A stretch of DNA of 64,000 bases, taken from a virus. The position numbers were made by a program, and so were the translations under genes. Shown piece by piece: positions 1 through 64,000 of this stretch (the first letter of the stretch is position 1; each line of letters begins with the position of its first letter). The DNA lies in the IMG/VR virus record IMGVR_UViG_3300027963_000061, positions 18,743 through 82,742 of that record. One strand, written 5' to 3'. The notes beneath the pieces were generated by a model. That model was not told the origin of the DNA. It did not search any database and saw only the letters and a program-made list of their open reading frames with translations.

Positions 1-30
1 CATTTAAATACGACATATAGAGGGGTTATA

Positions 31-573
31 ATGCACAAATGTCCATTTGATGTTACGATGTATCAAATGATAATAAATGAACTTAAACCTGACTTAATTA
101 TTGAGATTGGTACTTACAAAGGAGGTGGTGCCTTATATTACGCTGACTTATTAGATATTATCGGTAAGGGAGAAGTTCATACAATTAATATAATGGAGGA
201 TGTTACTGACCCACAAATTATTAATAACTCAAGAATTAAACGATTCACTGAAGGATATCAAAACTATGATATTAGTTTGGCTAACGGTTTTGAAAAAGTT
301 TTGGTAATTGATGATGGTTCACATCATGCTCACGAAGTATTGGAGGCGTTCAATAAATTCAAATCAGTAGTAACTTTAGGTTCGTACTATATTATTGAAG
401 ACGGAGTATTAAGTGATTTAGGTTATAACCCAACATATGGTGGTGGACCATTACAGGTTATGGATGAAATTATCAATAACAATAAAGACTTTACGGTTGA
501 TAGAAAATGGTGTGATTTTTATGGTGAGAATGCAACATTTAACCCTAATGGATATCTTAAAAGAACCAACTGA
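31..573 (+). CDS. CmcI-like (cephalosporin hydroxylase family) SAM methyltransferase
   Basis: This 180-residue protein looks like a small class I SAM-dependent methyltransferase of the CmcI/rhamnosyl O-methyltransferase group. The SAM-binding loop reads IIEIGTYKGGG near residues 23-33, the acidic metal-site-like motif is VIDDGSHH near 93-100, and the family-typical IIEDG follows near 121. It is followed after 6 nt by a glycosyltransferase-like gene, an acyltransferase and an FkbM methyltransferase, so O-methylation of a sugar is the likely job. The acceptor cannot be read from the sequence. The family call is fairly safe; the substrate is inference. Confidence 0.75.
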   Translation: MHKCPFDVTMYQMIINELKPDLIIEIGTYKGGGALYYADLLDIIGKGEVHTINIMEDVTDPQIINNSRIKRFTEGYQNYDISLANGFEKVLVIDDGSHHAHEVLEAFNKFKSVVTLGSYYIIEDGVLSDLGYNPTYGGGPLQVMDEIINNNKDFTVDRKWCDFYGENATFNPNGYLKRTN

Positions 574-579
574 AGGACA

Positions 580-1509
580 ATGAATAAAGTAGCGTTAATC
601 AGTACTTACTGTGATAATCAGGAAAAATTAGATGTTCTTGAGAAAAATATTGGCATAGTTAAATCTTATGGTTTAGATGTTATAGTGGTTAGTCCTATTG
701 TTTTACCTGAAAGTATTCAAAAACAATGTGATTACTATTTCTTAACCAAAGACAATCCTGTGTTAGATTGGCCCAAAAGGGCAATGTACATATGGAGACA
801 ACTACCTTTAGGTGATGAGAAAATTGTAATAACAACAACATATCCTGACTACGGATGGGCGGGATTACTTCAAGTTAGACAATTAAGTGATATTGCATTA
901 ATGTTAAATTATGATTGTTTTTACCATATGATATATGATTTAAAAATTGATGATAATGTAAAACATTATTTTGACAACCCACATGAAAATATAATTTTCC
1001 CATCCAAAAGAGGAAATGAGATATGGAAAGTAGGATTACACCTTATGATTTTTGATAGAAAGAATCTAACACAATTTAAGTCGTTAATCTCAGAAGAAAG
1101 TTATTTTGCGGTTAAAGGAGACCACGCATTTAAATGGTTAGAAAGAATTATTGGTACAACAAAATCTGAAATTGCAGAAACGCCTGTAGAAGATGAAATA
1201 TATTACTACGAAGGTCACGACTTTTTCAATTCATCACCAGCAGAAGGAGTTAAATTTTTTATAAATAAAAACGATGAGGTTGATGAGACAATAAAACTAT
1301 TATTTTATTATGTTTCTGAACCAAAAGAGGTAAGGATTACTATAAATGATACCTTTTATGATTATGTAATTAATAAAGACTCACTCATTGATTTAGGGTT
1401 TGATAAATTTAATATTCCAAAAGTGTTATTTAAATATATGGGTGTTGAATATGATATTACCAATACAATTAAAAAAATAAAACATAGTACACTTAACGTA
1501 ACTAACTAA
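580..1509 (+). CDS. Glycosyltransferase-like protein
   Basis: The 309-residue product begins with a GT-A-like beta-alpha unit (ALISTYCDNQEKLDVLEKNI, then a VIVVSP strand) and lacks membrane segments. I do not see a clear DxD, so the catalytic assignment is weak. The gene sits in an operon with two methyltransferases and an acyltransferase, and its last base overlaps the start of the next gene (TAATG). This spacing and company favour a role in glycan assembly. It could also be a non-catalytic sugar-binding relative. Confidence 0.45.
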   Translation: MNKVALISTYCDNQEKLDVLEKNIGIVKSYGLDVIVVSPIVLPESIQKQCDYYFLTKDNPVLDWPKRAMYIWRQLPLGDEKIVITTTYPDYGWAGLLQVRQLSDIALMLNYDCFYHMIYDLKIDDNVKHYFDNPHENIIFPSKRGNEIWKVGLHLMIFDRKNLTQFKSLISEESYFAVKGDHAFKWLERIIGTTKSEIAETPVEDEIYYYEGHDFFNSSPAEGVKFFINKNDEVDETIKLLFYYVSEPKEVRITINDTFYDYVINKDSLIDLGFDKFNIPKVLFKYMGVEYDITNTIKKIKHSTLNVTN

Positions 1510-2057
1510 TGATTGAGAATATACATTTATGGCATGCTGATAGAGGAAGTTATTTTGATAGAAACGTCAACATAATTTCTTGGAGTAATGATTACCATAT
1601 ACACGTTGGGAAATACTGTTCTATCGGAAGAGATTGTAATTTCTTTTTACATGCAAACCATAGACCTGATTGGATAACAACATCCTCCCAACTGTGGGGA
1701 CCTGTTACACCTGAAATTGCATCATTACACATGGAGATGGGTCATCCATCTTGTAAAGGTGATATTATAGTTGGTAGTGATGTTTGGATTGGTGCCAAGT
1801 CAACAATAATGTCTGGTATTAAAATCGGACACGGAGCAATTGTTGCTGCGGGTGCATTAGTAACCAAAGACGTTGAACCATTTTCCGTTGTTGGTGGTAA
1901 TCCTGCAAAACATTTAAAGTACAGATTTGAAGAACAACAAATTAAAGACCTCTTAGATATTGCTTGGTGGGATTGGGAAGAAAGTAAGATTAAAGAAGAA
2001 GCGATGACATTATGGAGTCAAGACATAAATTATTTTATAGAAAAACATAAGAAATGA
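1509..2057 (+). CDS. Left-handed beta-helix (hexapeptide) acyltransferase, CatB/XAT type
   Basis: The protein shows the imperfect hexapeptide repeats of a left-handed beta-helix (for example IGRDCNFFLHANHRP, IIVGSDVWIGAKSTIMSGI, IGHGAIVAAGALVTKDV) and the PFSVVGGNPAKHLKYRF ending typical of CatB-like xenobiotic or sugar O-acetyltransferases. The His in the HANHRP stretch is a candidate catalytic residue. At 182 residues it has the usual family length. It overlaps both neighbours by 1-4 nt, so it is translationally coupled in the glycan operon and probably acetylates a sugar made or carried by that operon. Confidence 0.85.
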   Translation: MIENIHLWHADRGSYFDRNVNIISWSNDYHIHVGKYCSIGRDCNFFLHANHRPDWITTSSQLWGPVTPEIASLHMEMGHPSCKGDIIVGSDVWIGAKSTIMSGIKIGHGAIVAAGALVTKDVEPFSVVGGNPAKHLKYRFEEQQIKDLLDIAWWDWEESKIKEEAMTLWSQDINYFIEKHKK

Positions 2058-2899
2058 TAACAGTAACATATAATTCAGACGGTATTAAAGTTAGTGTTGG
2101 ACACATTAGCAAATACAACAAAAATTTACCATTAAAGTTAAACATTAGAAAGCATGTTAGTGGAGATGTACAATGGTCATCAAACTTAAATGATAATTGG
2201 TTTGCTACATATCCTAATACAGAAATGTTTGATGTTGAAATTCTTGATTCAAGAGGAGTAATTGTGTATACCAAAAAATGGGACATCATGGAGCACGGAA
2301 ACCATTTCTATAAGTCTTTATGGGCCTATAATAAATCATTATTATCTAATGGAAAATTCCCAACAGGGTTAGTTATCGGAACACATGATGGTGAGTTTGG
2401 AGAGTGGGTACCAATAGTTCAAAATAGAGAATGTAAGGTTGTTTTAGTTGAAGCTTCAGACAAACAATTTAATAAGTTAAAACAAAATTATACTAAAAAC
2501 TCACTCGTTAAACCAATTCAAAATTTAATAACACCAAATGGTGGAGAGGTTGAATTTTTTGAGGGAGGTGAGGGATATACAAATACCATAGTTGAAAGTG
2601 TTATTAAACATTGGGAAAAAGAAGAAATTCACTCAACTAAAAAAAGCTCTATTAGTATTACCGATTTGATTCTATCAGAATGTGGTGGGCAAATTGATTG
2701 GTTACACCTTGATGTTGAAGGGTTAGATGCTCAATTAATTATGGGGATTGATGAAACTAAAGTTTCATTACCCAATTTTATTATTTTTGAAGATTATAAT
2801 TTATCTCAAGATAAAAAAGATGAGATTTATAACTGGTTAAAGAACAAAGGCTTTGAGCTCAAATCTGAGGGTGGAATTTGTGAGGCAATAAAAAATTAA
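2054..2899 (+). CDS. FkbM-family methyltransferase
   Basis: Residues from about 100 onward form a Rossmann methyltransferase of the FkbM type: GLVIGTHDGEFGEW is the SAM loop, VVLVEAS the acidic end of strand 2, and IDWLHLDVEGLDAQLI the diagnostic FkbM motif. The first 90 residues form an extra beta-rich domain (VTYNSDGIKVSV and onward) that I do not recognise and that may bind the glycan. The ATG overlaps the stop of the acyltransferase by 4 nt, and the operon ends here. Members of this family O-methylate sugars or peptides. Confidence 0.8.
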   Translation: MITVTYNSDGIKVSVGHISKYNKNLPLKLNIRKHVSGDVQWSSNLNDNWFATYPNTEMFDVEILDSRGVIVYTKKWDIMEHGNHFYKSLWAYNKSLLSNGKFPTGLVIGTHDGEFGEWVPIVQNRECKVVLVEASDKQFNKLKQNYTKNSLVKPIQNLITPNGGEVEFFEGGEGYTNTIVESVIKHWEKEEIHSTKKSSISITDLILSECGGQIDWLHLDVEGLDAQLIMGIDETKVSLPNFIIFEDYNLSQDKKDEIYNWLKNKGFELKSEGGICEAIKN

Positions 2900-2900
2900 A

Positions 2901-3077
2901 CTATATTTTCTTTTTTTGTTCTTGTTTTGAATTGTATAATTTAAGGAGTTTTAATGAGTCCTTATAGTGTTTTTCTAGTCTATCCAATTCTTCTAAGGGT
3001 ACGTTTGTTTCTGAGGCAGCGTTATACTGGTCCTCAGCTTCTTGTATAATTTTCTTTATGGTCTTTAGAAGTTTCAT
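2901..3077 (-). CDS. Small coiled-coil protein, 58 aa
   Basis: A short reverse-strand gene encodes a charged 58-residue helical protein (MKLLKTIKKIIQEAEDQ at the start, then a Leu/Glu/Lys heptad pattern such as EELDRLEKHYKDSLKLLKLY). It fills the gap between the glycan operon and the first fibre gene. Its ATG lies 4 nt after a TATTTATC box on the same strand, the same tight spacing seen at several virion-type genes, which supports it being real and late. No function can be assigned. Confidence 0.6.
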   Translation of the reverse strand: MKLLKTIKKIIQEAEDQYNAASETNVPLEELDRLEKHYKDSLKLLKLYNSKQEQKKKI

Positions 3078-3081
3078 ATAT

Positions 3082-3089
3082 GATAAATA
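3082..3089 (-). promoter_or_regulatory. TATTTAT-class late promoter candidate
   Basis: TATTTATC on the minus strand ends 4 nt before the ATG of the 58-residue gene. The spacing matches the sites at 11303, 22958, 52203 and 61865. Confidence 0.45.
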
Positions 3090-3161
3090 TAGTCTAAACC
3101 TATCTTTATTTAGTTTTCAATAAAACTATATTTTAATATCTTTAAAAACCAATAGTCAGGT

Positions 3162-3169
3162 TATTTATA
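3162..3169 (+). promoter_or_regulatory. TATTTAT-class late promoter candidate
   Basis: TATTTATA lies 16 nt upstream of the ATG of the giant Thr/Pro fibre gene in an otherwise non-coding stretch. No TAnnTTTG box is present here. Confidence 0.5.
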
Positions 3170-3185
3170 GAGTAAGAATAAATTA

Positions 3186-6100
3186 ATGGCTGCAAATATT
3201 TTCATAAGTAATAGTTCACTAGACATTGTCATAAACGATGTATACTTCAATGGAGTCCAAGCGACTTATGCTGGAGGAGTTCCTCTACCAAACCAAACAG
3301 GTGATGGAACTAATTTAGAAACAACACAAGTTGGAACTTATACTTTAGATGTTTACTATTCTGTAGGTGTTCCAGGACAAAATATAACAATCACAGACAG
3401 TGATGGAACATTCCAATGTTACTTCTTCGGTTCGTCAGGAGTTGCCTCATTTATAAATGTGAATTATGATGGTTTTACTCCAATATACATATATGGTTAT
3501 GACGGAGCTTGTTCTCCTCCACCAACACCAACCGAAACATCTGTGACTCCAACACCAACACCAACAATCCCTTGTATTGATTGTCAAGATTACTATAATA
3601 ATTCAGGGCCGTTGACTGGTTTCTATTATTATGATTGTAATGGGGTTTATCATGCTAATGAATCTTTAGATTACGGTGGTAGTATTTGTGTCAGTGGAGG
3701 ATTGACTGGACCTGTAGGATTCTTAACTTTAATAGGTACTTGTGGTACTTACTGCCCTGGTGACATTACAACCCCTACGCCAACGCCAGATTCAACACCA
3801 CCATCAACGCCAGATTCAACACCACCTGTTACACCAACACCAACACCAATATGTTCTGTTGTTTCATTCAACGGTTTTTCAGGACTATCATTGAACGATG
3901 CTTGTGCTCAACTATATCCAATAACAATTTACTATTGTGGGTCTTTAGGTGTGGGTACTGATTTATATGCCGACGCATCATTAATAAATCCTGTTAATAC
4001 ACCAGGATATTATAATGACCCGAATAACTTACAAGTTTATCATGTTGGACTGCCAAGTGTTCAAGATGGAAGAGTCACTGACATTCAATACTGTTTACTA
4101 CCAACTCCAACTCAAACACAAACACCTACTGAAACTACTCCGTGTAGTTGTACATATTATGATGTTATTGTTACTAATAATGATATAGATAGTGCTACGG
4201 GTAACACTACAACAAATTGGAATAATACCGTTTGGGCGTGGTATTATGATTGTAATACGGGTTTTTCTTTAGATATGATTTTTTATTCTGCTGACCCTTA
4301 TTATAATACTTTATGTAATAATAATATTATCGGGGTGCCATATTTGTATTATCATATAAATGATGTACCAACAGCTTTAGGAATAACGTCTACAATAACT
4401 AATAATTTAACTTGTTGTACTGTTGACCCAACTCCAACTAATACCCAAACACCAAGTGAAACTCCAACACAAACACCTACAAATACAGAAACACCAACCC
4501 AAACTCCAACACCAATATGTTCTGTTGTTTCCTTCAATGGTTTCTCAGGATTATCACTTAACGATGCTTGTGCTCAATTATATCCATTAACAATTTATTA
4601 TTGTGGTTCTTTGGGTGTGGGTACTGATTTATACGCCGACGCATCATTAATAAATCCTGTTAATACGCCAGGATATTATAATGACCCGAATAACTTACAA
4701 GTTTATCATGTTGGACTGCCAAGTGTTCAAGATGGAAGAGTTACCGACATTCAATATTGTACTCTACCAACACCTTCTCCAACACAGACACCTTCAGAAA
4801 CTCCAACTCAAACTCCAACATTAAGTCCTGGCGCAAGTCCATATCCAACTACAACACCTACGCCAACACCAAGTGAAACACCAAGTGAAACACCGCCAGT
4901 AACACCAAGTGAAACACCGCCAGTAACTCCAAGTGAAACACCGCCAGTAACACCAAGTGAAACACCGCCAGTAACACCAAGTGAAACACCGCCAGTAACA
5001 CCAAGTGAAACACCAAGTGAAACACCAACACCAACTCAGACACCAACTCCAAGTATAACAGCATCACAAACTCAGACACCTACGCCAGACCCGACGCCAA
5101 CTATAACACCAACATCAAGTATAACTGCGTCGCAAACTCAGACACCAACACCAAGTATAACTGCGTCACAAACTCAGACACCAACACCAAGTATAACTGC
5201 GTCACCAACACCAACACCAGGATTTGCGGTTCAATTTGTAGATTGTTCTAATAGTGAGAATATTTTCAGATTTAATGACCCAGCAATTCCCTCAACGATT
5301 GGAGTAACTTATTACATTACAGGAAGTACATCATTTGATGGATGTGCAACTACGGTTGTTAATGATGGTTCAGGTCCTCAATATAATGGAGCAGGAGTTT
5401 CATTCTTAATGACAGGTGCAGGATGTGGTGACCCAATTTGTCCAAGGTCAAGTAATAAAGCCGCGTTATTAACAAGATGTTCCGATGGAGAAGTATTTTA
5501 TTTCAATGTTGAGGAAGACACAGCATTTGTAGGCGCAGCATATGTTTATGATGGTGTATGTTATGGGTTTGTTGAATTTTCAGGTCCAGGTGGAGATAAC
5601 ATTGGTTCACCATTATACCAGAATTGTTTTGATTGTTTGGCACAACCAACTCCAACTCCAACACCTTATCCAACACCTACAAATACGCCGACTGTTTCAT
5701 CTACACCACCAGCATGTATCTATACATCATTTTGTTTAAGTTCAACACTTTCAAGCGTAATTAACTACAACGGAAATTATGACGAAACTGGATTTTATAA
5801 TGGTAAACCATATTATGTGGGTGATGGTGCGACAACAGGTTACATTTATTATGTAACAGGTTCAACAGAGTATTGGTGTTTATCAAGTAGTCTTGGAGGT
5901 ACTTGTATTTTACAAGGAGCTTCTCCTTGTTATTCACAATGTCCTGATATATTGGCCAATGGGTTTACAGGTGGAATTTGTCCTACACCAACACCAACAC
6001 CAATTAACTGTAATACATTTAATTTTAATGCTTATTTTGATTGTGATTGGGAACCATTACCAACACCTACACCAAGTGTTGCTTGTGACGATGTCAATTT

Positions 6101-7430
6101 TGATATAGGTTCTATCGGAGTTACTCCGACACCATCTCCAACAGGAATTATTTGTGATGGAAAGGCGGTTACCTTTTCAATGAGTGGATATACACCAGCA
6201 GTTACGCCAACAATACCATTAACACCTACAGTAACAATAACAAGAACTGTGGATGTTGCAGGTCAAGCAACTTTCAATATGTTAGATGAAACATTTAGTT
6301 GTGTTTCTGTTAAGGTTCTTACAAACTGCAACACAGGCATGGAACTTTATACTTCAAGTAATTTATCATACAATGGAATAACTGTAGTTACAGGAATGAC
6401 ATTCTTTGCTTTAATTAATAATGAGAATGTTTGTGTGACATATACAAGAAATGATACTAATTTCTCTTCAAACTCTATTGTTAATCAAATATTCCAAATT
6501 TACTCAAATTGTGCAAACTGTTCAAATGTGCCAACACCGACACCATCAGTGACAACAACACCTACTCAAACACCATCGGCAACTGCAGGACTTACGCCAA
6601 CGGCAACCGCAACTCCACCAGTAACACCAACCCAAACATTAACACAAACACCAACTCCTTCACCAACATCAACACTTGGAAGTACTCCAACTGAAACACC
6701 AAGTAATACTCCAACTGAAACGCCACCAGTAACACCAACTCAAACACAAACAGCATCAAACACACCAACACCTTCAATAACAAAATCACCAACACCAACT
6801 CCTGTTTGGGTTTATGTTTATCAAAGTTGTCAACAAATACAATTTGGTAAGTTCACATCATTTGCTCAGGTAATTCAAACTCAACAAGTGTCATTCACAG
6901 TTATTGTTGGAGAATCCTTTAAAGATGACCAAGGAAATTGTTGGGTTTATAATGGAAGATTTGAAGTAGATTATATTGCACCACCTACAATGACACCAAT
7001 AACATTCCAAGGAAACTATTTTGCAAATGCTCCATCAACAGTTTATACTTCTTGTGATGATTGTTTAACACCTGTTACTCCCCCTCAACAAACAGTGACT
7101 GGAGCTGGTGGATATATGCAACCTTGTCTTGGAGGAACGATTGATGACTATATGGGGGCATCTGTAATTTTAGATACACCTGTAACTGTTGATACAACAG
7201 TTGAAATTATTGTTTATTATCAATACCGTAATAGTTACATATCATGTAGTAGTAAATTATCAAACAATAATTCAACTTCATTCGGTGTGTTTATTCCTGC
7301 GGGAGAATCTTATGGAGCGGTTGATGCATGTACACAAGGTCAATACTTCTCAACAGGGGCTAATATATGTGGAGCATGTATTATTGGTTCGGACAATCCG
7401 AATATAAACTTTGGAACATACGGATGTTAA
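3186..7430 (+). CDS. Giant Thr/Pro-linker fibre or adhesin protein, 1414 aa
   Basis: The product alternates Cys-containing globular beta modules with long mucin-like linkers made of TPTPTP, SETPPVTP and SITASQTQTP units. At least one module occurs twice (DNA 3852-4094 and 4518-4760). A cysteine-rich closing module (YTSCDDC, CQTG-like strands) ends the protein. There is no signal peptide or membrane segment. It starts a run of four related genes and carries a TATTTAT-type box, so I call it a virion surface fibre or adhesin. The linkers are rich in Ser/Thr, including PDSTPP, which fits the Bacteroidetes O-glycosylation motif D-S/T-x, and a glycan operon lies directly upstream. The exact position in the virion is unknown. 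Confidence 0.7.
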   Translation: MAANIFISNSSLDIVINDVYFNGVQATYAGGVPLPNQTGDGTNLETTQVGTYTLDVYYSVGVPGQNITITDSDGTFQCYFFGSSGVASFINVNYDGFTPIYIYGYDGACSPPPTPTETSVTPTPTPTIPCIDCQDYYNNSGPLTGFYYYDCNGVYHANESLDYGGSICVSGGLTGPVGFLTLIGTCGTYCPGDITTPTPTPDSTPPSTPDSTPPVTPTPTPICSVVSFNGFSGLSLNDACAQLYPITIYYCGSLGVGTDLYADASLINPVNTPGYYNDPNNLQVYHVGLPSVQDGRVTDIQYCLLPTPTQTQTPTETTPCSCTYYDVIVTNNDIDSATGNTTTNWNNTVWAWYYDCNTGFSLDMIFYSADPYYNTLCNNNIIGVPYLYYHINDVPTALGITSTITNNLTCCTVDPTPTNTQTPSETPTQTPTNTETPTQTPTPICSVVSFNGFSGLSLNDACAQLYPLTIYYCGSLGVGTDLYADASLINPVNTPGYYNDPNNLQVYHVGLPSVQDGRVTDIQYCTLPTPSPTQTPSETPTQTPTLSPGASPYPTTTPTPTPSETPSETPPVTPSETPPVTPSETPPVTPSETPPVTPSETPPVTPSETPSETPTPTQTPTPSITASQTQTPTPDPTPTITPTSSITASQTQTPTPSITASQTQTPTPSITASPTPTPGFAVQFVDCSNSENIFRFNDPAIPSTIGVTYYITGSTSFDGCATTVVNDGSGPQYNGAGVSFLMTGAGCGDPICPRSSNKAALLTRCSDGEVFYFNVEEDTAFVGAAYVYDGVCYGFVEFSGPGGDNIGSPLYQNCFDCLAQPTPTPTPYPTPTNTPTVSSTPPACIYTSFCLSSTLSSVINYNGNYDETGFYNGKPYYVGDGATTGYIYYVTGSTEYWCLSSSLGGTCILQGASPCYSQCPDILANGFTGGICPTPTPTPINCNTFNFNAYFDCDWEPLPTPTPSVACDDVNFDIGSIGVTPTPSPTGIICDGKAVTFSMSGYTPAVTPTIPLTPTVTITRTVDVAGQATFNMLDETFSCVSVKVLTNCNTGMELYTSSNLSYNGITVVTGMTFFALINNENVCVTYTRNDTNFSSNSIVNQIFQIYSNCANCSNVPTPTPSVTTTPTQTPSATAGLTPTATATPPVTPTQTLTQTPTPSPTSTLGSTPTETPSNTPTETPPVTPTQTQTASNTPTPSITKSPTPTPVWVYVYQSCQQIQFGKFTSFAQVIQTQQVSFTVIVGESFKDDQGNCWVYNGRFEVDYIAPPTMTPITFQGNYFANAPSTVYTSCDDCLTPVTPPQQTVTGAGGYMQPCLGGTIDDYMGASVILDTPVTVDTTVEIIVYYQYRNSYISCSSKLSNNNSTSFGVFIPAGESYGAVDACTQGQYFSTGANICGACIIGSDNPNINFGTYGC
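3852..4094 (+). repeat. Duplicated Cys-to-Cys module, copy 1
   Basis: This 243-nt segment encodes an 81-residue module running from CSVVSFNGFSG to GRVTDIQYC. It is repeated at 4518-4760 with a single obvious amino-acid difference (IT to LT) and many synonymous differences concentrated in its first half. Confidence 0.9.
4518..4760 (+). repeat. Duplicated Cys-to-Cys module, copy 2
   Basis: Second copy of the 81-residue module. Its 3' half is almost identical in DNA to copy 1 while the 5' half differs at many third positions, which suggests recent partial gene conversion between the copies. Confidence 0.9.
4871..5026 (+). repeat. 24-nt tandem repeat coding SETPPVTP
   Basis: Five SETPPVTP units, each 24 nt, are flanked by shorter SETP units inside the giant fibre gene. 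The near-identity of the units makes copy-number change by slippage likely. Confidence 0.85.
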
Positions 7431-7444
7431 ATATTTAAATAATA

Positions 7445-7663
7445 ATGGCAGTTCAAGTAACAATATCTAATGTAACAGGACAAACACCTTATGATGTGTA
7501 TGTTTGTCAAACAAATGGTTCGTCTTGTTTCTATATAACAACAACAAGCTCAATACCATATGTTTTTGACATACCAGCACCTTATAACAATTTATCTGCT
7601 TACATGTTAAAGTTGATTGATGGTAATAATTGCATAATCTCTGGAACAACAACAGTATCGTGA
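7445..7663 (+). CDS. Small virion-type beta module protein, 72 aa
   Basis: This short protein (MAVQVTISNVTGQTPYDVYV onward) is a stand-alone copy of the N-terminal module of the next gene. Both share VTI-x-(N/S)VT, TP-x-DVY-x-C, PYVFD(I/V)P-x-PY and an NxCI ending. It lies 14 nt after the giant fibre gene and its stop overlaps the GTG start of the next, so the three are one transcript. It may be an accessory fibre subunit or the product of a domain duplication. Confidence 0.65.
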   Translation: MAVQVTISNVTGQTPYDVYVCQTNGSSCFYITTTSSIPYVFDIPAPYNNLSAYMLKLIDGNNCIISGTTTVS

Positions 7664-8307
7664 GTCAACAAGTAACCATAAAATCAGTAACCGCAAATAC
7701 ACCAGTAGATGTTTACTACTGTAATTCATTTAGTGCAAGTTGTGTATATGTCGCAACAGTATCAACATTTCCTTATGTTTTTGACGTTCCACCGCCATAT
7801 GATGAAACGAATATTGTTATAAAAATTGTAGATGTTAATGGATGTATTGATGGAGACATTGTTTATATAACGCCAACACCAACACCATCATTTACACCGA
7901 CACCAACATTGACTCCAACACAAACTGCCAGTCAAACACCGACGTTTTCACAAACACCAACGCAAACACAAACACAAACCGCAACACAAACTTGTACACC
8001 TACATTTACACCATCACCATCTCTAACACCAGCAATCGCAAAACATGCAATTGGACAAAACAGATATAATACTTCGGGAAGTACTTGTAATGACACAATC
8101 ACTTTAGAAAATTATTACACTTTTATTAGTGAAGCAAATTCAGTTCCAGTTGTTGGAGTTACAGTTTACGAAACTGCGGTAGGTATTATTTTGTATAACG
8201 TATACAATGGTCAAAATAAATGGATTAAAATGGGTTTTGGGTCCGATTATTATGCGGTTCTAATAAACACGGCGGGCAAAATTAGTAATTTTGTAATTTG
8301 TTCTTGA
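7660..8307 (+). CDS. Thr/Pro-linker fibre protein, 215 aa
   Basis: I choose the GTG at 7660 (GTGAGTCAACAA) because it overlaps the previous TGA and makes the N-terminus, SQQVTIKSV, line up with that of the preceding paralogue. An N-terminal beta module of about 70 residues is followed by a TPTPTPSFTPTPTLTPTQT linker to about residue 125 and then a C-terminal module with two cysteines. It is a short relative of the giant fibre protein upstream and probably belongs to the same virion structure. Confidence 0.65.
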   Translation: MSQQVTIKSVTANTPVDVYYCNSFSASCVYVATVSTFPYVFDVPPPYDETNIVIKIVDVNGCIDGDIVYITPTPTPSFTPTPTLTPTQTASQTPTFSQTPTQTQTQTATQTCTPTFTPSPSLTPAIAKHAIGQNRYNTSGSTCNDTITLENYYTFISEANSVPVVGVTVYETAVGIILYNVYNGQNKWIKMGFGSDYYAVLINTAGKISNFVICS

Positions 8308-8368
8308 ATTTGACAACTATACAAAATATAATCAATTCTTATAATTATAAGATATAATAAATTAATAA

Positions 8369-11278
8369 ATGGCATATAACTGTTCAGACTGTAATTCCCT
8401 ATATACTTGGACTCCTTACGACGACAATTCTTGTTTTAGGGAAATAGTTACGAATGCGACACCACCGTCATCACCGTTACCCGCGGTTAGAATTAAATAT
8501 TTGTTATATTCACAATATGGTGCGGTATTTTATAAACCAGGATTTTCTGTTTGCGGAACGGGTTCAACTTATGGAATTGTAACAACTCCAAATATTTGGG
8601 CAAATCCAACCACAGTAACTAACCAAGGTCCTTTAAACAGAACTGGAATATGGGATACTACAGCATTAAATGCGACACCAATTAACACTTGGTTAGGATT
8701 TTCACAATGTTTAACTGGATTTATATCAACAAAAACATATTATGTTGGTATCGCTGCAGATAATGAATTCAGACTTGTATTGGACGGTGTTCAAATTTTA
8801 AATACTAAAGTACCACCAGCAACTTATTCTTTATCTTTAAGTGCGTTTACATATTGGCATGTTTATCCTGTTGAAATTGGAGCAGGTAATCATACATTAG
8901 AATTATACGGACTGAATGCTCCAGGAGGTAGTACAAACCCTGCTGGTTTTGGATGTGAGATTTATGATAACACATTATCTCAATTAACTGGTGCAACTTC
9001 ATTATCGGATTTAAATGTTATTTTTAGTACTAGTGGTGTTACATCGTTCACGTTAGCACAAGACCTTTCAGGAAATTATATATCATCAGGATATACATGT
9101 CCTTCAGGGTATGTTTATTCTACTTGTAGTGGTAATTGTGTTAGTTATCAATATTGTATTGCTCCAACACCAACTCAAACTGCTTCAAATACGCCAACAG
9201 TAACTCCAACAAATACTGTAACACCAACAAATACAGCGACACCTACGGTTACACCAACTAATACTGCAACACCGACATTCACACCAACTAATACTAAAAC
9301 TCCAACACCAACTCCATCTACAACTACTATTGTTTATGGTAGCGGTAGAACAACAGGTACTTATTATTATACAAATAGCTGCGGTGATTTAATTCAAGGT
9401 AATTCAGTTGGTGAGATAGTTAATTTAAACTATTTTTTACCATTTTTTGGTATTGAAAAATTATATGTTGCGGTAATACCTAATTGTATTACACCTACTC
9501 CAACACAAACACAAACATATACACCAACAAATACAATAACGCCAAGCATAACTGCATCGCCAACTTATACTCCAACAATAACACCATCAACAACGGTAAC
9601 ACCATCAAAAAGTGGTGTATTTAGACTAAAAAATAACTGTGATGTTTTCACATTATTTGATTTAGGGGTAAGTTGTAATGTGATTGCTTATCCATCTTCA
9701 TCAACATCAAATGATGGAATTTTATCTTTAAATGTGACTGGAGGGACTAGTCCTTATTCTTTTTATTGGGCAAATGGACAAAGAACACAAACTTTAGCAC
9801 AAGTAGGTGCTGGAATATATGAGTGTACGGTTATTGATTATTATGGTGATTATTCATCTACAACAGTATGTTCATTATTAGCTCCAACAGCAACGCCAAC
9901 ACCTTCTGTTACTACAACACCAACGGTAACTCCATCGGGTACTTGTCCAAAACTATGTTTCATTGCAATAGGTACTTCAACAGCTTATGGCCCATGGCAA
10001 TTTACATGTAATGGAATGTTTAACGGAAAAACTACATGGAATTATAATAGCTATAATATTGTATGGACAGGTGTTAGATGGGAAATTGTCGGTTCTGATA
10101 TGACAACACCATTTGTTGCGGTTAATGGAGGTATATTTGCAAGTAATTCAACATCATCTATACCATCAAATGGTTGGGCTTCTGTTGGAGGTACTTATGC
10201 GTTTAGTGTGACTATGACTGAAGGAAATTGTCCTGCAACAATACCAATCCAAACAAAAGTTACTTTTGAAAATAGTACATGTGACGGAATTAAAAATTGT
10301 GACGGAACAATAACCATATCTGCATCATACGGAACGCCACCATATCAATATTCAATTAATAACGGTTTAACATATCAAAGTAATGGTTTGTTCTTTGGAT
10401 TATGTCCAAACACATATACAATTATTACGAGAGATTCTTTAAATAATAGTGTAAACAATAGTGTTACGGTTGGTTATAATCAGGCACTCACAACTTACCA
10501 ATTATCAGTTAAACAATTAGCAAATGCAACAGTAACTGTTTCTGGACCAAATTTTAATACGACAACAACCTATTTAGAAATCATAACGAATCCACCATTA
10601 CCTACAGGAGTCACTCTTGAATTTGATTTAAACTTCACTTCAATAAAGACAACCAACGGACCAGGATTTGGAACAATTAATGATAACATTTCAGTATCTC
10701 AAAACGAAAATTTAATCTCACCAACAACTCAACAATCACCAGTCACTCAAATAAATTCAAGACCTAATTGCAGTCCTGAAACTCAAGAAGTTAAGACAGA
10801 AACCGAAAGTTATAGTTGTGTATTGAGTAAAACTTCAACTGTTACTTTTATCACTCAGTCAGCGTTGGAAATTACAAACGGACAAATTGCAACAAACAGT
10901 TGTGTAACTAATTTGACTCAAACAATATATGCGGGAATTTCTTCTCAAGTAATTAAGGGATGTACTTGTTGTAATGTTGTTGCGGATACAAATTTATTAC
11001 CAACAGTAAGTAATGATGTCAGTTATCAAAGTAATGCTACTCCAATATCAACATCTTATTTTACGGCAGATATCTATGATAGTAATTGTCTTAATATTGG
11101 AAGCACAATAGTAGGTGTAAATTCTTCAGAGGTAATTGTCGGTTATTATTATCCTGTTAGTGGTTTATCTGGACCTGTTATACAAATAACTGGTTTGACA
11201 AATGAATTTCCAACTTATTTTGTAACAATAAATTCAATAGGATATTTTAGTTGTGGTGAAATACAATCACAAACATAA
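8369..11278 (+). CDS. Large adhesin with SprB-type repeats and Thr/Pro linkers, 969 aa
   Basis: Residues about 25-215 form a PA14-like or lectin-like beta domain (GIAADNEFRLVLDGVQIL, then IGAGNHTLELYGLNAPG). Thr/Pro linkers (TPTNTVTPTNTATPTVTPT) follow. From about residue 445 comes a SprB-repeat-like unit (ILSLNVTGGTSPYSFYWANG), and near residue 635 a second one (CDGTITISASYGTPPYQYSI). SprB repeats belong to the gliding adhesins of flavobacteria, so a host-like adhesive repeat is displayed on a presumed phage protein. The C-terminal third is beta-rich and Cys-containing with no assignment. Confidence 0.65.
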   Translation: MAYNCSDCNSLYTWTPYDDNSCFREIVTNATPPSSPLPAVRIKYLLYSQYGAVFYKPGFSVCGTGSTYGIVTTPNIWANPTTVTNQGPLNRTGIWDTTALNATPINTWLGFSQCLTGFISTKTYYVGIAADNEFRLVLDGVQILNTKVPPATYSLSLSAFTYWHVYPVEIGAGNHTLELYGLNAPGGSTNPAGFGCEIYDNTLSQLTGATSLSDLNVIFSTSGVTSFTLAQDLSGNYISSGYTCPSGYVYSTCSGNCVSYQYCIAPTPTQTASNTPTVTPTNTVTPTNTATPTVTPTNTATPTFTPTNTKTPTPTPSTTTIVYGSGRTTGTYYYTNSCGDLIQGNSVGEIVNLNYFLPFFGIEKLYVAVIPNCITPTPTQTQTYTPTNTITPSITASPTYTPTITPSTTVTPSKSGVFRLKNNCDVFTLFDLGVSCNVIAYPSSSTSNDGILSLNVTGGTSPYSFYWANGQRTQTLAQVGAGIYECTVIDYYGDYSSTTVCSLLAPTATPTPSVTTTPTVTPSGTCPKLCFIAIGTSTAYGPWQFTCNGMFNGKTTWNYNSYNIVWTGVRWEIVGSDMTTPFVAVNGGIFASNSTSSIPSNGWASVGGTYAFSVTMTEGNCPATIPIQTKVTFENSTCDGIKNCDGTITISASYGTPPYQYSINNGLTYQSNGLFFGLCPNTYTIITRDSLNNSVNNSVTVGYNQALTTYQLSVKQLANATVTVSGPNFNTTTTYLEIITNPPLPTGVTLEFDLNFTSIKTTNGPGFGTINDNISVSQNENLISPTTQQSPVTQINSRPNCSPETQEVKTETESYSCVLSKTSTVTFITQSALEITNGQIATNSCVTNLTQTIYAGISSQVIKGCTCCNVVADTNLLPTVSNDVSYQSNATPISTSYFTADIYDSNCLNIGSTIVGVNSSEVIVGYYYPVSGLSGPVIQITGLTNEFPTYFVTINSIGYFSCGEIQSQT

Positions 11279-11302
11279 GAGCAAATAAAATATGAAAAAG
11301 AA

Positions 11303-11310
11303 TATTTATC
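11303..11310 (+). promoter_or_regulatory. TATTTAT-class late promoter candidate
   Basis: TATTTATC ends 5 nt before the ATG of the baseplate-type structural gene at 11316, implying a nearly leaderless late transcript. Confidence 0.5.
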
Positions 11311-11315
11311 AATAG

Positions 11316-13505
11316 ATGGCATATATAATAAAAAATACTGCAGGATTAATTAACACAAGAGTTACGGATGTTGGAAGAAGATACATCTCTCAAGGTAACT
11401 TTAACATTTCTTATTTTCAAATAGGAGACAGTGAGGTTAATTACACCGCAGTTCCGAATTACAATCAAGTAAATAATAATATTTTGATGCCAGCGTTTAA
11501 CGCTCAAAATGATACAGGTTCTCCTCAGTCAAACAAACAAAACGTAAAGTATCCATATTATGTTCAAGGAAATGCAGGAAATACTTTTGGTATTCCTTAT
11601 ATGGATAGTGTGGTTCAAGAGGTTTATAACTCAGCAGGTCCAAAAGGATTTTTTACTACAGGTAGCACACAAATTCAAACTGGTTCAGCCTATACTGTAA
11701 CATCTAATTATTGGTTAGATATGTCAACAGTTAGTGGTACAACATCAATAACTGTTGATTATGACAGTAATGTTTGTTGTACAGGATGTACAACAGGGAC
11801 ACCACAAGTTAATAATTTTATCACAATTGTATTTGGAAATGGGGGGTGTGGTACATTTGGTTCAAATGAAATTTTAACTTATAAGATTCAATCCATGACT
11901 CCTACAACAGGAACCACTGGCACCACTTTCACATTGAATCTTGATAGGGCAACTCCTACATACGTTGGGATTCCACCAGAAACTAGAGCTCGATGTTATA
12001 TCTACCCATCAGGAATGACTCAGTTGTATGATACTATTACACCAGCCCCTTATTGGCAAACAGATACACTCAATTTTGAATCTCCTTGTGATGTATCAAA
12101 TAGAGAGAATACTGTTATTTGGAATATGAATATTCCATGGTCAGAAAATCCTGCGGGACTTTTGACAAGTACAAATGAGGGATATGAAAATTTTGGTTCG
12201 GTAACATATATTGGAACAAAGGAATATCTTGGATACCAAGAGCCGAGTGGACAAACCGATACAGGACAAGTGTATTATTATAACTCTTTTGATAATAAGA
12301 TTACAGTAAGACCACAAGACCAAAAAGCAATTGCAATTATTCACTATACTAACCAAGACATTGATAATGTTTATGGAGAGAAGTTTTCAACAGTTCCGTT
12401 TGACCCACAAAATCCAACGGATGATATTGGATTGGCAAGACACTTCAGACTTAACTTACCAACTTTAATGTGGCACAAAAAGACTGGAGATACGATAGGA
12501 CAAACGTTTTTTATTGACCCTCCAGGATATGATTTATGTAAACCATATTATATTAAGTCTACGGAGAGTTCAGACATGAATGACCCAGGTATTAGATACT
12601 ATCAATTATGGGATACTAATCCTGATAATTTCGGTAATCTAAATAGAATTGGTAAAGTATTTCCTGACCAAGAAATTATTATTATTGATGATGAGGAAGT
12701 CATTGCTGCTATGTCATATAAGGCAAATAGAAACTGGACATTACCAGCACCAAAACTTTCTTTAGTTACCCCTAACATTTGTGAACCAAATGCGTCAACT
12801 CAAGAAGGTGTTATAACTGACCCAACTCAAAGACTTTGGGTTACTTATAGATTTGATACTAACACAGGTGCAACATCTTCATTACATTGTAACTATTATA
12901 GTGTGATTCAAGGTACATCTACAGTAACCGCTAACACTCAAAACGTGGCAGTTAGATTTAGTAATGAGTTTCCATTTTTAAATTCAAGTCTTTCAGGGTT
13001 CTCAGCAAATAACATGAAATTACTTTGTCAAATTGTTACAGGTGATACAAGACCACTTTCTTCAGCGTGGAGAGAAATTGATGTTACCTCAGCGATGACT
13101 TTGACAAATGGTTATATTACAATGACAGGTATTACAGGAACTACATTCCAAATTGATGCTGACAACTATAACGCCGCGGCTTCTAACATTTATAACTTAG
13201 CAAATTATATTGATATCCCTGCAAACGGAGATACTGACGTATTAAACTTTGGTGATGAATATTACTTCTACGGTAACTTAGAGACAGACATTTCGGCAAC
13301 AATTTATGAAATGAAATATCTAATCAACTTAGGTAGAAATCAGTTTACCAATACGTCAAATCCAACTTGGACATCAGGAACAACATCCTATGTTACAGAA
13401 ATTGGCCTTTACAATACCAACAAAGACCTTATGGTTATATCTAAACTACAATCTCCCGAACTTAGACAGGGTATACAGCAACTTGTAGTTAAATTAGATT
13501 TCTAA
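11316..13505 (+). CDS. Virion structural protein, probable baseplate or tail component, 729 aa
   Basis: The N-terminus (INTRVTDVGRRYISQG, then FNISYFQIGDSEVNY) and the C-terminal YVTEIGLYNTNKDLMVISKL followed by QQLVVKLDF are typical of large baseplate or fibre-attachment proteins of T4-like and jumbo phages, where the last motif ends in a KLDF-type strand. The central part is beta-rich with a Cys cluster near residue 148 (NVCCTGCTTG). It lies between the fibre genes and the nucleic-acid block and has its own TATTTAT box. The structural role is likely; the exact protein is not identified. Confidence 0.65.
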   Translation: MAYIIKNTAGLINTRVTDVGRRYISQGNFNISYFQIGDSEVNYTAVPNYNQVNNNILMPAFNAQNDTGSPQSNKQNVKYPYYVQGNAGNTFGIPYMDSVVQEVYNSAGPKGFFTTGSTQIQTGSAYTVTSNYWLDMSTVSGTTSITVDYDSNVCCTGCTTGTPQVNNFITIVFGNGGCGTFGSNEILTYKIQSMTPTTGTTGTTFTLNLDRATPTYVGIPPETRARCYIYPSGMTQLYDTITPAPYWQTDTLNFESPCDVSNRENTVIWNMNIPWSENPAGLLTSTNEGYENFGSVTYIGTKEYLGYQEPSGQTDTGQVYYYNSFDNKITVRPQDQKAIAIIHYTNQDIDNVYGEKFSTVPFDPQNPTDDIGLARHFRLNLPTLMWHKKTGDTIGQTFFIDPPGYDLCKPYYIKSTESSDMNDPGIRYYQLWDTNPDNFGNLNRIGKVFPDQEIIIIDDEEVIAAMSYKANRNWTLPAPKLSLVTPNICEPNASTQEGVITDPTQRLWVTYRFDTNTGATSSLHCNYYSVIQGTSTVTANTQNVAVRFSNEFPFLNSSLSGFSANNMKLLCQIVTGDTRPLSSAWREIDVTSAMTLTNGYITMTGITGTTFQIDADNYNAAASNIYNLANYIDIPANGDTDVLNFGDEYYFYGNLETDISATIYEMKYLINLGRNQFTNTSNPTWTSGTTSYVTEIGLYNTNKDLMVISKLQSPELRQGIQQLVVKLDF

Positions 13506-13506
13506 T

Positions 13507-14109
13507 ATGGTAAAAACAATTGGTAAAGATTCACCTAAAATTTTGGGTCTAGACGTGTCAACCAAGACTATTGGTTGGGCATTATTTGATATTGAAAGTA
13601 AGAATTTATTGGAATTAACTCACATTTCACCAATTCCAAAACCTAAAACAGACAGTAAAATTGAAGAGTTACTTCTCAAAGGTCAAATCTTTAGAAAAAA
13701 ACTATTAGATTATGCCGACATGGGTATCAAACACGTTGTTATTGAAGAGCCATTATTGAACTCAAATAACGTTTATACTGTTAGCACCCTAATGAGATTC
13801 AACACCCTTGTATGTAAAGAAGTTTACGACATCTTAGGAGTTGTTCCTGAATTCATATCAACATACAATTCAAGAAAATGCGCATTCCCTCATCTTGTTC
13901 AACCAAACGATAAGAGCAAATATGTTCTATTTGGTGGATTTCCAAAAGACATAGATAAGAAAGTTATTATATGGGAACTTGTTGCAAAAAGAGAACCACA
14001 GATTACGTGGCAGTACACCAAAAACAATACCCTTAAAAAGGAAAACTACGACCAAACCGACGCTTACTGTGCGGCTTTGGGTTTCATGAAATTAAAAGAA
14101 ATTTGGTAA
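13507..14109 (+). CDS. RuvC-like Holliday-junction resolvase family nuclease
   Basis: The 200-residue protein has the RNase H-fold core of RuvC-type nucleases. The first acidic strand is LGLDVSTKTIGWALFD near residues 13-28, the second is VVIEEP near 75-80, and the closing acidic motif is DQTDAYCAA near 183. All three acidic positions needed for two-metal catalysis are present. It follows the structural gene by 1 nt of spacing, and probably resolves branched DNA before packaging or during recombination with the gp46/gp47 pair downstream. Confidence 0.75.
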   Translation: MVKTIGKDSPKILGLDVSTKTIGWALFDIESKNLLELTHISPIPKPKTDSKIEELLLKGQIFRKKLLDYADMGIKHVVIEEPLLNSNNVYTVSTLMRFNTLVCKEVYDILGVVPEFISTYNSRKCAFPHLVQPNDKSKYVLFGGFPKDIDKKVIIWELVAKREPQITWQYTKNNTLKKENYDQTDAYCAALGFMKLKEIW

Positions 14110-14133
14110 TCTAAAAGTAATTACTTATCTTTG
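14102..14133 (+). promoter_or_regulatory. Bacteroidetes-type promoter
   Basis: TTTG at 14102-14105 and TATCTTTG at 14126-14133 are separated by 20 nt. The -7 box ends 6 nt before the ATG at 14140, so the transcript is probably leaderless. Confidence 0.7.
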
Positions 14134-14139
14134 TTCTAT

Positions 14140-14499
14140 ATGGGAAGATATGTAATTGAAACTGAAGAATCTAAAGGAATTAAGAAGTCACTCCAAAAGT
14201 GGGGTGAAATACCTATTTCCAATGAACACTTAGAGGGAGTTATTAAAATTAAAAATTACAGAAAATATACTTGGGCTGAAGAAGTTGACGTTACATTTAG
14301 TGGAAAAATCTTTGTTCGTATAGGTATTGCAAATAGAGCGTGGCACACAACAACAGTATTAAAAAAACACAAAATTTCAAACGTTAAACTTAACAGATTT
14401 TTAAGAAAATCTTCTTTATTTACGGTTAAAATTAGAATGAATTATTTTGGTGTTTACATTAATGAATATTACCACATAAAAAAAATTAAATGGGAATAA
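14140..14499 (+). CDS. Hypothetical protein, 119 aa
   Basis: I place the start at the ATG at 14140 (MGRYVIETEES), because a TAnnTTTG promoter box ends just 6 nt before it and the upstream TTG lies inside that box. The protein is basic and strand-rich (KIFVRIGIANRAWHTTTVL) without membrane segments or known motifs. It opens a short operon leading into the small membrane protein and primase. Confidence 0.55.
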   Translation: MGRYVIETEESKGIKKSLQKWGEIPISNEHLEGVIKIKNYRKYTWAEEVDVTFSGKIFVRIGIANRAWHTTTVLKKHKISNVKLNRFLRKSSLFTVKIRMNYFGVYINEYYHIKKIKWE

Positions 14500-14500
14500 T

Positions 14501-14689
14501 ATGATTATAATTGCTTACTTATGGATTATCTCAATCGTTTTTATGGCAACTTTTATAATTGTTGCGATGATTGTTGAAAAGAACTTTGACGAGTCACATC
14601 CAATTAAAAAATGGTGGAGAAGAAACATAATTGATAATGACCCCGAGGATGCCAAATACAAGTCACTTCAAGATGACATTCAAGAATAA
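14501..14689 (+). CDS. Small single-pass membrane protein, 62 aa
   Basis: A hydrophobic helix covers residues 2-27 (IIIAYLWIISIVFMATFIIV) and is followed by a charged cytoplasmic tail with WWRRN and acidic residues. It starts 1 nt after the previous stop. Several such mini membrane proteins are scattered between replication genes in this window; their role is unknown. Confidence 0.55.
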   Translation: MIIIAYLWIISIVFMATFIIVAMIVEKNFDESHPIKKWWRRNIIDNDPEDAKYKSLQDDIQE

Positions 14690-14694
14690 TTTGT

Positions 14695-14702
14695 TATATT
14701 TG
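14695..14702 (+). promoter_or_regulatory. Bacteroidetes-type -7 box
   Basis: TATATTTG ends 4 nt before the ATG of the primase gene. A good -33 TTG is not evident at the usual distance, so this is weaker than the other sites. Confidence 0.5.
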
Positions 14703-14706
14703 TAAT

Positions 14707-15621
14707 ATGACAGATGAAGTTGAAGTATTGGTTGAATTGTTGTCTGATGTATTGGGTAATCCAAAACAACATTACGAATCAAAGGGTCAAATATCCTTTG
14801 ACTGTCCTGTTTGTGCTGAAGAAAAGGGATTAGATAATGGTGATGGTAAGGGTAACCTTGAGATTAACTACATCAGACACGTATACAAGTGTTGGGCTTG
14901 TGGTGAAACTTATGGAACACACGGACCATTGGGTAAGTTGTTTGATGGGTATGCAACCAAGGCACAGAAGAAGGTATATAACCTAATTAAACCCGAAGAA
15001 TTCAAACAAGAGGATAAGAAGAAGGTTAGACTAAGACTACCTGAAGGATTTACAACCTTTAAAGACTCTAACCCAAGATTCATTCCACATATTGAAGCCT
15101 ACAAGTATCTACAATCCAGAGGTATCACAGACGACATTATAGACCGATATAAGATAGGTTACACCGCAACAGGTGATTATGCCTACCGAATCGTTGTCCC
15201 GTCTTATAACACCGAAAACACCCTAAATTACTTCGTTGCAAGGGCTTGGATACCCAAAAAGATGAAATATAAGAACCCTCCAGTACCTAAAGATGAAATT
15301 ATTTTCAATGAAGGTGCCGTAGATTGGAAAAAAGATGTATATTTGTGCGAGGGAGTATTTGATTCGTTCTTTCTACCTAACCCAATTGTGATGTTAGGAA
15401 AGAAAATGAGTAAACTACTTTTTGAGACCTTATATTTGAAAGCGGAAGGAAACATCATAATTTGTACCGATGGAGATGCCTTTACAGATGGGGTTAAATT
15501 GTATCACGAACTAAATGGTGGAAAATTATATAACAAGATAAAACTGATTAAGTTACCAGATGACAAAGATGTCTGTGATTTAAGGGGACAAATTGAAGAG
15601 TATTATTATGAAATTAAGTAA
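14707..15621 (+). CDS. DNA primase (zinc-binding and TOPRIM domains)
   Basis: An N-terminal zinc finger with paired cysteines (FDCPVCAEE near residue 32-40 and YKCWACGETYG near 60-70) precedes a linker and a TOPRIM domain with the glutamate motif YLCEGVFDSFF and the IIICTDGDAFTDG strand. This is the layout of DnaG/T7-type bacteriophage primases, which make RNA primers for lagging-strand synthesis. At 304 residues it lacks a helicase domain. It overlaps the following nuclease gene by 14 nt. Confidence 0.85.
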   Translation: MTDEVEVLVELLSDVLGNPKQHYESKGQISFDCPVCAEEKGLDNGDGKGNLEINYIRHVYKCWACGETYGTHGPLGKLFDGYATKAQKKVYNLIKPEEFKQEDKKKVRLRLPEGFTTFKDSNPRFIPHIEAYKYLQSRGITDDIIDRYKIGYTATGDYAYRIVVPSYNTENTLNYFVARAWIPKKMKYKNPPVPKDEIIFNEGAVDWKKDVYLCEGVFDSFFLPNPIVMLGKKMSKLLFETLYLKAEGNIIICTDGDAFTDGVKLYHELNGGKLYNKIKLIKLPDDKDVCDLRGQIEEYYYEIK

Positions 15622-16444
15622 TATCGCACAAGAAATCAGAGAGTTAATTAAAGTTAGACAAGAAGCACTTGGATTAACCTTTGAAGAAGACAAACACATC
15701 TACACAATGAACGGAAGGAAAGATTATCCTTCAGTATCTAAAGTATTAAAAAAGTTCTACAAAGCATTCCCAACAGAAGAAGCTGCATATAATAAAGCTG
15801 GTGGTGACCCTCAAAAACAACAACAGTTGATTGAAGAGTGGGCTGCCGCTGGTGACTATTCTACAAACTTAGGTAGTAGAGTTCACTATATGTTGGAAAA
15901 AACTCTTATTGAAAAAAATGGTGATTATAAAGAAGTAAGACAACCAGTTTTTGACTGCGACCTTACTCAACTTATTAAGAGTGATAATATGATTTTCGCT
16001 GGCAAAAGATACCTTGAGTTGATGGAATCAAGAAAGGTTGAGTTACTTGACACGGAGATGATATTGGGTGACCCTGAGTTAGGATATACAGGTCAACCAG
16101 ATAAGGTTTGGTTAACCTATAACAAAACAGGTGATGATTTTGGATTGTTGATTACGGATTGGAAAACAAACAAACCTAAAAACTTTGAAGAAAATAGATT
16201 CACAGAAAGAATGTATTCTCCGTTTGAATCATATCCTAACAATGCTTTAGGTCACTATTTCCTTCAGTTGCCACTATATGGTAAGTTATTGATTCAGATG
16301 TTGAAAGGAACCAAATACGAGAACATTAAACTTTATGGTTGTATTATTTCACACTTGAAAGAAGATACATTCTTTGATGAGTATAGAGTACCAAAAGATG
16401 TTATAGACACAGTATTAGAAATGGATATGAAAAAATATCTATAA
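15608..16444 (+). CDS. PD-(D/E)XK exonuclease, RecB/Cas4-like
   Basis: The ATG at 15608 (MKLSNIAQEIRE) is preferred to an upstream TTG. The motifs of a RecB-type nuclease appear in order: GSRVHYMLE near residue 95, the GDPELGYTGQPDKVW acidic motif, LLITDWKTNK with the D-x-K core, and the YFLQLPLYGKLL glutamine motif. These phage proteins are DNA exonucleases. Coupling with the primase by a 14-nt overlap and position ahead of gp47/gp46 suggest a role in recombination or end processing. Confidence 0.8.
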   Translation: MKLSNIAQEIRELIKVRQEALGLTFEEDKHIYTMNGRKDYPSVSKVLKKFYKAFPTEEAAYNKAGGDPQKQQQLIEEWAAAGDYSTNLGSRVHYMLEKTLIEKNGDYKEVRQPVFDCDLTQLIKSDNMIFAGKRYLELMESRKVELLDTEMILGDPELGYTGQPDKVWLTYNKTGDDFGLLITDWKTNKPKNFEENRFTERMYSPFESYPNNALGHYFLQLPLYGKLLIQMLKGTKYENIKLYGCIISHLKEDTFFDEYRVPKDVIDTVLEMDMKKYL

Positions 16445-16446
16445 AC

Positions 16447-16477
16447 TTGAACACACGAAATAATTTTCTTATATTTC
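16447..16477 (+). promoter_or_regulatory. Bacteroidetes-type promoter, variant
   Basis: TTG at 16447-16449 and TATATTTC at 16470-16477 are 20 nt apart, with the final G of the -7 box replaced by C. The next ATG is at 16497. Confidence 0.5.
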
Positions 16478-16496
16478 AGATTATAAAATAAAAATT

Positions 16497-16736
16497 ATGC
16501 AAGAATTACAAAGACCAAGAGTTGACCTTAGGACTTGTCCTACAATTAAATGTGAAAAATGCGATTCAATCTATTTCAGAGAAGTAACTTATTTGAAATC
16601 AGTATCAGCGTTTATGACAGGTTCACCAGAGGACACAACAGTTCCTCTTCCAATTTATAAATGTGACGAATGTGGTCACGTTAATTCAGGATTCAACCCA
16701 TTTGAAGAACAAAAAGTGGTAGTTGATGGACAATAA
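16497..16736 (+). CDS. Small zinc-ribbon protein, 79 aa
   Basis: Two CxxC pairs (IKCEKCDSIYF near residue 19 and YKCDECGHVN near 54) frame a short hydrophobic loop, which makes a zinc ribbon. Such phage proteins often touch DNA or RNA polymerase, but nothing in this sequence fixes the role. Its 3' end overlaps the start of a 49-residue membrane protein. Confidence 0.6.
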   Translation: MQELQRPRVDLRTCPTIKCEKCDSIYFREVTYLKSVSAFMTGSPEDTTVPLPIYKCDECGHVNSGFNPFEEQKVVVDGQ

Positions 16737-16875
16737 ATTCATAAAATTTTGGAAAAAATTTGGACCTTTCTTTTTGTTTGGTACAGGTATTACTCAATTT
16801 ATCATATTTGAGAATTGGGGAGTAGGTTCCTTATTTATCGGGTTAGGATTAATGTTAATGACAGACAATGATTAA
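16726..16875 (+). CDS. Small membrane protein, 49 aa
   Basis: This short reading frame, MDNKFIKFWKKFGPFFLFG and onward, has a basic start and two hydrophobic segments (about residues 13-28 and 31-46). It overlaps the preceding stop by 11 nt and the following gp47 start by 8 nt, the tight spacing typical of coupled genes. The overlaps and membrane pattern support it as a real gene. Confidence 0.5.
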   Translation: MDNKFIKFWKKFGPFFLFGTGITQFIIFENWGVGSLFIGLGLMLMTDND

Positions 16876-17647
16876 AAGACTAGTACATTTTTCTGATTTA
16901 CATATCAGACTATTCAAGGACCATGACTTATATCGTGGAATCCTTGAATCTGCATTAAAGGAATGGAGTACCTTACAACCTGATAGAATTGTATTCACAG
17001 GTGATTTGGTTCATTCCAAAAATCAAATGACTCCTGAGCTTATTGAATTTGTTGCTTGGGTGTTAAGTGAGTGTGCAAAGATTGCAAAGACCATTGTTAT
17101 TATTGGTAACCATGACTTCTTGGAAAACAATACATCAAGATTGGATGCATTAACTCCAATCATTGATTCATTGAACAATGAAAACATAGTTTACCTTAAA
17201 GACAGGGGTGTATATGAGGACGATAATATCAATTGGTGTGTGTATTCATTATATGAACACAACATTCCTCCTGATATTCAAAAGTCAAAAAATAAAAACA
17301 TAGGTTTGTTCCATGGGCCAATCCAAGGACTTTATACTGATATAGGGTATAAGTTTGAAGATGGATTTGATGTGAGCAAATTTAAAGGTTGTGACATCGT
17401 ATTGTGTGGAGATATCCATAAGAGACAGGTATTTGACATCCCTGGAAGTAAGAAGGCGTATATGATTGGTTCAACCATCCAACAAAACTTTGGAGAAACA
17501 ATTAGAAAACACGGTTATGGCGTATATGAAATTGAAAAAGACGAATATTCTTTTGTGGATTTACCTAATCCTAAACCTTTCCTTTCTTTTTACATTAATT
17601 CGTTTGATGTATTGAGTGAAGGAACCGAGAAGCTTGTTAATTATTAA
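16868..17647 (+). CDS. SbcD/gp47-like recombination nuclease subunit
   Basis: The protein carries the complete set of calcineurin-like phosphoesterase motifs: FSDLHIR near residue 8, VFTGDLVH near 42, VIIGNHDF near 78, LFHGPI and VLCGDIHKRQ. This is the Mre11/SbcD/T4 gp47 nuclease, which works with the gp46 ATPase encoded at 19135 in double-strand-break processing and host DNA degradation. At 259 residues it is shorter than T4 gp47 (about 340), so the capping domain is reduced. Confidence 0.9.
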   Translation: MIKRLVHFSDLHIRLFKDHDLYRGILESALKEWSTLQPDRIVFTGDLVHSKNQMTPELIEFVAWVLSECAKIAKTIVIIGNHDFLENNTSRLDALTPIIDSLNNENIVYLKDRGVYEDDNINWCVYSLYEHNIPPDIQKSKNKNIGLFHGPIQGLYTDIGYKFEDGFDVSKFKGCDIVLCGDIHKRQVFDIPGSKKAYMIGSTIQQNFGETIRKHGYGVYEIEKDEYSFVDLPNPKPFLSFYINSFDVLSEGTEKLVNY

Positions 17648-17648
17648 C

Positions 17649-18380
17649 ATGGAGATTAAGATAAAACTTTCTAATACTGAACATAAAGACTTATTGTCTT
17701 ATTGTAATCTTAACGACTTACTCGTTAGTTCAGTTGTCAAGGATTCCTTTACAACTGGATTCAATATTGAAAGATATGGTCTTTTAAATGCGGGGGTTGA
17801 GACAAAGAAAAAAGAGGTAATCAAAGAGGTTATCAAGTATGTTGAAGTCCCTGTGGTGGAAGAGAAAGAGGTGGTAAAGATTGAGTATGTGGAAGTTGAA
17901 AAAATAGTAGAAAAAAAAGTTGAGATTCCTGTAGATAGAATTGTTGAGGTTATTAAAGAAATCCCGAGTCCTCCTACTGAAATAAAAGTTATAGAATACG
18001 TTGATAGAGAGGTTATTAAAGAAGTAATTAAGGAAGTTTTTGTCTCAAATATTGACAATATTTACGACAAACCTGAACCTGAAATTAGAGAGGTTATTAT
18101 TGAAAAGATAGTTGAAGTAATTAAGGAAGTTGAGAAGATAGTTGAGGTTCCTGTTGAAGTAGTTAAGGAGATAATTATAGAAAAGGAGTCTGATGGCAAT
18201 TGGAAACCAAAACTTGAAGCTCTTCAAAATACGGTTCAAAAATTGAAACAGGACAATATTGAAAAAGACAGACAACTTAAAGAATATGAAAAAACGATTG
18301 AAGAGATTCAAAAGTTTCAACAAGATAAAAAAGCGGCTTTCTTGAGAGGGTCAAACTTAAACGACACACTTTATAAATAA
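17649..18380 (+). CDS. Val/Lys/Glu-repeat protein between gp47 and gp46, 243 aa
   Basis: The ATG at 17649 (MEIKIKLSNTEHKDLLSY) is chosen because it falls directly after the gp47 stop. Residues 1-50 look like a small folded domain. Residues about 55-185 are an irregular repeat of VIKEV, KIVEVPVE and KYVEVPVV units, and residues 190-230 form a coiled coil (LEALQNTVQKLKQDNIEKD). The repeat should be an extended charged rod. Its position inside the gp47-gp46 block suggests a structural partner of the nuclease complex, but that is inference. Confidence 0.55.
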   Translation: MEIKIKLSNTEHKDLLSYCNLNDLLVSSVVKDSFTTGFNIERYGLLNAGVETKKKEVIKEVIKYVEVPVVEEKEVVKIEYVEVEKIVEKKVEIPVDRIVEVIKEIPSPPTEIKVIEYVDREVIKEVIKEVFVSNIDNIYDKPEPEIREVIIEKIVEVIKEVEKIVEVPVEVVKEIIIEKESDGNWKPKLEALQNTVQKLKQDNIEKDRQLKEYEKTIEEIQKFQQDKKAAFLRGSNLNDTLYK

Positions 18381-18385
18381 AATAT

Positions 18386-18742
18386 ATGACACAACTATTA
18401 TTATGGATGGTAATGACTTACGGGTTAAGTAACATCCTTGTTTACGGTAGTATTTTTAATACACCGAGAAATTACATCTTCAATGAGGCAGACCATGGAA
18501 TTGGTTTCTTCACAGATTTTTACAAGTTCCTCAAGGGAATGTTATCTTGTATGATGTGTACACCTGTGTGGGTTGGATTTTTCTTCGGAATTTTCTTATA
18601 TTCACCAGTACACGAATTATTAGGTGTTTCACCATTCGCATCTTGGTTTTTTGATGGAATGTTGGCATCTGGGGCCACTTGGGCCATAAACTCAATTATT
18701 GAATGGTTTGAACAAAACAGACCACAAAACAACAATCATTAA
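18386..18742 (+). CDS. Membrane protein, DUF1360-like
   Basis: Three or four hydrophobic segments are visible. The stretch LSCMMCTPVWVGFFFGIFL resembles the Cys-containing signature of DUF1360-type phage and Bacillus membrane proteins. A polar tail (EQNRPQNNNH) ends the protein. It sits in the gp47-gp46 operon with no obvious functional link. Confidence 0.5.
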   Translation: MTQLLLWMVMTYGLSNILVYGSIFNTPRNYIFNEADHGIGFFTDFYKFLKGMLSCMMCTPVWVGFFFGIFLYSPVHELLGVSPFASWFFDGMLASGATWAINSIIEWFEQNRPQNNNH

Positions 18743-18743
18743 T

Positions 18744-18944
18744 ATGGCACACATAGACGTAGAGTATACAGTAACAGTTAGTCTTTTTGATTTAGAAACT
18801 TCTCATACTCAATCAAGAGTTGAAGTTGAAAAAAAACTTAAAGAAATAGGTCAAACAAAACTTAGAGCTTGGCTTGCAGGAAATGCTTTTGACCCTCAGG
18901 GTAAAGTATTTGTAGAAAATTTAAAAATAACATCAAAACCATAA
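18744..18944 (+). CDS. Hypothetical protein, 66 aa
   Basis: The start MAHIDVEYTVTVS at 18744 follows the previous stop by 1 nt and is more likely than an upstream in-frame ATG inside the preceding gene. The protein is small, soluble and mixed alpha/beta, with no motif I recognise. Confidence 0.5.
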   Translation: MAHIDVEYTVTVSLFDLETSHTQSRVEVEKKLKEIGQTKLRAWLAGNAFDPQGKVFVENLKITSKP

Positions 18945-18946
18945 CA

Positions 18947-19132
18947 ATGGCAAAATCAAAATTAAGAGGTGGTGCGAAGGCTCACAAAAAAAAAGTTGAG
19001 ACAAGAAATCAAGGAATCAAAGCGGAGCAATCTGCAATGCAGAAGTTGATGAATGAGGCAATGAAAACTCAAATATCAGAATTAAAGAAGAAATACGAGG
19101 CTGAGTCAGGAGCCACAACAAACCCTGCATAA
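18947..19132 (+). CDS. Small basic helical protein, 61 aa
   Basis: A Lys-rich start (MAKSKLRGGAKAHKKKVETR) is followed by an amphipathic helix with Met, Leu and Glu. The basic head suggests nucleic-acid binding. It is spaced 2 nt from both neighbours in the operon leading to gp46. Confidence 0.5.
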   Translation: MAKSKLRGGAKAHKKKVETRNQGIKAEQSAMQKLMNEAMKTQISELKKKYEAESGATTNPA

Positions 19133-19134
19133 TA

Positions 19135-21513
19135 ATGAAATGGGATTTATTCAACCCACATCCAGAATTTAACTACACCAATATGGCAACAAAGTTGGAC
19201 ATAACTTCTTTGGAGAACCCTTATATCCAAGTAATTTGGGAGGACGTTCCTGAGAACTTTACACAAGAGAGAATTAAGTCTGTTAAACAATACTTCATGA
19301 AGAAGTATGTGTCTAACAACATTAATGTTATTACCAAAGCAAAGACAACTGATGAAACACAACAGACGATTGATGTTGCGGTAAACATTATGGATAAGAA
19401 CTATCAAAAAGAACTTATCAAGTCTCTTCTTGAATCAAAGGAACAAGACCAGTATTATGACCAAGTCATGAACATTGACCTTGCGGTAGAGAACAGAATG
19501 TCAGCAAATGATGTTGAGGCAACTCCATTCAAAAGATGGTATATCAAGAAGATTGAATTCAGTAACTTCTTATCTTATGGTGAGAATCAGGTTATTGACT
19601 TTGATAAGTGTGATGGTATTACAGTAGTTGAGTCAGACCCACCAAACTTTGGTGGTAAAACAGTATTGACTGTGGACTTGTTATTATTCTTGTTCTTCAA
19701 CACAACAACCAAGACACAGAAGGCTGAAGAAATATTCAACCGATTCACTGACAAGAATAGTGTTAGTGTTAAGGGTGACATCATCATTGATGGTGAGGAG
19801 TATATCATTGCACGTAAGATTGAAAGAAAGAAAGCTAAGTCTGGTGAATGGAACGTTAAGACTGAGTTGGACTTCTTCAAGAAGTTAGCTGATGGTCAAT
19901 TGCAGAACTTTACAGGGGAGCAAAGACGTGAGACTGAGAACTTTATCAAGACATCAATTGGTGACATGGATGACTTCCTAATGACCATTGTTACGACTGC
20001 ATCAAACCTTGAGGACTTGTTGGAGGCAAAACCAACTGCTCGTGGTCAGGTGTTGAGTAGATTCTTGGGTCTTGAGTTCTTGAAGAAGAAGGAAGAGACA
20101 GGGAAGGAAATCTATTCTGAATTCTCAAAGGGAATGATGTCCAATGTATATAACACCGAGTCTTTAAAACAAGATATTGATTTATCAAAAGAAGAGATTA
20201 AAAGACTTGGAACTGAGATAACCGATGCTGGTAATAAAATCCAAGACGTTGACAAGAGACTTCAAAAAGGACAAGAATATAAAGATAACCTACTTGGTTC
20301 CAAATTTACGGACTTAGACCAAGACTTAGTAATTCTTAATCCTGAAAGACTTAAGGGACAGATTGATGAATACAAAACCATTGGAAAAAGAATCCAAGGA
20401 CAAATTGATGATGTTAAGATTGTTGAACCAAAAGAGTTTTATCATGAAGACAAACATGATTCAGTTAAAGACAAACTTAAGTCAGTCAATGGCGAGTTAG
20501 TTCTTGCTGAGAACAAGGTTGAAGAGATTCAGGACTTGGTTGAAAAGTATGGTGATGGTATTCAGTGCGAACACTGTGGTATCAAACTTATGGAGGCTGA
20601 GTTAACCAAGAAGAAGATTGAACAACTTGAGGGATACAAGAAAATGGTTAAGGAGTTCAAGAAAGAAATTCAAACACTTGAGAAGAAGGAAGAATCATTC
20701 ACTCAACTTAAGAAGGACTTTGATGAATACGAGAGAGCCAAACTTGTTAAGGAGAAATACGAAGCAACCCTTGAAGCTAACAATTTGAAGTTGGAACAAT
20801 CTGAAGACAAGTTAAAGAGATACGAAGAGGTTCAAGATAAGATTAAGAAGAACAACGAGATTGAAGCTCAGTTGGTTAAAGCCAGTATGAGAATTGATGA
20901 GTTGATTGGTGAGAAGAGAGGGTACGAAAGAACCCAAACAACCAATACAAATCAGATTGAAAATCTTGAAAGTCGTATTGAAAAGAACAACGAGACCATC
21001 CTTAAGATTGCTGAAGAGTTTGAACGTGAGAAGATTTATAAGATATACCTTGATGTCTTCGGTAAGAACGGAATAACCAAAATCATTATGAAGACAATGA
21101 TGCCATTGATTAACTCTGAACTTCAGAGATTACTTCAGGACTCTTGTTTCTTCAACTTGGAGATTCGTATCAACGATAAGAACGAGGTTGACTTCATCAT
21201 GATTGACAACGGAACAGGTATTGAAAAACCAATGACTGCTGGGTCAGGATATGAGAAGACCGTGGGAGCGTTGGCTATCAGAGCGGTACTTGCTAAGGTA
21301 TGTTCACTTCCAAAACCAAACATATCGGTGTATGACGAAACGTGGGGTAAGGTTTCTAATGATAATTTAGAGATGGTGGGAGATTTTTTCTTAAAATTAA
21401 AGGATTACTTTGAAAAGATATTTGTAATCAGTCACAATCCGTTGATTTCAAATTGGGCGGATAATGTGGTTCATATTACAAAAACAGATAATGTATCAAA
21501 AGTCTCACAATAA
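19135..21513 (+). CDS. SbcC/Rad50/gp46-like recombination ATPase, 792 aa
   Basis: A Rad50-type ABC ATPase is split by a long coiled coil (about residues 330-640) with a zinc hook, CEHC, at 478-481. The P-loop (PNFGGKTV, near 170-176) departs from the canonical GxNGxGKS. The signature helix region reads TAGSGYEKTVGALAIRAVLA, Walker B is SVYDETWG near 730, and the switch histidine is in FVISHNPL. About 138 extra residues precede the ATPase core and have no counterpart that I recognise in T4 gp46. It pairs with gp47 at 16868. Its stop codon lies inside the loop of a terminator hairpin. Confidence 0.9.
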   Translation: MKWDLFNPHPEFNYTNMATKLDITSLENPYIQVIWEDVPENFTQERIKSVKQYFMKKYVSNNINVITKAKTTDETQQTIDVAVNIMDKNYQKELIKSLLESKEQDQYYDQVMNIDLAVENRMSANDVEATPFKRWYIKKIEFSNFLSYGENQVIDFDKCDGITVVESDPPNFGGKTVLTVDLLLFLFFNTTTKTQKAEEIFNRFTDKNSVSVKGDIIIDGEEYIIARKIERKKAKSGEWNVKTELDFFKKLADGQLQNFTGEQRRETENFIKTSIGDMDDFLMTIVTTASNLEDLLEAKPTARGQVLSRFLGLEFLKKKEETGKEIYSEFSKGMMSNVYNTESLKQDIDLSKEEIKRLGTEITDAGNKIQDVDKRLQKGQEYKDNLLGSKFTDLDQDLVILNPERLKGQIDEYKTIGKRIQGQIDDVKIVEPKEFYHEDKHDSVKDKLKSVNGELVLAENKVEEIQDLVEKYGDGIQCEHCGIKLMEAELTKKKIEQLEGYKKMVKEFKKEIQTLEKKEESFTQLKKDFDEYERAKLVKEKYEATLEANNLKLEQSEDKLKRYEEVQDKIKKNNEIEAQLVKASMRIDELIGEKRGYERTQTTNTNQIENLESRIEKNNETILKIAEEFEREKIYKIYLDVFGKNGITKIIMKTMMPLINSELQRLLQDSCFFNLEIRINDKNEVDFIMIDNGTGIEKPMTAGSGYEKTVGALAIRAVLAKVCSLPKPNISVYDETWGKVSNDNLEMVGDFFLKLKDYFEKIFVISHNPLISNWADNVVHITKTDNVSKVSQ

Positions 21514-21530
21514 AATGTGAGATTTTTTTT
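21503..21530 (+). terminator. Rho-independent terminator after gp46-like gene
   Basis: TCTCACA and TGTGAGA form a 7-bp stem with the loop ATAAAA, followed by eight T residues. The T-run and the next G also supply the -33 TTTG of the following promoter. Confidence 0.9.
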
Positions 21531-21558
21531 GCCATTTAATTAAAGTACCATATCTTTG
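21528..21558 (+). promoter_or_regulatory. Bacteroidetes-type promoter fused to terminator
   Basis: TTTG at 21528-21531, built from the terminator T-run, and TATCTTTG at 21551-21558 are separated by 19 nt. It drives the T5orf172-domain gene at 21587. Confidence 0.7.
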
Positions 21559-21586
21559 TGGTTCATTAATAAAAAACACATATACC

Positions 21587-22330
21587 ATGGACAAAGGATT
21601 CGTTTACGTAGCACGATTGATTGATTACAGTGGAAACTTTTTAGGGTCATTCCACAAGATTGGGAAAAGTATTCAATACAAAGTTAGAGAGACTCAATTA
21701 AATTCAACCCATTTACCTGTAGACATTCTATTTGTTAGAGTGTTTGAGACAGAAAATCAATCAATGTTGGAACAAATCCTTCATACTTGTTTTGAAGATT
21801 ATCGTATTCAAAAACAATATACAGACCGACGTAATATTACTACAGAATGGTTTGATGTTGACGATACTGATGTTCTCAATTCTCGTATTGATAAGGTCCT
21901 TAAATTCATCCCGAATACAAATGAGATTAATGTTATCAGTAGAATTTCTGCAGATACGGACACTTCAATTGATGAAAAAGAAGAACTAGTGTCAACACTC
22001 AGAAGAGCAAAAAGTAAGTTGATTTTCAAATTTGATGGAGAAGATGTTTCGTCTGACACATCAAGAGAAACATACCTTTATGCTCTAACAAAAATTGCTG
22101 AGAATATCGGTTGGGAAAAACTTGATTTAGATGAAGATACAATAACTAAAAATGTTGATGACTTCAGGGAAAAATTTGTTAAAAGTTTCACTGACCGTTC
22201 TTATAGAGAAATTGGTGACTATAAAATATGGGTCAGCCTAAGTAATATGGATATTAAACGAATTCTTAATAGACATATTATGAAAAACAATATTCCGAAT
22301 ATGGAAGTATCAATTGAAACTGCATTATAA
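21587..22330 (+). CDS. T5orf172/MUG113 (GIY-YIG superfamily) domain protein, 247 aa
   Basis: Residues 1-95 match the T5orf172 pattern of GIY-YIG-like nucleases: FVYVARL, then FHKIGKSIQYKVRETQLN, the LEQILHTCFEDYRI helix and TEWFDV. The remaining 150 residues are helical and charged without assignment. T5orf172 proteins occur in many phages and are thought to be DNA nucleases or DNA-binding proteins. The gene stands under its own host-type promoter. Confidence 0.7.
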   Translation: MDKGFVYVARLIDYSGNFLGSFHKIGKSIQYKVRETQLNSTHLPVDILFVRVFETENQSMLEQILHTCFEDYRIQKQYTDRRNITTEWFDVDDTDVLNSRIDKVLKFIPNTNEINVISRISADTDTSIDEKEELVSTLRRAKSKLIFKFDGEDVSSDTSRETYLYALTKIAENIGWEKLDLDEDTITKNVDDFREKFVKSFTDRSYREIGDYKIWVSLSNMDIKRILNRHIMKNNIPNMEVSIETAL

Positions 22331-22347
22331 AATAAAAAATAAATAAT

Positions 22348-22911
22348 ATGAAAAAAATCCTTATGGTCGCAATCATCCTAATTGCATCGGTTTCTGCTTA
22401 CTCACAAAAATATGTTGTAACTTCTACGGGTCTTAAAGACGAGGCAAATACTGAAAAGTCATTTGTGGTTATTAATGTTGAAGGTAAGACGGCAAAACAA
22501 TTGTTTGATAATGCGGTGAAGTATGTTAATGTCACATATAAAAATCCTAACATAGTTATTAAAGGTAAAATAGATGGTGAGTATTTAAGTTTTGTTACAT
22601 CATCTGACTTTTATGTGGGAAGTGGGTTATCTAAAAATCCTTTTATTATGGAGTATGTTACTTCTATGACTTTTAAAGATGGAAAAGTAAAACTTGAAAT
22701 AATTGAACTAGAAATGACTTTTAAAAGAAATCCGTCATTTAAATTGTATTTTACTGGTGGTGGGATAAACTATTTTATTTATAATAAATCAGGTGAACTT
22801 AAAAAAGAAGACACAAAAGAATATCTTGAAGGTTATTTTAATACACAAATTCAAGGAATTAAGGATTATTTAGAAGAGAAAGCAACATTAGCAAAGAAAG
22901 ATGATTTCTAA
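22348..22911 (+). CDS. Exported DUF4468-like protein, 187 aa
   Basis: A clear signal peptide (MKKILMVAIILIASVSAYSQ) with an AYS-Q cleavage site opens the protein. The mature part resembles DUF4468 of Bacteroidetes (AKQLFDNAVKYVNVTYKNP, then IKGKIDGEYLSF). Such proteins are periplasmic and usually cellular, so the gene was probably taken from a host. A role in altering the infected cell envelope is possible but not shown. Confidence 0.65.
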   Translation: MKKILMVAIILIASVSAYSQKYVVTSTGLKDEANTEKSFVVINVEGKTAKQLFDNAVKYVNVTYKNPNIVIKGKIDGEYLSFVTSSDFYVGSGLSKNPFIMEYVTSMTFKDGKVKLEIIELEMTFKRNPSFKLYFTGGGINYFIYNKSGELKKEDTKEYLEGYFNTQIQGIKDYLEEKATLAKKDDF

Positions 22912-22919
22912 TACACTAA

Positions 22920-22946
22920 CCCTCACCCTCAACGGTGGGGGTTTTT
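22920..22946 (+). terminator. Rho-independent terminator
   Basis: CCCTCACC pairs with GGTGGGGG (one G-T wobble) around the loop CTCAAC and is followed by five T residues, closing the DUF4468 transcript. Confidence 0.85.
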
Positions 22947-22957
22947 AATTACAAAGA

Positions 22958-22965
22958 TATTTATT
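22958..22965 (+). promoter_or_regulatory. TATTTAT-class late promoter candidate
   Basis: TATTTATT ends 5 nt before the ATG at 22971, directly downstream of a terminator. This spacing picks 22971, not the upstream ATG at 22935, as the start. Confidence 0.5.
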
Positions 22966-22970
22966 GTGAG

Positions 22971-24170
22971 ATGAAACAACTGATTAGACATATATTGCGT
23001 GAACATACGAGGGAGATTGGTGAGGCTCGTGGTGATTACAATAGGTCTAACACTGATGATTTTATTATTAAAGCGAGAAAGGTTCACGGAGATAAATACG
23101 ATTATTCAAACACTAATTATGTAGGGGCTCGTGAAAAACTTAATGTTGGTTGTCCAATTCACGGCGAATTCCCTGTGATGGCATCAAATCATTTGAGAGG
23201 GAGAGGATGTCCTGTGTGTGCGAATTTGGCTAGAGGTAAGTTTCACAGGTCCAACAAAGATGAATTTGTAAAAAAGGCTAAAGAAATATTTGGGGATGAG
23301 TATGATTATTCTTTAGTTGATTACGAGACAAATTTTAAACCCGTTAATATTATATGTTCAAAACATGGACCATTTCCTAAAAGTCCACAAAACCACCTCA
23401 AAGGGCAAGGTTGCCCAATTTGTAAAGAAGAATCAAATTATAGGGGTTCTTCACAAAGATTATCAAAGGATGAGTTTTTGAAAAGAGCGAAAGAAGTTCA
23501 TGGTGATAAATACGATTATACACAAGTGGATTATAAAAATAATTCTGACCCTATTACAATTATATGTCCTGAACATGGTCCATTTCCACAACAACCTTGG
23601 GTACACTTATCAGGAAGCGGTTGTCCAAAATGTGTTGGTAGAAATAAAACCACATCCGAATACATTGAACAAGTGAAAAAAATATTTGGAAATAAATATG
23701 ATTATTCCAAAGTTCAATATAAAGATGCAAAAACACGAATTGACATTATTTGCCCAAAACACGGAGATTTTTTCCCAACCGCAAACCAACATCTAAATGG
23801 GGTAGGATGTCCTGTTTGTAACGAATCTAAAGGAGAAAGATTAATTGATAACATATTAACTAAACATAATGTTGAAAGGGTTAGGCAAAAAAGGTTTTTG
23901 GATTGTACAAACAAACCGACTAAAGGAAAACAATGTGTTACATTACCTTTTGATTTTTATTTACCAAATCTAAATACTATTATAGAATTTGATGGTCAAC
24001 AACATTTTAAACCTGTTTGGGGAGAAGATAACTTCAAAAAGTTACAACGATTAGATAAAATTAGAAACCAATACTGTAAGAAAAACGGAATCAAACTTAT
24101 CCGTATACCTTACACGATGAAGACGGAAGAGATAGAACCATACATACTAAAAGAATTAGAAATTAAATAG
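22971..24170 (+). CDS. Four-zinc-ribbon endonuclease with N-terminal targeting-like peptide, 399 aa
   Basis: Four copies of a 60-70 residue DUF723-like unit occur, each with HGDKYDY-type and CPIHGEF-type motifs and a GCPVC zinc knuckle. The C-terminal 110 residues form a Vsr-like PD-(D/E)XK nuclease (LPFDFYLPNLNTIIEFDGQQ, then IRNQYCKKNGIKLIRIPY). The protein starts with MKQLIRHILREH, one of the shared N-terminal peptides described in the findings. The start is set by the TATTTATT box 5 nt upstream. It may be a site-specific nuclease delivered with the DNA or a homing-type enzyme. Confidence 0.75.
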   Translation: MKQLIRHILREHTREIGEARGDYNRSNTDDFIIKARKVHGDKYDYSNTNYVGAREKLNVGCPIHGEFPVMASNHLRGRGCPVCANLARGKFHRSNKDEFVKKAKEIFGDEYDYSLVDYETNFKPVNIICSKHGPFPKSPQNHLKGQGCPICKEESNYRGSSQRLSKDEFLKRAKEVHGDKYDYTQVDYKNNSDPITIICPEHGPFPQQPWVHLSGSGCPKCVGRNKTTSEYIEQVKKIFGNKYDYSKVQYKDAKTRIDIICPKHGDFFPTANQHLNGVGCPVCNESKGERLIDNILTKHNVERVRQKRFLDCTNKPTKGKQCVTLPFDFYLPNLNTIIEFDGQQHFKPVWGEDNFKKLQRLDKIRNQYCKKNGIKLIRIPYTMKTEEIEPYILKELEIK

Positions 24171-24196
24171 ACCCCACCAATGAGTGGGGTTTTTTC
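24171..24196 (+). terminator. Rho-independent terminator
   Basis: ACCCCAC and GTGGGGT form a 7-bp stem around CAATGA followed by six or more T residues, just after the zinc-ribbon nuclease gene. Confidence 0.9.
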
Positions 24197-24218
24197 ATTT
24201 AAAAATTTTTGGAATTTT

Positions 24219-25127
24219 TTATTCCTGTCGGTCTCTACCTAAAAGTCTAAAATGTAATTCATCGTGCTCGGGTAACAATCTTCCATTTTTAGTTAAATTT
24301 TCTTGAGCCCATAACGGTTGGAAATTGGTGTAATGATTCAATTTGATTAGCTCATCAATGTTCTTTCCGACTTTCAAAGGTACTTTGTGGTCAATATGCC
24401 ATTTCCCATGATTAGACCAATTCATTCCCTCTTTGAATTGTGATTCCAAATGTAACTTGAAATATTTAAAGTCACATCCTATTATCTCTTCCGTTCTCAT
24501 TAATAATTTTGATTTACGAATATTCCTAACTTTAAAAGTTGCCAATAATAATTTTCTGATACTATCTTTTGCCGTTAAAAAGTCATTGGATTTCATTCGT
24601 TGATATTCTTGAGAATAATCTCTCCTTTCTTTTTGTTTTTCTATCAGAACTTTATATTTTTCAGGTTCTTCAATTTTAATCCTCTGATAATATTCCATTT
24701 TTTTTTTCAACAGAGATTTTCTACCTTGTTTAGGATTTTTACGGTATTTAGAATCCGAAATACTTTTGCATGTTTTACAAGAGGATGATAACTCTGTTAG
24801 TGTACTTTTATTAACATGAAAGTTATTTAATTCTAATATTTCACCACATGAATGACATTTTTTTAGACCTTCTTTGTTTAGTAACAAAGTTTCTCTCGTT
24901 CCAGTTTTATTACAACCACAAGATTGCTTGAATTTCTTCTTTTTTCTAAATAAGTTAGACCAAATTGAAGAGCCAGTATTACCACAATCACACACATAAT
25001 TCCACATATAAATTTCTTTTCCTGTAGAGGGCACAAGATATTTTTTATCAGATAAACCTGTAATGGTTATGTAATCAATACGTTCTCCAGTCCTATCAAT
25101 TAATCTATGTTTTTTTTTATTACTCAT
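24219..25127 (-). CDS. HNH homing-type endonuclease, 302 aa
   Basis: The C-terminal HNH motif is clear: WHIDHKVPLKVGKN followed by HYTNFQPLWAQENLTK. The N-terminal part holds zinc-binding cysteine pairs (VCDCGNTG and SCGCN, then KCHSCGE and CKTCKS). It is the only minus-strand gene in this region and stands between two similar plus-strand terminators, the layout expected of a mobile free-standing homing endonuclease. No intron is evident nearby. Confidence 0.85.
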   Translation of the reverse strand: MSNKKKHRLIDRTGERIDYITITGLSDKKYLVPSTGKEIYMWNYVCDCGNTGSSIWSNLFRKKKKFKQSCGCNKTGTRETLLLNKEGLKKCHSCGEILELNNFHVNKSTLTELSSSCKTCKSISDSKYRKNPKQGRKSLLKKKMEYYQRIKIEEPEKYKVLIEKQKERRDYSQEYQRMKSNDFLTAKDSIRKLLLATFKVRNIRKSKLLMRTEEIIGCDFKYFKLHLESQFKEGMNWSNHGKWHIDHKVPLKVGKNIDELIKLNHYTNFQPLWAQENLTKNGRLLPEHDELHFRLLGRDRQE

Positions 25128-25177
25128 ATTTTTATTACAAAATTAATATTTTTTTTTATCATTTCAAATGAAACATA

Positions 25178-25203
25178 CCTCCCACCTTTTAGTGGGGTTT
25201 TTT
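25178..25203 (+). terminator. Plus-strand terminator upstream of 25249 gene
   Basis: CCCAC and GTGGG (extended by a T-G pair) with loop CTTTTA are followed by six T residues. No plus-strand gene lies directly before it, since the HNH gene is antisense, so it may be the original end of the 22971 transcript displaced by the insertion. Confidence 0.75.
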
Positions 25204-25231
25204 GTTTATATGGAAAAGTTTCCTATATTTG
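25201..25231 (+). promoter_or_regulatory. Bacteroidetes-type promoter fused to terminator
   Basis: TTTG at 25201-25204 comes from the terminator T-run; TATATTTG at 25224-25231 follows at 19 nt. It drives the gene at 25249. Confidence 0.7.
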
Positions 25232-25248
25232 TTCTGTAAAACAATTTA

Positions 25249-25866
25249 ATGAAAGAAGAATTATTGGATTTAATTGTGGCGTATTCTAAGGGTGACTTAT
25301 CTAAGGAAGACGTTATTGAGGGTCATGGTGAGATGACCATGGACTTTTTGGAGTTGTATATTAACGATTCAAACTCATCTACATTAAGGGAGGCCATCAC
25401 TTGTAAGGTGTTAGGATTGGACTTTACAGGTAATAAGTTAGGTTATGACAGTAAGCATACTAACGAGGAAATCAAACCAAGGAATGCATTAACCACTGCA
25501 ACAAAGATATTGGATGGTTGGGGTAACTATTCTGACTTAACATGGAGACGACACAACAAATATATTGCTGATGATGTTATTGTCCATGTATCAGGGTTTG
25601 TTGATGGGTTGTTGATGTATATTGTTAAATTCAAATATGTTGATTTGGTACCATACTTCCAAGTTATGTTGGAGAGGGATTTACCTGACGGTGACCAAAA
25701 ACATAAGTACGTTAGAACCGCATGGTTTACGTATACCAATATCAAGGACTTACCAAGTTTTGAAATTGAATTTATCAGAGAAAATATCTCTGATTTTGAA
25801 TATAAGTTTAGGAAAGATTTATTTAATGACTTAACTTTACACAATGCAAATATTCCTACCGTATAA
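25249..25866 (+). CDS. Possible PD-(D/E)XK nuclease, 205 aa
   Basis: The stretch LGYDSKHTNEEIKPRN near residues 64-79 has the spacing of a D...ExK nuclease core, and a later strand, LLMYIVKFKYVDL, may continue the fold. No sequence-wide family match comes to mind, so the call is tentative. The 3' end overlaps the next gene by 23 nt. Confidence 0.35.
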   Translation: MKEELLDLIVAYSKGDLSKEDVIEGHGEMTMDFLELYINDSNSSTLREAITCKVLGLDFTGNKLGYDSKHTNEEIKPRNALTTATKILDGWGNYSDLTWRRHNKYIADDVIVHVSGFVDGLLMYIVKFKYVDLVPYFQVMLERDLPDGDQKHKYVRTAWFTYTNIKDLPSFEIEFIRENISDFEYKFRKDLFNDLTLHNANIPTV

Positions 25867-26332
25867 TGACTTCAGAAAATCTCTTAGAGTATTGGACAAT
25901 AAGAGATTGGGTAAACAACGTGTTGAGACGTATCAGATTATATCTGCGATTACTCGTAGACCAAAGTTGGATGGTACACCTTATAAAGGTTGGTTGAACC
26001 ATCCTTGTACCATAATGTGGAAGGACCATGTTCCAGCTCTTAAGTTGTATTTGAACTATTCAATTGATGAATGGGTTGCACGAGGGTTCAAAAACACAAT
26101 GAACATGGAATCATTTGAGGAAGATATTGCATATCCTCATTGGTTTGGTAATGAGAAGTTTCATTCATCACATAGAGCAAATCTGTTGAAGAAGGAACCT
26201 GAGTTCTATAATCAATATGGGTGGACTGAAGACCCAACAAATCCTTATGTGTGGATGGATAAAGAAGGTAAGTGGTACGAACAACATTCAGGGGTTAAAG
26301 GAAGAGTATATTTGGAGGAATTGGTTTATTAA
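25844..26332 (+). CDS. Pyr_excise (MSMEG_6728-like) family protein
   Basis: The N-terminus (MQIFLPYNDFRKSLRVLDNK, then RLGKQRVETYQI), the NHPCTIMWKDH motif and the FHSSHRANLLKKEPEFY motif match the MSMEG_6728 branch of the Pyr_excise family that also contains T4 endonuclease V. Family members are small, and 162 residues is the normal size. A pyrimidine-dimer glycosylase activity is known only for the T4 branch, so base-excision repair is a reasonable but unproven role here. Confidence 0.7.
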   Translation: MQIFLPYNDFRKSLRVLDNKRLGKQRVETYQIISAITRRPKLDGTPYKGWLNHPCTIMWKDHVPALKLYLNYSIDEWVARGFKNTMNMESFEEDIAYPHWFGNEKFHSSHRANLLKKEPEFYNQYGWTEDPTNPYVWMDKEGKWYEQHSGVKGRVYLEELVY

Positions 26333-26342
26333 TCTATATTTG
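26311..26342 (+). promoter_or_regulatory. Bacteroidetes-type promoter
   Basis: TTTG at 26311-26314 and TATATTTG at 26335-26342 are 20 nt apart. The promoter serves the 26363 gene and probably the sigma factor gene behind it. Confidence 0.7.
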
Positions 26343-26362
26343 TAAAAACTATAATAAAAAAT

Positions 26363-26884
26363 ATGAAGAATTATTTGTTAACGGTTATTGGGAACTTTGA
26401 TTCCGAGGAACTTTGTCAGGATATGGCAATTTCATTAAGCCCGATTGTGGATTCACCACATATGAAATTTCAACATACAAAGGGTGTTCTTATCTTTCAT
26501 TTTGCGACAGAGGTTGACAAGACTGAGATATATGATTTTGTTACTGGTGTGTTTTTTGGTATCGCTGAAACGTTCATTTTGACAGAAATAACTGACAATG
26601 TGTCAGTTTGCATGCCTAAGCAGGTAAAAAATCATTTGTTTGATTTACAAAATGTAAGTGACGAAATAGATATGAATATAGACATGTCCCAAGTAAGAAA
26701 CAATTCTGAGATGTTTGGAGATGAAGAAGATGAGGACGATTTTGTGGCATTACTTTTGGGTGAGAAAGGTAAATTGTTTAATAAACCTACTTTAGACCAA
26801 ATTTTGGATAAGATAAATTCAAAAGGATATGAATCACTAACACCATTTGAACAAGACGTATTGGAGGACTACAGTAAAAACTAA
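26363..26884 (+). CDS. Hypothetical protein upstream of sigma factor, 173 aa
   Basis: The first 90 residues are a mixed alpha/beta domain with a strand-rich centre (GVLIFHFATEVDKTEIYDF). The C-terminal half is acidic and disordered (DEEDEDDFVALL) and ends in a helical unit (LDQILDKINSKGYESLTPFE, then QDVLEDYSKN) that resembles the short C-terminal motif DEILDKISxxGxxSLT found on many Bacteroidetes proteins. It lies 3 nt before the sigma gene, so it may regulate or accompany the sigma factor. No direct evidence supports that. Confidence 0.5.
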   Translation: MKNYLLTVIGNFDSEELCQDMAISLSPIVDSPHMKFQHTKGVLIFHFATEVDKTEIYDFVTGVFFGIAETFILTEITDNVSVCMPKQVKNHLFDLQNVSDEIDMNIDMSQVRNNSEMFGDEEDEDDFVALLLGEKGKLFNKPTLDQILDKINSKGYESLTPFEQDVLEDYSKN

Positions 26885-26887
26885 CAT

Positions 26888-27685
26888 ATGAAAGAAAAAT
26901 CAGCAATCCCTATTAATCAAGAAGAAATTAATTCCTATCTTAAAGACATTCGTAGAATTAAAGTAATGACTCCTGAGAGGGAACGAGAACTGGCACAAAA
27001 GATGTTGTCAGGTAAATTGGCATTATGTGAGAAACAAGAAATCCAAAAAGAATTGGTTGAGGGAAACCTTAGGTTTGTTATAACCGTAAGTAAGCAGTAT
27101 CAGAATCAAGGTTTGGATTTACCTGACTTGATTGCTGAGGGTAATTATGGGTTATTAAAGGCAATTGAAAACTTTGATTGGTCAAAAAATTTAAGATTTA
27201 TTTCTTATGCGGTTTGGTGGGTTCGTCAATCAATATTACAATCTCTTAATGAGAATGCAAGAACCATCCGTCTTCCAGTAAATGTGGTTCAAGAGCTACA
27301 TAAAGCTAAAAAAGATTTGGAATTAACAGGTACAGAATTGCCTGATAAGTTCACAAACTTACCTAAAGTTATTAATTTGGAAAATCCATTAAATGAGGAT
27401 GGCGATACCTTGATGGACATGTTAAGTAATCCAAACGCCGAATTGGCTGATGCTGGATTGTCCACGGAACAAACCCTCAAAGATAAATTATTGGGAATGC
27501 TTGATGTGTTGGATGAAAGAGAAAAAATTATTATCCAAGATTATTTTGGGTTATCTGGTTCAACCAGAACTCTTGAAGATATTGGTAATGACTTTGATTT
27601 AACCAAAGAAAGGGTACGACAGATTAAAGAAAAAGCTCTCCGAAAATTACGAAACGAGACGAGTAGTTTGTTTGATTATATGTAA
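26888..27685 (+). CDS. Sigma-70 family factor (Bacteroidetes RpoD-like)
   Basis: The protein keeps the full small-RpoD layout: a region 1.2-like start (INSYLKDIRRIKVMTPERE), region 2 with LVEGNLRFVITVSKQY and ISYAVWWVRQSI, region 3, and region 4 with LEDIGNDFDLTKERVRQI and KEKALRKLR. It closely resembles the main sigma factor of Bacteroidetes but is slightly shorter. Phage copies may redirect host RNA polymerase to phage promoters, and the TATTTAT boxes in this window are candidates for its target. It is expressed from a host-type promoter, which would suit an early-to-late switch. Confidence 0.9.
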   Translation: MKEKSAIPINQEEINSYLKDIRRIKVMTPERERELAQKMLSGKLALCEKQEIQKELVEGNLRFVITVSKQYQNQGLDLPDLIAEGNYGLLKAIENFDWSKNLRFISYAVWWVRQSILQSLNENARTIRLPVNVVQELHKAKKDLELTGTELPDKFTNLPKVINLENPLNEDGDTLMDMLSNPNAELADAGLSTEQTLKDKLLGMLDVLDEREKIIIQDYFGLSGSTRTLEDIGNDFDLTKERVRQIKEKALRKLRNETSSLFDYM

Positions 27686-27692
27686 TTTAGTT

Positions 27693-27722
27693 AAAAAGGT
27701 GTATTTATTTAATACACCTTTT
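27693..27722 (+). terminator. Terminator after sigma gene
   Basis: AAAGGTGTATT pairs with AATACACCTTT around TATTT, with A and T tails on both sides, so it could work in either direction. A TATATTTG box begins on its last T. Confidence 0.8.
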
Positions 27723-27729
27723 ATATTTG
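27722..27729 (+). promoter_or_regulatory. Bacteroidetes-type -7 box
   Basis: TATATTTG starts on the last T of the terminator. The -33 position reads GTG rather than TTG, so strength is uncertain. It would drive the operon from 27754. Confidence 0.45.
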
Positions 27730-27753
27730 AGGTTAAACTAAAAATTAAAAATT

Positions 27754-28035
27754 ATGAAAAAATTTATAGAAAATAACTTTGTGGTTATTGTATTGGTAAT
27801 TGCTTTATTAACATTCTTCAAAGGATGCGGTGATACAAGAGAGTTATCTAAAATCAAAAACGACATTAAGACAATTAAAGATTCAACTTATACTAAAGAT
27901 GAATTAAACAGACAACTTAGAATTTCAGGTCTTGAAGCAGAAAAAAGAATGATTCAAGCTACAGACAGAAAACTTCTTGATGTAAGAAGACAAACTGAAA
28001 TTGAAGATGAGATAAAAAGATTAAATACTAAATAA
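27754..28035 (+). CDS. Small membrane-anchored coiled-coil protein, 93 aa
   Basis: An N-terminal hydrophobic helix (NNFVVIVLVIALLTFFKGCG) is followed by a long charged coiled coil. The Cys after the helix could be a lipidation site, although the match to a lipobox is poor. It opens the lysis-type operon and abuts the multi-pass membrane protein. Confidence 0.5.
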   Translation: MKKFIENNFVVIVLVIALLTFFKGCGDTRELSKIKNDIKTIKDSTYTKDELNRQLRISGLEAEKRMIQATDRKLLDVRRQTEIEDEIKRLNTK

Positions 28036-28770
28036 ATGACTTGGATTGAAAAAAATCTTAAAAAGGTAATATACGTTGCCTTTTTAGTTCCAATCTTATT
28101 AGTTGCTCTTGTGTCAATTTCTCACGTAACAAAATGGTATGCTATATCTAACCCAACAAGTTGGTCGGTTTACTTATCAGTTGCTGTTGAAATTGCTGCG
28201 TTATCAACTCTTGCGGCTATAGCTGCACGAATGGGTAAAAAAGTGTATTTCCCATTTGCAATCGTTACACTTATACAATTCATCGGGAATGTATTCTTTG
28301 CTTATCAATACATTGATATCGCAAGTCAGTCTTTCAAAGATTGGGTTGACATGGTTGACCCATTAGTTCAATACTTAGGTGTTGAAAGTGGTGACTTTGT
28401 TGGCCATAAAAGATTCTTGGCATTTTTTGCAGGTGGAATGTTACCAATTATTTCTCTTTCATTTTTACATATGTTAGTTAAGTTTGAAGAAGAGGAGAAA
28501 AAGAAAGTTGTTACTTTAGACCCAAGCGAAATTGATATTGATAAATTAAGTATTGAAGCTGGGAAAAAAGAAAGAGAATTTGTTGACGACCCTCTTAGAG
28601 CAAGTCCTGACCAATTAGAAAAATTGGAAGACGTATTGGCTAAACTAAACGAACAAAAATTCGGAACCTTAACTGATGACCCTATATTTGAAGTTACAGA
28701 AGTCAAAGAACCAGAACCTAAACCAGGTCCCGTTAAAAAAGTCCTGAATTATTTAAGAAGAGATGCTTAA
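28036..28770 (+). CDS. Four-TM membrane protein, holin candidate, 244 aa
   Basis: Four hydrophobic segments lie in the first 155 residues (around 10-30, 45-65, 72-93 and 125-148). The C-terminal 90 residues are charged and cytoplasmic, with a Pro-rich end (KEPEPKPGPVKKVL). It overlaps the amidase gene by 8 nt. Position directly before an endolysin favours a holin-like or lysis-control role, but the large tail is unusual for a holin and the call is inference. Confidence 0.4.
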   Translation: MTWIEKNLKKVIYVAFLVPILLVALVSISHVTKWYAISNPTSWSVYLSVAVEIAALSTLAAIAARMGKKVYFPFAIVTLIQFIGNVFFAYQYIDIASQSFKDWVDMVDPLVQYLGVESGDFVGHKRFLAFFAGGMLPIISLSFLHMLVKFEEEEKKKVVTLDPSEIDIDKLSIEAGKKEREFVDDPLRASPDQLEKLEDVLAKLNEQKFGTLTDDPIFEVTEVKEPEPKPGPVKKVLNYLRRDA

Positions 28771-29371
28771 CATTGAAAAATATGGTGATTTTAAAGTTTT
28801 AGGAAAACACAAAAAGAAGACTAAGATAGTCTTATGTCATACATCAAGGGAGGTTGGGGAATACCTAACCTCCCTTAAATTTAGATGTAATGGTAAGTAT
28901 GATAGGATTCCTCATTATGTTATTACAAAAGAAGGGAAGGTTCTACAACTTCTTCCTGACCATGGATATACAAATTATTTTACGGATGATACTTTAAACA
29001 AAACTTCAGTGTTAGTTTGTTTAGAAAATTTAGGATGGTTGGAAAAGAAACCATTGACCAACTATTATATTAACTGGAAAGGGAGTATTTATAAACAACA
29101 GGTTTACGAAAAAAAATGGAGAGATTTCTTTTTTTGGGAACCATATACCTCAAGTCAACTTCAAGCGGCTGCGGGTCTATGTTTACAAATAGCAGAAGCT
29201 CTTCAGATAGAAAAGAGGTGTATTGGTCATAATGTTAAAGTTGACGGTTTAAAAAACTTTGACGGTATTTTAACCAAGAGTAACTTGGATACAAAATACA
29301 CAGACTTAAGTCCTTCTTTTGATTTCGCAGCCTTCACAAAATATATTGAAAATGAGCAATACGCACAATGA
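28763..29371 (+). CDS. Amidase_2-type endolysin (N-acetylmuramoyl-L-alanine amidase)
   Basis: The fold and zinc site of PGRP/T7-type amidases are visible: His 26 in IVLCHTS, a second His near 155 in CIGHNV, and an Asp near 181 in KYTDLSPSFDF, equivalent to the third ligand of AmpD-type enzymes. VCLENLGWL forms the core strand. At 202 residues it is a single-domain enzyme without signal peptide, so it needs a holin to reach the peptidoglycan. Membrane and spanin-like genes surround it. Confidence 0.8.
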   Translation: MLNIEKYGDFKVLGKHKKKTKIVLCHTSREVGEYLTSLKFRCNGKYDRIPHYVITKEGKVLQLLPDHGYTNYFTDDTLNKTSVLVCLENLGWLEKKPLTNYYINWKGSIYKQQVYEKKWRDFFFWEPYTSSQLQAAAGLCLQIAEALQIEKRCIGHNVKVDGLKNFDGILTKSNLDTKYTDLSPSFDFAAFTKYIENEQYAQ

Positions 29372-29924
29372 AAGGTATGATGAGATTAAATATCTCTTAA
29401 AAAAATCACGAGTTTTACTTGAACAAGAAACTCAAATTAATGTTGCCAAAGATTTGGAATCAAGAATTAAGCAGGACAGTAACTATGATACTGCTGAAAC
29501 TGATATTGAGAAAGGTGAACAACCAACTCAAAATGATAAGACACAGAAGTATAGAATATCTGGTGGAATTTTGGCATTACATGGTAATAATAGAGGTGAT
29601 TTAGATATCACTTCTGATGAAAAAATTGCTTTCCAAGAGACAATGGATGAGTTTGTCAATGAGGTATCAGACCTTGTGGATTTTAATGTGTTAAACGTTT
29701 ATAAAAACAACGTTGAGTGGTCAGGTAAAGTTATTGACGAAGATTTAGAATTTATTTTTACTATCGGAGAAGATAGTGGAATTTATATTAATGGTCAGAT
29801 GGTTAAAGTTGACCAAGAGTTTTTAACTATGATAAATAAACTTCAACAATTCTACCAAAAGTTCAAATCCAAATGGGGTAAGGTACTTGCGAGTAGAAAG
29901 AAAACAAAAGAATCTCCACAATAA
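29352..29924 (+). CDS. Putative internal or virion protein, 190 aa
   Basis: I start at ATG 29352 (MSNTHNERYDE), which overlaps the amidase stop by 20 nt. Residues 12-27 (IKYLLKKSRVLLEQE) resemble the shared N-terminal peptides of the presumed cargo proteins. A disordered stretch (GEQPTQNDKTQ) precedes an alpha/beta domain in the C-terminal half. No family is recognised. Confidence 0.45.
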   Translation: MSNTHNERYDEIKYLLKKSRVLLEQETQINVAKDLESRIKQDSNYDTAETDIEKGEQPTQNDKTQKYRISGGILALHGNNRGDLDITSDEKIAFQETMDEFVNEVSDLVDFNVLNVYKNNVEWSGKVIDEDLEFIFTIGEDSGIYINGQMVKVDQEFLTMINKLQQFYQKFKSKWGKVLASRKKTKESPQ

Positions 29925-29925
29925 C

Positions 29926-30285
29926 ATGCAAACAGTATTAAACTTCCTTAAAGGAAATTACAAAACATTACTCAAAGTAGTCTTTGGATTATTCATTCTT
30001 TACTATTTGATATTCTTCTTAACACCAAGAGTTCAAATGGCGGCAGATGAGAAGGAAAAGATTGACTCTTTAACTCAAATGATAAAAGGAATTGAGTTAG
30101 AACAAAAGAAACTTGATAGCAATATCACAAGTTATAATCAAAAAATTGATGAGGTTGATAACCACATTGATAAAATTAAAGGTCAAAAGACCATTGTAAA
30201 AGAAATATACCATGAAAAAATTAATAGTGTTGACAAGCTTACTGTTCGTGAGCTCGATAGCTTTTTCACAGACAGATACAAGTAG
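29926..30285 (+). CDS. Inner-membrane coiled-coil protein, i-spanin candidate
   Basis: The 119-residue product has a short cytoplasmic start, one transmembrane helix at about 16-34 (VVFGLFILYYLIFFL) and a periplasmic coiled coil to the end. That topology fits an i-spanin (Rz-like). The next gene begins inside its 3' end in another frame and codes for an exported protein, as in Rz/Rz1 arrangements. Start 29926 follows the previous TAA by 1 nt. Confidence 0.5.
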   Translation: MQTVLNFLKGNYKTLLKVVFGLFILYYLIFFLTPRVQMAADEKEKIDSLTQMIKGIELEQKKLDSNITSYNQKIDEVDNHIDKIKGQKTIVKEIYHEKINSVDKLTVRELDSFFTDRYK

Positions 30286-30622
30286 TAATGTAAAATGCTT
30301 TCCAATCCCAGTTGTTAAACAAATTATGAAAGATTTATTGAGTGGTGATGAGGCTAAAGTACAGTTAAAATTAACTGAAGGACAATTACATCAAACTGAA
30401 CAAAAGGTTGTATTAAAAGATAGTGTTATCAATACAATGAAATTCAAAGAAATTAACTATCTAACAATCATTGATGCTGAAAAACAAAAATTCGGTATTG
30501 TAGAAAATTATTCTAAGAAACTTGAATGGGACTTAAAGAAAGAAAAAGTTAAGGGTAAATTCAAGTCAATTCTTGGTACAGGTGTTATAGCTGTATTAAC
30601 GTTTTTCTTAATAACAAAATAA
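30212..30622 (+). CDS. Exported protein overlapping the i-spanin candidate, 136 aa
   Basis: A signal peptide (MKKLIVLTSLLFVSSIAFSQ) is followed by a mature part with one early Cys (NVKCFPIPVVKQIM), a coiled region and a C-terminal hydrophobic helix (ILGTGVIAVLTFFLI). The first 74 nt overlap the preceding gene out of frame. This suggests the outer partner of a spanin pair, but the C-terminal membrane helix and the absence of a lipobox directly after the signal are atypical. Confidence 0.5.
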   Translation: MKKLIVLTSLLFVSSIAFSQTDTSSNVKCFPIPVVKQIMKDLLSGDEAKVQLKLTEGQLHQTEQKVVLKDSVINTMKFKEINYLTIIDAEKQKFGIVENYSKKLEWDLKKEKVKGKFKSILGTGVIAVLTFFLITK

Positions 30623-30867
30623 TGGCACTTACATCATCAGAAAAAAACGAAATAGAAGTTATTATACGTAAAGAAATTAAAAACTTTATGGGTAATAATA
30701 CTGTTAAACAGTTTGAAGATAAACTTATGGATAGAATCCAAAAGGAAATCAAAAGAGGCAAATTGGAAGGAGACATTAAAGATATTACCCTTAGAATGTT
30801 CCGTGAGTTTTATCAATTCATGTGGATGAATAGGAGCTATTGGGAACCAAGACTTAAAAACGCGTAA
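30622..30867 (+). CDS. Small helical charged protein, 81 aa
   Basis: The protein (MALTSSEKNEIEVIIRKEIK) is Lys/Glu-rich and all helical, ending in an aromatic patch (YQFMWMNRSYWEPRL). It shares a base with the previous stop and is followed by the next gene after 2 nt. Similar short proteins occur near the internal-protein genes of T4-like phages, but I cannot name it. Confidence 0.5.
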   Translation: MALTSSEKNEIEVIIRKEIKNFMGNNTVKQFEDKLMDRIQKEIKRGKLEGDIKDITLRMFREFYQFMWMNRSYWEPRLKNA

Positions 30868-30869
30868 AC

Positions 30870-31553
30870 ATGACAAATTCATCGGGAGAACAATTTAAAA
30901 AAGGATTAGACAAATCATTTTCTAACATTAAGTTAAATAGTGATACTATGATTGACTTAATGAGTGCAAAACAAGGTGTTAAAGAAGAAGACGACATGAG
31001 TGAAGAATGGAGTGAAAAGTATAAAAAATCTATAGATTGTTCACATCCAAAAGGATTCAGTCAGAGAGCACATTGTCAGGGTCGTAAGAAAAAAGATAAA
31101 TCTGAGACTAAAGAAGCTACGGGTTCAGGTTCTGCGGGGGCATTCTCAGCACCAGTGTTTGGTGGTGATGATGCGTTTTGGGATAGAAGTCGTAAAGAAA
31201 CTCCTGAATTAAAAGAGAATGATAGTAAGAAAGTTGAAGCAACTGAAGCAACAGGTTCAGGTTCGGTAGGTGGTTATTCATCACCAGCAATGTGGGCTAA
31301 ATCAACTAAAAAGAAAGATTGGGGGCCAAGCAGAAAACCACAATTTCCTGGCGGTAAGTTTGTTTCTGTTAAAGATAAATGTACAAAATTCCCGTATTGT
31401 AATAAGGGAGACATAAACGCACTTAATATTTCAAAGAACGAGGCGGTTGCTGAAGCAATTAAGAATGTGTCAAAGAAAATGAATGTAAGCGAAAATGTTA
31501 TCAAAGCAATTTTGGAACATGAGTACGAAAAACTAAGCAAAAGAGCTAAATAA
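30870..31553 (+). CDS. Putative head-internal or core protein, 227 aa
   Basis: The protein is lysine-rich and low complexity. The segment EKYKKSIDCSHPKGFSQRAH followed by CQGRKKK is a motif I associate with marine and jumbo myophage proteins. A unit of the form EATGSGSxGxFSxP occurs twice (near residues 90 and 128). A C-terminal helical segment ends in LEHEYEKLSKRAK. It lies directly upstream of the acidic core candidate under the lysis operon. Head-internal location is inference. Confidence 0.45.
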   Translation: MTNSSGEQFKKGLDKSFSNIKLNSDTMIDLMSAKQGVKEEDDMSEEWSEKYKKSIDCSHPKGFSQRAHCQGRKKKDKSETKEATGSGSAGAFSAPVFGGDDAFWDRSRKETPELKENDSKKVEATEATGSGSVGGYSSPAMWAKSTKKKDWGPSRKPQFPGGKFVSVKDKCTKFPYCNKGDINALNISKNEAVAEAIKNVSKKMNVSENVIKAILEHEYEKLSKRAK

Positions 31554-31556
31554 AGA

Positions 31557-31564
31557 TATTTATA
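31557..31564 (+). promoter_or_regulatory. TATTTAT-class late promoter candidate
   Basis: TATTTATA lies 12 nt before the ATG of the large acidic/basic protein gene at 31577, immediately after the previous stop. Confidence 0.5.
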
Positions 31565-31576
31565 TAAAAAAAACCA

Positions 31577-33307
31577 ATGAGTAATTTCAAAAACAATATT
31601 GACAACTTAGTTTCCAAAATTTTAAATGAGGAAATTGAAAATAAAGTAAAACAACTAACCGAGACACAAGGAGAGTGGATGGAGGTTGAAACTAAAGAAG
31701 CCCTTAAAGGAGGACAAAAGAAATTAGATGTTGCAGAACCTAAAGGTAAACTTGATGCTGCTGATTTCAAAAAACTTAGAGATAAGAAAAAAGAAACTAA
31801 AGAATCTGAAGAAATGGACGAGTGGTTTTTCTTTGATGACGAAGAAGAAGACGAATCAACACCTGGCGATTACGAAGGTGATGAAGATGCAGAAGATGAA
31901 GCTGAAGAATTATCGGCTCAAGAACCTACGTACGTAGGTAAAGGTTTATCTAATAACAAACCAGGAAAAATGTTTGGCTCATTTGATGATGAGCATGGAT
32001 GGTTTGATGATAGTGACAGAGCATTCAAAGGAAATTTTGATTTTGATTATGATGAAGAAGAATTTGGTGATTTGGATTCATTACTTGCTAAACATGGTAG
32101 AAATCAAAAATGGTTTGCACCTAATGACGGACAAAGATTTTTTAAATCATATCAAGATAAATTTGGTGGTAAACCATTCAGAGTTAGAACTCCAAAAGGA
32201 TTAGAAGAAGAAGCTGAAACTGAAGAAGGAAATGCATTCTCAGGAGCTTTAGACAATGCTAGAAAACATCATGAAAAAAGTTTTAAAGTTGATGGTCACA
32301 AATATCCTGTTAAAGAAGCTGAAGAAAAATGGATTCAAAAAACAGGTATGAAAAAAGGTGCATTACATAAGAAATTAGGTGTACCTGAAGGAGATAAAAT
32401 CCCTCAATCTAAATTAAAGTCTTTGAAGAAAGAATTAATGAAGAAAGGAGAAGGTGATAAGAAATTATCAGCAGCAGACGATAAATTATTAAAACAAGTT
32501 AATTTGGCATTAACTCTTAAAGGACTTAAAGAAAGTCAAAATTCTTTACAACTAACAGAAGACGAATTAATTGACTTAATTGAAAAACTAGTGATTGAAC
32601 AAAAAGTTAAAGACACCGACGAAAAAGATAATATTTCAAAGAAACAACCCGAAGGTTTGAAAAAAACAATCAAGGCACAAGACGGTTCTAAAAAAGAGAA
32701 TGACGATTATGCTAAAGAGGTTGTAAAGAAAATGAAAGATTATGTAAAGGCAGGTTCAAAAGGTGAGTACACAGAAAATCCTGAAGAATTCCCAAGAAGT
32801 AATTATCAAATGGATAAAGATGCTAAGATTATGAAATACACACCATCTGAAGCTGTTGATGAATATATTGAGGCTTTTTCATATCCTGGAATGACAAACT
32901 TAGTTTACGATGAAATCAAACCTGATGATAAAAGAATTGATAAGCAATTAAAAGGTGATTCAATGTTTGGTAACGCTGTTACAGATAAAGACGGTAAGGC
33001 ATTAGGTAATGTGGTACCAAGTAAAGTTGGAGATAGATTCAAAAAGAATTATGACGAAAATTTATATGGTGCGGAACAAATGAAAGCATCTTATAAAAGA
33101 CAACCACAACCTGTTGAAGTGGAAGGAGGTGGAACTAAAGGTTCGTTAAAATCAAAAAAAGGGGCTGACAAACCAAGTTCAATTGCAAAGGCAAGTAAAA
33201 TTCTTAATTCATTAGATGAATCTAAGGAAAATAAGAAAGAAAAACTTGTTAACGAAGAGATGAGTAAGATGAAAAATTTGATTTCTTATAGTAGAAAAAC
33301 TCAGTAA
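31577..33307 (+). CDS. Acidic/basic low-complexity protein, capsid core or scaffold candidate, 576 aa
   Basis: Acidic stretches (DDEEEDESTPGDYEGDEDAE) alternate with Lys-rich ones. Near residue 13 the sequence LVSKILNEEIENK, and near residue 330 LTEDELIDLIEKLVIEQ, both match the putative targeting peptide seen at the N-termini of other late genes, and the C-terminus has a third similar piece (KLVNEEMSKMKNLI). T4 core and internal proteins have comparable composition and cleavage motifs. A TATTTATA box precedes it and a terminator hairpin follows. The core or scaffold role is inferred from these properties. Confidence 0.5.
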   Translation: MSNFKNNIDNLVSKILNEEIENKVKQLTETQGEWMEVETKEALKGGQKKLDVAEPKGKLDAADFKKLRDKKKETKESEEMDEWFFFDDEEEDESTPGDYEGDEDAEDEAEELSAQEPTYVGKGLSNNKPGKMFGSFDDEHGWFDDSDRAFKGNFDFDYDEEEFGDLDSLLAKHGRNQKWFAPNDGQRFFKSYQDKFGGKPFRVRTPKGLEEEAETEEGNAFSGALDNARKHHEKSFKVDGHKYPVKEAEEKWIQKTGMKKGALHKKLGVPEGDKIPQSKLKSLKKELMKKGEGDKKLSAADDKLLKQVNLALTLKGLKESQNSLQLTEDELIDLIEKLVIEQKVKDTDEKDNISKKQPEGLKKTIKAQDGSKKENDDYAKEVVKKMKDYVKAGSKGEYTENPEEFPRSNYQMDKDAKIMKYTPSEAVDEYIEAFSYPGMTNLVYDEIKPDDKRIDKQLKGDSMFGNAVTDKDGKALGNVVPSKVGDRFKKNYDENLYGAEQMKASYKRQPQPVEVEGGGTKGSLKSKKGADKPSSIAKASKILNSLDESKENKKEKLVNEEMSKMKNLISYSRKTQ

Positions 33308-33335
33308 AAATTCACAATTATAATTATTTAACTAT

Positions 33336-33369
33336 ATTCTCCATAGATATGTCTATGGAGAATTTTTTT
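33336..33369 (+). terminator. Terminator hairpin enclosing the next start codon
   Basis: ATTCTCCATAGA and TCTATGGAGAAT form a perfect 12-bp stem with the loop TATG, followed by seven T residues. The loop contains the first ATG (33349) of the next reading frame. Confidence 0.85.
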
Positions 33370-33813
33370 AATTGGATGTCCAAACCAGTCCCTAAAGATG
33401 AAGTTATTATTTGGTTCAATGTTCATAATATGAATTATGAAAAAATTGAACTATTCGGTGATATTTTTAAATCACTGAATCAAATTGTGCTCGATACCTA
33501 CATGGGTGATGATATTAAGGAAACAAAAATATCAATGACACTTGAGGATAAGGAACTACATTTTGAATGGTGTTGGAAAAAAACTATTGATGACTTTATG
33601 AAAGAGGGGATTGAAATTAATTCCGAAGGAGAACATAAAAATTATTTTAAAGGATTTTATTTAGATACGTTTTATAATCCCAATGAGAAAAATGTCAGAG
33701 ATGAAATACCTACTTTCGTATATGATGTTTTTGATGTTGACAAACAATTTACAAAATCAGATTTAGACATATTAACCGAACTTTATAAGTTGTTGGAAAA
33801 AAATATAGAATGA
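33349..33813 (+). CDS. Hypothetical protein, 154 aa
   Basis: The protein is acidic and alpha/beta (KDEVIIWFNVHNM, KELHFEWCWKKTIDDF) with no recognised family. Three in-frame starts exist: 33349 lies in the terminator loop, 33355 in its stem, and 33376 (MSKPVPKDEV) after the T-run. The last may be the true start if the hairpin terminates upstream transcription, which would give 145 residues. No clear promoter is seen. Confidence 0.55.
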   Translation: MSMENFFNWMSKPVPKDEVIIWFNVHNMNYEKIELFGDIFKSLNQIVLDTYMGDDIKETKISMTLEDKELHFEWCWKKTIDDFMKEGIEINSEGEHKNYFKGFYLDTFYNPNEKNVRDEIPTFVYDVFDVDKQFTKSDLDILTELYKLLEKNIE

Positions 33814-33894
33814 AAAAAACCTCATTTCTATTTACACCAGCATAATAAAAGTTAATATTTTCATATTAATAAACAACTTTAATAATTTCAAAAG

Positions 33895-34077
33895 ATGGAA
33901 ACATTAGAAAAAATCAAAGAATTAACTGAAGTTCTTTCTGTTGACAGTACCAAATTCTTCAAAGGAAATAAAAGTGCTGGTACAAGAGCAAGAAAAACTG
34001 CACAAGAACTAAAGGCTCTCTTACAAAAACTAAGAGGTGAAATTCTAGAACACAACAAGACAGGCGAGAATGCATAA
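33895..34077 (+). CDS. Hc1-like histone H1-family protein, 60 aa
   Basis: The short Lys/Arg-rich helical protein contains FKGNKSAGTRARKTAQELKA, the signature of the small histone H1-like proteins of Bacteroidetes and Chlamydia Hc1. Host versions bind and compact DNA. It could act on phage DNA or mimic the host protein. It overlaps the next gene start by 8 nt. Confidence 0.75.
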   Translation: METLEKIKELTEVLSVDSTKFFKGNKSAGTRARKTAQELKALLQKLRGEILEHNKTGENA

Positions 34078-34258
34078 TATTGAAACGATATATCTTTTTG
34101 TATTTGTATTCACAATATTAGTGTCATTAAAAAATGTCACAAAGTTTATAGGTGCCCTGTTACAGAAAGAACCAAAACCTTTGGTTTACAGTAACAGGGA
34201 ACTTATATTTTTGGGGTTATCAATAAGTTACATAATCACATATATTATTTCAAGATGA
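34070..34258 (+). CDS. Small two-TM membrane protein, 62 aa
   Basis: Two hydrophobic segments (about residues 5-20 and 44-60) flank a short basic and Pro-containing loop (QKEPKPLVYSNRE). It is coupled to both neighbours by overlaps of 4-8 nt. No function can be assigned. Confidence 0.5.
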   Translation: MHNIETIYLFVFVFTILVSLKNVTKFIGALLQKEPKPLVYSNRELIFLGLSISYIITYIISR

Positions 34259-34764
34259 GTTTTTACAAACAAATATTACCATTTATTGAATATGTCCATT
34301 CAATAAGAAAACTTAAAAATTACTTAAGTTTTGACATGGTGTTTCCAACAAAATGGTCTTTACCAAAGAGTTTGGTAGAGGAAGGTCAAATCGTAGGATT
34401 TGAAACCGAAGGTGCTGACACAAAAGGAATTTCATTTGTTGCGGAAATTTCAGATACATCTGTCAATGAGATATTAACAAAAATTGCTAAGGTTATTAAA
34501 TTAAATAAAGAAAAAGAGTTAAAAGAAAAACTTTTCCGTCAAACTGTTGAACAACTAAAACAAACATTTGAAAAAACAGATTTGGAAAGACTTCAAAATC
34601 TTTATTTTGATTTTGACATTAACGAAGAAACTAATTTAGACATTCATGAGCCAAGCGAAACAGAACCAGAGGATAATAAATTGGCTGGAGAGCGAGAAGA
34701 GAAAGGACCAAAGAGAACTAGACCTTCAAAAAAAGCTTCTGGTACAACAGATAACGAAGATTAA
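34255..34764 (+). CDS. Hypothetical protein with charged tail, 169 aa
   Basis: Residues 1-120 form an alpha/beta domain (SFDMVFPTKWSLPKSLVEEG, then FVAEISDTSVNEILTKI). From about 130 the chain is disordered, first acidic and then basic (KGPKRTRPSKKASG). It is coupled to the membrane protein upstream by a 4-nt overlap. Confidence 0.5.
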   Translation: MSFYKQILPFIEYVHSIRKLKNYLSFDMVFPTKWSLPKSLVEEGQIVGFETEGADTKGISFVAEISDTSVNEILTKIAKVIKLNKEKELKEKLFRQTVEQLKQTFEKTDLERLQNLYFDFDINEETNLDIHEPSETEPEDNKLAGEREEKGPKRTRPSKKASGTTDNED

Positions 34765-34803
34765 TAAAAAGGATATATTTCCTGAACCAAAAAAAATAAG
34801 TTT

Positions 34804-35049
34804 ATGGCAAAAGCTAAAAGTAATGATATTGGGGACTTAGAGAAATTAGCATTAATTGCTGAGTCAGTCCAAACAATTTTTATTGGAAAGGCAACAATTG
34901 TTTTTGAATTAGAAAAGAAAGAATACAAAAGAGTCATTAATCACTTTAGAGAGATAGACAGACAACACAAACAATTCTCAATTGATATTTCAGGAACTGA
35001 ATTCCACTTTATTTTGGCTGAGGAGATGAAGAAGGAGGAAGAGAAGTAA
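34804..35049 (+). CDS. Hypothetical protein, 81 aa
   Basis: A small alpha/beta protein (MAKAKSNDIGDLEKLALIAE, then ATIVFELEKKEYKRVINHF) with an acidic/basic C-terminus. Its last 41 nt overlap the 3' end of the convergent gene at 35009-35668. Confidence 0.5.
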   Translation: MAKAKSNDIGDLEKLALIAESVQTIFIGKATIVFELEKKEYKRVINHFREIDRQHKQFSIDISGTEFHFILAEEMKKEEEK

Positions 35050-35668
35050 ATTTTCTATATAAGATTTTTTTAGAGATACCTTTAGATTCTAACAAATCAT
35101 AAAGGTATTTTTTTTGCGGTGTTGAATGGTCCTTAACAAACAAACAATCCCCTCTTTTATTTTTGAAGAAATAAAGGGACAAACAATCCAAGAATCTTTG
35201 AGACTCAGATTCAGATTTGGTGGTAAACAAATGAATTTTTTCTTCTTCCTGTACAATAATTTTATTATTGAGAGATGATATCATCTTCATACCAACACCT
35301 TTCAAATATTTTGAAATTAATTCCTGAGAAGTTATCTTCTTTTTCTTATCAATGTCGTAAATTGTTTCTTCTTTCTTATATGGTGCAATCTGAAATAAAG
35401 TCATACCATCTTCTTCTAGTTTAACCTTAACCGAACGACCAAACTCATCAGTAATATAAACAGGTATTAGTTGTCTTGAACTCATTTCAACAATACCAAG
35501 TTCATATCTACATGGCTTTCCATTCTCCACTTCGGTATTGAAAATAACCTCATCAGATTTTTTTATTAAACCGTCATAAAAAAGTTTTGCCTTTTTATGT
35601 GTAATAAACTTCTTTATTATTCTTTTTCTGTTTTTATCCTTAAACAATACTACCATGTAGTTAGCCAT
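35009..35668 (-). CDS. Hypothetical protein divergent from dnaJ, 219 aa
   Basis: I use the ATG at 35668 (MANYMVVLFKDKNRKR) since it is followed by typical coding composition, while the longer upstream extension runs into the dnaJ gene. Residues 1-90 resemble a small beta-rich domain; residues 120-205 are basic and helical. The start codon is only 2 nt from the divergent dnaJ start, so its promoter must lie inside dnaJ. Confidence 0.5.
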   Translation of the reverse strand: MANYMVVLFKDKNRKRIIKKFITHKKAKLFYDGLIKKSDEVIFNTEVENGKPCRYELGIVEMSSRQLIPVYITDEFGRSVKVKLEEDGMTLFQIAPYKKEETIYDIDKKKKITSQELISKYLKGVGMKMISSLNNKIIVQEEEKIHLFTTKSESESQRFLDCLSLYFFKNKRGDCLFVKDHSTPQKKYLYDLLESKGISKKILYRKFTSLPPSSSPQPK

Positions 35669-35670
35669 AT

Positions 35671-36591
35671 ATGAAAGATTACTACAAAATTTTAGAAGTT
35701 GAAGAGAATTCGTCCGATGACGACATAAAAAAAAGTTATAGGACTCTCTCAAAGAAATATCATCCAGATATGAATCCTGATGGCGCGGAGAAGTTTAAAG
35801 AGATTGCTGAGGCTTATGAAATATTGGGTGACAAGACAAAAAGAACTCAATACAACACATCAAAAAGTAATCCATACGCGGGCACACCATTCCAAGATAT
35901 ATTTAATACAATGTTCACTCAACAGAACAACCCTAACTTTAGACATAGAAAATCCGTACCTGATAAAATAATTAAGTTACAGGTTACTCCAATTGAATCA
36001 TACAATGGAAATGAGAAAACTTTATACTATGTAAGAGATTTAGGTTGTAATATTTGTAGTGGGTCTGGTGGTGACCAACAAGTTTGTACAACATGTAATG
36101 GAGCAGGATTCCAAGTAAGACAATTCGGAACAGGATTTATGGTTCAACAAGTAAGAACTCAATGTCAAACTTGTGGTGGTAAAGGATACACCTTAATTCA
36201 TAAATGTTATTATTGTGATGGTAGAGGAACAAAACCTACATCCAATGAAGTTAAAATAACATTACCTCTTGGGGTGGATAGTGGTCAGTATCTAAAACTA
36301 CAAGACTTAGGTGATTATAGAAATGGTGAGTTTGGTGACCTAATTGTTCAAATAGAAGTTATAAACAAAGATGGTTATGAAAAAATAAACAACGATTTGA
36401 TTTATAATCTTACGTTAAACTTAGATGAAATTCAACAAGACAAGTTTTTAATACCACATCCAGATGGTAACTTGAACATGGATGCACCAAAAGTATTTGA
36501 CACCTCAAGACCTTTAAGATTAAAAGGAAAAGGATATACTGGTGGGGATATGTATGTTAGACTGAATGTTAAGTTTGAAAGAACTACTTAA
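35671..36591 (+). CDS. dnaJ: DnaJ/Hsp40 chaperone
   Basis: A J domain (residues 1-65, with YHPD at 30-32), no long Gly/Phe region, four zinc-binding CxxCxGxG repeats (CNICSGSG, CTTCNGAG, CQTCGGKG, CYYCDGRG), and a C-terminal peptide-binding domain are all present. This is a type I DnaJ of 306 residues, slightly shorter than the cellular ones (about 370). It would recruit host DnaK, perhaps for virion assembly or replication. The start lies 2 nt from the divergent gene. Confidence 0.92.
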   Translation: MKDYYKILEVEENSSDDDIKKSYRTLSKKYHPDMNPDGAEKFKEIAEAYEILGDKTKRTQYNTSKSNPYAGTPFQDIFNTMFTQQNNPNFRHRKSVPDKIIKLQVTPIESYNGNEKTLYYVRDLGCNICSGSGGDQQVCTTCNGAGFQVRQFGTGFMVQQVRTQCQTCGGKGYTLIHKCYYCDGRGTKPTSNEVKITLPLGVDSGQYLKLQDLGDYRNGEFGDLIVQIEVINKDGYEKINNDLIYNLTLNLDEIQQDKFLIPHPDGNLNMDAPKVFDTSRPLRLKGKGYTGGDMYVRLNVKFERTT

Positions 36592-36727
36592 ACAAAGATA
36601 TTAAATCTTTAACAATTTCAATACTACCATAGATAGTTGCAAACAAAACGTATGTACCTAAAACAATAACTCCAATATGTTTGTAGGAACTGGTTTTACT
36701 ACATTTTTTACATTCTTTTTCTGCCAT
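36584..36727 (-). CDS. Small Cys-motif membrane protein, 47 aa
   Basis: This reverse-strand gene encodes MAEKECKKCSKTSSYKHIG followed by one hydrophobic helix and an amphipathic end (IEIVKDLISLFK). The CxxC at the start may bind metal. Its stop overlaps the dnaJ stop region convergently, and TATTTATT lies 13 nt upstream of the ATG on the same strand. Confidence 0.5.
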   Translation of the reverse strand: MAEKECKKCSKTSSYKHIGVIVLGTYVLFATIYGSIEIVKDLISLFK

Positions 36728-36740
36728 AATTTTAATTTAT

Positions 36741-36748
36741 AATAAATA
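36741..36748 (-). promoter_or_regulatory. TATTTAT-class late promoter candidate
   Basis: TATTTATT on the minus strand lies 13 nt before the ATG of the 47-residue membrane protein. Confidence 0.4.
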
Positions 36749-36796
36749 ATACAAAAAAAATTTGCCTTTTCAATATTTTGTTTTATTATTAGTAAC

Positions 36797-37636
36797 ATGT
36801 TAAGTTATATAGGAGGAAAATCAAAAATTGGTAAATGGATAGTTCCATTCTACCCACAAGACATGGAAACATATGTTGAGACATTCGGTGGTATGTTTTG
36901 GTGTTTCTATAACACGGATTTGTCACAATATCCAAATTTAAAGAGAGTCGTTTATAATGACTTTAATCCATTGAACCATAATCTTTTTAAGTGTGTTCAG
37001 AACCCATCAGAGCTCCAAAGAGCGTTGGATGGAATATCTGTTCAACAGTTGGGAGTTACAGTTACACCACCTGAATTCAAAGAGAAATTTGTGGAGTATC
37101 AAAGAGAATTGTTCAGTAGTGGATTTACAATAAACTATCCTGACTATGAGGTAGCCGCCAAATACGCATACGTCCTCACACAGGTCTTTTCTGGTAGTAA
37201 GCCTGAGACTTCATCGTTTATTGATTTGAAGGGAAAATACAGGTCCAAATACCTTTCATTTAGGGACAAATTATCAAAACCTGCATGGATTGCACATTTT
37301 GATAAAATAACCCATGTTGAAAATTTAGATTTTGAAGATGTTATCAGAAAATATGATTCACCAACAACTTACATTTATTTGGACCCTCCCTATTGGAAGA
37401 CTGAGAATTATTATAATAACCATGATTTTGACCGAGAAGACCATGAAAGACTTGGAAATGTTTTAAATTCAGTTCAAGGTAAATTTAGTCTATCATATTA
37501 TGATTTTCCTTTATTACATGATTGGTTTCCCGAAAATACGTTCAGATGGGAACGTAAAGAATTTGCTAAAGCCGCTGCCGCGAAAAAAAATGTCAAACAA
37601 AATATGGGTGAAGAGCTGTTGATATTGAATTATTAA
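36797..37636 (+). CDS. D12-class (Dam-type) adenine-N6 DNA methyltransferase
   Basis: The alpha-class order of motifs is seen: LSYIGGKSKIGKWIV at the start, ETFGGMFW near residue 35 (the FxGG motif I), a central target-recognition part, and the catalytic YIYLDPPYW near 197. The DPPY motif marks N6-adenine methylation. The enzyme probably modifies phage DNA to evade host restriction. The specificity cannot be read from the sequence. Confidence 0.85.
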   Translation: MLSYIGGKSKIGKWIVPFYPQDMETYVETFGGMFWCFYNTDLSQYPNLKRVVYNDFNPLNHNLFKCVQNPSELQRALDGISVQQLGVTVTPPEFKEKFVEYQRELFSSGFTINYPDYEVAAKYAYVLTQVFSGSKPETSSFIDLKGKYRSKYLSFRDKLSKPAWIAHFDKITHVENLDFEDVIRKYDSPTTYIYLDPPYWKTENYYNNHDFDREDHERLGNVLNSVQGKFSLSYYDFPLLHDWFPENTFRWERKEFAKAAAAKKNVKQNMGEELLILNY

Positions 37637-37656
37637 CTATTTTTGCTTTCACAATA

Positions 37657-37664
37657 TATTTATA
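37657..37664 (+). promoter_or_regulatory. TATTTAT-class late promoter candidate
   Basis: TATTTATA lies 16 nt upstream of the ATG of the LRR/WCTA-module gene at 37681. Confidence 0.5.
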
Positions 37665-37680
37665 ATATAAATTAACGGTA

Positions 37681-39000
37681 ATGAGATTCACGTCAATATT
37701 AAGACAAGTAATACTTGAGCAATCAAGATTTGAAATTTTGAGAGATACCTTAACAAAGGCAACTCAAGATAAAGAGGGTAAAAAGGTTAAAGCTAGAATG
37801 ACTCCCCAAGAGTTTTTGGCGATTGTACAAGCTGACCCTACAACCAAAATGAATAATATTGACCCTGAAACGGCTAATTCTAAAGAACTTGAGAAAATCA
37901 AGGCGGGAAAATATGTACAGTGGTTACTTAAAAATTATTTGACTCCAAAGACTGAAAGACAACTTGGTGACAGTGGATATGAGAAAGAAGTAAAACAAGT
38001 TAAGGAAACTTTTATGGAGGATTTGTACAAAGTTACAGATGACCTTAAGAAGTTTGATAGATTTAAAGGAAAACTTCCAGCTGAGGCTAGAGATATTAAT
38101 AAATTAACTCCTGATACATTGTATGATGCGGTTAAGGATTTTGATTTAACATTGGCATCAACAACAAAGGCTGAAAGAAAATCTGCAGAGGTTCATCCAG
38201 GTGCTAAGTTAATGTATGATGGTGATAATTGGAGAGTTATTGAAATTAAAGATAAAGGCGTTGTTGGTAAAGAGGCGGCTTGTTTCTATGGAGGTAATAA
38301 CCAAGAGACAAGATGGTGTACATCAGCTCCAGGAGCTTCATGGTTTGATAGATATATCAAAGACGGTCCTTTATATGTTATATTTAATCCAAATGATACA
38401 GATGTATCACCTACAACAGGATTACCTAAAAATCGTTATCAATTCCATTTCCCATCAAATCAATTCATGGATAAGGATGACCGTCAACAAGATTTAGTTC
38501 AATTACTTAATGGACCAATGGCTGAGTTGAAAGATTTCTTTAAACCTGAGTTTGCTAAAGGATTGACTGTTGGTGGACAAAAGTTGGTTATTGATAGTTT
38601 CAGTCATGGAGCAATTGGTAAATTTATTGCACTTTATGGTTTAGATGATTTAATTAATAACTTACCTGATACTTTAGAAGAATTCCAAATTCAAAATAGA
38701 GATAATAAGAGTGACATCACTATTAAAATCCCTGAACAAATTGGAAGATTTAAAGACTTACATATGATTCTTTTGGATAACTGTATTGAATCTGTTCCTG
38801 ATGCGATTTGCACATTACCTAAACTTAGATTTTTAGCTCTAATTAATAATCCTAAGTTAACTTCAATTCCTGAATGTATTGTAGACTTACCAAGTCTTTA
38901 TTTCTTGAATTTGAAAGGTTCATCAAATGTTCAAGTACCTGAAGCAATTAAGGCTAAAGGAACTGACATGGGTGGAGGAATGTGGGACCTTCAAGACTAA
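37681..39000 (+). CDS. Late protein with targeting-like peptide, WCTA module and leucine-rich repeats, 439 aa
   Basis: The N-terminus MRFTSILRQVILEQ matches the shared cargo-type peptide. A helical region follows. Near residues 200-270 lies a module with FYGGNNQETRWCTSAPG, FDRYIKDGPLYVIF and FMDKDD that also occurs in the 52528 protein. From about 345 the chain has leucine-rich repeats (IPEQIGRFKDLHMILLDNC, LPKLRFLALINNPKLTSIP). LRRs usually bind protein partners. A late promoter and the peptide suggest virion packaging, so this may be an injected effector. Function is unknown. Confidence 0.6.
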   Translation: MRFTSILRQVILEQSRFEILRDTLTKATQDKEGKKVKARMTPQEFLAIVQADPTTKMNNIDPETANSKELEKIKAGKYVQWLLKNYLTPKTERQLGDSGYEKEVKQVKETFMEDLYKVTDDLKKFDRFKGKLPAEARDINKLTPDTLYDAVKDFDLTLASTTKAERKSAEVHPGAKLMYDGDNWRVIEIKDKGVVGKEAACFYGGNNQETRWCTSAPGASWFDRYIKDGPLYVIFNPNDTDVSPTTGLPKNRYQFHFPSNQFMDKDDRQQDLVQLLNGPMAELKDFFKPEFAKGLTVGGQKLVIDSFSHGAIGKFIALYGLDDLINNLPDTLEEFQIQNRDNKSDITIKIPEQIGRFKDLHMILLDNCIESVPDAICTLPKLRFLALINNPKLTSIPECIVDLPSLYFLNLKGSSNVQVPEAIKAKGTDMGGGMWDLQD

Positions 39001-39023
39001 TTCTTAACTAAAATTTTAATACC

Positions 39024-39305
39024 ATGAGTGTTGATGTTGAAATATACATGAATAACATTGTAAAATTCTTCAAAGAGAATCCAAAAGATTTACTTAATCT
39101 AGTACCCAAAAGTAAAGAAGAAGAATTCTATGTTAAAATTCGTGAGATTGCTTTATTGAATGCCGAAAAAGGTGAAGATGCAAATTTAACCCAAAAACAA
39201 TTGACGGAAATTTGTGTTGTTTTAAATGGTAAGCATCCAATTATAGACAAAAAAATTAAAGGAATTTTCATTGAGACCAAATACGGTCAAATTTGTTTAA
39301 ATTAA
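39024..39305 (+). CDS. Hypothetical protein, 93 aa
   Basis: A small helical, acidic protein (MSVDVEIYMNNIVKFFKENP, then NLTQKQLTEICVVLNGKHP) with no recognised motif. It follows the LRR gene and is followed by a strong host-type promoter. Confidence 0.5.
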   Translation: MSVDVEIYMNNIVKFFKENPKDLLNLVPKSKEEEFYVKIREIALLNAEKGEDANLTQKQLTEICVVLNGKHPIIDKKIKGIFIETKYGQICLN

Positions 39306-39309
39306 TTTT

Positions 39310-39340
39310 TTGGCAGTTTAAAATATTGTCCTTATCTTTG
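39310..39340 (+). promoter_or_regulatory. Bacteroidetes-type promoter
   Basis: TTG at 39310-39312 and TATCTTTG at 39333-39340 are 20 nt apart, driving the DUF932 gene at 39360. Confidence 0.75.
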
Positions 39341-39359
39341 TATTCTTAAACAATAAGAT

Positions 39360-40109
39360 ATGTTATCAATAGAAACCCTACAGGAAGTTGCCCCTTCAGT
39401 ATTCGCAACAAGTCCATCACCCAAGATGTCTGACAAGTATACCTTCGTTCCAACAATTGAAGTTATTGAAAACTTTGATAGAGAAGGTTGGAAGGTTTAT
39501 TCAGCCAAACAAGTCGGTAAAGGAAATTATGCTCAACACGAGCTTCGCCTTCGTAATGGTGAATTACCTCAAGTTGGTGATTCATTGATTGAGGCTGTAA
39601 TCAGAAACTCTCATAATGGAATTAGTTCCTTCTCTGTGAGTTCAGGTTTACACAGATTGGTATGTTCTAATGGACTTACCGTTCCTACCTCAGTTGCTGA
39701 CGCAATTTCAGTTAGACACATGAATTTTGACTTGGGTATGGTGAGAGAAATCACAGACCAATTTGCTGAAAGATTACCTGTCATTCAGAGGTCTGTTGGA
39801 AAGATGGAAACAACATTCTTAAGTGAAGGACAACTAGTTGACTTCGTAAACAAATCAGCAATGATTCGTTGGGAAAAAGGTTCAATACCTAAGTTCAAAT
39901 TAGAAGACTTCTTACGTCCCGAAAGAGATGGTGATGTTGGTAACAGTGTATGGAAGACCTTCAATGTAATTCAAGAAAAGTTCGTTCGTGGTGGAATGAA
40001 GTACAATTCAAAAAAAGGAAGAGTCGTTTCTATGAGAGAGTTGAAAAACTTTTATAACATCAACAAGGTTAACACGGGCTTGTGGGAGTTGGCAGAAACT
40101 TATTGTTAA
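39360..40109 (+). CDS. DUF932 family protein
   Basis: The protein matches DUF932 (plasmid and phage proteins) in its start (FVPTIEVIENFDREGWKVYS), a central HELRLRNGE segment, and the SSGLHRLVCSNGLTVPTS motif that mimics the family's RLVCSNGM consensus. At 249 residues it is the usual size. Its biochemical role is not known. It has a monocistronic look, with promoter and terminator at its ends. Confidence 0.8.
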   Translation: MLSIETLQEVAPSVFATSPSPKMSDKYTFVPTIEVIENFDREGWKVYSAKQVGKGNYAQHELRLRNGELPQVGDSLIEAVIRNSHNGISSFSVSSGLHRLVCSNGLTVPTSVADAISVRHMNFDLGMVREITDQFAERLPVIQRSVGKMETTFLSEGQLVDFVNKSAMIRWEKGSIPKFKLEDFLRPERDGDVGNSVWKTFNVIQEKFVRGGMKYNSKKGRVVSMRELKNFYNINKVNTGLWELAETYC

Positions 40110-40115
40110 AAATAG

Positions 40116-40140
40116 ATGGGAGACATTGTCTCCCATTTTT
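40116..40140 (+). terminator. Terminator after DUF932 gene
   Basis: ATGGGAGAC and GTCTCCCAT pair perfectly (9 bp) around ATT and are followed by five T residues. The stem-loop also holds the -33 TTG of the next promoter. Confidence 0.9.
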
Positions 40141-40156
40141 ATTTTCCTTATCTTTG
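40126..40156 (+). promoter_or_regulatory. Bacteroidetes-type promoter inside a terminator
   Basis: TTG at 40126-40128 (inside the terminator loop) and TATCTTTG at 40149-40156 are 20 nt apart. The ATG at 40159 is just 2 nt after the box. Confidence 0.65.
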
Positions 40157-40158
40157 CA

Positions 40159-41793
40159 ATGATGAAAGAAGAAATCTACAAAAAAAATTTTGAGAAATAT
40201 ACTTGTGTAAAATACAAAGACCAAAATCCGATTGGTAATAGAATAAAAGACATGTATGACCCGACTGAGAAACATCCATTCTTTGAAATGGAAGAATCTT
40301 TTGAAGGGGAAGAGCATTTTAATAAAAACTTTTCCAATCAAATATATTCAGTAATGAAAACATATGTTATGTTGGTTGTTGAAAAAAATGGGGATAAAGT
40401 AGTATTCAAATTTTTCCAAGGTTCAAAATGGAGAAGAGAAGGTAAACCGTGGTTCAAGGTTGTTAAAGATGTAAATTACATTTCAGTTAATACCAAGACT
40501 GGAGATGTTTATCATGGTCATATAAAAAACTATCAGAAGAAAACAAAATGTTCTAAGATGATTAGAAGGAATTGTTTTTTTATGGACCCGCTCAACACAA
40601 TTAAATCTCACGCTAAAAACATGTTAAGTCAATTTACGGATAAAGCTTATGAGGAGGTTATGATGGCGTTTTCTGAATTTATGTTTCAGATAGACCAAAG
40701 AAATGATTTTCAAAATTTAACATATGGGGATAGGTTATTTAGATTTTATTTGGACAAAAGAAACATTAAGTACCCAAATAATTTTGGGATATATACACAT
40801 GAATTTATGGGTCCTGAGATTAAAAAAATCTTAAAGAAAAATAATAATAGATTAGTAGATTCTTTAATGATAAAACATCAACTATCGGGCAAAAAACTAA
40901 AGAAAGCATTACATTCTTGTACTAGATTGAATATGGTTATTTATCAAACAGCAAGAAATTTATTCGGAGATGATTGGTTAAACCAAGATGATGATAATGT
41001 TATTATAGACTTATTAGATTCTGCAGTTGGTAACATAACTATACCACCATTATTCATTGAACTCATCTCAAAGGAAGAATTAAAAAAGGTTTACAGGTTG
41101 TTTAAACAAGTATACATACATCAAGATTTAGATGCATTTACATTTCAAGACCATGTACGGATGTATGCTGAACTTAAAATGTATGGGGAACAAGATTTAA
41201 AATGGACTTCATTTGAAGATAAAAATGAGTTTAGGGAGGAACACCTGGATTGGACCGATAGACTTCAACATTATAAACAAGGAGAGTATACCAGACACTA
41301 TCCTGAATATATGTATGAGATGATATCTCAACCGTTATATGATGATTTTTATCCTGTGCTTTTAGATACAAGTTCAAAATACAATGAGGAGAGTAGTTAT
41401 CAGTCCAACTGTGTTAAAGGATATATTGGAAAGGCTGGTTGTTTAATTATTTCTGTGATATGTGGGAAGTTCTTGGTGCAAGAAAGGGCAACTATTGAAT
41501 ATCGGTTGACCATGAAGGATGGATTGGTACATGCTGATAGGGTTCAAAGTTTGGGTAAGTTCAATCAGAAATTGGAGACTCATTGGGATACAGTTCTATT
41601 GAAATTGGATAAACAAGTATTATCTTGTGTAAGAGATGAAAGATTTGAATCTGTAAAACTGACCAAGAAATGTAACAATGGGGTAATTCTTAATTCGGAT
41701 ACTTATTGGAACAACGATGGTAACTTGAGATGGGTGGTTCAAAATATTGACAACAGTTACAATTCATTTCTTTATCAAAATATGGAATTTTAA
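40159..41793 (+). CDS. PcfJ-like protein, 544 aa
   Basis: The C-terminal half carries a PcfJ-type motif: SYQSNCVKGYIGKAGCLIIS, then ATIEYRLTMKDGLVHADRVQ. PcfJ-like proteins occur on plasmids and phages, and their role is unclear. The N-terminal 300 residues are helical and basic. The start is set at 40159 (or 40162) because a TAnnTTTG box ends 2 nt earlier. The stop shares a base with the next gene. Confidence 0.65.
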   Translation: MMKEEIYKKNFEKYTCVKYKDQNPIGNRIKDMYDPTEKHPFFEMEESFEGEEHFNKNFSNQIYSVMKTYVMLVVEKNGDKVVFKFFQGSKWRREGKPWFKVVKDVNYISVNTKTGDVYHGHIKNYQKKTKCSKMIRRNCFFMDPLNTIKSHAKNMLSQFTDKAYEEVMMAFSEFMFQIDQRNDFQNLTYGDRLFRFYLDKRNIKYPNNFGIYTHEFMGPEIKKILKKNNNRLVDSLMIKHQLSGKKLKKALHSCTRLNMVIYQTARNLFGDDWLNQDDDNVIIDLLDSAVGNITIPPLFIELISKEELKKVYRLFKQVYIHQDLDAFTFQDHVRMYAELKMYGEQDLKWTSFEDKNEFREEHLDWTDRLQHYKQGEYTRHYPEYMYEMISQPLYDDFYPVLLDTSSKYNEESSYQSNCVKGYIGKAGCLIISVICGKFLVQERATIEYRLTMKDGLVHADRVQSLGKFNQKLETHWDTVLLKLDKQVLSCVRDERFESVKLTKKCNNGVILNSDTYWNNDGNLRWVVQNIDNSYNSFLYQNMEF

Positions 41794-42146
41794 TGAACAA
41801 ACCAGAGTACATACAAAATTTAGAATCAAAAGAAGATGTCTTTTCAGTTATGGTTGGCCCAATCCTGAAAGGAGAATTTTTAAAATTTTTAAATGACAAG
41901 AAACTAACAAGAGTTTATGAAAAATCATCAATGAATGAAAGTGGTATTGTAAAATTTGAAGAGGTGATTTTCAAAAGCCAACAAAACTTTTATTTATGTA
42001 TTGAAATAAAGGTAAACCCAAATGTGGATACAAGTTTCAATTTAACTATTTATTATAAAACAGGACAATACAGTGAGTTGTATTTGTTCTTATCACAATT
42101 ATTAAAACAATATAAAAATGCAACAACTAACAACAGAACAACTTAA
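41793..42146 (+). CDS. Hypothetical protein, 117 aa
   Basis: A small alpha/beta protein (FSVMVGPILKGEFLKFLNDK, then NFYLCIEIKVNP) with no recognised family. Its 3' end overlaps the thioredoxin start by 29 nt. Confidence 0.5.
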   Translation: MNKPEYIQNLESKEDVFSVMVGPILKGEFLKFLNDKKLTRVYEKSSMNESGIVKFEEVIFKSQQNFYLCIEIKVNPNVDTSFNLTIYYKTGQYSELYLFLSQLLKQYKNATTNNRTT

Positions 42147-42441
42147 ACAAAAAATGCAGAATGGGGAAGACTTTGTCTTGGACTTATTCGCAACATGGTG
42201 TGGACCTTGCAAAGTAATGTTAAACAATCTTTCAAAGGTTAATGAATCATTGATAAATGAATCGGCAGGAGCGCCAAAATATAGTATCTACAAGTATGAC
42301 ATTGACACAGATAAAGAGTTTGTTATTACTGAGTTAGGTATTAGAAGTGTACCAACCATAAAAATATACAAAGGGGGTAAAGAGGTTTTTTCAAGACCAG
42401 GTGTTATGACTCCAGGAGAAGTATTAAGTTTATTAGATTAA
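42118..42441 (+). CDS. Thioredoxin
   Basis: The catalytic motif ATWCGPCKVM is near residues 25-34, and the cis-Pro strand SVPTIKIYKGG near 81. Size (107 residues) and order fit a normal thioredoxin. Phage thioredoxins can serve ribonucleotide reductase or DNA polymerase. The gene overlaps its upstream neighbour and is followed after 1 nt by a glutaredoxin. Confidence 0.9.
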   Translation: MQQLTTEQLKQKMQNGEDFVLDLFATWCGPCKVMLNNLSKVNESLINESAGAPKYSIYKYDIDTDKEFVITELGIRSVPTIKIYKGGKEVFSRPGVMTPGEVLSLLD

Positions 42442-42442
42442 T

Positions 42443-42745
42443 ATGAAAGACTTAAATGTAATAGTTTACACAATGAAAGGATGTCCTTTCTGTGACCAAT
42501 TCAAGGAAATGTTAGTTAAAGAAAGTATTGAATTTTTTGACAGAGACATTGACAAGTATAAAGATGAGTATGATACCTATTCAAAGATAACTGAAAATGA
42601 TATGATACCAGCTTTACTAATAATTGAAGGAAATGGGAAAGACTATGAGTCATTCCTATATGCACCTGATAGAAACTATATGGAGCTAACTGAAGCTGTT
42701 GATATTATTAACCAACATAGAAAGAAAATCGGATTAATTAAATAA
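42443..42745 (+). CDS. Glutaredoxin-like protein
   Basis: The redox motif is KGCPFCDQF near residues 12-20 and a cis-Pro is seen in NDMIPALLII. The last 30 residues are helical. Together with the adjacent thioredoxin it forms a redox pair, perhaps serving nucleotide reduction. The 3' end overlaps the convergent gene by 8 nt. Confidence 0.8.
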   Translation: MKDLNVIVYTMKGCPFCDQFKEMLVKESIEFFDRDIDKYKDEYDTYSKITENDMIPALLIIEGNGKDYESFLYAPDRNYMELTEAVDIINQHRKKIGLIK

Positions 42746-43493
42746 TTAAAGAATCACCATTCTTTTTAATAAGAAAATCATATTCAGAAAGTGGATTTGT
42801 GAGTTCAATACTCCAATCCACTTTTTTTATTTCAGTAGATAACCAACTCATGTCAAAATCAAAGTTATCTAACGCCCAAGACTGAATGGTCTCATCCTCC
42901 GATTCTAAAGAATTATTATATACGGAAAAAATTGGTGATTCGTCTTCATCTTTTTTAGTTGACAAATTAAATGTAAGGGTGGTAACAGGATAAGTTGGTG
43001 GAATATTGTAAAAAATATGTTTTCCATAATAGTACAATAATCTACCTTGTCCTAATGAATACCCATGAGGAAACTCAGAACAAACTAATAAACTACTATC
43101 ATCAACTTCTTTAATAAAGTAATCATAATCGCAAGAAATGTTATTCTCATTAAAGTGGTTTATTTGTTTATGGTGATAAGAACAGTTGTCTGTGTTATGG
43201 TAAGTGTAGGATAATTCATCAAATGGAATCATGTGTTGGTCGTACTCAATAAGGTCTAAAGTGTGCGTTATTTTATTATCAGTCAAATATTCTGAAAATT
43301 TATTTGAAAATTCATTAGAGATATCTGATAAGTTTAATAATGTTTTAGATGTGGTTTTACCTTTTACCAAAATAAAATTTTTACAGTCTACAAGATTAAT
43401 TATTGATTGTTCTTCCTGAGGTATCTTTGAAATTATAAAATCTGCAAATAGATTTATTAAAAAAATTCTGCTTAATTGTTTTTTTATTGTCAT
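42738..43493 (-). CDS. Hypothetical protein, 251 aa
   Basis: The N-terminal 25 residues are hydrophobic and basic (KKQLSRIFLINLFADFIIS) but not a clean signal peptide. The middle holds a His/Tyr/Asn-rich part (YTYHNTDNCSYHHKQINHF) and a beta-rich part (GRLLYYYGKHIFYNIPPTYP). I do not recognise a family. It is convergent with the glutaredoxin. Confidence 0.45.
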   Translation of the reverse strand: MTIKKQLSRIFLINLFADFIISKIPQEEQSIINLVDCKNFILVKGKTTSKTLLNLSDISNEFSNKFSEYLTDNKITHTLDLIEYDQHMIPFDELSYTYHNTDNCSYHHKQINHFNENNISCDYDYFIKEVDDSSLLVCSEFPHGYSLGQGRLLYYYGKHIFYNIPPTYPVTTLTFNLSTKKDEDESPIFSVYNNSLESEDETIQSWALDNFDFDMSWLSTEIKKVDWSIELTNPLSEYDFLIKKNGDSLII

Positions 43494-43588
43494 TTTCTTT
43501 TTCTTCTGTTATTTATTGTAGTCCAAATTATAGTAAATTTAAAAATAAAAAGGAATAAAACTTTTCTGTAAATAACAATGTTTCATTG

Positions 43589-43596
43589 TATTTATA
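43589..43596 (+). promoter_or_regulatory. TATTTAT-class late promoter candidate
   Basis: TATTTATA lies 23 nt before the ATG of the first collagen-like fibre gene, in an intergenic region of about 125 nt. It is the only recognisable promoter for the three-gene fibre operon. Confidence 0.55.
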
Positions 43597-43619
43597 GATT
43601 AAGAGAGAAAAAATAGTCC

Positions 43620-45772
<2,153 letters not shown>

Positions 45773-45773
<1 letters not shown>

Positions 45774-47701
45774 TGGCTAATGTAATTATATATCCACAAG
45801 GAAATGGTAGTATAACTGACCCATATGTGATGATGGACGACGGTACTGCAAAGATGGCGCTTGATGTTCAAAGTGGTCAAATTGTAATGTCATCTTCAAC
45901 AAATGCTAGTTCAACTACAATTGCCAATACTATTATTTCAAGTGGTACGTCAGTAACAGGCAACTTATTTGTTGGTGGTACCAAAATGATTGATAATACA
46001 GGTGTTTGGGTTGGTCCAACAGCTGGAATTAAAGGGGGTCAAGGTTCTCAAGGAGGACAAGGAGCACAAGGGGCAACAGGTTCTCAGGGTGCTACAGGTA
46101 ATCAAGGGGCTCAAGGTGGTCAAGGTTCTCAAGGAGGACAAGGAGCACAGGGGAACATAGGTAACACAGGAGCCCAAGGTAATATAGGAGCTCAAGGTAG
46201 TACAGGAGCTCAAGGTTCGCAAGGGGCTCAAGGGGCTGCAACAGGAGCTCAAGGTAACACAGGAGCTCAAGGAGCTCAAGGTTCTCAAGGGGCTCAAGGA
46301 GCTTCACAAGGTGCTCAAGGTGCTCAAGGTAATACAGGAGCTCAAGGGGCTCAAGGGGCTCAAGGTGCTTCACAAGGTGCACAGGGTAATGTAGGTAATA
46401 CAGGAGCTCAAGGTGCTCAAGGTGCTCAAGGTGCCTCACAAGGAGCCCAAGGAAATACAGGTAATACAGGAGCACAAGGAGCTCAAGGAGCCCAAGGTGC
46501 TTCAACAGGAGCTCAAGGAGCTATAGGTAATACAGGTGCTCAAGGTGCTCAAGGAGCTCAAGGGGCGTCAACAGGAGCTCAAGGAGCCCAAGGTGCTCAA
46601 GGTGGTACTGGTTCACAAGGTGCTCAAGGTGCTTCAACAGGGGCACAAGGAGCTCAAGGAGCACAAGGTGGTACTGGTTCACAAGGAGCTCAGGGTGCTG
46701 CAACAGGAGCTCAAGGAGCCCAAGGAGCACAAGGAGGAAAAGGTTCACAAGGAGCTCAGGGTGGTTCAACAGGTGCTCAAGGTGCTCAAGGAGCTCAAGG
46801 TGGTGGAGGTTCAACAGGTGCTCAAGGTGGTTCAACAGGAGCTCAAGGAGCTCAAGGAGCACAAGGAGGAGGAGGTTCAACAGGTGCTCAAGGTTCTGTA
46901 ACAGGAGCCCAAGGTGCTCAAGGTGGTGGAGGTTCAACAGGTGCTCAAGGTGGAAATACAGGAGCTCAAGGAGCACAAGGTGGTGGAGGTTCTGCAGGTG
47001 CGACAGGAGCTCAAGGTTCAACACCAGGTGCACCAGGAAATCAAGGAGCACAAGGCTCAACACAAGGAGCAACAGGTGCTGCGGGAAGTACTACAGGAGC
47101 TCAAGGTTCACAAGGTGGGGGAGGTCCAACAGGAGGTCAAGGAGCCCAAGGTTCTCAGGGAGGTGTAGGAGATGGTGGGAATACAGGCGCCACAGGTCCT
47201 ACGGGTCCTCAAGGCTCAACAGGAGCTCAAGGAGGTGGTGGTCCACAAGGTGCTCAAGGAGGTCCAGGTGGTCAAGGTCCTCAAGGAGCTCAAGGTTCAA
47301 CAGGACCTCAAGGTGCTCCAGGACCTCAAGGTGCTCAAGGTACTACAGGTCCTCCATCTGACATGAGACTGAAAGATAATATCAAAAAAATTGATAATGT
47401 TTATTCTAAAACAAAAAGTGTTGAAGGTGTTAGTTTTATATGGGACCATGAGCATACAAAAATTAAAGATGACAAGAGTATTGCAGTACAAGAAGCATTT
47501 AAAGGGCCAGCGATTGGTTTAATTGCTCAGCAAGTAGAAAATGTGGTTCCTGAATTAGTATTTACTGATGATGATGGATTTAAATCAATTGAATATGGTG
47601 CGATGGTAAGTCTTGGATTTGGTTCAATACAAGAACAACAAAAAATAATTGATTCTATTTATCAAAGAATAAACAAACTTAAAGAATTAATAGGTGGCTG
47701 A
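45773..47701 (+). CDS. Collagen-like tail fibre 2 with S74 chaperone tail, 642 aa
   Basis: The start overlaps the previous stop (TAATG). The N-terminal anchor ([20 protein letters not shown]) differs in sequence from fibre 1 but has the same length and ends in [15 protein letters not shown]. Collagen repeats of [14 protein letters not shown] type fill residues about 90-525; interruptions such as GAS, GAA and GGS recur at fixed spacing. The S74 chaperone starts at [10 protein letters not shown] and ends in a helix ([18 protein letters not shown]). There is no extra head domain, so the chaperone follows the collagen directly. Confidence 0.88.
46033..47355 (+). repeat. Collagen-type Gly-x-y coding repeats, fibre 2
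   Basis: Continuous Gly-x-y coding DNA built largely of GGAGCTCAA and GGTGCTCAA units, with short longer-period repeats spaced by ASTGAQGA or GSTGAQGG segments. Confidence 0.9.
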
Positions 47702-49547
47702 AAATATAATAATAACTCCAGCGTCGGGTAAATTTGATTTTTATGATACTGCTAGTACGGTAACTACTTTGGTTATTGAAACAGGGTCAGTTAAATTTAA
47801 AAGAGGAGCAACAACTTACTTGGCTTTTAATTCAACTCAGCCAACAATCACAATTCCAAGTGCTGATTTAAGACTAGGTACGTCTTTAATTAATACTTTT
47901 GGAACAATTATAGATAGTACAGGATGGAAAGGAGCCGCTCAACCAACAGGACCTCAAGGTAATACAGGAGCTCAAGGTAATACAGGTAATACAGGTGCTC
48001 AAGGAGCTCAAGGTAATACAGGTAATACAGGTGCTCAAGGTAATATAGGTAATACAGGTGCTCAAGGTAATACAGGTGCTCAAGGAGCTCAAGGTGGTAC
48101 AGGTGCCCAAGGTTCAACAGGTGCCCAAGGTTCAACAGGAGGACAAGGCTCTCAAGGAGGACAAGGTGCTCAAGGTGGTAAAGGTGCTCAAGGTTCAACA
48201 GGAGGTCAAGGTGCTCAAGGAGCTCAAGGAGGTACAGGTGCCCAAGGAGCTCAAGGTTCAACAGGAGGTCAAGGAGCTCAAGGAGCTCAAGGTGGTACAG
48301 GTGCTCAAGGTGCCCAAGGAGGAACAGGAGGTCAAGGAGCCCAAGGAGCTCAAGGAGGACAAGGAGCTCAAGGTGCTCAAGGAGGTACTGGAGGTCAAGG
48401 TGCTCAAGGTGCTCAAGGAGGACAAGGAGCCCAAGGAGGTAAAGGTACGACAGGAGGTCAAGGAGCTCAAGGTGCTCAAGGTGGTGGTGGAGCAATTGGA
48501 AACCAAGGAGCACAAGGAGGTCAAGGAGCTCAAGGTGCTCAAGGTGGTGGAGGTGCTACAGGTAACCAAGGTGCTCAAGGTGGACAAGGTTCACAAGGTA
48601 CTGCAGGTGGTGGCGGAGCAACAGGTAACCAAGGAGCACAAGGAGGTCAAGGAGCCCAAGGAGCCCAAGGTGGTGGCGGAGCAACAGGTAACCAAGGAGC
48701 ACAAGGAGGTCAAGGAGCCCAAGGAGCCCAAGGTGGTGGAGGAGCAACAGGAGCCCAAGGTTCACAAGGTGGACAAGGTTCACAAGGTGGTGGAGGAGCA
48801 ACAGGAGCCCAAGGTTCACAAGGTGGACAAGGTTCACAAGGTGGTGGAGGTTCAACAGGAGCCCAAGGAGCTCAAGGTTCACAAGGAGGTCAAGGTTCAC
48901 AAGGTGGACAAGGAGCTCAAGGAGGACAAGGTGCTCAAGGTTCACAAGGAGGACAAGGGTCTCAAGGTCCCGCTGGCGCAACAGGTGTTCCAGGTGGTTC
49001 ACCAACAGGTGCTACTGGACCAAGAGGTTCACAAGGAGGGCAGGGAGCTCAAGGTGGTGGAGGACCAACAGGGGCACAAGGTTCACAAGGTGGAGGAGGT
49101 GGACAAGGAGCTCAAGGTGGTGGAGGTCCTCAAGGTGGACAAGGAGCTCAAGGTGGTGCAGGTCCCCAAGGAGCTCAAGGTAACCAAGGAGCTCAAGGAT
49201 TAATTGGTCCTACAGGTCCTTCAGACATTAGATTTAAAAAAGACATTAGGCTTTTAAAAGATTCAATAAAGAAAATTAAAAAAATTAGAGGAGTTAGTTT
49301 CTTTTGGATTAAAGACGGTGAAAATCCTGATATAACAAAAAGAGATATTGGATTTATCGCTCAAGAATTGAAAGTAGCATTACCTGAGGTAGTAGTTGGA
49401 GAAGAACCAAAATACCTTACTGTAAAATATCAAGATATAGTGGCACTTTGTATTGAAGCAATTAAAGAACAAGCATTTGTAATAGAAACAAGTTTAAATA
49501 AGTTAGAAAAATTAGAATTAATAGCAAAAGAAAAGGGACTAGTTTAA
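47694..49547 (+). CDS. Collagen-like tail fibre 3 with S74 chaperone tail, 617 aa
   Basis: A GTG start at 47694 overlaps the previous stop by 8 nt and gives the MAENIIITP start, which parallels the other two fibres. A beta-rich anchor of about 85 residues is followed by Gly-x-y repeats dominated by [11 protein letters not shown]. The S74 tail begins [10 protein letters not shown] and ends in a coiled coil ([16 protein letters not shown]). The stop codon lies inside a bidirectional terminator shared with the convergent metallopeptidase gene. Confidence 0.88.
47945..49220 (+). repeat. Collagen-type Gly-x-y coding repeats, fibre 3
   Basis: Continuous Gly-x-y coding DNA with a dominant [11 protein letters not shown] period and several near-identical blocks (for example [19 protein letters not shown]), interrupted once by a [15 protein letters not shown] stretch. 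Confidence 0.9.
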
Positions 49548-49557
49548 GTCCCTTTTT
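49531..49557. terminator. Bidirectional terminator between convergent genes
   Basis: AAAAGGGACT and AGTCCCTTTT pair around AGTTTA, with T-runs reading out on both strands. It contains the stop codons of fibre 3 and of the metallopeptidase at 49539-50396. Confidence 0.88.
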
Positions 49558-50396
49558 TTATTTATAATACTTTCAATTTCATCTTTTGTTTTATATAACA
49601 TTGTTAAAAATCTTGGCCAGATTTTTGGATTATATTTTTTAATTAATTGAATATAATTTAAGAAATAAGGAATATCGTTCGGCATTTTAATGTAATCAGC
49701 CAAATGAGGGTTATTTGTAATTAGGTCATCCAACACTTTGCTAATTTCATTATCATTAACATACTCATCATTAATCTTGTAAAGAATATCAGTTGAGACT
49801 TTAGTAAGTTTTTCGCCTTTAGCGAAATATCTTAATATGTTTTTAAATGATTTATTAAGATATTTTCTATTATCTTCATTTCTAATTCTTTCAGACCTTC
49901 TTTTAAATTCAAGAACTAAACCTTCCAAAAATTCATTTGTTATTGCAAAGAATTCAATTGGATGTCCCCAATATTGTTCATCCGATTTTTCGTTATAAGT
50001 TGTTTGATATTTTTGATTTAATTTTGTTGTTTGAGTTGGGTCAATTGCATGAATCAATTCATGGTATAATGTTAAATAAAGATTCTTTTTTGATTCATAA
50101 AACTTTGGATTAACTTCAATGAAGACATCCATAGGGTCTCTTGAATCTTTTGGCTTGGTTCCCATATAACCGATATACTTTAATCTTGGATTAACTCTAA
50201 GTTGAACTTGTCCTTGAGTTCCGTCTTTTAAAGTTATTGGTATGTAGTCAACAATTGTTTTACCTTTGTATTCTATATTTCTGTCATTCCAAAGTTTATC
50301 TACAACAGAATGAATTTTGGCATAAGTCTTTGGGTCAAACTTATGTCTTTTTTGTTCGGTAATAACATCAGATAATATCGGTATGAATTTTATCAT
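49539..50396 (-). CDS. HExxH metallopeptidase-like protein A with targeting-like peptide, 285 aa
   Basis: The zinc motif HELIH is at residues 112-116 in [13 protein letters not shown], and the [12 protein letters not shown] segment downstream can supply a third ligand. The N-terminus [15 protein letters not shown] is one of the shared cargo-type peptides. There is no signal sequence for export. The gene follows, with a 4-nt overlap, a second HExxH protein. I infer a late protein acting either in the virion or after injection; the substrate is unknown. Confidence 0.65.
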
Positions 50397-51184
50397 TTAT
50401 CTAAATCCGTGCTCCAATCTATTGGAATTCTTTTTGGTTTAATCTTTCCTGAATAAGAATCAAATGTTTCTTTAAAAGGAAGTTGGGCTTGTTTGATATC
50501 TTTGATTCTTGTCATGTCATCACCGATACCTGTAGATAAATATGCTTGAATCTCATCATCCACAACATTATCACCATAACCCATTCCTGTTATCTTTTTG
50601 GCAACAGAGTTTCTAACACGAGGTTCCATTCTTTCAATATTTCTATATTGCTTTGCTTTATAAACTGAATTAACAAACCATAACCCGTGAGCAACCTCAT
50701 GAAAAATTAATGATGGGTCATCACCAGTTGATTGGTCAATACCAATAAGGTAATAGTTATCACCACCAACCTTGGATTTAATTGTATCAACAACACTGAA
50801 CATAATTAAATCATAGAAATTAATGTCAGGAATTTTTGCAATACAAGATTCAATTGAAGTACATGGGACATTGTAACCAGCCCAATCTTCATGATATGAG
50901 AAATAATCCTTCTTTGTCTTCTCTTTATAAAACTTAACGTAGTCTTGCCATTTGAAACCTTGACCTCTAAATGAATCTGAATCTGATTCGTAGAATTCTT
51001 GGTATCTCATGAATACTCTGGCTCTTAACTTATCATCTTTAATGACAAGTGCATAAATCTTTGGATACATCTCAAACAATTCAATCTGACCTAAGATGTT
51101 CTTAATATTCTTTGGCGGAGTTTTACGTGGGGTAAATCCTCTTTGTTCTTCAAGAATTCTTAATATGTTATTAACTATATTCAC
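50393..51184 (-). CDS. HExxH metallopeptidase-like protein B with targeting-like peptide, 263 aa
   Basis: The zinc motif HEVAH is at 162-166 (LIFHEVAHGLWF), and VVDDEIQAYLSTG downstream offers a glutamate third ligand. The N-terminus MNIVNNILRILEEQRG matches the shared peptide with a likely cut after LEE or EQ. It overlaps protein A's gene by 4 nt and shares one base with the upstream acidic gene, so all three are co-translated. Two different proteases in one late operon is unusual. Confidence 0.65.
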   Translation of the reverse strand: MNIVNNILRILEEQRGFTPRKTPPKNIKNILGQIELFEMYPKIYALVIKDDKLRARVFMRYQEFYESDSDSFRGQGFKWQDYVKFYKEKTKKDYFSYHEDWAGYNVPCTSIESCIAKIPDINFYDLIMFSVVDTIKSKVGGDNYYLIGIDQSTGDDPSLIFHEVAHGLWFVNSVYKAKQYRNIERMEPRVRNSVAKKITGMGYGDNVVDDEIQAYLSTGIGDDMTRIKDIKQAQLPFKETFDSYSGKIKPKRIPIDWSTDLDK

Positions 51185-52191
51185 TAAATGTATTCCTTGA
51201 AATATTCGTTTATGTTTTTATCTACCTTACGACTATCAGGATAATCAGGTGCTTGTGCACTTAGACAATCCCTGTCTTCTTTCATTATTTCTATAAAGTT
51301 TCCATGAAATTCTAAAGTACCTGAATTACCATACCCCTTATTGTTAAATAGATAGTCATTAACTTGTTCCTCAAAGTCTTTTATTGGTATTTTAAAGTAT
51401 TGAATTTCAGTGTTCTTCTTATATGGGTGGGGTTTACTAATCCATTCACCATTACCCTCAAAATAAGTCTCTAATTCACTCCATATTTCGGACCAAACTT
51501 CTTCTTCATATGCTGAATTATATGCAGAACTATGGATGGAATACAATTCACTTTTCAAATCACTCAATTGGTCATTAAGTAATTCTTTCATAGTTTCTTC
51601 ATCGTCAATTATTCTTTTAACATTTTCCATATTCACCTCAACATATTCAGGATGACCTTGTTCTAATGCGATGAGTTGAAGCTCATCAGTGTCTGCAGAT
51701 ACTTGTTGACCATTTAAGATGTTGACAATATATTCACCAAGTCTTTTGTCATTCTCAGGTGTTAATTCTTCAATTACGTCACTATAAACATCTTGAGTTG
51801 TGTCCCAATAAGGTTCAAATGCGTCTCCATCACCAGATAAAATATTTTCAATCGTATCTCTTGACAAATCATATCTGTGACCATCACAGAACAATTTTGC
51901 CAAATCACCTCTATCTGTAATTTCCAAGTAAGCATTACCATTTTCAAAAATTACATCACCCAATAAACTTGGAATCCATTTATAATATTTTTCTCTATCG
52001 TTTTCATATAACCAAAGAAGATACTCGTTTTGCCAATGCTCACCGCCATCAGCATTCTTCGGGTCAACTTCACCCATAAGTCCTCTCTTCTTCAATATGT
52101 TGAAAAACGTATCATAGTCGTTAAAATACTTCTGAACGTCTAAGTCATTATTATTGAATTTTTCCACCATGTCATCCCAAGAATATTCCAT
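51184..52191 (-). CDS. Acidic hypothetical protein, 335 aa
   Basis: I start at ATG 52191 (MEYSWDDMVEKFNNND) because a TATTTATA box ends 4 nt upstream, and the longer frame would run through that box and a terminator. The protein is very acidic with segments such as FEPYWDTTQDVYSDVIEEL and LPDYPD-type loops. I do not recognise a domain. It heads the minus-strand operon with the two metallopeptidases. Confidence 0.55.
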   Translation of the reverse strand: MEYSWDDMVEKFNNNDLDVQKYFNDYDTFFNILKKRGLMGEVDPKNADGGEHWQNEYLLWLYENDREKYYKWIPSLLGDVIFENGNAYLEITDRGDLAKLFCDGHRYDLSRDTIENILSGDGDAFEPYWDTTQDVYSDVIEELTPENDKRLGEYIVNILNGQQVSADTDELQLIALEQGHPEYVEVNMENVKRIIDDEETMKELLNDQLSDLKSELYSIHSSAYNSAYEEEVWSEIWSELETYFEGNGEWISKPHPYKKNTEIQYFKIPIKDFEEQVNDYLFNNKGYGNSGTLEFHGNFIEIMKEDRDCLSAQAPDYPDSRKVDKNINEYFKEYI

Positions 52192-52195
52192 AACA

Positions 52196-52203
52196 TATAA
52201 ATA
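52196..52203 (-). promoter_or_regulatory. TATTTAT-class late promoter candidate
   Basis: TATTTATA on the minus strand ends 4 nt before the ATG at 52191 and directly follows the T-run of a terminator. Confidence 0.5.
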
Positions 52204-52204
52204 C

Positions 52205-52230
52205 AAAAAAAGGGACATTTTATTGTCCCT
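52205..52230 (-). terminator. Terminator of the 61-aa Cys-cluster gene
   Basis: On the minus strand AGGGACA pairs with TGTCCCT around ATAAAA and is followed by seven T residues, which run straight into the next TATTTATA box. Confidence 0.88.
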
Positions 52231-52253
52231 TCTAATACTTTTTTCAAAATCAG

Positions 52254-52439
52254 TTATCCTTTAACCCAACCATTGGTGTTTGTTTTGTTTACGTTGTAGT
52301 ATTTTTCTACAGTTTTTTTAATTGCAGATTTAATACTTTCGTTTTGGTTTTGTTTTGCCTGTTGTACTTGTTGCACCTCTTGAGGTGTTTGTGGCTGAGG
52401 AGGAGTTTGACCGCCATTACCTTTGCATCCGCATCCCAT
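52254..52439 (-). CDS. Small Cys-cluster protein (MGCGCKGN), 61 aa
   Basis: The start MGCGCKGNGGQTPPQPQTP gives two cysteines and a Pro/Gln linker, followed by a helical segment (ESIKSAIKKTVEKYYNV). Short MGCGCK proteins occur in T4-like and Bacteroidetes phages, without a known role. It is monocistronic, with a TATTTATA box 28 nt upstream and its own terminator. Confidence 0.6.
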   Translation of the reverse strand: MGCGCKGNGGQTPPQPQTPQEVQQVQQAKQNQNESIKSAIKKTVEKYYNVNKTNTNGWVKG

Positions 52440-52467
52440 GATTATTAAATTTTGTTTTGTTTATTAT

Positions 52468-52475
52468 TATAAATA
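52468..52475 (-). promoter_or_regulatory. TATTTAT-class late promoter candidate
   Basis: TATTTATA on the minus strand lies 28 nt before the ATG of the Cys-cluster gene. Confidence 0.45.
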
Positions 52476-52506
52476 TGTTTGTAATCCAATTATACAATAC
52501 AAAAGA

Positions 52507-52514
52507 TATTTATT
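52507..52514 (+). promoter_or_regulatory. TATTTAT-class late promoter candidate
   Basis: TATTTATT lies 13 nt before the ATG at 52528, only 31 nt from the divergent box at 52468-52475. Confidence 0.5.
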
Positions 52515-52527
52515 AAATAAAAGTTGA

Positions 52528-54288
52528 ATGAAATTTTCAGAAATTATATTAGAAAACAGAATTGATGATTTTAAAAACACTTATTCAAGGAAGTATACGC
52601 CAGAACAACTCAAAAAAATTATTGATTTAATTCCTCAAAAGTTTTTGATGTGGGTAGGTAAAAACTTTGATAGTGTTAATTTCAATGAAAATTTTCCACC
52701 ACTACAAAACGCCTTAAACACATTTGTAAAAATTGGGAGTAATCTTCCACAGACTGATTTGAATGAATACAAAAATGTTGGACAACTCATAGAGGCAATA
52801 AAAGATTATGAAGGTAAAGTCAGAAGAGAAGTTAAAAAAGTTGAAGGCGGGAATGTTGTTTATGAAGACCCAAGATTTTTTGTTGTTAATCCATTAACTC
52901 ATCAATCATCATGTTATTATGGTAAGGGTACTAAGTGGTGTACCGCAGCAGATACCGATTATCAATTCAATCAATATAATCAAGATGGGAAGTTATTTTA
53001 TATTTTAGATAAAACTAAACAAACAAATGACCCTTACTATAAGATTGCAATACTTCAAAAGTTTAATGGGGATAATACGGTGTATGACGCTAAAGATGAA
53101 ACAATAACTAACTTAAAAGAAATTTTTGGAGAAGAAAATTATAGTAATTTGAATTCATCTATTCAAACTTATCTTGAGGAACAATATAGTGAACAATTGA
53201 AAATATGGAGAGACAAAGATGCTGCCAAAAAGGAGAGAGAAAGAATAGAAAGGTTAAGACAACAAAGGGTGTTAGACCAAAGAACAGAAGAATCTGAAGA
53301 AAGAAGATTAGAGAATGAATGGGAATTGAATCCTAGTTGTCCTGAAGAAGGTTTGAAGGCACATGCTTTATTAGAATTTTTAGTTGATAATAATGACGTT
53401 GAGGCTTGGACAAACGAAGATAGAGCAGAAATTTTAAGATTTCAAAATGAAATTGAAAGACTTCAATCTGAATATGATAATAGTGAAGATGTAAGAACAG
53501 ATTTATTAGATGAAATTAGTGATTTAGAAGATGAGATTGAAAGTGTTAGTGAAAACAAAATTGATGTTTATAATATTATTCCAAATGGAACCCACTATGA
53601 TACAACAGAGTTTGAAGTTATTAATGCTGGTTTAGATGATAGAAGATATGCAGTAGGTAATGAAGATGAAATGCAAAGTAGTTCTTATGAAGCGGTTGAA
53701 AACTTAATTGACGACATTGGGTATGAAGGATTCAACGCAAGTTTCGCAAGACAACATATAGATGAAGACGCTGTTGCAGATTATGCTGAAGAAACTTATG
53801 AAGATGATGTTAGACAAAATCCTGACGTTTATTTTGATGACAGTCAAAGACTATTGTCTGATGAGCAAGATGAAAAAATTGGTATTTTGAAAATGAGAAT
53901 ATCTCAGACTCAGAAATTAATTTCTAATTTTGAAGAACAGGACGATGGTGAAGATGATGAATCAATTGAAGAAAAAATTGATGAATTAACTGATTTGATT
54001 GTTGAATATGAAGATGAGATTGATGAAATTGAAAATTCACCAGAAGGAGAATTTCCTAATGATTTAATTGATGATAAAGTTCAAGAATTGGTTAGTGATG
54101 TTAGACGTGACCCTGAATCGTTCATGAATGACTTTGGATTAGATTGGGAACATTATATTGATAAAGATGAATTTATTCAAGACGTTATTGACACAGACGG
54201 GTATGGACATACAATTAATAGTTACGATGGAAGCGCTGAAGAAGTAACTATTCAAGACCAGTTATTTTATGTAATGAGAATTGATTAA
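52528..54288 (+). CDS. Late protein with targeting-like peptide, WCTA module and acidic coiled coils, 586 aa
   Basis: The N-terminus MKFSEIILENRIDDF resembles the T4 internal-protein leader MKTYQEFIAEA. Residues about 110-200 hold the module shared with the 37681 protein: FFVVNPLTHQSSCYYGKGTK, WCTAADTDYQFNQYNQDGKL, FYILDKT. From about 225 the chain is highly charged and coiled coil (KKERERIERLRQQR), then very acidic to the end. A late promoter precedes it. The fusion of a common core with different C-terminal parts in two genes recalls modular effectors. Function is unknown. Confidence 0.6.
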   Translation: MKFSEIILENRIDDFKNTYSRKYTPEQLKKIIDLIPQKFLMWVGKNFDSVNFNENFPPLQNALNTFVKIGSNLPQTDLNEYKNVGQLIEAIKDYEGKVRREVKKVEGGNVVYEDPRFFVVNPLTHQSSCYYGKGTKWCTAADTDYQFNQYNQDGKLFYILDKTKQTNDPYYKIAILQKFNGDNTVYDAKDETITNLKEIFGEENYSNLNSSIQTYLEEQYSEQLKIWRDKDAAKKERERIERLRQQRVLDQRTEESEERRLENEWELNPSCPEEGLKAHALLEFLVDNNDVEAWTNEDRAEILRFQNEIERLQSEYDNSEDVRTDLLDEISDLEDEIESVSENKIDVYNIIPNGTHYDTTEFEVINAGLDDRRYAVGNEDEMQSSSYEAVENLIDDIGYEGFNASFARQHIDEDAVADYAEETYEDDVRQNPDVYFDDSQRLLSDEQDEKIGILKMRISQTQKLISNFEEQDDGEDDESIEEKIDELTDLIVEYEDEIDEIENSPEGEFPNDLIDDKVQELVSDVRRDPESFMNDFGLDWEHYIDKDEFIQDVIDTDGYGHTINSYDGSAEEVTIQDQLFYVMRID

Positions 54289-54311
54289 CCAAATAACCAA
54301 TATTATATTTG
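54281..54311 (+). promoter_or_regulatory. Bacteroidetes-type promoter
   Basis: TTG at 54281-54283 and TATATTTG at 54304-54311 are 20 nt apart, and the ATG at 54316 follows after 4 nt. Confidence 0.7.
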
Positions 54312-54315
54312 TCAA

Positions 54316-55095
54316 ATGGGAAGAAAGAAAAAAACATCATTCAAACTAAGTCCTGAGTGGATGTTAAAAGAACCAATAGATTTTGAATACAACAAATATA
54401 CATTATTGGATTATCTCCAAAAGTGTGAGAAAAGATTCAATAATTTAGAAATATATCCTGACTTTGTTGAATTGTCCTTACATTTAGCAAATATACAGTC
54501 CTTGGTTAAAGAGAATACTCTGCTTTTAACAAATAAGAAATTTGAATCTTGTGATGACGAAATTTTGGTTAAAGAACTTGTTGCCAAAAAACCAAGAGAG
54601 TTAACTAAAGATGAAGAAGGTGAGCTAGATAAAACAATTCGTTATTCGGGTAATAGGTTATTTGATGCATTCAATGCTGCAAAATCAATTTGGAATTTAG
54701 CCTACGACAATTTAGATATTTCAATTAAAAAAAATAAGAAAAACTTAAGTGGTGGTTTGGGTTACATATACTTTTATAATAAAGAAGTTAACAAAGTCAT
54801 GGTTTGGCAATATGAAATTAAAAAACCAAAAGGAGATAGAAGTAATGATAAAACTTATCTTAAATTAATTCACGAAGGACAACCAAGTGATATAACACTA
54901 CTTCATATCATTGAAACATTTTCTACATGGACGAATGTTGAAGGGTTTAAAGAATTTCCAATATTTGAAGCAAGATGTACACAGCCATTCCCAATGGAAG
55001 AAACTCTCATACCAATCATGAAACGCAAAATTATGGCTTATGTCTTTCAAATAGTTAACTATGAAAAGATAAATAATTTTGACTCTGAAGAATAA
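54316..55095 (+). CDS. Hypothetical protein, 259 aa
   Basis: A basic start (MGRKKKTSFKLSPEWMLKEP) and a mixed alpha/beta body (LSGGLGYIYFYNKEVNKVMV) are seen, with no recognised family. It opens a block of host-type-promoter genes that continues to the DNA methyltransferase. The promoter box 4 nt upstream fixes the start. Confidence 0.5.
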   Translation: MGRKKKTSFKLSPEWMLKEPIDFEYNKYTLLDYLQKCEKRFNNLEIYPDFVELSLHLANIQSLVKENTLLLTNKKFESCDDEILVKELVAKKPRELTKDEEGELDKTIRYSGNRLFDAFNAAKSIWNLAYDNLDISIKKNKKNLSGGLGYIYFYNKEVNKVMVWQYEIKKPKGDRSNDKTYLKLIHEGQPSDITLLHIIETFSTWTNVEGFKEFPIFEARCTQPFPMEETLIPIMKRKIMAYVFQIVNYEKINNFDSEE

Positions 55096-55109
55096 TTCAT
55101 TTATATTTT
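55078..55109 (+). promoter_or_regulatory. Bacteroidetes-type promoter, variant
   Basis: TTTG at 55078-55081 and TATATTTT at 55102-55109 are 20 nt apart. The -7 box lacks the final G. The ATG at 55114 is 4 nt downstream. Confidence 0.45.
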
Positions 55110-55113
55110 ATAA

Positions 55114-55329
55114 ATGGGATTCAACAAAAGACATGTGGACCTTGATAACTGTATTGAGGCACTTAAAAACAATAATTTAAGAGGATATTACGGAAAAAGT
55201 GATATGTTATATTTTGAAGATGACTTATCTTCAAGAATACATGATTTATTTTTAGAGGGGAAAACTGATGCAGAAATTTTATTAATTATAAACCAAAACA
55301 TGGAGGAACAAACCAATGAAGTGTATTAA
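55114..55329 (+). CDS. Hypothetical protein, 71 aa
   Basis: A small acidic helical protein (MGFNKRHVDLDNCIEALKNN, then DLFLEGKTDAEILLIINQ). It overlaps the next gene by 14 nt and has no recognised motif. Confidence 0.5.
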   Translation: MGFNKRHVDLDNCIEALKNNNLRGYYGKSDMLYFEDDLSSRIHDLFLEGKTDAEILLIINQNMEEQTNEVY

Positions 55330-55555
55330 ATCAATCAGAACGTCTAAGGACGTAGAATTAGGTGACATCAAAAGAGTTGATGACAAAACCGCAATGAACA
55401 TGGTCGGCTTAAGCTGGCAATATGTTTCCAAAACAGAATGGAAATTATCAAGAGGTAAGAAAGTTGTTGAAGAAACTGCAACAGAACAAACCACAGAACA
55501 AGTGGAAAAGAAACCGTACAAGAAAGGTTCTAAACCAGAAAAGAAATCCAAGTAA
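55316..55555 (+). CDS. Small Lys/Glu-tailed protein, 79 aa
   Basis: Residues 1-45 form a small beta domain (MKCIKSIRTSKDVELGDIKR, then MVGLSWQYVSKTEWK), and the rest is a charged tail (KKPYKKGSKPEKKSK). I see a resemblance to small phage proteins of unknown role found next to DUF3310. Its stop overlaps the next start (TAATG). Confidence 0.5.
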   Translation: MKCIKSIRTSKDVELGDIKRVDDKTAMNMVGLSWQYVSKTEWKLSRGKKVVEETATEQTTEQVEKKPYKKGSKPEKKSK

Positions 55556-55680
55556 TGAAAAAGTTATTAAGAAAATTAGACTGGATTTGGGATTATTATT
55601 TTGTATACTTCCTATACAATGGTAATAGAACACAAGATTACATTGATTACATGGAAAAAAAATGGGGAAAAAATGAGTAA
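55555..55680 (+). CDS. Mini-protein, 41 aa
   Basis: The reading frame MKKLLRKLDWIWDYYFVYFL and onward ends KKWGKNE. It overlaps the previous stop by 1 nt and the DUF3310 start by 8 nt, so translational coupling supports it. An aromatic hydrophobic stretch suggests membrane contact. Confidence 0.45.
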   Translation: MKKLLRKLDWIWDYYFVYFLYNGNRTQDYIDYMEKKWGKNE

Positions 55681-55897
55681 AGAAATGGTAAATGGACCTG
55701 CTCACTATGGTGGTGTAGATAATCCATATGAAGTAATTAAAGTTTGTGAAGCATGGGGATTAGATTTGGATGCATATCTTTTCAATGTAGTAAAGTATGT
55801 TGCAAGGGCGGGCAAGAAAGATAATACAAAAGAACTTGAAGACTTGAAAAAAGCCGCATTTTATTTAGACCGTAAAATTAAAAACTTAGAGAAATGA
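55673..55897 (+). CDS. DUF3310 protein, 74 aa
   Basis: The whole length matches DUF3310: PAHYGGVDNPYEVIKVCEAW, LFNVVKYVARAGKKDN and ELEDLKKAAFYLDRKI. I start at 55673 (MSKEMVNGPAHYGG), not at the longer upstream frame. DUF3310 proteins are common in phages near nucleotide metabolism genes and are related to SaV-type kinases, but without an established activity. The gene overlaps the kinase gene by 4 nt. Confidence 0.8.
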   Translation: MSKEMVNGPAHYGGVDNPYEVIKVCEAWGLDLDAYLFNVVKYVARAGKKDNTKELEDLKKAAFYLDRKIKNLEK

Positions 55898-56331
55898 TTT
55901 ATTGGTTAACAGGCCAACCTGGTGCAGGTAAGACTACTTTAGGAAATTGGTTAATAGCAGCATTACAGGGAGACGCAGTATTGGTTGATGGCGATGACAT
56001 CAGAGAAATCTTTGAGAATAAAGACTATAGTGAACAAGGACGTAGAAAGAATATTGAGTTAGCACAAAATATTTCTCATTTTTTACACAATAAAAAAATG
56101 AACTCAGTAGTTTGCTTAGTGTCACCCTACAGAGACCAAAGAGAAAGTTTTAAAGAAAAGATAGGAAAAGATATTGTTGAACTTTACATCCATACCAATG
56201 AGATTAGAGGTAGAGAATCGTTTCATGTTGAAGGATATGAACAACCTTTAGAGAATTTTATTGATGTTGATACAACAAATAAAAAAGTTTTTGATACCCT
56301 TCAAGAAATCAGAGTCAAATTAAAAATATAA
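55894..56331 (+). CDS. APS-kinase-like (CysC family) P-loop kinase
   Basis: A P-loop, LTGQPGAGKTTLGNW, is at residues 5-18, followed by VDGDDIREIFENKDYSEQGR, which is the CysC-type substrate motif, and VCLVSPYRDQRE. At 145 residues it is a trimmed version of adenylylsulfate kinase (about 200). It may phosphorylate APS or another nucleotide-linked substrate. Neighbours are DUF3310 and a nucleotidyltransferase, with shared stop and start bases. Confidence 0.75.
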   Translation: MIYWLTGQPGAGKTTLGNWLIAALQGDAVLVDGDDIREIFENKDYSEQGRRKNIELAQNISHFLHNKKMNSVVCLVSPYRDQRESFKEKIGKDIVELYIHTNEIRGRESFHVEGYEQPLENFIDVDTTNKKVFDTLQEIRVKLKI

Positions 56332-56732
56332 TGAAAAAAATACATGTAGAGGGAGACCCTAAATTAAAAAACACTGGAGGTAAACAACACTCAATGGTTG
56401 TTGGACGATTTCAACCTTTTCACGACGGACATAAATGGTTGGTAAATCAATGTCTTGAAGACGGAAAGAATGTTCTCATCCTTATTAGAGACATTGTACC
56501 TGACGAGAAAAATCCATTCACCGCATTAGAAGTTTCAAAAAATATTAATATGGAACTTTGGGATTATATTAATCAAGGTAGAGTTGTGGTGATGATTATT
56601 CCTGATATTGAATCAGTAAACTTTGGAAGAGGAGTTGGTTATGATATTATAGAACACATACCACCACAAGAAGTTAGTGAAATATCTGCAACAAAAATTA
56701 GGGAACAATTAAAACAAGAAGGTAAATTATAA
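56331..56732 (+). CDS. HxGH-type nucleotidyltransferase
   Basis: The motif VVGRFQPFHDGHKWLVNQ near residues 23-40 and the closing EISATKIREQLK near 116 mark an adenylyl- or cytidylyltransferase of the NMNAT/GCT type. At 133 residues only the core domain is present. Beside a CysC-like kinase it could act in nucleotide-sulfate, NAD or activated-alcohol synthesis; the sequence does not decide. It shares its last base with the methyltransferase start. Confidence 0.75.
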   Translation: MKKIHVEGDPKLKNTGGKQHSMVVGRFQPFHDGHKWLVNQCLEDGKNVLILIRDIVPDEKNPFTALEVSKNINMELWDYINQGRVVVMIIPDIESVNFGRGVGYDIIEHIPPQEVSEISATKIREQLKQEGKL

Positions 56733-57580
56733 TGTTAGAAACAAATAAAATAATTAATGGGGATTGTATCAAAGTGATGGCAAGTCTTCCTGAGTCTTGT
56801 GTTGATTTGATAGTAACATCACCTCCATACAACGTGGGGATTGATTACGATAGTTATAACGATAAACAATCTATGGAAGATTATTGGCAGTTTACTAAAG
56901 ACTGGTTATCAGAGTCTTATAGGATTCTTAAAGACGACGGAAGAATTGCTGTAAACATTCCATACGAAGTTAACGTACAGGATAGGGGCGGGAGAATACT
57001 ATTCATGTCTGAGTTTTATCAGATTATGAAGAATCTTGGATTTAAATTCTTTGGACTAGTAGACCTCAACGAACAGTCACCACACAGAAGTAAAACCACT
57101 GCTTGGGGTTCATGGATGTCTCCGTCAGCACCTTATATCTACAACCCTAAAGAGTGTGTTATTCTTGGATACAAAAAGAATCACATAAAGAAAGTTAAGG
57201 GTGAACCACAGTGGAAAGGGGAGTTGGTTGATTTAGAACAAGAAGATGGTACCATCAAACAGAAGATGATGTATCAAGAAGAAGATAAGAAAGAGTTTAT
57301 GAGTTTGGTTTATGGTCAGTGGGAATACTTTGCAGATACTAAACAACAAACTAAAGCCACCTTTTCAATGGACATTCCAATGAAGGCAATTAAGATTCTT
57401 ACATACAGGAATGATTTAGTTCTTGACCCATTCACGGGTAGTGGTACTAGTTTAGTTGCTGCTGAAGTTAGTGGAAGACGATGGTTAGGAATAGAATTAA
57501 GTGAAAGTTATAGTAAAGTGGCCAAAGATAGAGTCCAACATTTTATAAATAAAAATAGACAAATGGAATTAGGTATATAA
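56732..57580 (+). CDS. Beta-class N4-cytosine/N6-adenine DNA methyltransferase
   Basis: The permuted beta-class order is seen: the catalytic motif VTSPPYNVGIDY near residue 29 comes first, and the SAM motif LDPFTGSGTSLVAAEVSGRR near 230 last. TSPPY occurs in both N4-cytosine and N6-adenine enzymes. The start INGDCIKVMASLPESCVDLI is typical. With the Dam-type enzyme at 36797 the phage has two modification specificities. A terminator follows. Confidence 0.9.
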   Translation: MLETNKIINGDCIKVMASLPESCVDLIVTSPPYNVGIDYDSYNDKQSMEDYWQFTKDWLSESYRILKDDGRIAVNIPYEVNVQDRGGRILFMSEFYQIMKNLGFKFFGLVDLNEQSPHRSKTTAWGSWMSPSAPYIYNPKECVILGYKKNHIKKVKGEPQWKGELVDLEQEDGTIKQKMMYQEEDKKEFMSLVYGQWEYFADTKQQTKATFSMDIPMKAIKILTYRNDLVLDPFTGSGTSLVAAEVSGRRWLGIELSESYSKVAKDRVQHFINKNRQMELGI

Positions 57581-57582
57581 TT

Positions 57583-57607
57583 AAAGGGTCATACGACCCT
57601 TTTTTTA
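57583..57607 (+). terminator. Terminator after DNA methyltransferase
   Basis: AAGGGTC and GACCCTT pair around ATAC, followed by six more T residues. The T-run merges with a TATTTATA box. Confidence 0.9.
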
Positions 57608-57625
57608 TTTATATGGATATTTATT
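57606..57625 (+). promoter_or_regulatory. Double TATTTAT-class late promoter candidate
   Basis: TATTTATA at 57606-57613 and TATTTATT at 57618-57625 are arranged in tandem directly after a terminator. The second lies 13 nt before the ATG at 57639. Confidence 0.55.
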
Positions 57626-57638
57626 AAGAAAAATACAG

Positions 57639-58769
57639 ATGGCTGAAATTATTATAAACGAAAGACAATTGGAGATACTCCAAAATTTAATCACAAAAGA
57701 AGAAAATCTAAAATTAGCCGAACAAAATTGGGCAAGATTCAACGATAAAGAAAAAGAAATGGTTGTTGAGATGATGAAAGTCTTGCACCCAAAAAAAGCC
57801 ATGTTAATCAAAGAAGATAAATGGTATAATACTTTAGGTGATGTTGTGGGTATTTTTGACCCTACAGGTGTGGTAGATGCAATAAATGGTATTTCATATA
57901 TAGGTCAAGGTGATTATTTATTTGGATTTTTATCATTTGTTTCAGCAATACCATATGCTGGTGATTTAATTGCAAAACCTGTGATGGGAGCATTAAAGAT
58001 TGGTGCACCAAGTGCAAAGGCTTTAAATGGGGTTATGAAATTATCAAAGGCTGGTAAGTCAGCAGAAGCTGCGGCTGAACTAGCTAAAATTTCTAAATCA
58101 GGAGGTATCGTAGGAAGTTTTGTTAGTGGTGTTGGAAAATATGCGGGAAAACTTAAAGATTTAGTTTTAAGAATCCCAATGCCAGGTGGAATGAAAAGAA
58201 CACTTACACAATGGATAGAGTTATTTGAAAAAGGTGCGGTTAAAGGAAAAACGGTTAGATACGGAGCAGGTGTTTTTGCAAAAAATATACCAAAGTTAAG
58301 TAAAGATGCCCAAATTGCAGGACTTCAAAAATTAATTAAGGCATCAAAAGAAAGTGGTTTATTTACATCTTATAGGACAACCAAAGGTTTATTGTCGTGG
58401 AAAAGTGTTTTCAGAGGAATGCCTCAATTAATAGGAAGAAATGCTTCAGTTAGGTCTTTAATGAGACAAACTAAACTTTGGGCAGGATTTTTAGATTTTG
58501 TTGGATTAGGTAATTTTGTTGGTCCTGATGAGGCGTTGAAAGAAATGGGTCAAGAGCAATTAGAATCAAAATTCGCGGAATATCAAAAAACACCCGAAGC
58601 TCAGCAATATGCACAAGAAACTTTTGGAGACGCGGAAGTTCCTGATACTCAAACACAACAATCAACAGCAAGTTCTTCTAAACCAACTAATTCAAAAAAC
58701 CCTATTGGAGACTTTTTTAGTAGTATTTTTGGTGGAGCATCTAAAGGCGAATTTTTAGCCGCATTATAA
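57639..58769 (+). CDS. Late protein with targeting-like peptide and hydrophobic membrane-active region, 376 aa
   Basis: The N-terminus (IIINERQLEILQNLITKEE) is a variant of the shared peptide. Residues about 65-125 hold a hydrophobic Gly-rich stretch with FDPTGVVDAINGISYIGQGD and FLSFVSAIPYAGDLI, reminiscent of membrane-inserting pre-toxin domains. Further Gly/Ala-rich helices follow, and the C-terminus is disordered and ends FFSSIFGGASKGEF. It heads a putative cargo operon. A role in membrane passage or DNA ejection is conceivable but unproven. Confidence 0.5.
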   Translation: MAEIIINERQLEILQNLITKEENLKLAEQNWARFNDKEKEMVVEMMKVLHPKKAMLIKEDKWYNTLGDVVGIFDPTGVVDAINGISYIGQGDYLFGFLSFVSAIPYAGDLIAKPVMGALKIGAPSAKALNGVMKLSKAGKSAEAAAELAKISKSGGIVGSFVSGVGKYAGKLKDLVLRIPMPGGMKRTLTQWIELFEKGAVKGKTVRYGAGVFAKNIPKLSKDAQIAGLQKLIKASKESGLFTSYRTTKGLLSWKSVFRGMPQLIGRNASVRSLMRQTKLWAGFLDFVGLGNFVGPDEALKEMGQEQLESKFAEYQKTPEAQQYAQETFGDAEVPDTQTQQSTASSSKPTNSKNPIGDFFSSIFGGASKGEFLAAL

Positions 58770-58781
58770 AAAAAATTAAAA

Positions 58782-59153
58782 ATGAAAGAAGAATTAACAC
58801 TCAAATTATTACAAATTCAATTACAGTTCAAATTTTTGCATTGGCAAACATTTGGAGACGCTAAACATAAGGCTTATGGTGACATATATGATTTATTAGG
58901 TGACATCATAGATAAATTTGTAGAGGCTATGATGGGGAAATATGGTAGAGTTGAATTTGAACCTGAATTTTCAATCATGTTTCAAGATATTAAGTCATTA
59001 AGTGTACAAAACTTTATGGATGGAATTACTGAATTTTTAGTAGGTATGTCTGACCATTTAGATTCAAGATATGATAGTGATTTATTAAATCTAAGAGATG
59101 AAATGTTGGCCGATATCAATCAATTAAAGTACAGACTTACATTAAAATATTAA
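58782..59153 (+). CDS. DUF5856-type ferritin-like (Dps-like) protein, 123 aa
   Basis: The sequence LLQIQLQFKFLHWQTFGDAK, then HKAYGDIYDLLGDIIDKFVE, resembles the first two helices of a Dps/ferritin fold, with W, H and D at the usual ferroxidase-like places. The phage family DUF5856 has this pattern. It may protect DNA from oxidation or bind iron, but key residues need a structural check. It lies between two putative cargo genes. Confidence 0.6.
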   Translation: MKEELTLKLLQIQLQFKFLHWQTFGDAKHKAYGDIYDLLGDIIDKFVEAMMGKYGRVEFEPEFSIMFQDIKSLSVQNFMDGITEFLVGMSDHLDSRYDSDLLNLRDEMLADINQLKYRLTLKY

Positions 59154-59154
59154 T

Positions 59155-59532
59155 ATGGTAAAAAAAGTAATAAGACTTACAGAGAATGATTTAACTAATC
59201 TTGTTAAGAGAGTTATTTCAGAACAAAATCTTGAAAGAGAATTTGTTAGAGCTATTCAACGATTTTTAATATCTAAAAAAATTACAGGTGATAATAGACA
59301 ACCCTTAGTTGTTGATGGTAAAACAGATAATAATTTAACATCACAAACTGCACAGGCAATATCAAAATATCAAGCGGCTATCGGATGTCGTCGTACTGAG
59401 GGAGTGTGGGGTGAAGAAACTTGGAGCAAAATGCCTCCTAAAGACAAACAAGAATTAGAGGACTTTGTTGCGGAAGAAGGAGGGCTTATTGACCAATTTA
59501 TAAATTGGATAGGTAAAAAATTCAGAGGGTAA
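59155..59532 (+). CDS. Peptidoglycan-binding-type protein with targeting-like peptide, 125 aa
   Basis: The N-terminal RLTENDLTNLVKRVISEQ is almost the same as the internal LTEDELIDLIEKLVIEQ of the 31577 protein. The rest resembles a PG_binding_1 domain: FVRAIQRFLISKKI, AQAISKYQAAIG and TEGVWGEETWSKM. An amphipathic C-terminus ends the protein. If it is packaged, it could help DNA entry through the cell wall. The stop is followed directly by a TTG start. Confidence 0.6.
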   Translation: MVKKVIRLTENDLTNLVKRVISEQNLEREFVRAIQRFLISKKITGDNRQPLVVDGKTDNNLTSQTAQAISKYQAAIGCRRTEGVWGEETWSKMPPKDKQELEDFVAEEGGLIDQFINWIGKKFRG

Positions 59533-60945
59533 TTGAAAAAATTAATTAAAGAGAGTGGTATAAGAGACATTTCGGCTTTAAGGAAGAGATACCCTAAAGC
59601 CGAAATTTATTTTCACCAAGATTTAGATGGTGTTACCACTGCGATTGCGATGAAGAAATACCTTGAAAACAATGGTATTGATGTTGTGGGTGCTCATATT
59701 ATACAATATGGTGATAAAGAGTTTTCAGTTAAAAAGAATGACGCTAGTGGTGATGTAATGCCAGTACTTGTTGATTTTGCACACGGAAAACCAATGTTCA
59801 AGATTCACACAGACCATCATGACAAACAAGTTGGTGCTGAAAAAGGAACTTCAAAATCTTTCAGACAAGCTCGTTCAAATGTTGAAACAATATCTCAAGT
59901 TGTTTCACCTAAAAAATTGTTCCCAAGTTCAGATGTTTTATTAATTAATACAGTTGATTCTGCAGACTTCGCAAGACAAAACATTACGCCAGACGAAGTG
60001 GTAAACTACATCTATAGAATAGATAAAGATAAATCACTTCAAAGAAATAAATTGTTATTAGGATTTGTTATTAACAAATTAATATTAGCATTTAAAAACA
60101 AACCAGGATTTTTAGAAAGACTTGTTATGGATTCAGAACCTTCGCTAATGAATATTTTGAACAACATTAAAGAATGGATGAAAGATACTAACGCACCTGA
60201 GCCAGAAGAATTACAAAGAAATGCAGAAGACTATAAAGAAAAAATGAAGGGATTTCCCGAAGTACAAGACAATATTATTTACCAATACGGTGGAGGTAGT
60301 ATGTTCAAGCCTGGGTCATATGACAGGTATACCCCATTTAGAAATAATCCTGATGCAGACTTTCTCATTATGGTTTGGCCGATGGGGTTGGTACAGGCTT
60401 CATGTAATCCGTTTAAAAAGGATAGGGAACTTAAGGATGTTAACCTTGGCGAGATTGCCCAAGAGGTTATATCAAGGTGGGAAGGCCAACTTAAAGAAAA
60501 GAAAATACCGTTATCATCAATAAAGTGGATTAGTGAAACAAGTGTTAACCCTGAGAGTATTGGGTTTACGTTCCAAGATTTTGATGCGATTTATGGCGGA
60601 AAATTTATTGGTGTACCTAACGGAGAAGAGGCATTGATGAGAATTAAAGAAATGATGGAAAAACCATTTAAAGATTTAACGGATAGAGAAAAGAACATAT
60701 TAGATAATGTATTGATAAATGCTTGGGATTTAATTCAGGCAAACTCAGGTGGACATAAGTGTATAACTAATATCAGCGGATTAAATTATTTGGGTAGAGG
60801 TACAAGACCTCCTCAAGGGACGTATCGTTATGACTCAGAGAAAGAAGACCATCCTTATGTTAAATTTACAAAAATGATTGCTCAGGAGTTCAGAAAAAAA
60901 CTCCAAGAAAAGATTGAGGAATCCAAACAGTCTGTTGAATCTTAA
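59533..60945 (+). CDS. DHH-family phosphoesterase, 470 aa
   Basis: The start is a TTG at 59533 right after the previous stop, giving the basic MKKLIKESG start. The DHH domain has IYFHQDLDGVTTAIAMKKY near residue 26 and the signature HTDHHDK near 93; the DHHA1-like end reads SGGHKCITNISGLNYLGRG. Such enzymes hydrolyse oligonucleotides, single-stranded DNA or cyclic dinucleotides. The insert of about 150 residues in the middle is unusual. Expressed with putative cargo genes, it could remove defence signal nucleotides on entry; that is inference. Confidence 0.75.
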   Translation: MKKLIKESGIRDISALRKRYPKAEIYFHQDLDGVTTAIAMKKYLENNGIDVVGAHIIQYGDKEFSVKKNDASGDVMPVLVDFAHGKPMFKIHTDHHDKQVGAEKGTSKSFRQARSNVETISQVVSPKKLFPSSDVLLINTVDSADFARQNITPDEVVNYIYRIDKDKSLQRNKLLLGFVINKLILAFKNKPGFLERLVMDSEPSLMNILNNIKEWMKDTNAPEPEELQRNAEDYKEKMKGFPEVQDNIIYQYGGGSMFKPGSYDRYTPFRNNPDADFLIMVWPMGLVQASCNPFKKDRELKDVNLGEIAQEVISRWEGQLKEKKIPLSSIKWISETSVNPESIGFTFQDFDAIYGGKFIGVPNGEEALMRIKEMMEKPFKDLTDREKNILDNVLINAWDLIQANSGGHKCITNISGLNYLGRGTRPPQGTYRYDSEKEDHPYVKFTKMIAQEFRKKLQEKIEESKQSVES

Positions 60946-60966
60946 TTAATTATTTTTTATATTTTG
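60935..60966 (+). promoter_or_regulatory. Bacteroidetes-type promoter, variant
   Basis: TTG at 60935-60937 and TATATTTTG at 60958-60966 are 20 nt apart, with one extra T in the -7 box. The ATG at 60970 follows after 3 nt. Confidence 0.5.
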
Positions 60967-60969
60967 TGT

Positions 60970-61509
60970 ATGTCAAATAAAGTATACACAAAGAAAGGAG
61001 ATGACGGAAGTACGAGTCTTTTGTCAGGAAGAAGAATCTCAAAAATGACTTCAGAAATTAAAGCTGTTGGGGTTTTAGATGAATTAAATTCATTCATAGG
61101 TTTATTAAGGAGTGAATTGGTATATTCTGAAGCTTCATTTGAAATGATTCAATGGAATCTATTCAATGCAGGGTCCACAATCATTAATGATAATAATGTT
61201 GAACTAACTGAGATAAATTCTGAGGATTCAAAAACTCTTGAAGATTGGATGGATAAGATGAATGAAGAACTTCCAGTATTAAAAAACTTTATATTACCCA
61301 AAGGAAATAGAGTTGTGAGTTTGGCTCACATTTGTAGAACGGTGTGTAGACGAGCTGAAATTACGGTTCTTGAATGTATTGTTCTTGACAACTTTGTCAA
61401 GTTAAATCCTATTACAATTTATTTAAACAGACTAAGTGATTTCTTTTTTGTTTTGGCAAGATACCTTTCACATAAAGATAATATTGAAGAAACTATTTGG
61501 AAAAACTAA
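60970..61509 (+). CDS. PduO-type ATP:cob(I)alamin adenosyltransferase
   Basis: The motifs of PduO-type enzymes are in order: VYTKKGDDGSTSLLSGRRIS at the start (ATP loop), GVLDELNSFIGLLRSEL, FILPKGNRVVSLAHICRTVC with the RxxxRRAE helix, and LNRLSDFFFVLARY. At 179 residues the size is normal. It would make adenosylcobalamin, the cofactor of class II ribonucleotide reductase and of several mutases. This is a rare cargo for a phage; no B12-dependent enzyme is in the window. Its stop overlaps the convergent DUF192 gene. Confidence 0.88.
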   Translation: MSNKVYTKKGDDGSTSLLSGRRISKMTSEIKAVGVLDELNSFIGLLRSELVYSEASFEMIQWNLFNAGSTIINDNNVELTEINSEDSKTLEDWMDKMNEELPVLKNFILPKGNRVVSLAHICRTVCRRAEITVLECIVLDNFVKLNPITIYLNRLSDFFFVLARYLSHKDNIEETIWKN

Positions 61510-61853
61510 AAGATATATTCTACAGAATCACCAGGTTGTATATTCAAGTCTTCACAAGTGCCACCTTCTAATTCTAAAACAATATTACCTCTTCCACAAT
61601 ATGACAGACAAGGGTCTTCATTACAAGGAGGACAATCAAAATGAATATTCACAATAACATTATTTTTTATTATGATGATATCAAGTGGTATGATACAATT
61701 CTTCATCCAAAAACATTGTTTCTTTCCACCCATTAAAAATAGCAGACCGTCAAACGTAGAGTCAAATCTCTTATACATCATACCGATGGCTTGAGATTTT
61801 TTATCTACTAAAGTTTTGACATTAAAAATATTATCATTAATTTTAACTTTCAT
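61506..61853 (-). CDS. DUF192 family protein, 115 aa
   Basis: The start ATG 61853 (MKVKINDNIFNVKTLVDKKS) is preferred because a TATTTATT box ends 4 nt upstream. The family motifs are AIGMMYKRFDSTFDGLLFLM, FWMKNCIIPLDIIII and GNIVLELEGGTCEDLNIQPG. DUF192 proteins are small beta proteins of unknown function. A CPPCNEDPCLSYCGRG insert gives four cysteines and may bind metal, which is unusual for the family. Confidence 0.8.
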   Translation of the reverse strand: MKVKINDNIFNVKTLVDKKSQAIGMMYKRFDSTFDGLLFLMGGKKQCFWMKNCIIPLDIIIIKNNVIVNIHFDCPPCNEDPCLSYCGRGNIVLELEGGTCEDLNIQPGDSVEYIF

Positions 61854-61857
61854 ATAT

Positions 61858-61865
61858 AATAAATA
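61858..61865 (-). promoter_or_regulatory. TATTTAT-class late promoter candidate
   Basis: TATTTATT on the minus strand ends 4 nt before the DUF192 start and overlaps the leader of the divergent Nudix gene. Confidence 0.45.
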
Positions 61866-61867
61866 CC

Positions 61868-62287
61868 ATGGATAAAAAAAGATACGTAGGAGTGGTGGTA
61901 AAACATCAAAACAAACTTCTTTTATGTAAAAGAAACAATTTGGGTTCATTCCCTGGAATGTGGTCAATACCTGGAGGTAAGTTAGAAGAGAATGAAACTA
62001 CTCAAGAAGGAGCCAAAAGAGAATTCTTTGAAGAGACAGCATTAAACATTAATGACGTTGAATTAACATTTGTTGGTTTAATACCACGACATACCAGAGA
62101 TGGTAAGAAGGTTAAAGGGTTCATGTATGTATATTTATTGAACGTAGAGTTTCCATTATATCCTGATTTATTAAATGCAATAGATGGGGAAGAACATACA
62201 GAGTGTGGGTACTTTACATTAGAAGAAATTAAACCTGAAACATCAGGTGAGTATTTTTATAAACTTGCTGAAATAATTCTATCATGA
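61868..62287 (+). CDS. Nudix hydrolase, 139 aa
   Basis: The Nudix box is complete: GGKLEENETTQEGAKREFFE followed by ETAL gives G-x5-E-x7-RE-x2-EE. The surrounding MWSIPGGKL and the VVVKHQNKLLLCKRNN start are typical of MutT-like or 8-oxo-dGTPase/NUDT1-like enzymes. The substrate is not readable. The stop overlaps the ATG of a small membrane protein. Only 14 nt separate it from the divergent DUF192 start. Confidence 0.88.
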   Translation: MDKKRYVGVVVKHQNKLLLCKRNNLGSFPGMWSIPGGKLEENETTQEGAKREFFEETALNINDVELTFVGLIPRHTRDGKKVKGFMYVYLLNVEFPLYPDLLNAIDGEEHTECGYFTLEEIKPETSGEYFYKLAEIILS

Positions 62288-62400
62288 AAATATTATTCAT
62301 TGTTTGGTTTGTAGTGTCAATTGTTGCCAATGTATGGGCATACATTCATATGACCAAAAAAGCGAAAGAAGAAATAAAAAAATTAAATAATTTAAAATGA
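62284..62400 (+). CDS. Mini membrane protein, 38 aa
   Basis: MKILFIVWFVVSIVANVWAY is one transmembrane helix, followed by a Lys/Glu-rich tail (TKKAKEEIKKLNNLK). It overlaps the Nudix stop (ATGA) and the next start by 4 nt, so three genes are coupled. Confidence 0.5.
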   Translation: MKILFIVWFVVSIVANVWAYIHMTKKAKEEIKKLNNLK

Positions 62401-62504
62401 ATCTATTAATTGGTATAGGTATAGTAATGTTTATTTTTGCTGTGTACTGTTGTATTGACATGAACAGACAATTAAAAAAAATTGTTGAAAAACTTGATAA
62501 TTAA
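62397..62504 (+). CDS. Mini membrane protein, 35 aa
   Basis: MNLLIGIGIVMFIFAVYCCI is one transmembrane helix with two cysteines, followed by a basic/acidic tail (RQLKKIVEKLDN). It is coupled to the preceding 38-residue protein, and both have the same build. It is the last protein gene in the window. Confidence 0.5.
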   Translation: MNLLIGIGIVMFIFAVYCCIDMNRQLKKIVEKLDN

Positions 62505-62524
62505 AAAAAAAGTTATTACCTTTG
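62494..62524 (+). promoter_or_regulatory. Tandem host-type promoter P1
   Basis: TTG at 62494-62496 and TACCTTTG at 62517-62524 are separated by 20 nt; GTAAGAC follows as in P4. Confidence 0.7.
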
Positions 62525-62547
62525 TAAGACTTTGATGAAAATGGAGA

Positions 62548-62555
62548 TATTTATA
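62548..62555 (+). promoter_or_regulatory. TATTTAT-class box without a gene
   Basis: TATTTATA lies within the P1 leader, followed by a CACCT-GAAA-AGGTG hairpin (62561-62574). No start codon follows, so it could give a late version of the non-coding transcripts or be chance. Confidence 0.3.
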
Positions 62556-62604
62556 TTTCCACACCTGAAAAGGTGAACATCCCCAAAAAAAAGTTTCATA
62601 AAAA

Positions 62605-62636
62605 TTTGACGGTGTCAAAACTGTTGATTACCTTTG
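62605..62636 (+). promoter_or_regulatory. Tandem host-type promoter P2
   Basis: TTTG at 62605-62608 and TACCTTTG at 62629-62636 are separated by 20 nt. The whole segment from TTTGAC to GAGAC is highly similar to P4. Confidence 0.8.
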
Positions 62637-62642
62637 TGAGAC

Positions 62643-62700
62643 AACCTTATCCCACAAGTGAAAAGATTGAGAGATTTCAGTAACTTGTGGGGTTTTTTAT
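62643..62700 (+). ncRNA. Predicted short RNA from P2 ending in a hairpin terminator
   Basis: A transcript starting about 7 nt after the P2 box would consist almost only of a hairpin: CCCACAAGT (62651-62659) pairs with ACTTGTGGG (62683-62691) around a 23-nt purine-rich loop. It would be about 58 nt long. It could be an independent small RNA or a leader. Confidence 0.45.
62651..62698 (+). terminator. Terminator hairpin downstream of P2
   Basis: A 9-bp perfect stem with a 23-nt loop is followed by G and six T residues. The T-run makes it a likely terminator of P1/P2 transcripts or an attenuator ahead of the tRNA. Confidence 0.7.
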
Positions 62701-62712
62701 CGGATGTTGTTT

Positions 62713-62726
62713 AGCTCTTTAAAAAT
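62713..62726 (+). promoter_or_regulatory. boxA-like antitermination element 1
   Basis: AGCTCTTTAAAAAT matches the E. coli rRNA boxA, TGCTCTTTAACAAT, at 12 of 14 positions. It lies between the P2 leader hairpin and the structured element leading to the tRNA. Confidence 0.5.
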
Positions 62727-62728
62727 TT

Positions 62729-62796
62729 GATTACACCCGCTGGTACAACCAGCGCATGACGTGGATAGGTGACCGTGGGGAAGTGGGATTGTAATC
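62729..62796 (+). ncRNA. Structured RNA element between boxA and tRNA
   Basis: GATTACA (62729-62735) pairs with TGTAATC (62790-62796), enclosing a perfect hairpin CGCTGG-TACAA-CCAGCG (62738-62754) and a purine-rich segment with GTGGATAGGTGACCGTGGGG. It has no stop-free frame of note. It may be a processing stem, a riboswitch-like fold or a small RNA. Confidence 0.45.
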
Positions 62797-62808
62797 ATTA
62801 AGATATAT

Positions 62809-62880
62809 CGTGAGGTAGAGCAGTGGTAGCTCGGAAGGCTCATAACCTTTAGGTCGCGAGTTCGAATCTCGCCCTCGCAA
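62809..62880 (+). tRNA. Initiator tRNA-fMet (CAU)
   Basis: A complete cloverleaf is present: acceptor CGTGAGG/CCTCGCA, D-stem GAGC/GCTC, anticodon stem GAAGG/CCTTT with loop CTCATAA, and T-arm GCGAG-TTCGAAT-CTCGC. The unpaired C1-A72 and the A11-U24 pair mark a bacterial initiator tRNA, not an elongator Met tRNA. The anticodon stem has two G-C pairs next to the loop where E. coli has three. CCA is not encoded. It could adjust initiation on phage messages, many of which appear leaderless. Confidence 0.88.
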
Positions 62881-62889
62881 CAAAAAAGA

Positions 62890-62921
62890 TTTGACGAATT
62901 GAAAAGTTCTTCTTATCTTTG
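62890..62921 (+). promoter_or_regulatory. Tandem host-type promoter P3
   Basis: TTTG at 62890-62893 and TATCTTTG at 62914-62921 are separated by 20 nt, starting 10 nt after the tRNA. Confidence 0.75.
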
Positions 62922-62924
62922 AAA

Positions 62925-63010
62925 AACAAACGACGAGAGTTGTTTGTTCTTTGAAATGATAACCGAATAAACCTGTCCTATTACGAGTAGGGGGTCTTAA
63001 GAATTATTCG
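62925..63010 (+). ncRNA. Predicted structured RNA from P3
   Basis: AACAAACGAC pairs with GTTGTTTGTT (one G-T) around a GAGA tetraloop (62925-62948). Then a second fold has CGAATAA (62964-62970) with TTATTCG (63004-63010) and an inner CCTA/TAGG hairpin. A boxA-like TTCTTTGAAAT overlaps the end of the first stem. The RNA may end here or run on into the next unit. Confidence 0.45.
62946..62957 (+). promoter_or_regulatory. boxA-like element 2
   Basis: GTTCTTTGAAAT follows the P3 leader hairpin in the same relative place as the first boxA-like site after P2. TTCTTTGA-type sequences are common in rRNA leaders of Bacteroidetes. Confidence 0.45.
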
Positions 63011-63044
63011 TTGTATTATCGGCTCAAAAAAACTTACAAAAAGA

Positions 63045-63076
63045 TTTGACAGTTTCAAAACTTTCATTTACCTTTG
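63045..63076 (+). promoter_or_regulatory. Tandem host-type promoter P4
   Basis: TTTG at 63045-63048 and TACCTTTG at 63069-63076 are separated by 20 nt; the segment is highly similar to P2 over more than 40 nt. It is the promoter nearest to the long structured RNA. Confidence 0.8.
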
Positions 63077-63086
63077 TAAGACAAGT

Positions 63087-63146
63087 GAAGAGAAGGGGTA
63101 GTAAAGGTTCCAAGTTTACTTGGTCGTAAAGTTTCCCCTTTTCTTC
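63087..63146 (+). ncRNA. Long leader hairpin after P4
   Basis: GAAGAGAAGGGG (63087-63098) pairs with CCCCTTTTCTTC (63135-63146) in 12 bp with one G-T. An inner hairpin, CCAAG-TTTA-CTTGG, caps it. It may be a processing stem like those that flank rRNAs. Confidence 0.6.
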
Positions 63147-63172
63147 ATTCTTTAAAAAGTTCTTTGAATAAA
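63147..63172 (+). promoter_or_regulatory. Double boxA-like element 3
   Basis: ATTCTTTAAAAA and AGTTCTTTGAATAA follow each other directly after the P4 leader hairpin and ahead of the long structured RNA. Confidence 0.45.
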
Positions 63173-64000
63173 AATATTGTCTGTTCAGAATGTTTGATGA
63201 TGAGACCTTCGGGTTGATTTTGAGTAACAAACTGATAAGATATATTGGGCGGTCTATAGTCCATAAAATAAACCATGAAAGTGGTATAAAGTGATTTGTT
63301 CTTGATTGGAACGGTTGCGGCTTCGGAAACGGAGCTCGAGTAGACAAACGAGATATCATCTGACCTTTAGTATTGAGGGTAACACTGTAGGGAAAGTGGT
63401 TAGATGACTAAGCGATGTGGGTCGTTTAGTTGAGGTGGGAACACCGATAAGAATAACTCGTAGGGCTGTTGTAAGAAGTATGGTCGTCCAACTATACAAT
63501 TGCGGAGTTCAATATTAGAGTAGATTTAAAACCGAAAGGTAAGAGTTCGTACAGGTGGTGCTGTTGTTCTCCTTATCAGAGACCTACCAAGGTTTCAGTT
63601 ATGAAATAGACTCAAAGTATGGAGGTCGGGAGACTTCAAGGTGTAGTTCAGCATTGTCTCGTTCAAAAGATGGGGCATCTGGTTTGACGAACCGCTACAT
63701 CTATCATCCACAAATCAAACTTTTACTTTCAAATGGTGAAAACTAAAATAAATAAAAGGAAAAGTGTTCGTCAGTCGTGGTAGACAGGTCACTACTTAGT
63801 CATGAGTTGTTCATGGCCGTAAAGGGTCCCAAACCCGATACGATTGTTTTGAAAGTTCTCTAATCCCGCAAGGATGAGTTTGGGTGGCAACCTAGAAGAG
63901 TGATGAGTAAGAATAGAGTATATTACGACTTTAGGATTGGTTAATCTAATTGACCGTGACTGAGAGGTACTTCTCAAAAGGAAGTGGAAATCGGAGGAAA
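63173..64000 (+). ncRNA. Long structured RNA, at least 0.8 kb, open at window end (giant ornate RNA candidate)
   Basis: No credible protein gene is found here. The plus strand holds many stable hairpins: GACC-TTCG-GGTT at 63204, a 10-bp stem GACTAAGCGA/TCGTTTAGTT at 63406-63431, GGTG-GGAA-CACC at 63434, ACC-GAAA-GGT at 63531, a 7-bp stem around ACCA at 63580-63597, GAGGTC-GGGA-GACTTC at 63622, CATGA/TCATG at 63801 and GGT-GGCA-ACC near 63874. UUCG and GNRA loops appear on the plus strand only, which sets the direction. Base composition is richer in G than the coding regions. Size, a nearby tRNA and phage location recall GOLLD and ROOL RNAs, but I cannot show membership. Confidence 0.6.

Follow-up and report, generated by a model that had tools for sequence, protein, structure and literature searches.

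A phage GOLLD RNA preceded by an rRNA-type, boxA-like leader in an island of stable RNAs

The RNA island and its surroundings

The DNA analysed here (the window) comprises 64,000 nucleotides and represents the last 64 kb of a virus record of 82,742 bp; its position 64000 is the end of that record. Close to this end an island of stable RNAs is found, which contains a tRNA-Met unit, two small RNAs and a copy of the giant RNA GOLLD; all features given below are on the plus strand unless noted otherwise. Genes for a cobalamin adenosyltransferase, a DUF192 protein and a NUDIX hydrolase (60964–62287) adjoin the island, and a NUDIX-like gene seems to be kept at the same place in a related locus (L301). 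Elsewhere in the window, phage genes at 26888–27685 and 35671–36591 encode a sigma-70 family factor (regions 1.2, 2 and 4) and DnaJ, and three consecutive long collagen-like proteins with repeats are encoded at 43620–49547.

The tRNA-Met (CAT) at 62809–62881, identified with ARAGORN and Rfam, is the neighbouring tRNA mentioned in the first-pass annotation of this DNA; it is present upstream of GOLLD in 23 of 52 relatives. Its unit begins with a match to the Bacteroidota-type promoter pattern TTTG-N20-TAnnTTTG (62605–62636), followed by a leader hairpin read from the sequence, CCCACAAG/CTTGTGGG (62651–62692), and by a boxA-like motif, GCTCTTTAAAA (62714–62724), which matches exactly GYTCTTTAANA, the gamma-proteobacterial boxA consensus (PMC5725501). 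The interval between this motif and the tRNA contains an unclassified conserved small RNA element, designated A (62729–62796; 15 sequences), with a core, CAACCAG[C/A]GCATGAC[G/T]TGGAT, that is near-invariant in 15 loci. Downstream of the tRNA another promoter of the same pattern (62890–62921) and the boxA-like motif GTTCTTTGA (62946–62954), with the first 15 nt identical to a host 16S leader, precede a second unclassified conserved small RNA, B (62958–63022). This RNA was recognized from 19 distinct sequences by its core hairpin ACCTGTCCYAT..RTRGGRGGT, which covaries in 16 sequences; some relatives possess an extra hairpin. Neither element A nor small RNA B yielded an Rfam match at E ≤ 1. Exchanges which keep base pairs were found in both and suggest, at modest strength, that A and B are structured. 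In one relative (L012) the site of small RNA B upstream of GOLLD is occupied by another unit led by a boxA, which is about 130 nt long and seems to be structured.

GOLLD and its two domains

The whole window was compared by cmscan with all 4227 Rfam families, and the region 62300–64000 also at E ≤ 1. Only two matches were obtained in the window, the tRNA at 62809–62880 and GOLLD (RF02032) at 63639–64000, the latter with 263.3 bits, well above the curated cutoff of 150 (E = 6.9e-74, model positions 1–370 of 416). ROOL, OLE and HEARO gave no match at E ≤ 1 in 62300–64000, where GOLLD and the tRNA were the only hits. Since the record stops at 64000, the RNA is truncated and the last approximately 46 model positions are missing; relatives are complete at 826–927 nt, counted from boxA on. 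The first-pass annotation had placed the element at 63173–64000; its end is the end of the record, and upstream the unit reaches further, with leader elements present already from about 63045.

The description of this stretch as gene-free and structured on the plus strand proved to be real, since open reading frames, a shuffle test and the consensus of 42 sequences agree. The longest reading frame in 63173–64000 has 63 aa on the plus strand and 111 aa on the minus strand (63024–63359, mostly inside the leader); all reading frames there lack credibility and a protein gene was ruled out. The plus strand folds at −231.7 kcal/mol, compared to a mean of −209.4 kcal/mol for dinucleotide shuffles (z = −3.4; none of 20 shuffles as good), and the minus strand does not fold better than its shuffles (z = −1.0). 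Support for 33 helices on the window's plus strand comes from the consensus of the 42 sequences. GNRA loops, as had been claimed, are present at 63277–63280 (GAAA), 63326–63329 (GAAA), 63438–63441 (GGAA), 63534–63537 (GAAA) and 63628–63631 (GGGA). UUCG loops had been over-counted: one hairpin capped in this way exists (about 63204–63216), and the CUUCGG near 63321 forms one side of a stem capped by GAAA and not a UUCG loop.

The Rfam model RF02032 is restricted to the conserved 3' part of GOLLD and omits the 5' domain. A DNA search with 63150–64000 among 50,697 phage records detected two phages from metagenomes, 634 and 642 kb in size, with 70% and 68% identity, respectively, over part of the 5' half. 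Both huge phages (L002 and L003) carry a complete GOLLD of the window's type at the matching site, in a position between tRNA genes. Two pattern scans of IMG/VR contributed about 80 further loci. When 42 sequences with both GOLLD halves were aligned (alignment A1), a consensus fold of 198 pairs resulted, and compensatory changes, one or more per pair, were seen in 141 of them. For the 102 pairs of the 5' domain, pairing holds in 97.1% of the cells, and double changes are seen in 76. When one side was slid by 1–3 columns, 36–42% of the cells were paired and 25–39 pairs had double changes, and shuffling of partners gave at most 83% and 60 pairs; both controls are limited by the relatedness of the sequences and by the derivation of the structure from the same alignment. 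The 3' domain is likewise supported by covariation in A1.

On the evidence of homology to the two huge phages and to most IMG/VR relatives, together with covariation, the segment 63247–63638 is a genuine GOLLD 5' domain outside the Rfam model; it is preceded by a variable 5' segment (63169–63246 in A1), which carries the UUCG-capped hairpin and is missing in about half of the relatives. The 3' domain, cut by the end of the record, extends over 63639–64000. It appears close to certain from these comparisons that the region 63173–64000 is a phage copy of the known GOLLD RNA, which is about 800 nt long and built of two domains, the 5' region being the less conserved; here it occurs in a virus record and near a tRNA. 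The first-pass annotation had rightly named GOLLD for comparison, but had seen no obvious match to known families; this does not apply to the 3' half, and the part which it could not recognize is the 5' domain omitted from the model. A giant RNA of a new class unrelated to GOLLD, as it had held possible, is refuted, also by the annotation's own criterion of a strong match to a known RNA: the 5' half on its own has no Rfam match, but the model spans just the conserved 3' region, the 3' half matches it over positions 1–370, and both halves co-occur in the 42 aligned relatives. Nor is the copy an unusually divergent member, as relatives are common in IMG/VR, and the covarying pairs among homologues for which the annotation had proposed to look are present.

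Several predicted contacts can be compared with those of GOLLD env-38, which Kretsch et al. (2025; PMC12286853) describe as a hollow cage of 14 subunits, encoded downstream of a tRNA-Met, with the 5' domain as cap, the 3' domain as ring and a disordered linker inside. Contacts reported there include a pseudoknot, L22-J17/22, and a kissing contact, B8, with a GC/CG switch. In the 42 sequences, linker position 63759 pairs without exception with hairpin loop position 63829 (GC in 27, AU in 8, CG in 7), which fits the pseudoknot. The hairpin loop at 63867–63871, which would correspond to L21a, reads GC, which is self-complementary, in 40 of the sequences; the two from the huge phages have CG. This exchange fits the B8 switch. 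In both cases the loops were named by position. The GAAA loop at 63277–63280 is invariant in 42 of 42 sequences, and two more long-range contacts covary (63417–63420 with 63708–63711, and 63790 with 63958).

With env-38 as published, the window's RNA shares the 3' domain, matched at 263 bits, and a 5' domain that is separate and measures about 400 nt, as well as the tRNA-Met upstream, the pseudoknot, the GAAA loop and the GC/CG loop switch. It differs in being truncated, and the 5' domains were likened by description, not by sequence. ROOL, another giant, cage-forming phage RNA near tRNAs (PMC12286853), has a different sequence and structure.

Promoter-boxA leaders

GOLLD itself is preceded by a promoter of the same Bacteroidota type (63045–63076), from which transcription would start near 63083, by a leader hairpin GAAGAGAAGGGG/CCCCTTTTCTTC (63087–63146), which is kept in relatives with different sequence, and by the boxA-like motif GTTCTTTGA (63159–63167). 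The promoter pattern occurs ten times on the window's plus strand, where only three pairs of promoter and boxA-like motif (≤ 130 nt apart) were found. All three are in the island, within 0.6 kb, and precede the tRNA-Met unit, small RNA B and GOLLD. The phage sigma factor might be the reader of the TAnnTTTG promoters.

The motif, as GTTCTTT[GA]A, is present upstream of GOLLD in 62 of 64 non-redundant loci, compared with 2 of 65 when downstream sequence of the same loci served as control; L245 and L256, which are false pattern hits, were excluded from these counts. Compared with expectation from composition, it was found in 51 of 52 non-redundant loci (3.0 expected) and, in a second set of loci, in 43 of 47 (1.4 expected). 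The four loci without a hit in the latter set comprise two that do not represent GOLLD, one whose motif lies shortly beyond the stretch scanned and one with a degenerate copy of it. The huge phage L003 has no boxA motif, and its GOLLD follows closely behind a tRNA. These counts refer to loci of Bacteroidota phages; targeted sequence patterns for other GOLLD lineages gave nothing or chance hits. No GOLLD copies were found in a search of plasmids or in two Lactobacillus phages, and none in 198 Bacteroidota genomes, a search in which the positive control gave no signal either.

In Bacteroidota genomes the motif is present in 17 of 24 host 16S leaders, several of them with the same promoter type ahead, and also before 23S, where one exact form of it mainly lies. 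Phage contexts diverge from host contexts after position 9. Several loci agree beyond the core; for example, GTTCTTTGAAATGAT is present in the window and in one host 16S leader. The GOLLD leader resembles that of an rRNA operon in the order of promoter, hairpin and boxA, in the boxA core located after the promoter and before an untranslated RNA, and in the promoter type; it differs in that, in the window, leaders of this kind stand before a giant phage RNA, a tRNA unit and small RNAs and not before 16S and 23S. From the types of promoter and boxA we infer Bacteroidota as the host phylum; the origin from a Bacteroidetes phage suggested in the first-pass annotation is in line with these signals. 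For env-38 a promoter-boxA leader is not mentioned in the available text of PMC12286853.

A possible role of Nus factors in cage production

The architecture and the conservation of the leader are read directly from the sequences. A role of Nus antitermination at the GOLLD boxA is a supported hypothesis by analogy with rRNA of E. coli, where a Nus complex at boxA is described to block Rho and to aid RNA folding (PMC5725501; PMC6614801). We consider it quite probable that the locus as a whole is a GOLLD RNA of a Bacteroidota phage with an rRNA-like boxA leader, which employs host Nus antitermination and assembles into cages. Host RNA polymerase would start near 63083, and the nascent boxA would be bound by host NusB and S10 (NusE) with other Nus factors. 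The polymerase would thereby become resistant to Rho, which would otherwise stop the untranslated GOLLD transcript of about 0.9 kb. The Nus complex may also, by the rRNA analogy, help distant parts of the RNA to pair. The finished RNA could then form a cage of 14 subunits like that described for env-38, with 63247–63638 as cap, the sequence from 63639 onward as ring and an A/U-rich linker (about 63703–63757) inside; tRNAs or ribosomes have been suggested in the literature as cage contents.

Alternatively, GTTCTTTGA could serve GOLLD as a structural element or as a site of processing, and its likeness to rRNA leaders a result of convergence. The motif is near-invariant, so that covariation cannot separate a protein site from a structural role, and RNAalifold predicts that its UCUU pairs with a segment of the 3' domain that does not vary. 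This interpretation appears unlikely, however, since the same motif heads the tRNA unit and small RNA B, both without GOLLD, since insertions and deletions make the spacing between it and the 5' domain vary by about 80 nt, and since host rRNA leaders are matched, in several loci past the core. Still less likely, in our opinion, is a mainly decoy function, in which abundant phage leaders would soak up NusB-S10 and host rRNA synthesis would fall in favour of the phage. Three boxA leaders within one 0.6-kb island would suit such a function, as would the abundance of the related cage RNA ROOL, which can equal that of 16S rRNA (PMC12286853); but each boxA forms an immediate part of the leader of its own stable RNA, an arrangement that action in cis would predict.

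Antitermination in cis is our preferred explanation. It has a partial counterpart in suhB (PMC5725501), where a boxA-type signal is also used outside rRNA; there, a protein-coding gene is repressed via boxA, whereas the transcripts of the window are non-coding and antitermination is proposed. Non-coding RNAs were left out of the 2017 search for boxA targets (PMC5725501), and in the literature library searched no relevant report on a link between GOLLD and boxA was found. The GOLLD family is known; the aspect that looks new is the rRNA-type promoter-boxA leader on it.

To our knowledge, neither the function of GOLLD cages nor the mechanism of their expression is known. A conserved leader of the rRNA type offers a concrete account of how a long untranslated phage RNA may be produced in bulk and folded, and small RNAs A and B provide new handles on the role of the island. 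It seems rather likely that Bacteroidota phages run GOLLD, tRNA and two or more unclassified small RNAs as rRNA operons in miniature, using the Nus/boxA and RNA-folding machinery of the host for bulk output of cages. Most work on boxA control has concerned rRNA and a small number of protein-coding genes; such control would thus extend to non-coding RNAs of phages.
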